A DNA stretch of 36,220 nt from Solirubrobacterales bacterium. Its GTDB lineage: Bacteria; Actinomycetota; Thermoleophilia; Solirubrobacterales; Solirubrobacteraceae. Shown here one piece after another: positions 1 to 36,220 of this stretch. Each line of letters starts with the position of its first letter. Positions within the stretch are counted from its first letter, which is position 1. The DNA lies in assembly GCA_025963965.1 (NCBI GenBank), contig JAOPZS010000114.1, positions 1 to 36,220 on the forward strand, given 5' to 3'. The notes under the pieces are model-generated. The model was not told the origin of the DNA. It saw only the letters and a list, made by a program, of their open reading frames with translations, and searched no databases. Both the position numbers and the translations under genes were made by a program.

Positions 1-818
1 CCGGGGCTGGGCGTGTCCGGCCGGGCGCCGCCAACCGCGCCGCCGCCGTGGCCGTCGTCGGTCGAGCCGACCGTCGTCGCGCCGAGCGCCACGGCGATCG
101 ATCCCAGCCCGAGCGGCGCCGAAGCGAGCGAACCGGGGTGGCTCATCCAGCCGCCCGCGCAGCTCGCTGCGCTCGGGCCGCCGAGCACAGACAGCGCGCA
201 GAGGCGCAGTTCGGCGCGTCGTTCGACCAGGGCCTGTCCCTGCGCGAGCGGGGCAGGAGCTTCGCCTGAGCTGCCAGTCTGCGCGCCGAGCGTCACGACC
301 TCAGAGCCGGTCGGCGCCAGGGGGTCGGGTGCCGTGGAAAGCGGTTCGGCTTGGGCGCCCCCGCCCGTGCTGCCCCCCAGCGCCGCGGGGAGCAGCGACG
401 ATTCCGCGGTGCGTTCGTGTTCTTCGCGCACGGGCGGTTCGGAGGCCTTCTCCGGCGCCGGGCTTTCCGTTGTGAGCACTGTTTCACCTGTCGGACCCGG
501 TTCCACCGGCGTCGTTTCGGCAGGCGACGTGGTTTCGACGGGCGGCGGCGGGGTTTCCACCGTGGGCGGCGGAGCTTCGGCCGGTGGCGTTTCGGGTGGC
601 GTTTCGGCCGGCGTCGTCGTTTCCCCGCCCGTGGTCGCGCCTGGTCCTTCGGGCGTCCCTTCGACAGTCGCCGGCGGCCCTTCCACAGGTCCTTCGGCGC
701 CGGGGTCGGCCTGCGCGGCTGTGGAAAACACGAGGAGTCCCACCAGAGCCGGGAGCACCGGTCTGAGAAGGCGCTTGATGACGTTCCGTGTCGAGAGGTC
801 TTGGGCTGTCGCGAGCAT
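1..818 (-). CDS. Exported Pro/Thr/Glu-rich protein, C-terminus cut by window edge
   Basis: Reading leftward from the ATG at 818, the frame stays open to the window edge (about 272 codons). A ribosome site GAGGAAAG lies just upstream. Residues 1-37 look like a signal peptide: a basic start ([10 protein letters not shown]), a hydrophobic core ([14 protein letters not shown]) and an AQA cleavage site. About 100 residues of low-complexity spacer follow, built from short ETPP/AETP/VETP units, as in cell-wall spanning or surface-anchored proteins. Codons strongly prefer GAA over GAG. In the last 140 bases before the edge the frame becomes Arg/Ser-rich. The reading frame two bases along gives a more natural hydrophobic stretch ([17 protein letters not shown]), so a frameshift or sequence error is possible. 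No enzymatic domain is visible and the function is unknown. It is divergent from the secreted phosphoesterase at 1006. Confidence 0.7.
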
Positions 819-991
819 CTTTCCTCGCTGCTCGTGCTTTCCCGGAGGCCCGGATGATAGTCGCCCGCGCGCAGTCTTGCCTCGGTGGCGCTGCGGATGG
901 GTCAAATGCGCGTATCGACGCCCGCCATCGCGATTTGTGAGGGCGCTCCCACATATCGCACGCACACCGTTCCGCAGGGGGAGCCCACCTG

Positions 992-997
992 TATTGT
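992..997 (+). promoter_or_regulatory. -10 hexamer TATTGT for a leaderless start
   Basis: TATTGT ends 8 nt before the ATG at 1006. No Shine-Dalgarno is present in those 8 nt, so transcription probably starts at or next to the start codon. One of a recurrent set in this window. Confidence 0.4.
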
Positions 998-1005
998 CGC
1001 CTGCG

Positions 1006-3645
1006 ATGCCCGCGAAGAACGGAGTCTGGGTGCGGGTCGCCGGTGCCCTCACCGCAGCAGTGGCGCTGTGCGCAGCGCTGTCTGTGTGTGCGTCGAGCGC
1101 CGGCGCCGAACAGCTCGAAGGCATCCACAAGATCCAGCACGTCGTGATGATCATGCAGGAGAACCGCTCGCAGGACGCGTACTTCGGCACCTATCCCGGC
1201 GCGAACGGGATTCCTGCCGGGACCTGCGTTCCGGACCCTGTTCGCCAATCGTGCCTGAAGCCGTTCTTCAGCTCGTTCGACAAGAGCGAAGGCGGGCCGC
1301 ACGGCACCGAAGCCGCGATCGCCGACATCAACGGCGGAAAAATGGACGGGTTCCTGGCGCAGGCCGAGGAAAAGCAGGGCTGCAAAGCCACTGGGGGGTG
1401 CGGCAAGTGCAAGCGCGGACCGGAATGCGCCGACGAAGTGATCGGGTACCACGATGCCCGCGACATCCCGAATTACTGGAGTTACGCGAACAACTTCGTG
1501 CTGCAGGACAACATGTTCGAGTCCCAGGCGTCGTGGAGCCTTCCAGAGCACCTCGCGCTCGTCTCGGCCTGGTCGGCGCTGTGCAACCGCAAGGAACCGG
1601 AAAACCCGCTGGCTTGCACGAGCAGCCTGAGCCCCATGACCCCCGCCAAGTTCTGGGCCGCGCCGGTTGAACCCACCAAGAAGACGCGCTACCCGTGGAC
1701 GGACCTCACCTACATGATGCACGGCGCCGGGGTCAGCTGGCGCTACTACATCCATGAAGGAGTCGAGCCGGATTGCCAGGACGACGAAGCAACATCCTGC
1801 GAAAAGGTCACACAGAACGCCAAGACACCAGGCATCTGGAACCCGCTTCTGGACTTCACTACCGTCAAAATGGACGGGCAGACGGGGAACATCCAGCCGC
1901 TCCCGAAGTTCTACGAAGCAACGCAGAAACCACAGGAATGCGGCCTGCCGAACGTCGCGTGGATCGTCCCCGACGCCGAACACAGCGAACATCCCCCGTC
2001 GCCGGTCACCGCGGGCAGCGCCTACGTCACGACGCTGGTGAACACGATCATGCGCTCGCCCTGCTGGAAGTCGACCGCGATCTTCCTCTCGTGGGACGAC
2101 TGGGGCGGCTACTACGACCACGTGCTGCCTCCGGCCGTCGACCAGAACGGCTACGGGCTGCGCGTTCCGGGACTCGTGATCTCTCCGTACGCCAGGGCGG
2201 GCTTCATCGACCACCAGCAGTTCTCCCACGACGCCTACCTGAAGTTCATCGAGGACGATTTCCTCGGCGGCAAACGCCTGGACCCGGCCACCGACGGCCG
2301 TCCCGACTCACGGCCGAGCGTGCGCGAAGAAGCACCCGGGCTCGGCTCGCTCGCGGCTGACTTCAACTTCCAGCAGGCGCCGCGCGCGCCGATGCTGCTG
2401 CCGACAGCCGTGGTTCCCGGCCCGGCCTCCCAGGAACCGGGCAAGCAGCAGCCGCCCGCGCTTGAAACCGGCGCGGCGACGGCGGTCAAGACGACCTCGG
2501 CGACGCTCCACGGCACAGTCAACCCGGACGGCGGAGAAATCGCCGACTGCCACTTCGAGTACGGCACGACCACAAACTATGGCGCGAGCCTCCCGTGCGC
2601 ACCGAGACTAGGCGTTGGCTCCAGCCCGATCGCCACGCAGGCAACGCCTGCAACGCTCGCGGGCGCGACGACCTACCACTTCCGCGTCGTCGCCACGAAC
2701 GCCGGCGGCACGAGCCTCGGGCCGGACATGGCCCTGACGACGACCCCCGGTTCGCCCACCGCGCGGACCGGCGCCGCGGACACGATCACCGCGCGCTCGG
2801 CGACGATGCGCGGATCGGTCAACCCGAACGGCGGCGAAGTCACCGCCTGCCGGTTCGAATTCGGCACCTCGACCGCCTACGGTGCGCAGCTGCCCTGCGC
2901 ACCGTCCCCCGGCTCGGGGACCTCGCCGGTGGCCGTGTCCGCAGCCGCGGCGGAACTCGAAGCGCAGACCGACTACCACTTCCGCGTCGTCGCCGAAAAC
3001 GACGCCGGTGCCGACGAAGGCGAAGACGCGACGTTCACGACCCTGCCCGACCCGCCGAGCGTCAGCGCCGTGAGGCCCAGCGCCGGCCTCGTCTCGGGCG
3101 GCACCGAAGTGACGATCTCCGGCAGCGGATTCGCCGAGGCGACAGCCGTCAAGTTCGGCACCCACCAGGCGAGCAGCTTCAAAGTCGACTCGCCGACGTC
3201 GATCTCCGCGATCGCGCCGGCCGGCAGCGGCGCGGTGGATGTGATCGTCTCGAACCCCGGCGGGGCGAGCTCTGCGGTTGCCGCCGACAAGTTCACCTAC
3301 GTGGCGCCCGCCGCCGAACCGGCGATCACGGCCGTCGCGCCCCCCAGCGGCCCGACAGCCGGTGGCACGACCGTGACGATCTCGGGCAAGCGCTTCACGG
3401 GCACCACCTCGGTGACGTTCGGCGCCGCTCCGGCCGCGGCGTACAGGATCGTCTCGGCGAGCGTGATCGAAGCGGTAGCACCGCCGCAGCCGCCCGGCAC
3501 GGTGGCCGTCACCGTGACCACGCCCAACGGCATCAGCGCCGCGAGCAAAAAAGCGCGGTTCACGTTCACGGGCGCCGCTGCGAACGCGGAGCCCGGCGTG
3601 GCGTGGCCGAGCGTCGTTCTCGGGCCGCTCAAGACGGTGGGGTGA
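1006..3645 (+). CDS. Secreted phosphoesterase (phospholipase C/acid phosphatase family) with FN3-like and IPT/TIG domains
   Basis: An 879-residue exported enzyme of the phosphoesterase family (PF04185 type: bacterial phospholipase C, AcpA acid phosphatase). A signal peptide spans residues 1-34, ending SAGA|EQ. The family signature [12 protein letters not shown] sits at 46-57 and [10 protein letters not shown] at 363-372; both motifs contribute metal or active-site residues in the family. The catalytic part ends near 450. Then come two fibronectin-III-like repeats (about 486-582 and 583-683), each with VNP(D/N)GGE, a CxFE(Y/F)GT motif and YHFRVVA, then two IPT/TIG domains (about 684-766 and 771-856). 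The tail modules suggest surface or carbohydrate binding; the substrate cannot be read from sequence. The frame is open far upstream, but 1006 is chosen because the signal peptide starts there and a TATTGT -10 precedes it. GAA outnumbers GAG roughly four to one, unlike the cytoplasmic genes nearby. Confidence 0.9.
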
Positions 3646-3665
3646 GCTACGCCGCGCAGCCCTGA

Positions 3666-4172
3666 TCAGGGCAGCGCGCGCCTGAAGCGGAACACCTCCG
3701 AGCGCACTCCCCACGGGTCCTCCCAGCGGCTCGAACCGTCGCGGCGCCAGCCGTCCGCCTCGTAGAAGCGCTCACCCGCCTGATTTCCGCGCAGAACCCA
3801 CAGGATCGCTTCGCTGTAGCCGAGGCGGTGAAGCCGCTCGCGCGAGGCGAGCAGCAGCGCACGGCCGGTTCCCGTGCGCCAGCGGCCGGGATCGACGTAG
3901 AGCGCGTACAGCTCAGCTGCGTCGGCCGCATCCTGATCGCGCGAGGCTCCGAACGTCGAGAACCCGAGCAGCGCCGTCCGATCAAACGCGAGCAGGGTGT
4001 GCGGCGCGTCCGCGTCGAGGGCGCCGAAGCGATATCCGCAGATGCGATCGCTCGGGCGCAGCCCGTCGAGATACTCCGCCGGGAGCAGGCCGCGGTAGGC
4101 GCTCTTCCAGGCGCGCACGTGGACATCGGCCACCGCATCCTCGTCGCCGGGCTGCGCGTCGCGGATCAGCAC
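3666..4172 (-). CDS. GNAT-family N-acetyltransferase
   Basis: A 168-residue acetyl-CoA-dependent acyltransferase of the GNAT fold. The N-terminal strand and helix read VLIRDAQPGDEDAVADVHVRAW. The core strand is ELYALYVDPGRWRTGTGRALL, where RTGTGRALL corresponds to the acetyl-CoA pyrophosphate-binding (R/Q)xxGxG/A loop of motif A. The C-terminal part NQAGERFYEADGWRRDG matches the usual N-x-x-A-x-x-F-Y-x-x-x-G-F/W motif B. Such proteins acetylate small amines, antibiotics or protein N-termini; the substrate is not predictable. The GTG at 4172 is preferred because TAGGTT lies 7 nt upstream and the protein then begins at the family's usual first strand; a GTG at 4190 is an in-frame alternative. 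A hairpin at 4201-4233 separates it from the gene at 4271. Confidence 0.85.
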   Translation of the reverse strand: MLIRDAQPGDEDAVADVHVRAWKSAYRGLLPAEYLDGLRPSDRICGYRFGALDADAPHTLLAFDRTALLGFSTFGASRDQDAADAAELYALYVDPGRWRTGTGRALLLASRERLHRLGYSEAILWVLRGNQAGERFYEADGWRRDGSSRWEDPWGVRSEVFRFRRALP

Positions 4173-4179
4173 GCACGGA

Positions 4180-4185
4180 AACCTA
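4180..4185 (-). promoter_or_regulatory. -10 hexamer TAGGTT for a leaderless start
   Basis: On the minus strand TAGGTT is followed by 7 nt and the GTG at 4172 of the GNAT gene. There is no Shine-Dalgarno in between. Confidence 0.4.
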
Positions 4186-4200
4186 TCCACGTATGCGCGA

Positions 4201-4233
4201 AAGGCCCTGGCCGGTGAGCGCGGCCAGGGCCTT
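4201..4233 (-). terminator. Perfect 12-bp hairpin, intrinsic terminator
   Basis: Arms 4201-4212 (AAGGCCCTGGCC) and 4222-4233 pair perfectly around a 9-nt loop. Read on the minus strand the stem ends in CCTTT, about 38 nt after the stop of the gene at 4271 and upstream of the GNAT gene, so it most likely ends the 4618-4271 transcript. It could work in either direction because T-rich sequence follows on both sides, though both runs are short. Confidence 0.6.
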
Positions 4234-4270
4234 TCCTCGCGAGACAGCCCCGGGACGGGACCGGATGGCG

Positions 4271-4618
4271 TTATCCGACGCTGACCAGTCCGTCCGCGGG
4301 AGTGCCCGGACCACGAACCGCAGGGGCCTCCCTCGTGCCCCCGCGAGGTGCGCCGCTGAGCTTGGCGGCGTTCGGCGGGTACCTGTAGACCCAGCGGACA
4401 TCCGGCCGCTCCCGCAGCCGCTGCTCCGCCTCGCGCCGCTCGAGCCAGGCGGCGTAAGGGTCGGTGGCGACGGCCCGCGTGAGGAGCGCCTGCGCTTCGC
4501 AGCGACCGAGCGGCGCGTCCTCCAGCTCGCATGCCGGCGGCGCGACGGTGCGAAGCAGCGAGCCGTCTCCCGGACGGCGGCTCTGCCCGCGTTGGCTGTG
4601 TGCCCTCATGAACCTCAT
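4271..4618 (-). CDS. Small protein of unknown function
   Basis: A 115-residue protein whose family I do not recognise. The ATG at 4618 has GGAGAG five nt upstream, and a strong hairpin (4201-4233) follows the stop; together these argue for a real gene. It has an Arg/Gln-rich start (residues 1-15), then a region that looks helical and ends in WLERREAEQRLRERPDV, then RWVYRYPPNAAKLSG and a Gly/Pro-rich tail. No signal peptide or membrane segment is visible. A spurious frame in GC-rich DNA cannot be excluded. Confidence 0.55.
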   Translation of the reverse strand: MRFMRAHSQRGQSRRPGDGSLLRTVAPPACELEDAPLGRCEAQALLTRAVATDPYAAWLERREAEQRLRERPDVRWVYRYPPNAAKLSGAPRGGTREAPAVRGPGTPADGLVSVG

Positions 4619-4841
4619 CTGCGCTCTCCAGTTCCTAGAAGCCCCCGTGACGATGTCTGGCCCGAGCAGGTTGGTGCTCTGAGACAGATCGGCTCGCCGC
4701 GACGATGCTCATCTGTTTTCTTCTGCCAAGCATGCGCGCCTCAAACGTGCACCGTCGGCGGATTGGACGGAGGACTTAGGTTTCGGCGATCAGGGTCGAC
4801 AGGGCTGTCGGCCGGGCGGTCGCGAGAAGTGCCCGAAAGGG

Positions 4842-4872
4842 GCGCTGCCCGTCCTGCCTAACGGGCAGGCGC
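4842..4872 (-). terminator. Hairpin directly after the cupin gene
   Basis: GCGCTGCCCGT (4842-4852) pairs with ACGGGCAGGCGC (4861-4872) with one bulged G and an 8-nt loop. It begins at the cupin stop codon and, on the minus strand, is followed by CCCCTTTC. Terminator-like, with a weak T-run. The remaining bases to the gene at 4618 (about 220) hold nothing else I can support. Confidence 0.45.
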
Positions 4873-5271
4873 TCAGGAGGACGGACCGTCGGGCCACTCG
4901 GCCGGACCGGCGACGCCGTCGCCGTCGGCGGGCTTCGGTCCGCCGACAGCGATCACCTCGAGGCCCTCCGGGCCGGCCTCGAATGCACGCACCACCTCGG
5001 GTGCGACGCGCACCACGTCCCACTGGCGCAGCTCGTGCGTCTGGCCGTCGAGCAGGACCCGGCCGGAGCCGCCGACGACGACGTAGGCCTCCTCCTGCTC
5101 ACGGTGGCTGTGCGCCATCGGGCTTCTCAGCTCCGGCGCGTAGCGGAACAGGCTGACGCCCAGGTCGCGGGAGTCGAGCTGCTTGCGCGCGAAACGACCG
5201 TCGATCCCGGGCGCGCGCTCCCCGACGGAGTTCTCGATCTCGAGCAGGTTCACCACGGCGAAACGTGACAT
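4873..5271 (-). CDS. Cupin-domain protein
   Basis: A 132-residue single-domain cupin. The first conserved box is SPMAHSHREQEEAYVVVGGSG (about 50-70), matching G-x5-HxHx3,4-Ex6G with His53, His55 and Glu60 or nearby acids as candidate metal ligands. The second box is around QWDVVRVAPEVVRAFEAG, where the usual His is replaced by Arg, so metal binding may be partial. Small cupins of this type are sugar isomerases, dioxygenases or ligand sensors; a role cannot be assigned. The start is well supported by AAAGGAG six nt before the ATG. It is the third gene of a minus-strand run after the cold-shock and small basic genes. Confidence 0.8.
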   Translation of the reverse strand: MSRFAVVNLLEIENSVGERAPGIDGRFARKQLDSRDLGVSLFRYAPELRSPMAHSHREQEEAYVVVGGSGRVLLDGQTHELRQWDVVRVAPEVVRAFEAGPEGLEVIAVGGPKPADGDGVAGPAEWPDGPSS

Positions 5272-5331
5272 CGATCTCCTTTGGCGGGACGGCCGGACGG
5301 GGTGACGGCCATTATGTCCGCCCGGTCGCCG

Positions 5332-5598
5332 CTAGGCGTCGGCGACGCCCTCGTCCGCCGGCTGCGCCTCTGGGGGCGCGCCGTCTGACTCCACGCCGCG
5401 CGCGTCGTCTGACTCCAAGCCGGCTGCCTCGTCTGACTCCATGCCGGCGGCCTCGCCGAGCCAGCTCACAGGCTCGCCGTCCGCTGCGGCGAGCTTGCGG
5501 CGGTCCTTCTTTGCCTGCTTGTCGATGCGGCGCTCGCGAAGCTTGTTTTCGCGAGCGATCTTGGCCATCGTCGTGCGCTTCTTGCTGCTCGAGGCCAT
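5332..5598 (-). CDS. Small basic protein with acidic 8-residue repeats
   Basis: An 88-residue protein in two halves. Residues 1-37 are strongly basic and look helical (MASSSKKRTTMAKIAREN, then RERRIDKQAKKDRRK), typical of small actinobacterial nucleic-acid- or ribosome-associated proteins of unknown role. The second half is acidic and contains three tandem 8-residue units: GMESDEAA, GLESDDAR, GVESDGAP. Upstream GAAGGG lies 8 nt before the ATG. It lies 103 nt downstream of the cold-shock gene on the same strand. A 7-bp hairpin (5325-5331 with 5340-5346) surrounds the stop codon. The function is unknown; an RNA-associated role is inference from charge and neighbour. Confidence 0.75.
   Translation of the reverse strand: MASSSKKRTTMAKIARENKLRERRIDKQAKKDRRKLAAADGEPVSWLGEAAGMESDEAAGLESDDARGVESDGAPPEAQPADEGVADA
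5381..5452 (-). repeat. Three tandem 24-bp repeats inside the small basic gene
   Basis: Units at 5381-5404, 5405-5428 and 5429-5452 share the core GTCTGACTCCA-GCC on the plus strand. They keep the frame and encode the three ESD-containing octapeptides, so copy number could vary without breaking the gene. Confidence 0.75.
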
Positions 5599-5687
5599 TC
5601 TTTCGTCCCTTCTCTGGGCGCGGGCAGGCGGCCCGCCGGGCGCAACAAGGCGCCGCGGCGTTCCGCCTGGTGTGTTCCGCGCGGGGG

Positions 5688-5706
5688 TCTAGGCGGGTTG
5701 CCTAGA
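5688..5706 (-). terminator. Hairpin over the cold-shock gene stop codon
   Basis: TCTAGGC (5688-5694) pairs with GCCTAGA (5700-5706) around GGGTT. It includes the stop codon of the cold-shock gene. There is no T-run, so it may be an RNA stabiliser rather than an intrinsic terminator. Confidence 0.3.
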
Positions 5707-5905
5707 CGACCTGGACGTTGGCGGCCTTCGGCCCCTTGTCGCCCGGTTCGGCGTCATAGGTGACCTTGGCGCCTTCGGCGAGTGAGCGGTAGCCCTCGCC
5801 GACGATCGCGGTGTGATGAACAAAGAGGTCCTTCGACTCGTCATCGGGCGTGATGAACCCGAATCCCTTGTCGTCGCTGAACCACTTTACGGTTCCTGTA
5901 GCCAT
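5702..5905 (-). CDS. cspA: Cold-shock protein (CspA family)
   Basis: A complete 67-residue single cold-shock domain, the usual length for the family. RNP1 is KGFGFI (13-18) and RNP2 is DLFVHH (26-31); the surface aromatics Trp8, Phe15, Phe17 and Phe28 that stack on single-stranded nucleic acid are present. It begins MATGTVKWF, as in most actinobacterial CspA proteins. The start at 5905 is fixed by GGAGGAAACA directly upstream; the frame continues above it but without family similarity. It acts as an RNA chaperone in the cytoplasm. The region 5906-6157 between this gene and the CsbD-like gene is 252 nt and contains the SigB-type promoter described separately. Confidence 0.97.
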
Positions 5906-6093
5906 TGTTTCCTCCGGCGTTGAATAGTGCTGCGAACGCGGAGATTGCTGATGCAAAGGCTACGAGCGCTGGCACTGCGTCGCTGGACGAAGCGTCCAGC
6001 CTGATCACGGGACCGTAGCAGGAGAGAGCGCTTCTCGGCGGGCGAGGGCGATCAAATGCGCTCCGCCCGGGTCCCACGATCAGGCGCGCTCGG

Positions 6094-6119
6094 GCTTGGC
6101 CCAGCCTTCTCGCGGGTAA
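6094..6119 (+). promoter_or_regulatory. SigB/SigF-type promoter of the CsbD-like gene
   Basis: GCTT (6094-6097), a 16-nt spacer, then GGGTAA (6114-6119). This resembles the general-stress consensus GTTT-N14..17-GGGTAT of SigB/SigF-group factors. It gives a leader of about 32 nt before the ATG at 6158. The element before the operon at 10055 has the same spacer. Confidence 0.5.
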
Positions 6120-6157
6120 TCCAAGAGCTGGACAGCCGATCGAAGGGAGAGACGACC

Positions 6158-6343
6158 ATGGGTGACCGTGCGCAGCGACTCGAGGGTAAGGCAAAAGAGC
6201 TGAAGGGTCGCGCCAAGCGAGACGCCGGCGCCTCCTCAGGGCGAGGCGGAACGGAGGCCCGGGGCGCCGGAGACGAACTGAAGGGCAAAGCCAAGAACGC
6301 CGTCGGCAAAGCGCGAAGCGCTGTCAAGAAGGGCACGCGATAG
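6158..6343 (+). CDS. CsbD-like general stress protein
   Basis: A 61-residue, highly charged, Lys/Gly/Ala-rich protein of the CsbD type (PF05532). It shows the repeated GKAKELKG / GKAKNAVGKA pattern (residues 8-17 and 40-55) and no cysteine or hydrophobic core. CsbD of Bacillus is a SigB-controlled protein of unknown biochemical role. A SigB/SigF-type promoter at 6094-6119 fits that here. The start is set by AAGGGAGA upstream of ATG 6158; the open frame above it has no family similarity. The AI-2E-family gene follows directly and its frame is open across this stop codon. Confidence 0.8.
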   Translation: MGDRAQRLEGKAKELKGRAKRDAGASSGRGGTEARGAGDELKGKAKNAVGKARSAVKKGTR

Positions 6344-6603
6344 ACGCCGGGACCGCGGCGGGGGAGTCGTCGCAGGAGGAGATCTCGGCCGAGCTGGCCG
6401 AGGAGGAGCCGACGCAGGACGTCCTCGATGACATCCGCGCGCGCGCCGAGGCGCAGGCGGGTGTCACCGAGGAGACGGCGTTCGGCGAGGTAGGGCGTCC
6501 GTTCGACAGGAAGGGGCCGTTCTTCGTCGGCTTCACGGGTGCCCTAGGCGTCGCCTGCGCCTTCGCGCTGGCCTGGTCGGTCGTCGTCGCCGGGCAGGTC
6601 CTA

Positions 6604-7518
6604 GTGCTGCTCGGCCTCGCGTTCTTCATCGCGGTGGGCCTGGACCCGGTCGTGCTGTGGCTGTACCGGCGCGGCCTCCCGCGCTGGGCGGCCGTCACGA
6701 TCGTCGTGCTGCTGGTGCTCGGTGTCGTCGGCGGGTTCCTCGCGCTGGCCGTGCCGCTCGTGACCGAACAGGCCTCGAAACTCTCGCAGGAGATCCCCCA
6801 CTACCTCCACGACCTCGACCGGAAGAACAAGGCGTTCGGCAAGCTCGACGCGAAATACCACATCGTCAAAGGCCTGCAGAAGATCCTCCAGGGTGGGGGC
6901 TCCTTCGACAGCGTCGTCGGGCTGGGGAAGGCGCTGCTCGGCTTCATCACCTCATTCGTGCTGGTGACGGTGGTCGCGATCTACCTGCTCGTGGACATGC
7001 CGCGGGTGCGCCGGGCCGTATACCTGCTCGCGCCCCGCAGCCGCCGCCCCCGCATGGTCCTGCTGACCGACGAGATCCTCAGCCGTGTCGGCGGCTACGT
7101 GCTGGGAAACCTGCTGCTGTCGCTGATCGCGGCGTGCCTGACGACCGCCTGGGCGCTGGTCTTCGGAATCCCCTACGCGCTGCTGCAAGGGCTGCTGGTC
7201 GGGCTGCTCGACCTGATCCCGATCATCGGCTCGACGATCGGCGGCATCATCGTGTCGCTCGTCGCACTGACCGTGTCGCTCCCTGTCGCGATCGCGACGG
7301 CCGGCTTCTACGTCTTCTACCGGTTCCTCGAGGACTACCTGCTGACGCCGCGCATCATGCGCCGAACGGTCGCCGTCCCGGGCCTGTTGACCGTGCTTGC
7401 GACGGTGCTCGGCGGCGCGCTCCTGGGGATCGTGGGCGCGCTCGTCGCGATCCCGGTCGCCGCGGCGCTGAAGCTGCTCCACGACGAGATCACGCTTCCC
7501 CGCCTGGAGGACAGCTGA
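6604..7518 (+). CDS. AI-2E family transporter (probable longer N-terminus)
   Basis: A membrane protein of the AI-2E/UPF0118 family, predicted with about 7-8 transmembrane segments. Family hallmarks are the amphipathic middle region (SQEIPHYLHDL to KGLQKIL), the segment GLLDLIPIIGSTIGGIIV and the C-terminal LVAIPVAAALKLLHDEI. Members export small molecules or act as Na+/H+ antiporters; AI-2 export is shown for few. The GTG at 6604 is the first ATG/GTG/TTG in frame, yet the frame is open from 6190. Its translation just upstream (FGEVGRPFDRKGPFFVGFTG and a first membrane helix, about 6481-6603) looks like the family's true N-terminus. With about 88 more codons, starting near the CsbD-like stop, the protein would be about 390 residues, the usual size. 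No canonical start exists there; candidates are ATA 6340 (overlapping the TAG, after AAGAAGGG) or CTG 6394 (after AGGAGGAG). Confidence 0.85.
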   Translation: MLLGLAFFIAVGLDPVVLWLYRRGLPRWAAVTIVVLLVLGVVGGFLALAVPLVTEQASKLSQEIPHYLHDLDRKNKAFGKLDAKYHIVKGLQKILQGGGSFDSVVGLGKALLGFITSFVLVTVVAIYLLVDMPRVRRAVYLLAPRSRRPRMVLLTDEILSRVGGYVLGNLLLSLIAACLTTAWALVFGIPYALLQGLLVGLLDLIPIIGSTIGGIIVSLVALTVSLPVAIATAGFYVFYRFLEDYLLTPRIMRRTVAVPGLLTVLATVLGGALLGIVGALVAIPVAAALKLLHDEITLPRLEDS

Positions 7519-7567
7519 CGGCGCTCCGGCCGACCGGCCGCCGAGGATCTGAGGGCGCGCGCGTCGA

Positions 7568-7573
7568 TAGGGT
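7568..7573 (+). promoter_or_regulatory. -10 hexamer TAGGGT for a leaderless start
   Basis: TAGGGT is followed by 6 nt and ATG 7580 of the phospholipase D-type gene. No Shine-Dalgarno is present. Confidence 0.4.
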
Positions 7574-7579
7574 CCGGGC

Positions 7580-9031
7580 ATGAGCCCGCGCGCGGTCGAC
7601 CAGATCGATGCGATCGCGGGACGCGCGGTCGATCGGGCGGTCGGGGCGCATCACCGGCGCCGGCTCAGGCGCATCGGCCGACTCGACCAGCTCGCGCCGC
7701 CGCCGGACGGATCGCTGTGGGCGGCAGCCGATCCCCCGCCCCGCGAGGGCAATCAGCTCGAGGTGCTGATCGACGGCGCGAACGCGCTGCCGCGCGTCGC
7801 CGAGGCGCTGGAGGGGGCTCGCTCGCACGTCCACATCGCCGGCTGGCACATCACCCCCGACTTCGGCCTGACGCGCGACGATCGCGCCTCGCGCCTTCGC
7901 GACCTGCTCGCCGAGCTCGCTGAACGGGTCGAGGTCAGGGTGCTGCTGTGGGGAGGGTCGCCGCTGCCGCTGTTCACGCCCGACCGGGCCGCCGTGCGAA
8001 CCGCCCGCGAGGAGCTGATCCGCGCCTCGCGCGTGAAATGCGCGCTCGACACGCACGAGCGTCCGATGCACTGCCATCACGAGAAGCTCGTGATCGTCGA
8101 CGACGAGATCGCGTTCGTCGGGGGGATCGACATGACCTCGCTCGGCGGCGACCGATTCGACTCGAGCGAGCACCCGATGAGCGGGCGCCTCGGCTGGCAC
8201 GATGCGGCGACGCGCCTGGCGGGGCCGGCGGTCGGCGACGTCGCTGGGCACTTCGCCACGCGCTGGCACGAGACGACCGCTGAAGGCCTCGAGCGCAAAC
8301 CGCCTCCCGAGGCCGCCGGCGTAGTGCCCGTGCAGGTCGTGCGCACCGTCCCCGAGAAGGTATACGGCGCACTCGAGCGCGGCGACTTCCGGATCCTCGA
8401 GGCCTACACTCGCGCGCTGCGCTCAGCCCGCGAGTTCGTCTATCTCGAGAGCCAGTTCCTGTGGTCGGCGCAGATCGTGGAAATCCTCGCGGCCAAGCTG
8501 CGCGAGCCGCCGAGCGAGCGCTTCCGTGTCGTGGTGCTCCTGCCCGCCAAGCCGAACAACGGCGCCGATGACACCCGTGGCAAGCTCGGCGAGCTGGTAC
8601 GCGCCGACGACGGCGCGGGTCGCTTCCTCGCCGCCACGATCTCGGCCCGGACGGGGAGGCTGTCGGGGCCGCTCTACGTTCACGCGAAGGTGGGCATCGT
8701 CGACGACGCCTGGCTGACCGTCGGCTCGGCGAACCTCAACGAGCACTCTCTGTTCAACGACACCGAGATGAACATCGTCACGTGCGATCCGACGATCGCG
8801 CGCGAGACGCGGCTGAGGCTCTGGTCCGAGCACCTGGAGCGACCGCTCGAGGAGGTGTCCGGCGAGCCGGCCCGCGTGATCGACGAGCTGTGGAGGCCGA
8901 TCGCGATCGAGCAGCGGGAACGCCTCGAACGCGGTGAGGCGCTGACGCACCGGCTGCGCGAGCTACCCGGCGTGTCGCGCCACTCGCGGTCGCTGCTCGG
9001 GCCGCTCGACAGCCTGATCGTCGACGGGTGA
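7580..9031 (+). CDS. Phospholipase D/cardiolipin synthase-type protein
   Basis: A 483-residue protein with two HKD (HxKx4D) motifs: His167-Glu-Lys169-x4-Asp174 followed by GGIDM, and His368-Ala-Lys370-x4-Asp375 followed by GSANLNEHS. The paired motifs form one active site through a covalent phosphohistidine. Members hydrolyse or transfer phosphatidyl groups (phospholipase D, cardiolipin synthase). There is no signal peptide and no N-terminal membrane helices, unlike typical bacterial cardiolipin synthases, so a soluble or peripheral enzyme is likely. Residues 1-55 are an Arg-rich extension. It follows the AI-2E-family gene by 61 nt but appears to have its own leaderless promoter at 7568. The exact substrate is not assignable. 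Confidence 0.9.
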   Translation: MSPRAVDQIDAIAGRAVDRAVGAHHRRRLRRIGRLDQLAPPPDGSLWAAADPPPREGNQLEVLIDGANALPRVAEALEGARSHVHIAGWHITPDFGLTRDDRASRLRDLLAELAERVEVRVLLWGGSPLPLFTPDRAAVRTAREELIRASRVKCALDTHERPMHCHHEKLVIVDDEIAFVGGIDMTSLGGDRFDSSEHPMSGRLGWHDAATRLAGPAVGDVAGHFATRWHETTAEGLERKPPPEAAGVVPVQVVRTVPEKVYGALERGDFRILEAYTRALRSAREFVYLESQFLWSAQIVEILAAKLREPPSERFRVVVLLPAKPNNGADDTRGKLGELVRADDGAGRFLAATISARTGRLSGPLYVHAKVGIVDDAWLTVGSANLNEHSLFNDTEMNIVTCDPTIARETRLRLWSEHLERPLEEVSGEPARVIDELWRPIAIEQRERLERGEALTHRLRELPGVSRHSRSLLGPLDSLIVDG

Positions 9032-9073
9032 GTCGAGGCCGGCGAGGACCGGTCGCCCGGAGCGGCCGGAGGG

Positions 9074-9952
9074 CTACTCCGAGGAGGGGCCGAATCCGAT
9101 GCTGATCTCCCCTCGCTGGAGGCCGATCGCGATCGCGTGGGCACGATTCTTCGCGCCGAGCTTCGCGAGGCAGCGGCGAACGTGTGCCTGAACCACGGCG
9201 CGCGAGACACCGAGGGTGACGGCGATCGACGCGCTCTGCGCGCCCATCGCGATCATCGTGAGGATCTCGCGCTCGCGGGCGGTGAGGTGCGCGCGCTTTG
9301 AGGTGCCCCGCGCACGTGGCGCGGAGGCGTGCTTGCTCGGGGGGAAGAAGAGCAGCGAGAGGTGGCGCCCCGGCTCGATGTGCGCCTTCGCGCTGTAGTC
9401 CACCGCCAGGCGCGCCCCGTCGGGCATCGCCAGCTCGAACGTGCCGCTCTGGGTTCCGTCCCGCATGAACGCCTCCCAGAGGGAAGCGGTGGCGTCCACA
9501 CCTCGCGGCGGGGACAGGTCATCGATCCGCAGCCGCAGGATCTCCTCCCGGCTCAACCGCAGCAGCAGGCACGCGGCGGGGTTGACATCCACGTAGCGCC
9601 GGTCATCGTCCGCGACGAGCATCGGCACGAAGCTGCTCTTGAACGAGGCGATGCTGGTGGCGGCCGCGGCGGCCTGTTCGATCGTGGCGAGGGAAGGGGC
9701 CGAGGAGAGATCGGATGGCTCGGCGATCGCCAGCTCCGCGGCCCGTGCGGCCGGTGCGCCGCGGGCGATGTGGCGGAGCATCAGACGTGCCCGCGCGAGG
9801 TCGGCACGGGTGTAGAGCCGCCGGTTGCCGCTCGTGCGCGCCGGATCGAAGAGCCCGTAGCGGACCTCCCACTTGCGTAGCCGGTCGGGGCTGACGCCGG
9901 AGCGCCGGGCGAACTCCCCGATCGGCATCCACGCGCTCATCGATGCCGTCAT
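9074..9952 (-). CDS. MerR-PAS-LuxR three-domain transcription regulator
   Basis: A 292-residue regulator with two different DNA-binding domains around a sensor. Residues 9-60 are a MerR-type winged helix (IGEFARRSGVSPDRLRKWE, then RTSGNRRLYTRADLARARLM). Residues 104-200 resemble a PAS domain (FVPMLVADDDRRYVDVNPAA, then LRLSREEIL). Residues 223-282 are a LuxR/GerE helix-turn-helix (LTAREREILTMIAMG, SIAVTLGVSRAVVQAHVRR). The start ATG 9952 is chosen because TATCAT ends 8 nt upstream; TTG 9961 and ATG 9940 are alternatives. It is divergent from the stress operon at 10055 and shares its 100-nt control region, so it may regulate that operon, which is inference. Confidence 0.85.
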   Translation of the reverse strand: MTASMSAWMPIGEFARRSGVSPDRLRKWEVRYGLFDPARTSGNRRLYTRADLARARLMLRHIARGAPAARAAELAIAEPSDLSSAPSLATIEQAAAAATSIASFKSSFVPMLVADDDRRYVDVNPAACLLLRLSREEILRLRIDDLSPPRGVDATASLWEAFMRDGTQSGTFELAMPDGARLAVDYSAKAHIEPGRHLSLLFFPPSKHASAPRARGTSKRAHLTAREREILTMIAMGAQSASIAVTLGVSRAVVQAHVRRCLAKLGAKNRAHAIAIGLQRGEISIGFGPSSE

Positions 9953-9960
9953 CTCCGTCA

Positions 9961-9966
9961 ATGATA
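9961..9966 (-). promoter_or_regulatory. -10 hexamer TATCAT for a leaderless start
   Basis: On the minus strand TATCAT (five of six matches to TATAAT) is followed by 8 nt and the ATG at 9952. It lies about 23 bp from the divergent stress promoter at 9989-10014, so the two could interfere. Confidence 0.45.
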
Positions 9967-9988
9967 TGGACAGCGCCTGGACAGGGGG

Positions 9989-10014
9989 GTTTGACTCCGC
10001 GAGTACAGAGGTAT
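9989..10014 (+). promoter_or_regulatory. SigB/SigF-type promoter of the envelope-stress operon
   Basis: GTTT (9989-9992, preceded by a G run), 16 nt, then AGGTAT (10009-10014). It matches the SigB/SigF-group pattern GGTTT-N15..17-GGGTA(T/A) with one change. The predicted leader is about 34 nt, close to that of the CsbD-like gene. Confidence 0.5.
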
Positions 10015-10054
10015 CTCCTGCTTCACCAATCCGCTCCCGGAAAGGAGACGAGAG

Positions 10055-10687
10055 ATGCAGATGGCCCAGTCACCTCCACCCACAGCAGGTGCGAGCCACG
10101 ACGGCCAGTCGCCTGTGGCGGAGGTCGCAGGACAGGCTCAGGAGAAAGCCCAGCAGGCCGCCGGGCAGGTGCAGGACAAGCTGCGCGCACAGCTCGACCA
10201 ACGCGTCACGCACCTTTCCGACCAGGTCGGCGAGCAGGCCTCCGGCCTGCGCACGGTGGGAGAAACGCTCCACGAACAGGGAACCGATGGGCCCGCCAAC
10301 CTGGCCGACCAGCTTGCCGCCTACGCGGAGAAGGTCGCGCGTTACCTGCAGGAGAAGGACTCCGGCGCCGTGCTCTCCGACGCCGAGGACCTAGGCCGCA
10401 GGCAGCCGTGGGCCGTCGCGGCCGGCGGCCTTGCGCTCGGCCTCGCGGCGTCGCGCTTCTTGAAGGCGTCGAGCAGGCAGCGCTATCACGGGCGGCCCTC
10501 CGGCCAGCGATTCAACGGCCAGATGACCGTTCCTCGGCCTGCCGGCGTGTACACGGCCGGTCAGCCCGCGTCCGGCACAGGGGCGCCGGCGCCGCCGAGA
10601 GCCGACGTCGACTTTCCTGCAACCGGGGCCGGGCAGGCGAAGACGATCGTGTCTCCGTCCGCCGGGACGCCGGGACTGGGGAGCTAG
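10055..10687 (+). CDS. ElaB/YqjD-like membrane-anchored stress protein
   Basis: A 210-residue protein. Residues 20-110 form long, Gln/Ala/Glu-rich amphipathic helices (AEVAGQAQEKAQQAAGQVQ, KLRAQLDQRVTHLSDQVGEQ). Then RRQPWAVAAGGLALGLAASRFLKAS (about 123-147) forms the single short membrane anchor seen in ElaB/YqjD/DUF883-type proteins. The tail is Pro/Gly-rich and disordered. In enterobacteria such proteins tether ribosomes or respond to envelope stress; here similarity is by architecture, not clear sequence. The start ATG 10055 has AAAGGAG seven nt upstream. It is first gene of a four-gene operon (10055-12663) under a SigB/SigF-type promoter. Confidence 0.75.
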   Translation: MQMAQSPPPTAGASHDGQSPVAEVAGQAQEKAQQAAGQVQDKLRAQLDQRVTHLSDQVGEQASGLRTVGETLHEQGTDGPANLADQLAAYAEKVARYLQEKDSGAVLSDAEDLGRRQPWAVAAGGLALGLAASRFLKASSRQRYHGRPSGQRFNGQMTVPRPAGVYTAGQPASGTGAPAPPRADVDFPATGAGQAKTIVSPSAGTPGLGS

Positions 10688-10689
10688 GA

Positions 10690-11100
10690 ATGGCTGCCCC
10701 GGGGACTGACAACGGTATGCGCGAGCGGCCGGTCGGTGAGCTTTTCAAGCAGCTCTCCGAGGACATGTCCACGCTGGTCCGCCAGGAGCTGAAGCTCGCC
10801 CAGGTCGAGATGACTGAGAAAGGCAAGAAGGCCGGCGTCGGCGCGGGCATGATGGGCGCGGCGGGCGTCGTGGGCCTGCTCGCCCTGGGCGCCCTCACCG
10901 CGTGCCTGATCGCCGCGCTGGCTGAGGGAATGGACGTGTGGCTTGCGGCACTGATCGTCACCGTGCTCTACGGCGCCGTGGCCGGAGGGCTGGCTCTACG
11001 CGGGAAGAACCGCGTGAGCGAGGCCGCACCACCAGTACCGGAGCAGACAATCGAAACCGTTAAGGAGGATGCCCGATGGGCCAAGACCCAGCTGCCATAA
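10690..11100 (+). CDS. YqjE-like phage-holin-superfamily membrane protein
   Basis: A 136-residue protein of the actinobacterial holin superfamily III/YqjE type (PF07332). The amphipathic N-terminus VGELFKQLSEDMSTLVRQELKLAQVEM is diagnostic: it is followed by a Lys/Gly turn and two membrane helices (about 55-80 and 85-105) separated by EGMDVWLA. The proteins are not phage lysis genes in this setting; in Escherichia coli yqjE sits directly after yqjD, the same order as here. ATG 10690 lies 2 nt after the previous stop with GGGGAGC upstream. Its 3' end overlaps the next gene by 25 nt. Confidence 0.85.
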   Translation: MAAPGTDNGMRERPVGELFKQLSEDMSTLVRQELKLAQVEMTEKGKKAGVGAGMMGAAGVVGLLALGALTACLIAALAEGMDVWLAALIVTVLYGAVAGGLALRGKNRVSEAAPPVPEQTIETVKEDARWAKTQLP

Positions 11101-11669
11101 GAGAAGAGATCAGGCACACCCGCGATCACATGGGTGAGACGGTCGATGCGCTCGGCTACAAAGCCGACGTGCCGGCGAGGACGAAGGACGCCGTGGCCGA
11201 GCGCGTCGACACGGCCAAGGACGCCGTGTCGGAGCGGTTGGACACGTTGAAGTCCAAGCTCGGCGGCGTCGGAACCCAGGTCTCCGATGCCACCCCTGAT
11301 GCGGCCGAGCTCACCGACGGCGCGCGCAAGGCCGCCGGAGTGGCTCAGGAGAACCCGCTCGGCCTCGCCGTCGGCGCCGCCGCCGTGGGCTTCCTGGCCG
11401 GCATGCTGATTCCCGGCACGAAGATCGAGGACGAGCGAATCGGTCCGATGGCCGACCAGGTCAAGGAGCAGGCCAAGGCGACGGGAGAAGAGGCGCTCGA
11501 CCACGGAAAGCAGATCGCCCAGGAGACGGCACAGTCGGTCGGGCAGAAGGCCCAGGAGGCAGTCGCGGAGGTCAAAGACGAGGTTCAGGAGAACGCTCAG
11601 GAGCATGCCGCCCAGCTGGCAGACAGTGCACGCCAGTCCGCCGAGCACCTGCAGCAGAGCAGTGTCTGA
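11076..11669 (+). CDS. DUF3618 membrane-associated protein
   Basis: A 197-residue protein. Residues 5-40 (AAIREEIRHTRDHMGETVDALGYK) carry the DUF3618 signature, I-x-x-x-I-x-x-T-R-x-x-(L/M)-x-x-T-(L/V)-x-x-L. A single membrane segment follows at about 90-112 (NPLGLAVGAAAVGFLAGMLIPG), then a long charged Gln/Glu/Ala/Lys helix to the end, resembling LEA- or apolipoprotein-like stress helices. The biochemical role is unknown. A perfect AAGGAGG site before ATG 11076 lies inside the previous gene, so translation is probably coupled. The GTG of the next gene overlaps its end by 8 nt. Confidence 0.85.
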   Translation: MGQDPAAIREEIRHTRDHMGETVDALGYKADVPARTKDAVAERVDTAKDAVSERLDTLKSKLGGVGTQVSDATPDAAELTDGARKAAGVAQENPLGLAVGAAAVGFLAGMLIPGTKIEDERIGPMADQVKEQAKATGEEALDHGKQIAQETAQSVGQKAQEAVAEVKDEVQENAQEHAAQLADSARQSAEHLQQSSV

Positions 11670-12663
11670 GCCCGACCATCTGCGCGGCAGCCCGACCGGG
11701 CGCGCCGCGGGAGCGCCGGGGAACGCCGCGGGCGCCCCGGACTCGCCCGCGGCGCTCCCGGCGCGATCCTGGGGTGGCGTGATCAAACGGACCGTCACCG
11801 AGTTCAAAGACGACAACGTGACCGATCTCGCCGCCGCCCTCACCTACTACGGCGTTCTCGCGATCTTCCCGGCGATCATCGCGCTCGTCTCGATCCTCGG
11901 CCTGGTCGGGCACTCCGCCACGCAGCCGCTGATCGAAAACCTCGGCAAGGTCGCTCCCGGCGCGGCCAAGACGATCTTCACGAGCGCGATCCAGAACCTC
12001 CAGAAGAGCCAGGGCACCGCAGGGTTGGTGTTCGTCGTCGGTCTGCTCGGCGCGCTGTGGGCGGCCTCCGGCTACGTATCGGCTTTCATGCGCGCCTCGA
12101 ACACGATCTACGACGTCGAAGAGGGACGGCCGATCTGGAAGACGCTTCCCGTGCGCCTCGGCGTGACGCTCCTGATGATCGTCCTGCTGGCTGTCTCGGC
12201 CGTCGCCGTGGTGCTCACCGGCGGCCTCGCAAAGCAGGTCGGAAACCTCGTCGGTGTCGGCAGCAGCGCCGTCAGCGTGTGGGACGTCGCCAAGTGGCCG
12301 GTGCTGCTGCTCGTCGTCAGCCTCATGTTCTCGATCCTCTACTGGGCTGCGCCGAACGTGAAGCAGCCCGGTTTCCGGTGGCTGACCCCCGGTGGAGGCT
12401 TCGCAGTTGGTGTCTGGGTCGTGGCGTCGGCTGCGTTCGCGTTTTACGTCGCGAACTTCTCCTCCTACAACAAGACCTACGGCGCGCTGGCGTCGGTGAT
12501 CGTGTTCCTCGTCTGGCTGTGGATCTCCAACATCGCCGTGCTGCTGGGCGCGGAGCTGAACGCCGAGCTCGAGCGCGGCCGCCGGATCGAGACGGGACAG
12601 GCGGCCGACCGGGAGCCCTTCGTCGAGCCGCGGGACACGGCGAAGATGCAGGGCCGCGCCTAG
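11662..12663 (+). CDS. YihY/BrkB family membrane protein
   Basis: A 333-residue inner-membrane protein of the YihY/virulence factor BrkB family (PF03631) with six predicted transmembrane helices. Hallmarks are DLAAALTYYGVLAIFPAII (near 55-75), LWAASGYVSAFMRASNTIYDV, ILYWAAPNV and the final helix YGALASVIVFLVWLWISNIAVLLGAELNAE. The family was once called ribonuclease BN; that activity belongs to another protein. A role in transport or envelope integrity is only suspected. GTG 11662 is chosen because it overlaps the DUF3618 stop by 8 nt, as expected for a coupled last gene; an earlier in-frame ATG (11605) would lie deep inside DUF3618. Confidence 0.9.
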   Translation: MSEPDHLRGSPTGRAAGAPGNAAGAPDSPAALPARSWGGVIKRTVTEFKDDNVTDLAAALTYYGVLAIFPAIIALVSILGLVGHSATQPLIENLGKVAPGAAKTIFTSAIQNLQKSQGTAGLVFVVGLLGALWAASGYVSAFMRASNTIYDVEEGRPIWKTLPVRLGVTLLMIVLLAVSAVAVVLTGGLAKQVGNLVGVGSSAVSVWDVAKWPVLLLVVSLMFSILYWAAPNVKQPGFRWLTPGGGFAVGVWVVASAAFAFYVANFSSYNKTYGALASVIVFLVWLWISNIAVLLGAELNAELERGRRIETGQAADREPFVEPRDTAKMQGRA

Positions 12664-12684
12664 CAGGCGGCCGAGGCCGGCGCC

Positions 12685-13377
12685 CTACCCGGCGAGCTTC
12701 GTCTGCCCGGGGCCGCCGAACAGGCCGCTCCACTGCTCGCTGCGGCGGAAGGCGCTCGTCGTGAAGTACACCGACCACGCGAGCAGCGCCAACAGGAACG
12801 GCACGTCGCTGAGCGCGACAACGAGGACGTAGCGGTTGGTGCTGAGCGTAAGCAGGGCAGTCAGCCGCACGGCCGCTCTGGCCAGGAAGTAGATGCCCCA
12901 CACGACGGTGATCGTGCGCATCACGTCCCGGAACGTCTGCGATTGGCGCATCTCCTCGGTGAACGGGAAGACGTCGGCCGCGATCCACGTCGAGATCGGG
13001 CGCGCGGCCGCAAGCGTTCCCAGCACAGCGCAGCCGATCAGCAGATCGAGGCCGATCTCCTGTGCGAGGTAGACCGACGCGCTACCCGAGGTGAGGCCGA
13101 CGATCGCCCGGATGCCGACGAGCACGAGCGCGACCCTGACGAGCGCCGCCGGCCTGCCCTGGCGTCGCTCGTGTACGAATATCGAGAGGCCGAACAGCAC
13201 GGAGATCCCGATCCCCGCCGTGAGGCCGATCAGCTTCCAGCCGAGGAAGAACGTGGCGAGGGGCCCGAACCCGTCGCGCACCAGGCGGGGGGCGGCGCGG
13301 CGGATGATCGACGGCGCATCGACGAGCTGTCCGGGCTCGGTAGCGCTGGACTGGTTGTCTGGCGCTTGACCCTGCAT
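12685..13377 (-). CDS. Integral membrane protein, DUF3159/VC0807-like
   Basis: A 230-residue protein with five to six predicted membrane helices: about 40-65 (FFLGWKLIGLTAGIGISVLFGL), 78-100, 108-125 and two helices near 160-210. The first loop HERRQGRPAALVRVALVLVG, followed by IRAIVGLTSGSASVYL, recalls DUF3159 and VC0807-type proteins whose role is unknown; I assign this only by resemblance. Residues 1-25 are polar. It is convergent with the YihY gene (21 nt between stops). ATG 13377 has no Shine-Dalgarno but has TAGAGT 6 nt upstream. Confidence 0.75.
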   Translation of the reverse strand: MQGQAPDNQSSATEPGQLVDAPSIIRRAAPRLVRDGFGPLATFFLGWKLIGLTAGIGISVLFGLSIFVHERRQGRPAALVRVALVLVGIRAIVGLTSGSASVYLAQEIGLDLLIGCAVLGTLAAARPISTWIAADVFPFTEEMRQSQTFRDVMRTITVVWGIYFLARAAVRLTALLTLSTNRYVLVVALSDVPFLLALLAWSVYFTTSAFRRSEQWSGLFGGPGQTKLAG

Positions 13378-13383
13378 GGCGCG

Positions 13384-13389
13384 ACTCTA
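13384..13389 (-). promoter_or_regulatory. -10 hexamer TAGAGT for a leaderless start
   Basis: On the minus strand TAGAGT is followed by 6 nt and ATG 13377. It lies in the 29-nt gap after the arylsulfotransferase gene stop, implying separate transcription. Confidence 0.4.
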
Positions 13390-13406
13390 CACGAGCACCG
13401 AAGCGG

Positions 13407-15191
13407 CTACGGGACGGTGACAGGCGCCGAGACCGACAGCGTTTTGCCGTTCTTGTCGAGCGCCCGCACCTCGAACACGCTGTTGGCGCTCGACACGGTG
13501 AGCGCGGTCTCGAAGCCTGCCCAGGCGGTGGTGGTGACGGGTGAGAGCGCTTCTGCGCTTTCACCGGCCAGCACTTCCCAGTCGGCGACGCCCGTCGCGC
13601 CGTTCCAGCTCGCGTAGAGCGCCACTTCGCTCGGCGAGATACGTTCAGCCGCCAGCGCAGGTGTGGTCGTGGGTGTGCCCTGCCAGGGGAAGCGCAGCAC
13701 TCGATACGAGCCATCGCCCTTTGGCAGTTCGGCATCGAACAGCAGCCGCCCACGTTTTTCGCTCTGGCCGTTCTTGGCGAACTCGGAGAAGAACGGCGCC
13801 GAGCCGAAGCCGACCACCGCTTCACCGTGTCGCATGACCTGCATGCTCCCCTCCGACACGGCGACCGTCACGGTTGGCCTCAGGTACTGGTGGACGAGCT
13901 TCACAGCGCCCCCGCCGATCCTCAGCCTGAGGCCCCGGGAAAAGCCGTACGCCGGCGGCCCGGCTTCGTCGGCGAACACCGTCAGGATGTTCAGCCCCCT
14001 GCCTTCGAGCCGCGCGTGGTGCTGGAAGTGGAAGGTCGTGTATTTGCCCTTGGCGTAGGAGCTCGCCTTGCCGGCGATCTGCCAGAGGATCGCCCCCGTG
14101 TTCTGGTCGAGCTCGTACACGCCCGAGGTGTCTCGCAGCGAGATCAGCACCCGATGTTCGGGGAGCGCCTGGATCGAGTTGACGTGGTAGGGATCCCACA
14201 CGCCGGCGTTCGGCGGCACTTCTGTTTCCGACAGCGCGATGTGACCCATCGCGTGCCACTCCCACATGACCAGGCCGGTCTGGATGTCTATCTCCTGCAC
14301 GACCGCGTCGATCGTGGGCGGATGTTCTTCGTCGCAGACCGGCAGGCACTCGAGCTCGTACGCGTCGACGTAGGCCTGTCCCTGTGGGGTGACGGTGAGC
14401 TCGTGGATGTCGGTCGGGAGCCCGTTGCCCGAGCTGATGTGCGCGATCGGTTCGTAGGAGCTGTTGGCGATGACGCCTTCTCCGATGCCATAGGCCGAGT
14501 CCGTCACGCGACCCTGCCACCAGGCGATCGCCGGCTGGCCCTGGTAGGTGATGCGCTGCAGGTTCGCGCCGATCACTTCGGGTGGGAGCTGGTTCCACCA
14601 CAGCAGGCGCCCCCGCGGGTCGAGGATCATCAGGCCGTTCGGGCCGACCGGTTCGAATTCGAGCTGTTTGGCCCCGACGTGAATCGTCGGGGAGGGCAGC
14701 GGGTCGAGGAAGAAGTCGCCTTCGAGCGTCGGGTCAGCGGTGTTGACTTTGATCTTCGGCGGGCGCAGTTCCGGCTGCGACCTGAAGTGTTCCAGCGATT
14801 CCGGCTTTTCCCCGGGCGCTTCCAGCAGTTTCTGCGGCGTGGCAAGGCGCGCGACCGTGAAGCTGGTTTCGAGCGGGCCGCCCGTGTTCAGCGCGACCAG
14901 GACGTTCACCTGCTCGCCTTCGGCGAGCGGCGCATCGAGCATGAAGCTGGCGCCCTGGTTTTCGCTGTACGGCTCGAGGTGCCCGGCGTGGGCGCCGCTC
15001 GACGTGCCGGTGACGGTCACCGAAGCGACGTTCGACGGGACGGTGCCGAGGATGCTGATCTGCGTCTGGGGCATCGCGTCGGGCGTGCCCGGGAGCGGTG
15101 ACAGCGTGACGGCTCCGGCGGCCGCCGTTCCGAGAGACCCCAGCGCGCAGACAGCCGCGACACACCCACCGACGATCGTCCTTCTCGTCAT
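13407..15191 (-). CDS. Secreted arylsulfotransferase (ASST)-type protein
   Basis: A 594-residue exported protein of the arylsulfotransferase beta-propeller family. It has a signal peptide at 1-26 (RRTIVGGCVAAVCALGSLG, then TAAAGA). An N-terminal immunoglobulin-like part (about 30-115) is followed by the propeller with family blocks: GLMILDPRGRLLWWNQLP, DIHELTVTPQGQAYVDAYE, IDIQTGLVMWEWHAMGHI, WDPYHVNSIQALPEHRVLIS, GAILWQIAGK and FHFQHHAR. His residues in the last blocks are candidates for the sulfo-histidine intermediate. Well-studied members transfer sulfate between phenols; in actinobacteria the substrates are unknown. GGAGGAGGGGAACG precedes ATG 15191. A TTGACA-N18-TAGGGT promoter lies upstream. 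GAA is favoured over GAG, as in the other exported proteins. Confidence 0.88.
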   Translation of the reverse strand: MTRRTIVGGCVAAVCALGSLGTAAAGAVTLSPLPGTPDAMPQTQISILGTVPSNVASVTVTGTSSGAHAGHLEPYSENQGASFMLDAPLAEGEQVNVLVALNTGGPLETSFTVARLATPQKLLEAPGEKPESLEHFRSQPELRPPKIKVNTADPTLEGDFFLDPLPSPTIHVGAKQLEFEPVGPNGLMILDPRGRLLWWNQLPPEVIGANLQRITYQGQPAIAWWQGRVTDSAYGIGEGVIANSSYEPIAHISSGNGLPTDIHELTVTPQGQAYVDAYELECLPVCDEEHPPTIDAVVQEIDIQTGLVMWEWHAMGHIALSETEVPPNAGVWDPYHVNSIQALPEHRVLISLRDTSGVYELDQNTGAILWQIAGKASSYAKGKYTTFHFQHHARLEGRGLNILTVFADEAGPPAYGFSRGLRLRIGGGAVKLVHQYLRPTVTVAVSEGSMQVMRHGEAVVGFGSAPFFSEFAKNGQSEKRGRLLFDAELPKGDGSYRVLRFPWQGTPTTTPALAAERISPSEVALYASWNGATGVADWEVLAGESAEALSPVTTTAWAGFETALTVSSANSVFEVRALDKNGKTLSVSAPVTVP

Positions 15192-15225
15192 CGTTCCCCT
15201 CCTCCGCCCTCACGAATTGCTCGCG

Positions 15226-15255
15226 ACCCTACCACGAATATCTACACGGTGTCAA
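15226..15255 (-). promoter_or_regulatory. Housekeeping-type promoter TTGACA-N18-TAGGGT
   Basis: On the minus strand a perfect -35 TTGACA (15255-15250), 18 nt, and a -10 TAGGGT (15231-15226) lie upstream of the arylsulfotransferase gene, giving a leader of about 27 nt that holds the Shine-Dalgarno. It lies within the control region shared with the TetR gene. Confidence 0.5.
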
Positions 15256-15273
15256 CTTTTCCCCGCGAGCAGA

Positions 15274-15279
15274 TAAGAT
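15274..15279 (+). promoter_or_regulatory. -10 hexamer TAAGAT for a leaderless start
   Basis: TAAGAT ends 7 nt before ATG 15287 of the TetR gene; no Shine-Dalgarno is present. Confidence 0.4.
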
Positions 15280-15286
15280 CGCGCCG

Positions 15287-15958
15287 ATGGCGACTTCACC
15301 GAAGCCCGCCGCCGGGCGCTCATCCGCTCCGGCGAGCGAGCGGCAGGGCACGCGGCCCTACATGCGAGCGGACGAACGGCGCCGCCAGCTGCTCGACGTG
15401 GCTGCCCGCATCGCCGGGCAGGACGGGCTCGAGCAGCTGACGATCGTGGGGCTGGCGAGCGCTGCCGGAGTCAGCAGGGCGCTCGTGTACGACCACTTCT
15501 CCGATCTCTCGAGCCTCGTCGCCGCGATGCTGATGCATCACTTCGCGGCGATCGACGCCGCCGTGGCCCGCTCGATCCTTCCCGAGAGCAATCCAGATCC
15601 GCTGCACACGCCGCTGCAAGCTGCTCGCCGGTTCCTCGAGCTGAGCCGCGAGGACCGCCACATCCTGCGCAGCCTGATGGCCCACACCGACGTGCCCCAG
15701 CACGAGCTCTCGGCGCTTGCGATCGAGATGCGCGAGCGGAGCGTCGACCGCTGGAGCCAGATCCTCGGCGCGCCGGACGACCTGGGGACACGGGCACGGA
15801 TCTGGGCGCTGGTGCACTCGCTGCACGGGCTCGGAGACCTCGTGAGCACCGGCGTGCTCAGCGTCGAGCAGGCGCTCGCCGACTTCGCGTCGCTGTTCGA
15901 GGCCGGCCTGAGGGCGCCGCTGCTGGACGGCAGCCGTCTGGCGATCCTCGGCCGCTGA
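15287..15958 (+). CDS. TetR-family transcriptional regulator
   Basis: A 223-residue repressor-type protein. The helix-turn-helix lies at about 30-76 (RRQLLDVAARIAGQDGLEQL, then IVGLASAAGVSRALVYDHFS), with the family's ...VSxxxxYxHF ending. The C-terminal ligand and dimer domain (about 85-215) is all helical without recognisable ligand signature. Residues 1-25 are a disordered basic extension. It is divergent from the arylsulfotransferase gene across 95 nt, so it is a candidate regulator of it, though I found no clear operator; 8-bp arms TGCTCGCG (15218-15225) and CGCGAGCA (15264-15271) are the best inverted repeat. It ends 8 nt before the convergent thioredoxin-fold gene. Confidence 0.9.
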   Translation: MATSPKPAAGRSSAPASERQGTRPYMRADERRRQLLDVAARIAGQDGLEQLTIVGLASAAGVSRALVYDHFSDLSSLVAAMLMHHFAAIDAAVARSILPESNPDPLHTPLQAARRFLELSREDRHILRSLMAHTDVPQHELSALAIEMRERSVDRWSQILGAPDDLGTRARIWALVHSLHGLGDLVSTGVLSVEQALADFASLFEAGLRAPLLDGSRLAILGR

Positions 15959-15966
15959 GCCGGTCG

Positions 15967-16590
15967 CTAGCCGGCGAGTCCGAAGGCGGGGCCAGGCGGG
16001 ACATCGCGGCGAAGCCCGGCGTCCTCGAGTGCGGCTTCGAGATCGGCGATGCGGTCCTGTCCCCAGAAGATCTCGCCACGCACGACCAGCGTCGGCACGC
16101 CCCAGTGCCCGAGCTCGCTGAGCGCCGCAGTGTCCTGCTCCACGCGCTCGCGCAGCGCCGAGTCGGCGAGCGCCTGCCGGCAGTGCGCCCACCCCAGCCC
16201 CGCCCGCGCGCAGACCTCGGCAAGTCCCGGATCGGAGGAGACGTCGATCGCCTCGGCCCAGATCGCGCGGCCGGCCTCCAGCACGAACTCCCGTATCAGC
16301 CCCTCTGCGGCGGCGAGCTGCGCGACGAGCAGGCAGCGCATCGCCCCGTCGCCGATCGGGTCGTGGATCCTGCCGAAGGGCATGTCGAGCCGCTGCGCCT
16401 CACGTGCGACATCGCGCAGCGTGTGCAGACGCTTCGCCCGCGGAACCGACTGGCCGCGCATCGCCATCGGGATCACGCCGTGGAAGGCCAGCCTGACGTC
16501 GAAGCGCTCGGGCAGCGCGAACGCGCGCGGCGCGGACAGGTAGGAGTAGGGGCTGCGGAACGAGTAGTAGTAGTCGAGCCCCTCGGTCAT
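15967..16590 (-). CDS. DsbA/2-hydroxychromene-2-carboxylate isomerase-type protein
   Basis: A 207-residue thioredoxin-fold protein of the DsbA family, closest in motif to glutathione-S-transferase kappa and HCCA isomerases. It starts LDYYYSFRSPYSYL, where Ser13 occupies the position of the glutathione-contacting serine instead of a CXXC pair. The helical insertion spans about 45-160 and the cis-proline loop is GVPTLVVRGEIFWGQDRI (about 173-190). HCCA isomerases act in aromatic-compound degradation; actinobacteria use mycothiol or bacillithiol rather than glutathione, so the cofactor is uncertain. ATG 16590 overlaps the stop of the upstream gene as ATGA, implying translational coupling with it. 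Confidence 0.8.
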   Translation of the reverse strand: MTEGLDYYYSFRSPYSYLSAPRAFALPERFDVRLAFHGVIPMAMRGQSVPRAKRLHTLRDVAREAQRLDMPFGRIHDPIGDGAMRCLLVAQLAAAEGLIREFVLEAGRAIWAEAIDVSSDPGLAEVCARAGLGWAHCRQALADSALRERVEQDTAALSELGHWGVPTLVVRGEIFWGQDRIADLEAALEDAGLRRDVPPGPAFGLAG

Positions 16591-17300
16591 CGCGGCGCCC
16601 ATCCAAGCACGTCGAGCCATTCGCAGATCTGGGGAGCCCGGTCGTGGGCGAAGTACCAGCGGCCCGCCACCCAGGCGGCCGGAGTTTCGTACGGCCCGCG
16701 CCTGGCCATGCGCTTCTCGCACGCTCGCACGGCGCCTGCATCGGGGACCGGATCGCCGCCGACGTGTGCACGCCACAGCTCGAGAAAGGCGGCCCGGTCG
16801 ACGACCGCGCCGGTCTCGAACCACAGCCGGCGCAGCGCTGCGGTGGTGAAGCCGAGCAGCGCCTCCCCGGGCTCCCCGCCGGCGACCCATTCGGCGAGGA
16901 AAGCGCTCTCACCGGCGGGCTGTGGCGCTTCGCGCGACAGCACCAGGCCGGCACGCCTGGCCAGCCGGCGCGCGTCGGTGATCGCATAGTCGCGCTTCTG
17001 CGCTACAGCAGGGTCGCCCGCGATACCCCTCTCGATGACCGGCATCAGAATCAGGTCCACGGGCCGCGGGGCCAGCCGCGCGCTGAGATCGAGCACGGCG
17101 ACCGCGCTGCACGGGTCGTCGAAAGCGAAGAACAACTCGACGCGCTCGCGCCCGTGCCGGCGCCGGCGCGCCCGCGCCCGGAGCCGTGCGGGCAGCGTCA
17201 CCCGCGAGCTGGCGACCAGCGCTCGCGGGATCGTGCGTCGCGCGAGGTGATCGGCGAGAGCGCGTGGCGAACGCGCCGCTCGCTTTCCGGTCCCTGGCAC
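16587..17300 (-). CDS. Second DsbA-family thioredoxin-fold protein, divergent paralogue
   Basis: A 237-residue protein coupled by an ATGA overlap to the HCCA isomerase-type gene. After a very Arg-rich N-terminus (1-52), VELFFAFDDPCSAVAVLDLS (54-73) matches the first strand and active-site turn of the DsbA fold, with Cys64 where its neighbour has Ser and no second cysteine of a CXXC. The end, ETPAAWVAGRWYFAHDRAPQI, corresponds to the cis-proline loop. The body is helical. The two proteins may form a heterodimer or a two-step redox/isomerase pair, which is inference. The GTG at 17300 is supported by TATGGT 8 nt upstream; the Arg-rich region makes the exact start uncertain. Confidence 0.7.
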   Translation of the reverse strand: MPGTGKRAARSPRALADHLARRTIPRALVASSRVTLPARLRARARRRRHGRERVELFFAFDDPCSAVAVLDLSARLAPRPVDLILMPVIERGIAGDPAVAQKRDYAITDARRLARRAGLVLSREAPQPAGESAFLAEWVAGGEPGEALLGFTTAALRRLWFETGAVVDRAAFLELWRAHVGGDPVPDAGAVRACEKRMARRGPYETPAAWVAGRWYFAHDRAPQICEWLDVLGWAPR

Positions 17301-17308
17301 GGGCGGGA

Positions 17309-17314
17309 ACCATA
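17309..17314 (-). promoter_or_regulatory. -10 hexamer TATGGT for a leaderless start
   Basis: On the minus strand TATGGT is followed by 8 nt and GTG 17300 of the second DsbA-family gene. Confidence 0.35.
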
Positions 17315-17393
17315 CGCCTGCGCTCCCGGCGACAGCGCTGCCCCGCCGGTCCGGGTCTGCATGCCGGCGGCTGAGGAGCCACCGGGAGGTCCC

Positions 17394-17816
17394 TCAGCCG
17401 ACGCGAGGGGTGAGGATCACCACCGGGATCGTGCGGTCGGTCTTCTGCTCGTATTCGGCGAACTGCGGAGCGAGCTCCTTCTGCGTCGTGAAGAGTCGGT
17501 CGCGCTCCGCGCCCGTCGCCTCCTCGGCGCGGACCTCGATCTCCTCCCCGCCGAGCTCGATCGACGTGTCCGGGTTCGCCTTGACGTTGTGGAACCAGTC
17601 GGGGTTCGTCGGAGCGCCGCCCTTGGAGGCGAAGACCACGTAGCGCCCGTCGTCGGCCTGGTACACGAGCGGGTTGACGCGGGGTGCGCCGGATCTCGCC
17701 CCGACGTGGTGAAGGAGCAGCAGCGGCGCGCCCTCGAACATGCCCCCGACGCGCCCTTCATTGGCACGGAACTCCTCGATGACCTGGGCGTTGAAGTCTG
17801 CCGGCGAAGCGGACAT
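17394..17816 (-). CDS. Deazaflavin (F420)-dependent nitroreductase-family protein
   Basis: A 140-residue protein of the DDN/DUF385 split-barrel family. It has NEGRVGGMFEGAPLLLLHHVGARSG (19-43), PRVNPLVYQADDGRYVVFASKGG and NPDWFHNVKANPDTSIELGGEEIEVRAEE (about 71-99), the standard family blocks around the F420-binding groove. Mycobacterial Ddn activates nitroimidazoles and reduces quinones; other members are deazaflavin-dependent reductases of unknown substrate. The length is typical. GGAGGATCGC precedes ATG 17816. It is divergent from the Crp/Fnr regulator (139 nt between starts). F420 biosynthesis genes are not in this window. Confidence 0.92.
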   Translation of the reverse strand: MSASPADFNAQVIEEFRANEGRVGGMFEGAPLLLLHHVGARSGAPRVNPLVYQADDGRYVVFASKGGAPTNPDWFHNVKANPDTSIELGGEEIEVRAEEATGAERDRLFTTQKELAPQFAEYEQKTDRTIPVVILTPRVG

Positions 17817-17955
17817 GCGATCCTCCGAGTGGTCGTTTGGCTGAGTCTATGCAGTAAGCGAGCCGGCGCCCTCGATGCGACCTGGCGGAAACGTTCGGAA
17901 ACCCGAGCCCGCGAGTCGCCTGCACTCCGAGCGGCATCCTGGGAGGATCCCGGCT

Positions 17956-18651
17956 GTGAGCGTCGGGGAGAAAGACGGTTGCAGGGCGACTGCGGGCACG
18001 TTCCTGGCGGACCTCACCGCCGACGAGCGCGACGCGCTGCAGGAGATCGGCGTGGCTCGCAGCTTCCCGCGCGGCTCTCTGCTGATGTTCCAGAACGAGC
18101 CCGACGATCGCATCATGATGGTGCTCGAGGGGCGCGTGAAGGTGACGCGAACAGACGAGCACGGACGCGATCTGCTGCTGAGCATCCGCGACCCCGGAGA
18201 CGTCCTCGGTGAGCTGGCGTTCATCGACGGGCAATCGCGTGTGGCGTCTGTCACGTCGCTCGATCCGGTGCGGGCGCTGGTGATGCCCGCAGGCGTCTTC
18301 CGCCGGCACCTGGAGACGACGCCGCGCGTCGCCGTCGTGCTTCTCGAGATCGTCGCACGGCGCTTTCGCGACGCCACCGTCCAGCGCACACAGCTTGGGA
18401 CCCTCGACACGATGGCACGCCTCGCCACCCGGATCGTGGAGCTTGCGGAGCGCTACGGGGTGGTCTCCCAGGAGGGGGCGAGCGTCGTGGAGATGCCGAT
18501 CTCCCGTGAGGACATGGCGACCTGGACCGGCGCTTCCCGAGCCGGCCTGGCCGACGCCCTGCGACGGCTCCGCGAGCTGGGCTGGGTCCAGACCGAGGGG
18601 CGCAAGCTGATCGTGCTGGACATCGAGGCGCTTCGCGCCCGCGCCGCCTGA
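17956..18651 (+). CDS. Crp/Fnr-family transcriptional regulator
   Basis: A 231-residue regulator. The cyclic-nucleotide-binding beta-roll spans about 15-125 (FPRGSLLMFQNEPDDRIMMV, GDVLGELAFIDGQSRVASV). The phosphate-binding cassette keeps GELA but has SRVAS in place of the cAMP-binding R-S/T, so the ligand is uncertain, and there is no Fnr cysteine cluster. The dimer helix follows (about 130-160). The winged helix-turn-helix is at 178-225 (ISREDMATWTGASRAGLADA, RELGWVQTEGRKLIVLD). GTG 17956 is chosen because GGGAGGA lies 8 nt upstream; the open frame before it is unsupported. Possible targets are its own gene and the divergent F420-type gene. Confidence 0.92.
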   Translation: MSVGEKDGCRATAGTFLADLTADERDALQEIGVARSFPRGSLLMFQNEPDDRIMMVLEGRVKVTRTDEHGRDLLLSIRDPGDVLGELAFIDGQSRVASVTSLDPVRALVMPAGVFRRHLETTPRVAVVLLEIVARRFRDATVQRTQLGTLDTMARLATRIVELAERYGVVSQEGASVVEMPISREDMATWTGASRAGLADALRRLRELGWVQTEGRKLIVLDIEALRARAA

Positions 18652-18968
18652 GCGCTCCGCCTGCACTCCAGTTCTGGACGATTGGAGGTCGGAATCTGGG
18701 TGGCGCGCGCTTGCGCGAATCGCGATGCTTGCCGCGAAGTGATCGGAAACGCATGTCAGCCTCGAGCGCCGGCGGCGGGAACATCTCAGATCGGTAGCCG
18801 CCAACGACAGCCCGGGGCTGCCGTCCCTTCCGCGCGGGTGCCCCTTCACCCGCGCGGGGCGGAGCGGCCGAGTCAAGTCGCCGAAACGGCCACTCGCGCT
18901 TGTGCGATCATCGGGAGCGGTCATTGCTGTCCGGACGGGGGTCAGGGCGTGCAACAGCAGCGCAGTCG
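18652..18968. other. 317-nt intergenic region with a strong hairpin
   Basis: No convincing gene is seen. It contains a palindromic CCAGTTCTGG at 18668-18677 (related sites occur at 27292 and 27314) and a GC-rich perfect hairpin at 18830-18857. It presumably holds the end of the Crp transcript and the control region of the flavoprotein gene at 18969. Confidence 0.6.
18830..18857 (+). terminator. Perfect 11-bp GC-rich hairpin
   Basis: CCGCGCGGGTG (18830-18840) pairs with CACCCGCGCGG (18847-18857) around a 6-nt CCCCTT loop. There is no T-run. It could end the Crp transcript 180 nt downstream of the stop or act in the leader of the flavoprotein gene 111 nt further on. Confidence 0.4.
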
Positions 18969-20696
18969 ATGAGCGAGCCCGATAAGCGCGGGCAGGACGT
19001 CCCTGCCGGCGAGGCGGGTGGCGGTGCCTCGGTGACCGTCGTCGGCGGAGGCATCGCCGGACTCTCAGCAGCGCTGCGACTGGCCGAACGGGGGTACGCC
19101 GTAAAGCTCTACGAGCAGAAGCCGGTGCTCGGCGGCAACCTCGCCTCACGTCCGCGTGGACCGGGTGAGCCAGCGCTGGACATCTATCCCCACATGTTCC
19201 AGGGCTGGTACGAGAACTTCTGGCAGCTGATGGAGGACGTCGGCGTCAAGCAGCAGGACAGCTTCAGCCCGTTCAGCTCCGTCTACCAGCTTCGCCGGCC
19301 CAAGAAGGGCAAGGTCCGCTTCGAGAAGCTGACGAATCCGTACTCCCCCGAGACCCTGATCGAGAACATGTTCTCGGGGCTCGCCTCGCCCGCCGACATG
19401 TTCATCTTCGGCTACGCGAGCCTCGACCTGCAGGCGGAGACGGTGAGCGCCGAGAGGCGCCTGCGGAACATGAGCCTCACGGGCTACCTGCAGAGCAGGC
19501 CGTACATGACGCCCGCTGCCCTCGCCGCATATGAAGCGTTCGTCCTGCGGGTGTGGGGCATACCGGCGTATCTGATCTCGGCGGTCGACTGCCGCACGTA
19601 CGCGGCGTACTGCTTCGGCGCCGCGGAGCAACCCGGCTGGCTGACCAGCGCTTCGGCGCAGACGACCGTGATCGACCCCATCGTCAAAGCCCTCAAAGAC
19701 CACGGCGCAGACGTCGAGACGGGGGTCACCGTCAGCCAGGTCACCGTCAAGCCCACCAAGAAGAAACAACGCTTCGAGGTCGCGACGATGACGACGATCC
19801 GCGACGGGAAACGATCGACCGAGCCGGTCGAGAACCTGGTGCTCGCCGTCCCGCCGGCGGAGCTCTCCCACCTGGTTCGGCACGGTACCCGCGGCAGCCG
19901 GATCGTCGACGCGCTTCCAGGTCTGGTGGAGCTCGCTCGGCTCACCTCGCAGTCGATCCCCGTGCTGAGCGTCGCCATCAACAAGAAGCTCCCCGGCCTG
20001 CCTCGCGAGCCCGTAGCGATCTACGGCTCGAAGCTGAATCTCGCCTTCATAGACATCTCGCAGCTGTGGGCGGGACATTTCGCGCCTGGGAAAACCGTGC
20101 TCGCGGTGTCCTGCTCTGAACGCTTCAGGCTGAGCGGCCCCTCGGCTGATGACAACGCCTTCGAGATGCTGACGGAACTGGCCAAATTTCTCCCGTTCGA
20201 GCCCGGCGACAAATGGGAGGACCCGTCCTCGGACATCGACTGGGTCGCGACGGCGTATGAGCCAAACGCCGACGCGCAGCTCACACTCAACACGATCGGC
20301 ACGGATGCGTGGCGACCGCACCCCGCCCCCAAGTGGGTTCCGAACCTGTTCTTCGCAGGCGACTTCTGTTTGCACGACTTCGGCATCACGACCGTCGAGG
20401 CGGCGGTCGCCACCGGACTGGCCGCCGCGAAAGGAGTGGTCGAAAGGGTGAATCTGGGCGACCCGGTCGAGATCCTGCGTCCTCAGACGCTTCCGAGTGA
20501 GATGTTTCTGGTGCTGCGTTACTCGCTGGTGGCGGCTGCGTACGCGGCCATGGGCTGGTCACGGATGACCGAGGACGACACCGAACCACCCTGGAATCCC
20601 GACCAGCCCGGCAAGAACGAGCGGATGATCGCCGGAGGACCGTCCACGCTGCGATACCTCTTCACTCCCGGGCTGCCACCCCGGGAGAAGGCCTAG
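18969..20696 (+). CDS. FAD-dependent amine-oxidase/phytoene-desaturase-type oxidoreductase
   Basis: A 575-residue flavoprotein. The N-terminal dinucleotide fold is VTVVGGGIAGLSAALRLAERGY (22-43), with Glu49 in YEQKPVLGGNLAS, where GGN is the second FAD contact. The C-terminal FAD motif is NLFFAGDFCLHDFGITTVEAAVATGLAAA (about 465-493). This is the pattern of phytoene desaturase, hydroxysqualene dehydroxylase (HpnE) and related isoprenoid oxidases. A C-terminal tail with a hydrophobic stretch (LRYSLVAAAYAAMGWS) may bind membrane. Lys-rich segments (RRPKKGKVR, KPTKKKQR) are unusual. The substrate is not assignable; the isoprenoid genes at 24376-27199 suggest a polyprenyl substrate. ATG 18969 lacks a strong ribosome site. 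Its stop shares CTAG with the stop of the convergent small gene. Confidence 0.85.
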   Translation: MSEPDKRGQDVPAGEAGGGASVTVVGGGIAGLSAALRLAERGYAVKLYEQKPVLGGNLASRPRGPGEPALDIYPHMFQGWYENFWQLMEDVGVKQQDSFSPFSSVYQLRRPKKGKVRFEKLTNPYSPETLIENMFSGLASPADMFIFGYASLDLQAETVSAERRLRNMSLTGYLQSRPYMTPAALAAYEAFVLRVWGIPAYLISAVDCRTYAAYCFGAAEQPGWLTSASAQTTVIDPIVKALKDHGADVETGVTVSQVTVKPTKKKQRFEVATMTTIRDGKRSTEPVENLVLAVPPAELSHLVRHGTRGSRIVDALPGLVELARLTSQSIPVLSVAINKKLPGLPREPVAIYGSKLNLAFIDISQLWAGHFAPGKTVLAVSCSERFRLSGPSADDNAFEMLTELAKFLPFEPGDKWEDPSSDIDWVATAYEPNADAQLTLNTIGTDAWRPHPAPKWVPNLFFAGDFCLHDFGITTVEAAVATGLAAAKGVVERVNLGDPVEILRPQTLPSEMFLVLRYSLVAAAYAAMGWSRMTEDDTEPPWNPDQPGKNERMIAGGPSTLRYLFTPGLPPREKA

Positions 20697-21022
20697 AAGA
20701 TCGTCGGGGGCCGCTTGCGCTTGGCCGGGGGCCGGCTGACGTGCTCGAGGTCGTGGATGCCGCGGTTGAGCTCGTGGGAGACGCGCTTCACTGAGAGCTC
20801 GCTCGCCGCCAGCATCTCTTTGCGAAGCTTGGCGCCCGCGCTGGCGGCACCGGGCCCCGGTTCCACCGCATCGAACCAGAGGCTCGTCAGCCGCGGCGCT
20901 TTCTTGTACCAGACACTCGCGTAGGCGGCCCCGGCGCGGTAGGCGGTCGCGGCGCCCATGATCGGCGACGCGGCGAGCAGCCGATACAGCCCCGGGCCCG
21001 TCTCCCGATCGGTGGCACTCAC
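20693..21022 (-). CDS. Small helical protein A, paralogue of the protein at 25311
   Basis: A 109-residue protein of a family I do not recognise. It clearly resembles the protein at 25311-25652. Shared positions include YRLL near the start, M-x-A-A-T-A-x-R, a Trp in SVWYKKAPRL, a Gly/Pro-rich linker, LRKEMLAASE and (N/H)RG(I/V)(H/E)DLE followed by RP. The N-terminal half is mildly hydrophobic and helical (IMGAATAYRAGAAYASVWY), possibly membrane-associated; the C-terminal half is an amphipathic helix ending in a basic tail. It is convergent with the FAD oxidoreductase (stops overlap in CTAG). GTG 21022 follows TACGCT by 6 nt, identical to its paralogue, and has no properly spaced Shine-Dalgarno. 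Confidence 0.75.
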   Translation of the reverse strand: MSATDRETGPGLYRLLAASPIMGAATAYRAGAAYASVWYKKAPRLTSLWFDAVEPGPGAASAGAKLRKEMLAASELSVKRVSHELNRGIHDLEHVSRPPAKRKRPPTIF

Positions 21023-21028
21023 ACCTCA

Positions 21029-21034
21029 AGCGTA
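21029..21034 (-). promoter_or_regulatory. -10 hexamer TACGCT for leaderless small protein A
   Basis: On the minus strand TACGCT is followed by 6 nt and GTG 21022. The same hexamer and spacing precede the paralogue at 25652. Confidence 0.5.
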
Positions 21035-21079
21035 GCTCACACACACCTCGTCAGGCGGCCGGGCGGCCCGACTGCACAC

Positions 21080-21085
21080 TATGCT
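21080..21085 (+). promoter_or_regulatory. -10 hexamer TATGCT of the cyclase gene
   Basis: TATGCT (five of six matches to TATAAT) lies 44 nt before ATG 21130, giving a leader that includes AGGGGGC. No clear -35 is seen. Confidence 0.35.
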
Positions 21086-21129
21086 TGCCGCAGTCACTCG
21101 TTGCACTGACCAGCACAGGGGGCGGCGAG

Positions 21130-24100
21130 ATGCAATGTCGGCGCTGTGGTCTCGAGAGCCCGGAGGGGATGAGCTTCTGTGGCCGCTGTGGCACACCGCT
21201 CGGCGAGCCGGTGGCGTTGACGGGCATCGATCCTGAGGGCGGCGATGCTCAGCGCCGCCAGCTCACAGTTCTCTTCTGTGACCTCGTGGGTTCGACCGCG
21301 CTGGCAGAGCGCCTGGATCCAGAGGACTTTCGAGATGCGCTGAGCGGGTATCACGAGGCTTGCGCGATCGGCGTGCAACGCTACGACGGCTATGTCGCGC
21401 AGTACCAGGGGGATGGCGCGATCGCCTACTTCGGCTACCCGCGCGCGCACGAGGACGATGCTCGCCGCGCGGTGCAGGCCGGATTGGAGGTGCTCGACGA
21501 GATCGAGCGGCTGAACGGGCGCCTCGGCGAGCAGCTGGACCTCTCACTCGTCGCCCGCGTCGGCCTTCACACCGGCGTCGCGGTCACCGGCGAGCTCGGC
21601 TCGGGTGCGGCCAGGGAGCGGCACTCCGCCGTCGGGGAGGTGCTGCACGTCGCCGCGCGCGTCCAGGCGCTGGCGCCACCGGGAACAGTCGCCGTGACCG
21701 CGGAGACATTCGCGCTAGTGCGCGGCCATTTCGATGCTCGACCGCTTGGCGCGAGAGAGCTGAAGGGAATTTCCCGCCCCGTCCAGGTTCACGTGATCCG
21801 GCCGCCCGGGCCGGCGGGATCGGCCTCGGAGTTTCACCCCGAGAGCCCCGGCCTCGCGGCGCCGATGGTCGACCGCACCGAGGAGCTCGAGCGCCTCCGG
21901 CAGGCGTGGGGGCGCGCCGCGCACCGCGACGGCACGATCGTGCACGTCTCGGGCGACGCCGGCATCGGCAAGAGCCGCCTCGTCGAGTCGATCCGCTCGC
22001 ACGTCTCGGGTGAGGCCGGCGCCGTCCGCGTGCTCCGCTGCTCCCCAGACCACGCGCACACACCGCTTCACCCCGTGGTGCAGGTGCTCGAGCGCTTGGC
22101 CGGTCTCGACAGGAGCGAGGCGGCCGAGGCGCAGCTCGCACGGCTCGAGGGCTGGCTGCAGAGCAGGGGCGTCGACGCGCGGGAGGCGACGCCGCTGCTT
22201 GCCGATCTGCTCTCGATCGCGCCCGGGGCAGGCGGCGGGGAGACGATGATGCCGCGCGACGCCCGCAACCTCCTGCTCGGCCTGATCGAGCGGCTGCTGG
22301 TGGGGGACACGGACTCATACCCGCTGCTGCTCGTCGGCGAGGATCTCCACTGGGCCGACCCGACCACGATCGAGCTGCTGGAGCGCATCGTCGCTCGGGT
22401 CGCCGGACTGCCGGTGGTTGCGGTGTTCACGTTTCGCCGCGACTACCGCCCGGCGTGGGCGAGATGGGTCGAGGTCAGCGAGATCGAGCTCGGCCCGCTG
22501 GACAGCCAGGACGTACGGGAGCTCGCGGCGATCAGCGCGGCGCAGCTGGACGAGGCTGCTCTGCTCCGCGTCGAGACGGCCGCCGAGGGGGTGCCGCTGT
22601 TCGTCGAGGAGATGGTGAAGCTGCTGAGCGACGACTCCAACGGCGGGAGCCGGAAGGAGGTCGTCCCGGCGACGCTGCAGGGCCTGCTCGCCGAGCGGCT
22701 GGACCGTCTGCCGCAGCTCTCGGGTGTGATCGATCTCGCCGCCGTGCTGGGCAGGGAGTTCGAGGGCGACCTGCTCGCCGCGCTCAGCGCGCTCGACCGT
22801 CGCGACTTCAGATCGGCGGTCGCTCAGCTCACGGCCGAGGAGGTGCTGCGGCCCGTGGAAGGCTCGGGCTTCCGGCTCGAATTCCGCCATGCGCTGCTGC
22901 AGGAGGCGGCATACGCCAGGGTCCTGCGCCGGCGCCGGCGCCTGCTCCACGGGAGAGTCGCCGAGCTGCTCGGTTCGGGCGCCACGCCGGGATGGCGGGC
23001 CCACCCGGAGATGATCGCGCTGCACTGGTCCTCGGCCGAGGAGCCCGGTAAGGCCCTGGACTACTGGGAGCTGGCCGGCAGGCGGGCGCTCAAGAGCGCG
23101 TCGTTCCTCGAGGCCTCAGAGCACTTTCGCCGGGCGGTCGAAGCGCTCGACGAAACCGACCCTGCTCCTGCGCGCGATCTCGAGCGGGGCGAGCTGCTGA
23201 CGCACCGAGGTGCCGCGCTGCAGGCTGGACGCACTCCGGCGGCCGACGTGCGCGGCATCTACGACCGCGCGGCCGAGGCGTACTCGCGAGCCGGCGGTGA
23301 GAAGCACATGGTCCCGGTGATCCGCGGCCGGTTCCTGCTGCACAACGCGCGCGCGGAATACGAGCCGGCCCTGAACGTCGCGAGGGAGATGCTCGCCGCC
23401 GGGCGAGCCGGGCACGAGGCCTGGCTCGCGGAGGGTCACTTCTACCTCGGCTTCACGCAGATGCTGCGTGGCGAGCTGGGCCCGGCGAGAGCGGAGCTGG
23501 AAGCGTGCATACGCTCGCCCGCCGCCTCTGAGAGTCCGGACTACATCCACGAGGCGCACCCCGACCCGGCCGTCGGAGCGCGTGCGTATCTCTCGACCCT
23601 GCTGTGGCACGTCGGCTGCACCGATCAGGCGTTCGCGGTGAGCGACGAGAGCCTCGAGCTGGCCGAGCAAGCGGGGGGGCCCGTGACGCTTGCGCTGGCC
23701 CGCGGCATGCGCTGCGCCCTGCTGCTGCTCGCCGGTCGGGGCGCCGAGCTCGGGGGGTGGCTGGAGAGCACGCGCGTGTTCTGCGTCGAGCGCAACATCG
23801 GCTACTGGAGCGACGTCTGCTCGATGTGGTCGACGTGGCTGGCGGGACTGGCCGGCGAGGATCGCAACGCTCACCGGACGCTCGAGTCAAAGCTCGAGCT
23901 GTACCTCGACTCGGGCGGGCGGGTCGGTGTGCCGCACTTCTACGCTCTGCTCGCCGAAGCGCGGCTCGCCGCGGGCGAGGAGCTGCTCGCACGCGAGGCC
24001 GTGGAGGCGGCCCAGGCGCATATCGACGAGGTCGGCGAACGCTTCTACGAGCCGGAAGTCCAGCGCTTGACCGGGCGCGTGCTGATGGCCGGGGCCAACC

Positions 24101-24345
24101 GCGATCCCGCCGCGGCAGCCGCGGCCTTCGAACGCGCGATCCGCTCGGCGCACGACCAGGGCGCGCGGCTGCTCGAGCTGCGCAGCGCGATTGCGCTCGC
24201 GCGCCATCAGCGCGCGCTCGGCGAGCCCTGCGCCTCGATCGGCACCGTCGCCTCGCTGTGCGAGTGGTTCGGGGCGGACTCGACGATCCCCGATGTGGTG
24301 CGGGCGCGGGCGACGCTCGTCGCGAGCGGGGAGCACCCGCATTAG
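21130..24345 (+). CDS. Zinc-ribbon, class III cyclase, AAA ATPase and TPR regulator
   Basis: A 1071-residue multidomain protein. Residues 3-24 are a zinc ribbon (CRRCG and CGRCG). Residues 43-222 are a class III nucleotidyl cyclase domain: the metal aspartates are Asp51 (LFCDLVGST) and Asp95 (YQGDGAIAYFG), and the Arg of the dimer-interface motif is Arg177. The transition-state asparagine position is His173 (GEVLHVAAR rather than the usual G-E-x-x-N-x-A-A-R), so catalysis may be weak or lost. Residues 247-600 are an AAA/STAND ATPase with Walker A GDAGIGKS (275-282) and a Walker B-like LLLVGEDLHWADPTT. The rest is TPR-like helical repeats. Such proteins are common signalling hubs in actinobacteria. 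ATG 21130 is chosen because the zinc ribbon begins there and AGGGGGC is upstream. No partner is evident. Confidence 0.88.
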   Translation: MQCRRCGLESPEGMSFCGRCGTPLGEPVALTGIDPEGGDAQRRQLTVLFCDLVGSTALAERLDPEDFRDALSGYHEACAIGVQRYDGYVAQYQGDGAIAYFGYPRAHEDDARRAVQAGLEVLDEIERLNGRLGEQLDLSLVARVGLHTGVAVTGELGSGAARERHSAVGEVLHVAARVQALAPPGTVAVTAETFALVRGHFDARPLGARELKGISRPVQVHVIRPPGPAGSASEFHPESPGLAAPMVDRTEELERLRQAWGRAAHRDGTIVHVSGDAGIGKSRLVESIRSHVSGEAGAVRVLRCSPDHAHTPLHPVVQVLERLAGLDRSEAAEAQLARLEGWLQSRGVDAREATPLLADLLSIAPGAGGGETMMPRDARNLLLGLIERLLVGDTDSYPLLLVGEDLHWADPTTIELLERIVARVAGLPVVAVFTFRRDYRPAWARWVEVSEIELGPLDSQDVRELAAISAAQLDEAALLRVETAAEGVPLFVEEMVKLLSDDSNGGSRKEVVPATLQGLLAERLDRLPQLSGVIDLAAVLGREFEGDLLAALSALDRRDFRSAVAQLTAEEVLRPVEGSGFRLEFRHALLQEAAYARVLRRRRRLLHGRVAELLGSGATPGWRAHPEMIALHWSSAEEPGKALDYWELAGRRALKSASFLEASEHFRRAVEALDETDPAPARDLERGELLTHRGAALQAGRTPAADVRGIYDRAAEAYSRAGGEKHMVPVIRGRFLLHNARAEYEPALNVAREMLAAGRAGHEAWLAEGHFYLGFTQMLRGELGPARAELEACIRSPAASESPDYIHEAHPDPAVGARAYLSTLLWHVGCTDQAFAVSDESLELAEQAGGPVTLALARGMRCALLLLAGRGAELGGWLESTRVFCVERNIGYWSDVCSMWSTWLAGLAGEDRNAHRTLESKLELYLDSGGRVGVPHFYALLAEARLAAGEELLAREAVEAAQAHIDEVGERFYEPEVQRLTGRVLMAGANRDPAAAAAAFERAIRSAHDQGARLLELRSAIALARHQRALGEPCASIGTVASLCEWFGADSTIPDVVRARATLVASGEHPH

Positions 24346-24375
24346 CCGCAGCGTAGGGCGAGGCGCCAGCGCGGC

Positions 24376-25314
24376 TCAGCGGGTGGAGAGCCGGCGCACC
24401 TCGTGCACGAGTGCGATCAACGGCGCGGGATCGCCGGCCACGCGCACGGCCTCGGCGCACGCCTCCTGCGCGATCCCGTCGAGCACGCTCTCGGCGCCGG
24501 CCAGCTGCTCGCGATAGGCGTCCCCCAACGCGCGCATGCGCGACGAATCGTCGTCGTCGATCAAGAACAGCTCGCGTACCCGGGGATCGCGGATCGCAAG
24601 TGCGGCAGGCAGCGTCAGGATCCCGTCTCGGATGTCCTCCTCGCCGCCGCCGCCCAGCGCCTCGAGGCCGCGCTGGTCTCCGACGTCGTCACAGCCGTGG
24701 TAGAGGATGCCGAGCAGGCGGCCATACGGGCGCAGCTGCTGCGAGCGCCCGCCCAGCACGGCGCATATCTCGAACATCGAGCCCGTGTCCTCGCCTGCGA
24801 TGCGTCGCCAGTCCTCGGTGCCCAGCGGCTGGCGGCGCAGGCGCCACTGCAGGCACTCGGCACCGGCCAGGCGGCGCAGCAGCTCGGCGACGTGGCGGGT
24901 CGCGAACGGGTCGCCGGCCACGAGTTCGAAGGCGTCGGCGACGAGATAGCCGGAAGCCATCAGGGCGTGCAGCCGGCCGAACCCCGCCTGCAACGTCGGC
25001 ACGCCGCGGCGCAGCTCCGAGCCGTCCAGGACGTCGTCGACGACCAGCGACATGTTGTGGATCAGCTCGATGACCAGCGCCAGCTCCACCGACTCCTGCG
25101 TGATCTCCTGCTCGCCCAGCGCGCGTCGGCAGGCGAACAGCGTGAGCGGCCGGAAGTACTTCGGCTGCCCGGCGAACGCGCTCGCGAGCGGCTCGCGCAG
25201 CTCGGCGTCGACCGCCGTCAGCCACAGCTCGAGCCGGTCGCGCAGCAGATCGATCTCACGTGTCGCGCCGAGCGCGGAGACGACGCCGTCGGTGACGAGC
25301 TGCGGTGCGCTCAC
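24376..25314 (-). CDS. Polyprenyl diphosphate synthase
   Basis: A 312-residue trans-isoprenyl diphosphate synthase. It condenses isopentenyl diphosphate onto an allylic primer. The first Asp-rich motif is DDVLD (93-97), followed by GSELRRGVPT as in the family; the second is DDVGD (209-213). The usual N-terminal GGKR-x-RP is GQPKYFRP (49-56), and the helix motif usually K-T-A/G-x-L/M-F is D176-T-G-S-M-F, so the lysine that contacts pyrophosphate is replaced by Asp. Product length cannot be stated safely. It is the third gene of a minus-strand operon: its GTG overlaps the stop of small protein B as GTGA, and a geranylgeranyl-reductase-type flavoprotein is upstream, so a reduced polyprenyl product is a reasonable inference. 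Confidence 0.92.
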   Translation of the reverse strand: MSAPQLVTDGVVSALGATREIDLLRDRLELWLTAVDAELREPLASAFAGQPKYFRPLTLFACRRALGEQEITQESVELALVIELIHNMSLVVDDVLDGSELRRGVPTLQAGFGRLHALMASGYLVADAFELVAGDPFATRHVAELLRRLAGAECLQWRLRRQPLGTEDWRRIAGEDTGSMFEICAVLGGRSQQLRPYGRLLGILYHGCDDVGDQRGLEALGGGGEEDIRDGILTLPAALAIRDPRVRELFLIDDDDSSRMRALGDAYREQLAGAESVLDGIAQEACAEAVRVAGDPAPLIALVHEVRRLSTR

Positions 25315-25652
25315 GGCTTCGCGCGAGCGCGACGCTTCGGATCCCCAGCGGGCTCTTCGCCGGGCCGCGTGAACGTGTCGAGATCCTCGACTCCGCGGTG
25401 CACCTCGCGCAGCACGACGTCAGCGGACTCGCGGGCCACGGCGAGCAGCTCGTCGCGCAGCCGCCCGCTCGCGGGACCGGGGTGCGGAGCGCCCTCGGGC
25501 GGCGCCTTCGCGCCCAGCTCGGAGGCGAGCTTGACGAGCGGGGGCATCCGCTGGGACCAGAGCTCCACGCAGCCGAGACCCACACGGGCGGCGGTCGCGG
25601 CCGTCATCAGCGCTCCGTTCCTGAGAAGCCGATATCCGTCCTCCTCGCGCAC
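25311..25652 (-). CDS. Small helical protein B, paralogue of the protein at 20693
   Basis: A 113-residue protein of an unrecognised family, homologous by eye to protein A (20693-21022). The shared skeleton is GYRLL...LM-AATA-R, a Trp in CVELWSQRMPPL, a Pro/Gly linker, GRLRDELLAVARES and HRGVEDLDTFTRPG, then a basic tail. It overlaps the polyprenyl synthase start by 4 nt (GTGA) and lies 41 nt after the geranylgeranyl-reductase-type gene, so it is embedded in an isoprenoid operon. It may serve as a scaffold, membrane adaptor or accessory subunit, which is inference only. GTG 25652 follows TACGCT by 6 nt; the longer open frame upstream overlaps the flavoprotein gene and is not similar to protein A. 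Confidence 0.75.
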   Translation of the reverse strand: MREEDGYRLLRNGALMTAATAARVGLGCVELWSQRMPPLVKLASELGAKAPPEGAPHPGPASGRLRDELLAVARESADVVLREVHRGVEDLDTFTRPGEEPAGDPKRRARAKP

Positions 25653-25658
25653 GCGAAA

Positions 25659-25664
25659 AGCGTA
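25659..25664 (-). promoter_or_regulatory. -10 hexamer TACGCT for leaderless small protein B
   Basis: On the minus strand TACGCT is followed by 6 nt and GTG 25652, in the 41-nt gap after the flavoprotein stop. It would give B and the synthase their own transcript. Confidence 0.5.
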
Positions 25665-25693
25665 ACCCACGGGGTCGCCGCAGATCGCTTGGC

Positions 25694-27199
25694 TCACATC
25701 TCGCCGAGCAGGCCCGCGCCCCGGGGGTCGCTCCCTGCGCCTGCGGCCGTCGAGAGCAGAGTGCGCCACTGCTGCTCCATGTCGCGCATCCACTGCACGT
25801 GCCACACGGGATCGCTGAGCAGCGAGCGTGAGAGCGCGAGCGGCCAATCGAGCAGATCCGACGGAGTGACACCATGACCCTCGCCGCCCCCTCCGGCAGC
25901 GGCGCCTGGCATGACCTGCCTCCACGCGAGCAGCAGGTCCTCGAGCGAGTGGCTCCAGACCTGGCCGATGATGTCCAGGGGGCGCAGCTCGATGCCTCCG
26001 AAATAGCTGCCGGAGACGCGGGCGAAGTCCTCGTCGCGCTGGGCGATCTCACAGCCGCGCGCGAGCGCCCGCAGCCACGGGCGCTTGAGATGGCGATTGC
26101 GCAGCATCACCGCGCAGAAGTCCAGGAAGACCATCGACGGGTCGAAGTAGGCGTGGAACGCCCGCTCGTAGCCGGCGAGCGCAGAGGCGCTGAAGTCACC
26201 CTGCTCGAGCGCCGCGATCAGCACCGGGGCGGCGAGCAGCGCGGACTCCATCCCCGGTGTTATGCCCTCGCCCGTCATCGGGTCCACGAAGCAGCCCGCG
26301 TCGCCGATCAGCACGCCGCCGTCGAAGCGGTTTGCGGCAGCGGCGCCGAAGGTCCGTACGATCCCGCCGATCGGCTTGGAGACGAGCTCGATCTCGGCGC
26401 CGCGCGGATGGTGCAGGCGAAGGCCCGCGAGGAACTCGTCGAAGAGGGCTGGGAGATGCACGTCGAAGCGCTCGCGCGCCTCGGCCAGCAGGCCGACGCC
26501 GAGGTTCACGCGCCCGTCGCCGGAAGGGAACATCCAGGCGTAGCCGGGGAACGTGCTGCCGTCGAAGAAGATCTCCGCCGTGCCCTGCCCGCTCTCCTCG
26601 GCAGCGATCACGGCGTAGGCGCGCCGGGCGAGGACCGTCCTGGCGGGATCGGCGGCGTCGAGCCCCTGGCTCTTGGCGACCACCGAGTTGACCCCGTCGG
26701 CGCCGACGAGCAGCCGGGCGCGGTAGCGGACCGTCGCGCCGCCGTGCTCGGCGCTCACCTCGACGCCGCCGGCCGTCGCGCCGGCGTCGAGCACCGTCGT
26801 CTGCTCGTCGACCTTCGCACCGGCACGCGCGGCCGCCTGGAGCATCGCCTCGTCGAGCTGACCGCGCGGGATCGTGTAGCCGTGGGCCTCGAGGTGGTCG
26901 CTCTCGCCGTAGAACGGGATCGGGCCGTCGTAGCGGCGCTCCCAGTCGACGTAGGTGGCCGTGCGGGTGATCCTCGGCGGGGATGAGCGCTCCAAGGAGT
27001 CCAGCGCGCCCATCGCCCGCAGGACCTCGAGGCCGCGCGGGTCCACGTAGTCGCCACAGACCTTCTCGCGCGGGAACCGGCGTCGCTCGAGCACCGCGAC
27101 GTCGACGCCCTTGCGTGCCAGCGCCCAGGCGAGCGTGCTCCCGGACGGTCCGCCGCCGACGACGATCACATCGGCCGAGCGCTCCGACTCGGCGCTCAT
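25694..27199 (-). CDS. Geranylgeranyl-reductase-family flavoprotein
   Basis: A 501-residue FAD-dependent oxidoreductase of the geranylgeranyl reductase family. The FAD fold is VIVVGGGPSGSTLAWALA (11-28), followed by ERRRFPREKVCGD (38-50), the family's K-x-C-G-(D/G) motif. LLVGADGVNSVVAK (163-176) and VLIGDAGCFVDPMTGEGITPG (297-317) are the DG and GD boxes of this flavoprotein class. Such enzymes saturate isoprenoid chains of archaeal lipids, chlorophyll phytyl or menaquinone (MenJ). Residues about 400-501 are an extra C-terminal segment with several Trp (LLDWPLALSRSLLSDPVWHV) not typical of short members. It is first gene of the operon with small protein B and the polyprenyl synthase. The ribosome site before ATG 27199 is weak. 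Confidence 0.9.
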   Translation of the reverse strand: MSAESERSADVIVVGGGPSGSTLAWALARKGVDVAVLERRRFPREKVCGDYVDPRGLEVLRAMGALDSLERSSPPRITRTATYVDWERRYDGPIPFYGESDHLEAHGYTIPRGQLDEAMLQAAARAGAKVDEQTTVLDAGATAGGVEVSAEHGGATVRYRARLLVGADGVNSVVAKSQGLDAADPARTVLARRAYAVIAAEESGQGTAEIFFDGSTFPGYAWMFPSGDGRVNLGVGLLAEARERFDVHLPALFDEFLAGLRLHHPRGAEIELVSKPIGGIVRTFGAAAANRFDGGVLIGDAGCFVDPMTGEGITPGMESALLAAPVLIAALEQGDFSASALAGYERAFHAYFDPSMVFLDFCAVMLRNRHLKRPWLRALARGCEIAQRDEDFARVSGSYFGGIELRPLDIIGQVWSHSLEDLLLAWRQVMPGAAAGGGGEGHGVTPSDLLDWPLALSRSLLSDPVWHVQWMRDMEQQWRTLLSTAAGAGSDPRGAGLLGEM

Positions 27200-27291
27200 C
27201 GTCGGCCCGCACGCGGATCGGGGACGCTCGCCATCAGCGCCATCCTTACCGACCGGCTGACCGAGCGCGCGACCGGCGCTCTGAGCGGTGT

Positions 27292-27323
27292 CCAGAAGTG
27301 GACCGTGCGAGGGCCAGAACTGG
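27292..27323. promoter_or_regulatory. Two CCAGAA(G/C)TGG sites 22 bp apart
   Basis: CCAGAAGTGG (27292-27301) and CCAGAACTGG (27314-27323) lie two helical turns apart between the divergent flavoprotein and DUF5335-like genes. The reverse complement CCAGTTCTGG is at 18668-18677. They are candidate binding sites for one regulator. The rest of 27200-27388 shows nothing else I can support. Confidence 0.3.
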
Positions 27324-27388
27324 GTCGCGCCGTACGCGGCGCTGATCGATAGTCGACGTGCACCTATGCCGGAGAGGAGTTGAACATC

Positions 27389-27784
27389 GTGCAGACGCGC
27401 CAGCTCGATCGGACGGAGTGGAGCGAGTACCTCTCGAGGGTGGCGGCCGAGTCCGTACGGGTGACCGTCGAGCCCCGCAGAGAATGCGCAGCGGACAGCT
27501 ACGGGGTCTGGCGCGCGCTGCGCAGAGTGCGCTACGACAGCGATGAGGACCTGCTGACGGTCGTCGCGAGCGGCCGCTCGGTGGTGCGCTTCTTCGTCAA
27601 GGCTCCCCGCCGGATCACGCTCACCGACGAACGGGCCGGCAGCGCGATCACCGTCACCGACCGGGCCGACCTCGACACCGTGATCCGCTTCTCATCGCGG
27701 TCACCGGGAAGCCCACCGGCTGCGCGCCCGCGTCTTGGAGGCCGCTCGTCGACGAGGCGGGAAGGACAGCTCGCCGCGAGGTGA
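27389..27784 (+). CDS. DUF5335-like small protein
   Basis: A 131-residue protein. The beginning TRQLDRTEWSEYLSRVAAE and the alternating strands (VRVTVEPR, LLTVVASG, ITVTDRADLDTVIRFSS) resemble the DUF5335 family of small actinobacterial beta-rich proteins of unknown function; the assignment is by pattern only. The C-terminal 28 residues are Arg/Ser/Pro-rich and look disordered. GTG 27389 is preferred because GGAGAGGAG lies 9 nt upstream; a TTG at 27380 abuts that site. It precedes the LysR gene by 12 nt on the same strand and is probably co-transcribed with it. Confidence 0.65.
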   Translation: MQTRQLDRTEWSEYLSRVAAESVRVTVEPRRECAADSYGVWRALRRVRYDSDEDLLTVVASGRSVVRFFVKAPRRITLTDERAGSAITVTDRADLDTVIRFSSRSPGSPPAARPRLGGRSSTRREGQLAAR

Positions 27785-27796
27785 GCGCGCGCGATC

Positions 27797-28810
27797 GTGT
27801 TCAAGCGGGACCAGCTCCGGTACTTCGTGACCGTCGTAGAGGAGCAGCAGATCACCCGCGCCTCGCGGCGCCTGCACATCGCCCAGCCGGCCCTGTCGCA
27901 GTCGATCTCCAGGCTCGAGGCCCAGCTCGGCGTGCAGCTGCTGCGCCGTCATGCGCGCGGAGTGACTCCGACCGCTGCCGGTGAGCTGTTCCTCGACAAG
28001 GCCCAGGCGCTGGTCGCGGCGGAGCGCGAGGCGAGCGAGGCAGCGGCTTGGCTGCACCGCCAGCTGCACGGGAGCATCGTGATCGGAACGATGGGGCTGC
28101 CGGCCTGGCAGGTCGACCCGGGCCTGATCGAAGCGTTCGCCTTCACGCACCCGGCGGCGGAGCTGCGGCCGCGGGAACTGCCGTTCCCGTCGGCTCCGGT
28201 CGGCTCATGGCTCGCGGAGGTCGACGTGACGATCTCGACGGTGTTGAGCGAGGACGAGGAGACCTGGGTCGAGCCGCTGCGCTCCGAGCCGGCGGTCGCG
28301 CTCACGGCCCGAGGCCATCGTCTGGCCGCGCGGCGTCAGCTGACCGTCTCCGAGGTGCTGGATGAGACGTTCATCGATATGGCCGCGGGCGTCGATCCGG
28401 TGTGGGCGGCGAGCTGGAGCCTCGACGATCAGCGCGACGGCTGCCGCCCGGCACACACCGTCGCCTCACCGGCAACTCTCCAGGGGATGGTCGCGACGAT
28501 CGCCGGCGGCTCGGCGATCTCGATAGCACCGGCGCTGCAGGCGCAGACGATCGCCGCGTCGCTTCCCGGGATCGCCGTCATACCGCTGCGCGACGGCCCC
28601 TCGCTGCCCGTCTCGCTCGTCGGGCGCAAGGACCGCCTCAGCCCGCAGGTTCTGGCATTGCGGACGCTCGCGAAGGACCTCGCCGACCGGCGCGCGGCGC
28701 GCCGCGCCGAGCGCGACGCGATCGCCAGGGAACCGGCCGGCCGCATCGCCTCACCGGGCCGCCATCACCGCCTGGTGGCGCACCGCCCGCTGAGCACTCA
28801 CCTCGATTGA
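27797..28810 (+). CDS. LysR-family transcriptional regulator
   Basis: A 337-residue LysR-type regulator. The N-terminal winged helix is LRYFVTVVEEQQITRASRRL (7-26) and HIAQPALSQSISRLEAQLGVQL (27-48), followed by LLRRHARGVTPTAAGELFL, the classic family sequence. A linker helix (about 60-90) leads to a periplasmic-binding-like effector domain (about 92-300) with the usual GTMG...PGLIEAF start. The C-terminal 30 residues are Arg/His-rich and probably disordered. The inducer is unknown. GTG 27797 has GAGGTGAG about 10 nt upstream. Its natural target, by family habit a divergent gene, is not obvious because the upstream DUF5335-like gene runs in the same direction. Confidence 0.93.
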   Translation: MFKRDQLRYFVTVVEEQQITRASRRLHIAQPALSQSISRLEAQLGVQLLRRHARGVTPTAAGELFLDKAQALVAAEREASEAAAWLHRQLHGSIVIGTMGLPAWQVDPGLIEAFAFTHPAAELRPRELPFPSAPVGSWLAEVDVTISTVLSEDEETWVEPLRSEPAVALTARGHRLAARRQLTVSEVLDETFIDMAAGVDPVWAASWSLDDQRDGCRPAHTVASPATLQGMVATIAGGSAISIAPALQAQTIAASLPGIAVIPLRDGPSLPVSLVGRKDRLSPQVLALRTLAKDLADRRAARRAERDAIAREPAGRIASPGRHHRLVAHRPLSTHLD

Positions 28811-28815
28811 CAGAC

Positions 28816-28831
28816 ACTCCGGTCTCGGAGT
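28816..28831. terminator. Hairpin between convergent LysR and desaturase genes
   Basis: ACTCCG (28816-28821) pairs with CGGAGT (28826-28831) around GTCT in the 25-nt gap between two stop codons. It is a possible bidirectional terminator without a T-run. Confidence 0.35.
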
Positions 28832-28835
28832 CGTG

Positions 28836-29888
28836 CTAGCCCTGCTTGGCCAGCCTGCGCGCCGGGGACACCCCGACGAGGTCCCACGCAAGGCCGCAGC
28901 GGGCCAGGCCCCGGATCACCCACCAGGACGGATCGAGTTGCCAGCGGCCCTGGCCGTGGCGTGCCGAGCCGGGGAACGCGTGATGGTTGTTGTGCCAGGC
29001 CTCCCCGAGCGTCGGCACCGACAGCCACGCCAGGTTGCGGGACTGATCGCCGGTCTCATACGGCTGGCGGCCGAAGTAGTGACACAGCGAGTTGACCGAG
29101 AAGGTGGCGTGGTGCAGCAGGAAGATGCGCACCGCTCCTCCCCAGAGGAGCGCCGTGAGGCCCCCGGCAAGCGTGCCGGTCAGTGCCGCCCCGAGCGCGA
29201 AGGGCAGCGCGAGGCCGGCGAGCAGCCAGAGCAGGAACGTGCGGTCGACGAACCTCGCGACGGGGTCGGCGAGCAGGTCCTTGGCGTAGCGCTCGGGGGT
29301 AGCGAGCGCGTCGCCGCCGAGGATCCATCCGACATGGGCGTGGAGCAGCCCGCGCAGCGCCCCCATCACGCCCGTGCCGTGATGGTGAGGACTGTGCGGA
29401 TCGGCCGCCTCGTCTGAGAACTGGTGGTGCTTGCGGTGGTTGGAGACCCACTCGATCAAAGGCCCCTCGATCGCGGCCGACCCGAGCGCGGCGAGCAGAA
29501 ACCGCACGGCGCGGCCCGTCTTGAAGCTGCGGTGGGTGAACAGGCGGTGAAAGCCGACGGTCACACCGACGCCGGTGAGCGAGTAGACGATCGCCATCAC
29601 GACAAGATCGCTCCAGCGCAGCGCGCCTCCCCAGGCCCGCCAGGCGGCGAAGCCGAGCAGGGCGAGCGGGAGCGTCATCGCGGCGACGTTCGCGACGCGA
29701 TCGAGCGTTTCCACCGTGGGGCGTGCTCGGGGGAGCTCGGCTGATGTCTCGGCTGTGGCGATGAGGATGGAGGGTAGGTGGATGCGACGAGCGCCCCACC
29801 CGGCGAATCCTCCGCCGCTGCACGTCGCCTGCAAGTCTACCCCGGAGCCGCCCGCCCCGCGCCGGCGATCGAGGGCGGTCGCGCTCAC
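28836..29888 (-). CDS. Acyl-CoA/fatty-acid desaturase
   Basis: A 350-residue membrane-bound desaturase (stearoyl-CoA delta-9 type). The three histidine boxes that bind the di-iron centre are intact: HRLFTH (114-119), HRKHH (151-155) and HNNHH (299-303). Membrane helices surround them: about 68-108, two near 126-145, and 217-260. It probably introduces a double bond into saturated fatty acyl chains, adjusting membrane fluidity. Family similarity begins near residue 58 (VETLDRVANVAAMTLPL). The GTG at 29888 used here gives a Gly/Ser-rich extension and has no ribosome site, so a later start is possible (for example GTG at the codon for Val59). Confidence 0.9.
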   Translation of the reverse strand: MSATALDRRRGAGGSGVDLQATCSGGGFAGWGARRIHLPSILIATAETSAELPRARPTVETLDRVANVAAMTLPLALLGFAAWRAWGGALRWSDLVVMAIVYSLTGVGVTVGFHRLFTHRSFKTGRAVRFLLAALGSAAIEGPLIEWVSNHRKHHQFSDEAADPHSPHHHGTGVMGALRGLLHAHVGWILGGDALATPERYAKDLLADPVARFVDRTFLLWLLAGLALPFALGAALTGTLAGGLTALLWGGAVRIFLLHHATFSVNSLCHYFGRQPYETGDQSRNLAWLSVPTLGEAWHNNHHAFPGSARHGQGRWQLDPSWWVIRGLARCGLAWDLVGVSPARRLAKQG

Positions 29889-29933
29889 GCCTGGGGTGTG
29901 AAGCGATCCTGTGGACGCGCGCTTGACCGCGCC

Positions 29934-31967
29934 TCAGACAGACGCCAGTGGAGCGCGTGCCGCGGGAGCCTCCGATGAGGCTCCGGCAGGGCTGCCCGCG
30001 GGCGGGGCTTCGAGGACCGACTGCAACGCCCGCACCACGTCCGGGTCGAACTGCGTCCCTGCGCAGCGCTTCATCTCGGCGATCGCCTCCTCGAGGCTTT
30101 TCCTGCGCGCGTAGGGCCTGTCGCTCGTCATCGCGTTGAATGAGTCGCACGCGAAGATGATCCGCGAGCCGAGCGGGATCTGCTCGGCCTTAAGCCGGTC
30201 CGGGTAGCCCTCGCCGTCGAAGCGCTCGTGGCTGGAGCGCACGAGCCCGGCGACCGAGGCCAGGGCGGGAGCGGCTGCGAGGATCCGCTCGCCGAGCAGC
30301 GTGTGGCGGTCCATGAAGGCGCGCTCGTCGCCGTTGAGCTTCCCGGGCTTGGCGAGGATCGTGTCGGGGATGGCCATCTTGCCGACGTCGTGGAGCTCGG
30401 CCGCGCGCACGATCTCGTCGACCTCTTCGGCTCCGAGCCCGAGCTTGCGACAGACGCCGCGGGCGAGGCTCGCGACTTCCGAGAGATGCTGGTGCAGGCT
30501 GGGGTCGCGCTCGCGGAGAGCCTGCAGCAGTGCACTGTGCGTCTCGTCGTGGTGGGCGGGCCTGCGGGAGTCCTTGTGCTCGTAGAGCCTGGCGTCGGCG
30601 AGCGTCAGCGCCTCGCTCGACGTGCGGGCCTCGGCTGGAACGAAGACCGTGCCGTAGGAGGGGGCGACAGCGAAACCGTCGCCATCCTCGGCGAGCGCCG
30701 CGACGGCTCCCCCGAGGACGCTCTCGAGCTTGCTCTCGCTGCTGGTGATCACCGCGCAGAACTCATCGCCCCCGACTCGATACGCGCTCCCGTACGGGCG
30801 CACCGCCGTGTCGAAATGGCCGCCGAGGCGCGCGAGCAGCGAGTCGCCGGCGGGGTGCCCGAAGCGGTCGTTGTAGCGCTTGAAGCCGTCGAGGTCGAAC
30901 AGGACCAGGTGGAACGAGCCGTCGCGCAGGTCAACGAGATGATCCAGATCGAGCATCAGGCGCCGGCGGTTTCCGAGCCCGGTCAATGCGTCGGTCAGCG
31001 CTTCGTCGCGCGTGGCGCGGAGGACGCCGACGCGCTCGCGAAAGGTGATCAGCAGCCGCGCCATCACGGCCACCAGGGCGGCCGTCGCGAGCCCGACGGC
31101 GAGCTTGTCCAGGGGTTGCACTGTGGCGAACACGAGCAGGCCGAGTGCGATCAGGGCGAAGCCGATCGGCGCGTAGATCGCGGCGACGCTCTCGCGGCGC
31201 TCGCGCCTGGCCATCGCCTTCGTCGGCTGCCACGCGGCGAGCGCGATGAGCACGATTCCAGCCCACCAGCCGACGTCGAAGAATCCACCCTGGGTGTAGG
31301 TGTTCTGCGCCACTTCCACCAGGTAGAGGCCGTCGGCGGCCCAGAAGACGACGATCCCGAGGCCGAGCAGCAGGCCGCTGCGATCGGGACGCCAGCGCCG
31401 CAGCGAGAACGCGGTCGCGACGATCCCCAGCAGGAGAAGGTCGCCGAGCGGATAGGCGAGATTCGTGGCGACGGAGATCGGCTTGCCGCCGACGGTTTTC
31501 AGGACCTCCTCGAACACCACGGCGGCCCCGAGTGCGCCCACAACGAGCGCGGCGATCAGGCCATCGACCCAGAGCGTCACGCTGACGTGCCTCGCGCGCG
31601 CCCGCAGCAGCAGGATCAGCCCGGAGAACGCCAGCGGGTAGACCCCGAGGTAGCCGACGTCGGCCGGGGAGGGCACCGGGATCGACTGCGCGGTCCACAG
31701 CACGGCCGTGTAGTAGATCTCGCCGAGCGTCCACGACAGCAGCGCGGCGGCGATCAGCCCCCACGCCAGCCGCTCGGTGGCGCCGCGCCACGCACGCAGG
31801 CCGCAGAGGATGCTCGCGAGCAGCAGGACACCGTCGTGCACGTATCTGTTGAAGAGGACTCCCGCGTACGGCAGCCCGACGAGCAGGTGAAGCTCATAGC
31901 CAGCGAGCCAGACGCCGCTGGCGGCGAATGCGACCTTCACCGCGAGGGGCATGCGCAACGTGGACAT
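29934..31967 (-). CDS. Membrane GGDEF and HD-GYP c-di-GMP signalling protein
   Basis: A 677-residue protein. The N-terminus has about eight to nine membrane helices (8-310) containing IPVPSPADVGYLGVYPLAF (97-115), a conserved segment of 7TM-like sensor regions in actinobacterial GGDEF/EAL proteins. A GGDEF domain follows (320-470): TDALTGLGNRR and an intact GGDEF at 399-403, so cyclic-di-GMP synthesis is plausible. The HD-GYP phosphodiesterase domain (about 475-660) has HDVGK (526-530), HTLLGERIL and HERFDGEGYP (580-589); a Ser precedes His580 where the consensus HHE has His. It may both make and break c-di-GMP. ATG 31967 is chosen because the membrane domain begins there; no good ribosome site or TANNNT is seen. 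It is divergent from the RlpA-like gene. Confidence 0.9.
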   Translation of the reverse strand: MSTLRMPLAVKVAFAASGVWLAGYELHLLVGLPYAGVLFNRYVHDGVLLLASILCGLRAWRGATERLAWGLIAAALLSWTLGEIYYTAVLWTAQSIPVPSPADVGYLGVYPLAFSGLILLLRARARHVSVTLWVDGLIAALVVGALGAAVVFEEVLKTVGGKPISVATNLAYPLGDLLLLGIVATAFSLRRWRPDRSGLLLGLGIVVFWAADGLYLVEVAQNTYTQGGFFDVGWWAGIVLIALAAWQPTKAMARRERRESVAAIYAPIGFALIALGLLVFATVQPLDKLAVGLATAALVAVMARLLITFRERVGVLRATRDEALTDALTGLGNRRRLMLDLDHLVDLRDGSFHLVLFDLDGFKRYNDRFGHPAGDSLLARLGGHFDTAVRPYGSAYRVGGDEFCAVITSSESKLESVLGGAVAALAEDGDGFAVAPSYGTVFVPAEARTSSEALTLADARLYEHKDSRRPAHHDETHSALLQALRERDPSLHQHLSEVASLARGVCRKLGLGAEEVDEIVRAAELHDVGKMAIPDTILAKPGKLNGDERAFMDRHTLLGERILAAAPALASVAGLVRSSHERFDGEGYPDRLKAEQIPLGSRIIFACDSFNAMTSDRPYARRKSLEEAIAEMKRCAGTQFDPDVVRALQSVLEAPPAGSPAGASSEAPAARAPLASV

Positions 31968-32058
31968 GGGAAAACTTCGGCGCCGGCGGACCCCGGCTTG
32001 ATCTCTGGAGGCGATCGTGGACGCCGCCGACCGGCCCGGTGCAGCGGCCGCGTGGGGC

Positions 32059-32064
32059 CATAAT
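32059..32064 (+). promoter_or_regulatory. -10 hexamer CATAAT for a leaderless start
   Basis: CATAAT (five of six matches to TATAAT) ends 6 nt before ATG 32071; no Shine-Dalgarno is present. Confidence 0.4.
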
Positions 32065-32070
32065 CCCGGG

Positions 32071-32766
32071 ATGTCCGGAACGCGGCGCACGAAGGCGCCG
32101 GCACGTCTCGCTCTCGTTCCGGCGCTCGTCGCGGCGATGGTGGCAGGCGGTTGCGGTGCCGCCGGCCACAGCGCCGGCCCACCGTCGCTCAATGCCTCGG
32201 TCGCTGCGGACCCGCCGAAGGTGACGGGCGGCGCCGGGGCGCCCGGCGGTGGAGCGGGTGCGAACGGCCCGACGGCGTCCGATCCGCGGGCGCCGACAGC
32301 CCCGGGAAAGATCGCGCCCGCTCATCCGGTCCCGGCCGCCTTCCGCCCCGCGGCCGGCGCCGCGTCGGACGCAGAAGTGCGCAGCCAGCTCGCACAGCTG
32401 GACGCCCTCAAGCGCAAGGAACACGAACAGGCGCTCAGCGCCGCTGCCGCCAACCTGGCCGGCCTACTGCCCTGGGCACAGGAGCCCAGATCCGGGATCC
32501 AGGTGAGCGTCGCCTCGGTGTTCACCGACTACGGCCTCGGGCTCGCATGCGGTGGAGTGCTCGGCCGCAATCAGCTGGGCGTGGCGCACAAGACGGCTCC
32601 GTGCGGCACATTGATCACCTTCGTCTACGGCGGGCGGGCTCTGACAGTGCCCGTGATCGACCGCGGGCCTTACATCGCAGGGCGCGAGTGGGACCTGACC
32701 GGCGCGACGGCGGCGGCGCTCGGCTTCCCGGGGCTTGGAAGGATCAAGTGGGCGCTCGCGCGTTGA
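32071..32766 (+). CDS. Exported RlpA-like double-psi beta-barrel protein
   Basis: A 231-residue exported protein. A basic start (SGTRRTKAPAR) and hydrophobic core (LALVPALVAAMVAGG) precede Cys29; VAGGC is a poor but possible lipobox, so it may be a lipoprotein. A Gly/Ala/Pro-rich linker follows (30-100), then a helical charged segment. The C-terminal domain (about 140-231) resembles RlpA: VASVFTDYGLGLACGG, AHKTAPCGTLITFVYGGRAL and PVIDRGPYIAGREWDLTGATAAAL, where the DRGP(Y/F) and WDL(T/S) motifs are conserved in RlpA. The two domain cysteines could form a disulphide. RlpA proteins bind or cleave peptidoglycan. ATG 32071 is supported by the CATAAT hexamer and the signal sequence. Confidence 0.82.
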   Translation: MSGTRRTKAPARLALVPALVAAMVAGGCGAAGHSAGPPSLNASVAADPPKVTGGAGAPGGGAGANGPTASDPRAPTAPGKIAPAHPVPAAFRPAAGAASDAEVRSQLAQLDALKRKEHEQALSAAAANLAGLLPWAQEPRSGIQVSVASVFTDYGLGLACGGVLGRNQLGVAHKTAPCGTLITFVYGGRALTVPVIDRGPYIAGREWDLTGATAAALGFPGLGRIKWALAR

Positions 32767-32809
32767 GACCTCAGCGGCTTCCCGGCTGACGGCGCCAGAC
32801 GTCGGGTCC

Positions 32810-33472
32810 TCAGCGCCGGCGGCGCCGGCCCCACTCGCGCATCGTGCAATCGACCTGCTCCTCGTCGAGCGGCGGCACGGGCATCGGCGAGGGGCGGCGG
32901 CGATCCGGGCGCAGCCCGTCCATCGTGATGCACAGGATCCGGCGCCACACCTCGGGTGCGACCTCGTGCGTGTACTCCGCCGCTTCGCCGATCGCGTGCT
33001 GGAGCAGCAGCAGGTCGGAAAGGTCGAAATCCTCACGGACGACCCCGGCTCGGCGCGCGCGGTCCAGCACGGCCACCACGACCGGCTGGATCTGCCGACG
33101 GCCCTGCTCGATGCGGGCGTGCGCGGTGGTCGTGCTGAGCAGCAGCTCCTTCAGCGCGCGGTCGGCGACCTGCAGCTCCATCGAGCGTTCGATGAAGTGC
33201 GCGAGGGCATCCCACGGGTCTGACATCTCGAGGCTCGCGTTTGCCGTAGCCAGGATCTCGGCGAGGCGATCCTCGAACAGGGCGTCGATCAGCTGCTCCT
33301 TGTCGGGAAAGCGGCGGTAGACGGTCCCGACGCCGACACCCGCGTGCCGCGCGATCTCATCGAGGGAGACGCCGAGCCCGCGTTCGGCGAACAGCGCGCC
33401 GGCGGTTTCGAGGATGCGCTGCCGGTTGCGCTCCGCGTCACGTCTCAGGGGCCGCTCGGTGGTCGTGGCCAT
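32810..33472 (-). CDS. TetR-family repressor of the adjacent MFS pump
   Basis: A 220-residue regulator. The helix-turn-helix is at 12-58 (NRQRILETAGALFAERGLGV, SLDEIARHAGVGVGTVYRRF, then PDKEQLIDALF). The C-terminal effector domain resembles the SbtR-like class (HFIERSMELQVADRALKELL). The tail is Arg-rich. It is divergent from a DHA2 multidrug transporter, the standard arrangement for a drug-sensing repressor. Four operator-like 17-bp sites lie in the 134-nt gap, the nearest just upstream of its own -10, implying autorepression. ATG 33472 is supported by TACGAT 6 nt upstream; the open frame above runs through the operators and is rejected. Confidence 0.93.
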   Translation of the reverse strand: MATTTERPLRRDAERNRQRILETAGALFAERGLGVSLDEIARHAGVGVGTVYRRFPDKEQLIDALFEDRLAEILATANASLEMSDPWDALAHFIERSMELQVADRALKELLLSTTTAHARIEQGRRQIQPVVVAVLDRARRAGVVREDFDLSDLLLLQHAIGEAAEYTHEVAPEVWRRILCITMDGLRPDRRRPSPMPVPPLDEEQVDCTMREWGRRRRR

Positions 33473-33478
33473 GCGCCC

Positions 33479-33484
33479 ATCGTA
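33479..33484 (-). promoter_or_regulatory. -10 hexamer TACGAT for leaderless tetR
   Basis: On the minus strand TACGAT is followed by 6 nt and ATG 33472. Operator site 1 (33491-33507) covers the region between its -10 and -35. Confidence 0.45.
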
Positions 33485-33490
33485 GCGAAG

Positions 33491-33507
33491 TGGAGGACGG
33501 TACTCCA
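33491..33507. promoter_or_regulatory. TetR operator site 1
   Basis: TGGAG-N7-CTCCA, a perfect 5-bp inverted repeat with 7-nt centre. First of four related sites. Confidence 0.6.
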
Positions 33508-33509
33508 AG

Positions 33510-33526
33510 TGGAGAAGGTCGCTCCG
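33510..33526. promoter_or_regulatory. TetR operator site 2
   Basis: TGGAG-N7-CTCCG. Its centre is 19 bp from site 1. With flanks the arms extend to AAGTGGAG and CTCCGCTT. Confidence 0.6.
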
Positions 33527-33535
33527 CTTCTGTGC

Positions 33536-33541
33536 TACGGT
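33536..33541 (+). promoter_or_regulatory. Candidate -10 TACGGT of the MFS gene
   Basis: TACGGT lies between operator pairs, 65 nt before ATG 33607. It would place sites 3 and 4 at the start of the transcript and sites 1 and 2 over the -35 region. No clear -35 is seen. Confidence 0.3.
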
Positions 33542-33549
33542 GTCTGAAG

Positions 33550-33566
33550 TTGAGAACGTCCCTCCA
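33550..33566. promoter_or_regulatory. TetR operator site 3
   Basis: TTGAG-N7-CTCCA. Part of a 20-bp direct repeat with site 4. Confidence 0.6.
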
Positions 33567-33568
33567 CA

Positions 33569-33585
33569 TTGAGAACTGACCTCCA
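33569..33585. promoter_or_regulatory. TetR operator site 4
   Basis: TTGAG-N7-CTCCA, centre 19 bp from site 3, mirroring the site 1 to site 2 spacing. Confidence 0.6.
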
Positions 33586-33606
33586 CATACGAAATGCGAG
33601 AACGAG

Positions 33607-35079
33607 ATGACCACTGAGACCTCCTCCCGTCAACACGATCGCCGGTGGCTGGTCCTGGCGATGGTCGCCGTCGCCCAGCTGATGGTTGTCCTCGACGCGA
33701 CGATCGTGAACATCGCGCTGCCCTCGGCGCAGCGCGACCTCGGCTTCTCCAACGACAGCCGGCAGTGGGTCGTCACCGGCTACGCGCTCGCGTTCGGGAG
33801 CCTGCTCCTGATCGGCGGCCGGATCGGCGACTACTTCGGACGCAAGCGCGCGCTGGTCACCGGCCTGCTCGGGTTCGCGCTCGCCTCGGCGCTGGCGGGG
33901 GTGGCGCAGAGCCTCGGGATGCTGGTCGCCGCGCGGGCCCTGCAGGGCGCGTTCGGGGCGCTGCTGGCGCCCTCGGCGCTGTCGATCCTGACGACGTCGT
34001 TCACCGACCCGCACGAGCGCGGCACGGCGTTCGGCATCTATGGCGCGATCGCCGGCGGCGGCGGCGCGATCGGCCTGCTGCTCGGCGGCGTGCTCACCCA
34101 GTACATCGAATGGCGCTCGACGCTGTTCGTGAACCTGATCTTCGCCGTACCCGCCGCGGCGGCGGCCGTCGTGCTGCTCGTGAACGAGATCCCGGCGACC
34201 CGTCCAAAGCTCGACATCCCCGGTGTCGCGAGCGCAACGGCTGGCCTGTTCGCGCTCGTGTACGGCTTCTCCAACGCCCAGACCCACGGCTGGGGGGCAT
34301 CGCTGACGCTGGGCTCGCTGGCCGCGGCGGTCGTGCTGCTGGTCGCCTTCGTCGTGCTGCAGGCGCGCGGAAAGCACCCGCTGCTGCCGTTGCGGGTGCT
34401 GCTCGACCGCGACCGCGGCGCGTCGTTCGGCGCGATGGCGATCGCGGGATCCGGATCGTTCGGGGTGTTCCTGTTCCTCACCTACTACCTGCAGCGCACG
34501 CTCGGGTTCAGCCCGATCTCGACCGGCCTCGCGTTCCTGCCGATGATGGCCGCGGTCGTGACGTCGGCGACGCTGATCAGCACGCGGGTCCTGCCCCGTA
34601 CCGGCCCCCGTCCGCTGGTCCCCACGGGGATGCTCCTGGGCGCGATCTCGATGGTGGCGCTCACGCGGGTCGGCGTGCACACCGGCTACGCGTCGCACGT
34701 GCTGCCGGTGCTGATCGTGCTCGGGGTCGGCATGGGGATGATCTTCGCTCCGTCGATGGCGACCGCCACCGGCGGTGTCGATCCGGACGACGCCGGAGTC
34801 GCCTCGGCGCTGGTCAACACGATGCAGCAGGTCGGCGGCTCGATCGGAGTCGCGCTGTTGAGCACCTTCTCGGCGACAGCGGCGGCGAGCTTCGTCGCCT
34901 CGCACGGCGGCTCCTCCTCGGCCACCCTCGCGGCGGCCGCGGTCCACGGCTACACGACCGCGTTCTGGTGGTCCGCCGGGATCTTCTTCTTCGGGGCGAT
35001 GTTCAGCGGCCTGTTGCTGCGCTCAGGCAGGCAGATCCAGGAGCAGGCCTTGATGGGCGCCCCGGCGATGGCGCACTGA
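33607..35079 (+). CDS. MFS drug efflux transporter, DHA2 (EmrB/QacA) family
   Basis: A 490-residue inner-membrane proton-coupled exporter with 14 predicted helices. The family motifs are present: LDATIVNIALPSAQRDLGFS (residues about 30-49) with the Asp of motif D1, WVVTGYALAFGSLLLIGGRIGDYFGRKRAL (motif A, GRIGDYFGRKR) and a helix-5 motif C-like GGGGAIGLLLGG. DHA2 pumps export lipophilic drugs and cations. The gene is divergent from the TetR repressor and separated by four operator-like sites. The ribosome site is poor (GAGAACGAG next to ATG 33607). The alcohol dehydrogenase follows 69 nt downstream with its own ribosome site and probably its own promoter. Confidence 0.93.
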   Translation: MTTETSSRQHDRRWLVLAMVAVAQLMVVLDATIVNIALPSAQRDLGFSNDSRQWVVTGYALAFGSLLLIGGRIGDYFGRKRALVTGLLGFALASALAGVAQSLGMLVAARALQGAFGALLAPSALSILTTSFTDPHERGTAFGIYGAIAGGGGAIGLLLGGVLTQYIEWRSTLFVNLIFAVPAAAAAVVLLVNEIPATRPKLDIPGVASATAGLFALVYGFSNAQTHGWGASLTLGSLAAAVVLLVAFVVLQARGKHPLLPLRVLLDRDRGASFGAMAIAGSGSFGVFLFLTYYLQRTLGFSPISTGLAFLPMMAAVVTSATLISTRVLPRTGPRPLVPTGMLLGAISMVALTRVGVHTGYASHVLPVLIVLGVGMGMIFAPSMATATGGVDPDDAGVASALVNTMQQVGGSIGVALLSTFSATAAASFVASHGGSSSATLAAAAVHGYTTAFWWSAGIFFFGAMFSGLLLRSGRQIQEQALMGAPAMAH

Positions 35080-35107
35080 GCCGCTCGAGGGGGCGCGAAG
35101 CTGGTGT

Positions 35108-35113
35108 TAGGTT
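35108..35113 (+). promoter_or_regulatory. Candidate -10 TAGGTT of the alcohol dehydrogenase gene
   Basis: TAGGTT lies 35 nt before ATG 35149, leaving a leader that contains AGGAG. No clear -35 is seen. Confidence 0.3.
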
Positions 35114-35148
35114 GGCCAGACATCCGCGCCCCCTCCCAGGAGAAACAA

Positions 35149-36192
35149 ATGGCAACGACCCCCGCCCTCAGCGCTCCCTCCGCCGGAGCCTCATTCGAGA
35201 AGACGACGATCGACCGGCGCGAGCTGCGCGGCGAGGACGTTCAGATCGAGATCTCCTACTGCGGCATCTGCCACAGCGACGTTCACCAGGCGCGCGACGA
35301 GTGGGGCGGATCGATCTTCCCGATGGTCCCCGGACACGAGATCGCCGGTGTGGTCACCGCGGTCGGGCCTGAGGTGGGGAGGTTCTCCGTCGGAGACCGC
35401 GTGGGCGTCGGCTGCATGGTCGACTCCTGCGGGGAGTGCGAGTACTGCGTCGCCGGCGAGGAGCAGTTCTGCGTCAAGGGCAACGTGCAGACCTACAACG
35501 GCCGGGAATACGACGGCACGCCGACGTATGGCGGCTACAGCCGGCAGATCGTCGTGAAGGACCGCTTCGTCGTGGCGATCCCCGAGAGCATCGAGCTGGC
35601 GGACGCCGCGCCCCTGCTGTGCGCCGGGATCACGACGTATGTGCCGCTCAAGCACTGGCGGGTCGGAAAGGGCACGAAGGTCGCGGTCGTCGGCATGGGC
35701 GGCCTCGGGCACGTCGGCGTGCAGATCGCCGCGGCGATGGGTGCCGAGGTGACCGTCCTCAGCCAGACGCTCAGCAAGAAGGAGGACGGTCTGCGCTTCG
35801 GAGCCAAGGAGTACTACGCGACCTCCGAGCGCGAGACGTTCAAGAAGCTCAGGAGCAGCTTCGATTTGATCCTCAACACGGTCTCGGCGAACCTCGATCT
35901 CGACGCCTACCTCCGGTTGCTCCGTGTCGACGGGACGCTCGTCACGGTCGGCGCCCCTCCGACGCCGGACAAGGTTCAGGCCTTCTCGCTGATCGCAGGC
36001 CGACGCAGCCTGGCCGGCTCGGCGATCGGCGGTCTCCCCGACACGCAGGAGATGCTCGACTTCTGCGCCGAGCACGGCGTCAGGCCGGCGATTGAGCTGA
36101 TCGCGGCCGAGGCGGTGGACGGGGCCTACGACCGCGTCGTGTCCAGCGACGTGCGCTACCGCTTCGTGATCGACGCCACGACGATCGGGTAG
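35149..36192 (+). CDS. Zinc-dependent NAD(P) alcohol dehydrogenase, CAD/YahK type
   Basis: A 347-residue medium-chain dehydrogenase/reductase of the cinnamyl-alcohol-dehydrogenase branch (YahK, mycobacterial AdhC). It interconverts aldehydes and primary alcohols. The catalytic zinc ligands are Cys41 (GICHSD), His63 with Glu64 (PGHE) and Cys158 (PLLCAG); the structural zinc has Cys94, Cys97, Cys100 and Cys108. The cofactor fold is [17 protein letters not shown] (178-194), and the residues after the next strand ([10 protein letters not shown]) suggest NADPH, as in YahK. AGGAG lies 7 nt before ATG 35149; the open frame upstream is unsupported. It may belong to the same detoxification locus as the MFS pump. 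The last 28 bases of the window hold nothing further. Confidence 0.95.
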
Positions 36193-36220
36193 CTCGAAGC
36201 GCCTAGCAGCCGCTCGGGCG

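Follow-up and report, generated by a model that had tools for sequence, protein, structure and literature searches.

Small non-catalytic proteins that work with polyprenyl synthases are represented by HexA, which belongs to the hexaprenyl diphosphate synthase of Micrococcus luteus, by HepS and by the plant GPPS SSU; the genes for HexA and HepS lie beside those of their polyprenyl synthases. The 36,220-nucleotide stretch of DNA that we analysed (the window, contig C64 of its genome) likewise encodes a small protein, B, beside a polyprenyl synthase (PPS), with which B probably works. B differs from HexA, HepS and the plant GPPS SSU in that its profile, run against PDB sequences, found no match to any of them, in its conserved C-terminal peptide, and in its link to an amine-oxidase-type flavoprotein (AO). 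A further difference is that the synthase of this module has no small gene beside it in those loci where AO itself carries the peptide.

The partners of B can also be compared with described families. AO (18969..20696, plus strand) falls in the same superfamily as the HpnE/phytoene-desaturase-type flavoproteins (TIGR03467, PF01593), with 102.9 bits to HpnE, but it stays under the HpnE cut-off (283.05), and the AO of Sphingomonadaceae differs further by a tail-bearing C-terminal extension. The GGR-type flavoprotein (25694..27199, minus strand) passes the cut-off for the geranylgeranyl reductase family (TIGR02032, 199.5 versus 158.8) but lies far under those for MenJ and DGGGPL reductase. PPS (24376..25314, minus strand) is a polyprenyl synthase by its PF00348 score of 111.4 bits and by its two Asp-rich motifs, DDVLD and DDVGD, both of which are present in those module PPS members that were read. 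The window also encodes a protein with a class III adenylate/guanylate cyclase and an AAA ATPase (21169..24345, plus strand) and a Crp-type cNMP-binding regulator (17956..18651, plus strand). Among the papers listed by searches of the open-licence PMC literature, none describes this module.

Proteins A and B

Two small proteins are encoded on the minus strand of the window. Protein A (20693..21022, 109 aa, GTG start) is convergent with the AO gene, the two stop codons overlapping in CTAG at 20693-20696. Protein B (25311..25652, 113 aa from a GTG) overlaps PPS in GTGA, which contains the stop of B and the start of the synthase. Both overlaps are as described in an earlier note on this DNA, and the start of B was chosen by hand as the GTG given there; a simple gene finder favours a GTG 45 bases further upstream. 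The earlier note had also proposed that A and B are paralogues of an unrecognised family, which was borne out. BLASTP aligns them at E 4e-15 with 36% identity across 95 columns, they match at E 9.5e-10 when their entire own genome (3.03 Mb in 147 contigs) is searched, and hhalign pairs the B set with the A pair at E 4.1e-16; zero Pfam or NCBIfam families match either protein at E<=1. On these comparisons both genes are real, and they are homologous. Residues R23, E83, and R86 of B are invariant across ten aligned members. The single Trp that had been described as conserved does not hold for the family, being absent from two of seven aligned proteins (L030 and L031) and also from that of L037. 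The basic tail, earlier listed as a shared trait, proved to be a different feature in each of the two proteins: B ends in a conserved C-terminal motif that is absent from A and from its counterpart A' in genome G012.

B is the conserved member of the pair. An A-type duplicate was seen in two genomes, as A in that of the window and as A' in G012. These two proteins cluster in an eight-row tree with a support of 89/92, which is under the strict threshold, and they are grouped with the B proteins of the window and of G012 at 86/98 in a node drawn open, an arrangement that fits a duplication in the window/G012 lineage. Judged by this grouping and by its C terminus, A is a lineage-specific duplicate of B without the peptide, and because the duplicate is known from two genomes, it does not lend itself to any general statement. 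A third paralogue in the window's own genome was sought with the family profile, and none was detected at E<=0.01 among the best 20 candidates scored. One candidate (G000:C6), which A alone retrieves at E 0.0056, is not recovered by the family profile at E<=0.01.

Among 60 related genomes, clear relatives of A and B were found in G012 and G060. A match of B in G004 (E 8.8e-4) that runs across a stop was treated as chance on account of its score and partial coverage. Clear members occur in 2 of the 24 genomes of the genus, namely the window's own and G012. The profile search at the level of the order (232 genomes) picked out ten genomes at E<=0.01, with strong matches (E<=3e-26) in five (G000, G012, G060, G154, and G204), and that at the level of the class (399 genomes) gave twelve, three of them strong; because the best 20 or 11 candidates were scored per genome, misses are possible in both. 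The weak matches (E 1.4e-4 to 0.01), which account for five of the ten genomes of the order and nine of the twelve of the class, were taken as chance for their scores and partial coverage. One genome with a weak match, G109, was fetched and has no module.

Conservation of the module across 21 loci

PPS served as a second marker. The module synthases form a separate subfamily, with 385-505 bits to the module profile as against at most 65.2 for the next synthase, a comparison made in four genomes reached through loci. A search of a species-level genome collection for PPS located eight loci, including those already known in G012, G060, G154, and G204; it used narrow peptide patterns, by which many loci are missed. 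In a phylum-wide sample, the marker was found in 1 of 396 genomes, which was the centre genome itself. It was present in 2 of 295 genomes in the family of Allosediminivita pacifica (which we take to be Rhodobacteraceae) and in 12 of 298 in that of Allopontixanthobacter confluentis (presumably Sphingomonadaceae). Sampling the class of Allosediminivita returned 1 of 200, the centre genome itself, and so no new locus, and no PPS relative was found in the plasmid and viral collections. The module is thus rare and scattered over Actinomycetota and Alphaproteobacteria, a pattern that suggests horizontal spread.

In total, 21 loci were compared: those of the window, G012, G060, G204, and G154, one from Acidimicrobiales (L037), one uncultured (L038), two from Rhodobacteraceae (L040 and L079), and twelve from Sphingomonadaceae (L039 and L068-L078). 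Their contents were recounted over all open frames with profiles built from module proteins. AO and PPS are encoded in all 21; since 16 of these loci were found through PPS, its presence there follows from selection and that of AO does not. GGR is encoded in 15 and the cyclase-ATPase in 13, with L037 and L038 being cut by contig ends. In some loci the called starts put the cyclase-ATPase gene in a 4-nt overlap with that of AO or GGR. The Crp-type regulator lies beside the module in five loci (the window, G012, G204, L040, and L069); the simple gene finder is crude and missed the gene in G204, which the search of all open frames recovered. In six Sphingomonadaceae loci (L073-L078) a protein of 540-544 aa adjoins PPS, and the two that were tested (L074 and L078) are fusions of a cNMP-binding domain with a thioredoxin-reductase-like domain. 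The PPS gene of G154 is split by a frameshift.

The relatives of B in other genera, families, and phyla adjoin the same PPS and AO, so the link to flavoprotein and prenyl synthase genes claimed in the earlier note withstands the refuting condition set there, namely homologues in other genomes without such a link. Partial support is thus available for its suggestion that A and B serve as accessories to flavoproteins with polyprenyl substrates: the tie to PPS and AO is constant, whereas the GGR-type flavoprotein was found in 15 of the 21 loci, and the role shifts from the pair to B and from flavoproteins at large to PPS and AO.

The C-terminal peptide and its possible docking role

In all 21 loci, the gene immediately upstream of PPS encodes a protein whose C terminus reads R-x-x-[RKNH]-[AVPT]-K-[RPQS]-COOH, with no exception to R at -7 and K at -2; these loci are not independent, and the signal comes from about three lineages. 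In the window the motif is RRARAKP, the C terminus of B (25314..25334, minus strand). The bearer is a small protein (B and its relatives) in nine loci and AO itself in the twelve Sphingomonadaceae loci, which have no small gene between AO and PPS and in which the tail sits on the C-terminal extension of AO. Within a locus, the tail is never on both. Of 300 complete called genes in the loci, 19 match the motif, all of them tail-bearers, compared with 0 of the 281 others, which is a measure of contrast and not a blind test since the motif was defined from these same loci and no unseen loci were found. The gene caller missed the B genes of G060 and L037, and their tails were counted from direct reading. 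The 281 other genes, which include some false genes and omit some true ones owing to the crude gene finder, have K at -2 in 9 cases, R at -7 in 31, and both in two, RLLGNKV (the PPS of L079) and RKLVVKP (in G060). The latter sequence is a near-match to the tail motif.

The codons of the tail vary synonymously, TGA, TAA, and TAG all serve as its stop, and the spacing between the tail gene and PPS ranges, by called starts, from an overlap to a gap of 97 nt. This variation argues for selection on the protein and against a ribosome-binding artefact. A degenerate DNA pattern for the RRW-type tail of Sphingomonadaceae was run on 12 genomes with the module and 12 module-free genomes of the same family. 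It matched the module AO in 11 of the former, and the AO tail of the twelfth reads RRHRVKR, with His for Trp. The 24 genomes gave five other matches, compared with six when the pattern was reversed. TGG closes three of the five and a stop the remaining two; neither of these two, which lie in a control genome and in G1251, coincides with the end of a called gene.

AlphaFold2, given ten aligned members and a single chain, predicts that B is a helical hairpin of two long helices (residues 3-48 and 60-95) followed by a flexible, disordered tail, with a pLDDT of 85.8 overall and about 54 in the tail. A Foldseek search with this model returned no significant PDB match among the 50 listed (best E 0.8), and the only match of the B profile to PDB sequences was a designed protein at E 2.6. 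The small proteins of L038 and Rhodobacteraceae may be distant relatives of B, given a weak alignment that is colinear nearly to the C terminus (E 0.001, probability 21%) and hhalign values of 0.0011 and 0.0038. A 99-aa gene of L040 was considered as a relative and has no match to B. The extension of AO aligns with the B set over nine tail columns only (hhalign E 0.19) and with the L038/Rhodobacteraceae set over nine columns (E 0.019). Because the body of B cannot be aligned to this extension, a common origin rests on the short motif. A model of the AO fusion had a pLDDT of 42.2 and was too poor for use.

A peptide that alternates between a small protein and a flavoprotein, beside PPS everywhere, is best explained as a link between AO and PPS, and its occurrence on AO where no small gene lies between AO and PPS is, at the level of sequence, stronger evidence of coupling than adjacency. 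We favour B as an adaptor with a tail by which the flavoprotein would dock onto PPS or some other partner in the module, a reading to which we assign nearly an even chance. B would be a small protein made of a helical hairpin and a flexible C-terminal peptide that couples AO to its dedicated synthase. The docking element would be the R-x-x-[RKNH]-[AVPT]-K-[RPQS]-COOH peptide, with PPS as its most likely target, although the tail could have another one. In Sphingomonadaceae, AO would bear the docking peptide itself, in keeping with the lack of an adaptor gene between AO and PPS. Such mutual binding would let a polyprenyl chain, the presumed product of PPS, reach the flavoenzymes, and A may pair with B or with AO. 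A broader proposal is that this transferable peptide assembles an isoprenoid metabolon of PPS and flavoenzymes that is rare, horizontally scattered, and perhaps under cyclic-nucleotide control, and in which the peptide stays by PPS and moves between the hairpin adaptor and the flavoenzyme. We hold it tentatively, as something rather less probable than not. If it is true, a seven-residue tail would explain what brings isoprenoid-type flavoenzymes to a synthase in a pathway that occurs in two phyla, and the tail could act as a tag for the pathway in genome mining. The presence of the tail on either an adaptor or an enzyme makes the docking idea directly testable.

An unlikely but serious alternative is that B is a regulatory small subunit of PPS that controls its chain length or stability, as HexA does in its synthase, with the link to AO being secondary. 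The position of B directly upstream of PPS with the GTGA overlap and its predicted small, helical structure would suit such a role, and PMC7839719 describes non-catalytic small subunits of prenyl synthases. In the twelve Sphingomonadaceae loci, however, PPS is not directly preceded by a small gene, and the members of PPS that were read retain both Asp-rich motifs. Nor do the comparisons with known proteins lead to HexA: the list of 50 fold matches for B, none of them significant, does not contain it, B finds no Pfam or NCBIfam family at E<=1, and its profile, run against PDB sequences, brings up the designed protein and neither HexA nor HepS. PPS itself shows no special kinship to HexB, which it matches at 1.1e-16 compared with 1.3e-22 for the best PDB synthase.

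The tail is basic and in many members includes a Trp or Tyr, the second helix of B is predicted to be amphipathic (hydrophobic moment 0.32-0.59), and the module enzymes are of isoprenoid type. These properties would also be consistent with a tail that attaches to the surface of the membrane or to an anionic lipid substrate and so brings the flavoprotein or PPS to the membrane, with B serving as an anchor there or as a phasin-like coat. We regard this as quite improbable, since R at -7 and K at -2 at a set distance from the C terminus are very regular for a charge patch. Six B-type proteins have net charges of 0 to +8, but the proteins of L038, L040, and L079 carry -7 to -3. The phasin structure 5ip0 ranks only 33rd among the fold matches at E 3.4, which is no evidence of kinship, and neither Pfam nor NCBIfam, at E<=1, places A or B among the phasins.

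The recurrence of the cyclase-ATPase in 13 of the 21 loci, at times overlapping AO or GGR, and the presence of Crp beside five loci and of a cNMP-binding protein in six more bring up a reading in which the cyclase-ATPase takes the tail as sensor input and the module is a cyclic-nucleotide-linked switch for isoprenoid synthesis; as 7 of the 12 Sphingomonadaceae loci keep the tail with no cyclase within the roughly 17 kb that were fetched, we consider it very improbable. We give almost no credence to PPS and the tail-bearing proteins being cargo of a family 2B encapsulin, for which one could cite the NCBIfam model that PPS matches best (polyprenyl transferase cargo of family 2 encapsulins) and the cNMP domains of family 2B shells (described in PMC8346489), because PPS reaches 74.8 bits against a cut-off of 450 in that model, the shell model exceeds its cut-off in 0 of 16 module genomes searched (several of them incomplete), and the partial shell matches in 14 of the 16, all listed ones of which lie within profile positions 54-228 that plain cNMP domains also match, have counterparts in 8 of 14 control genomes.

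Start sites of A, B and their relatives

The new element of the family is the transferable C-terminal motif; its start motif is ordinary. TACGCT stands exactly 6 nt ahead of the GTG of both A (21029..21034, minus strand) and B (25659..25664, minus strand, between GGR and B), as the earlier note had observed. The reading of this identical start architecture as a family trait did not survive, as TACGCT is a TANNNT -10 box, of a kind also found before five unrelated genes of the window. A general rule given in PMC3160421 for leaderless promoters puts a TANNNT -10 box near -12 from the start codon, and PMC3898074 treats TANNNT as a mycobacterial -10 motif. A and B, with the first T at -12 in each, fit this description of leaderless actinobacterial genes together with five relatives, with no difference from it. 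The family was checked in its Thermoleophilia members, and all seven (A, B, the A' and B' of G012, and the members in G060, G204, and G154) have the motif with its first T at -12 to -14; for B and for the members in G060 and G154 the start was hand-picked to match relatives, the gene finder giving other starts or none. Each of these members thus probably has its own leaderless promoter. B is probably translated together with PPS, presumably from one transcript. Among 112 genes called in the window and four relatives, the first T of TANNNT falls at -11 to -14 in 15 cases (0, 7, 5, and 3), or 3.75 per position, compared with 0.425 per position at -20 to -59.

Cyclic-nucleotide genes at the module

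A class III cyclase-AAA ATPase gene, located at 21169-24345 in the window, recurs in the module of polyprenyl synthase (PPS) and amine-oxidase-type flavoprotein (AO) genes and is found at 13 of the 21 module loci. Judged by the called starts, this gene and the AO start overlap by 4 nt in three related genomes (G060, G204 and G154), and in the uncultured locus L038 it overlaps the geranylgeranyl-reductase-type flavoprotein gene, also by 4 nt. Given this recurrence and these overlaps, cyclic-nucleotide signalling seems to be tied to the module's pathway. Two Sphingomonadaceae genes that adjoin PPS (L074:9520-11142 and L078:6694-8316) encode fusion proteins of a cNMP-binding and a thioredoxin-reductase-like domain; the cyclase was absent from the fetched stretch of the loci with this fusion. 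Genes similar in size to these fusions were observed in L073 and L075-L077.

C-termini and integrity of PPS

An R-x-L-S-x-R-type C-terminal end is common to most module PPSs among those whose end was read, the deviating enzymes being those of L038 and the Rhodobacteraceae locus L079. This end is a candidate for the surface that would pair with the tail motif of the protein encoded directly upstream of PPS. The PPS of G154 (L030:1787-2571) is split over two frames and this copy is therefore broken or misassembled.

Additional small proteins

In the Rhodobacteraceae locus L040, a 99-aa protein (9154-9453) is encoded between AO and the tail-bearing protein. It has no detectable similarity to B, the conserved small protein of the window, and is possibly a second accessory comparable to A, the tail-less duplicate of B. 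The window and its same-genus relative each encode, close to the module, a protein of 134-145 aa (window 27380-27784 and L014:9681-10118), and the two look alike by eye.
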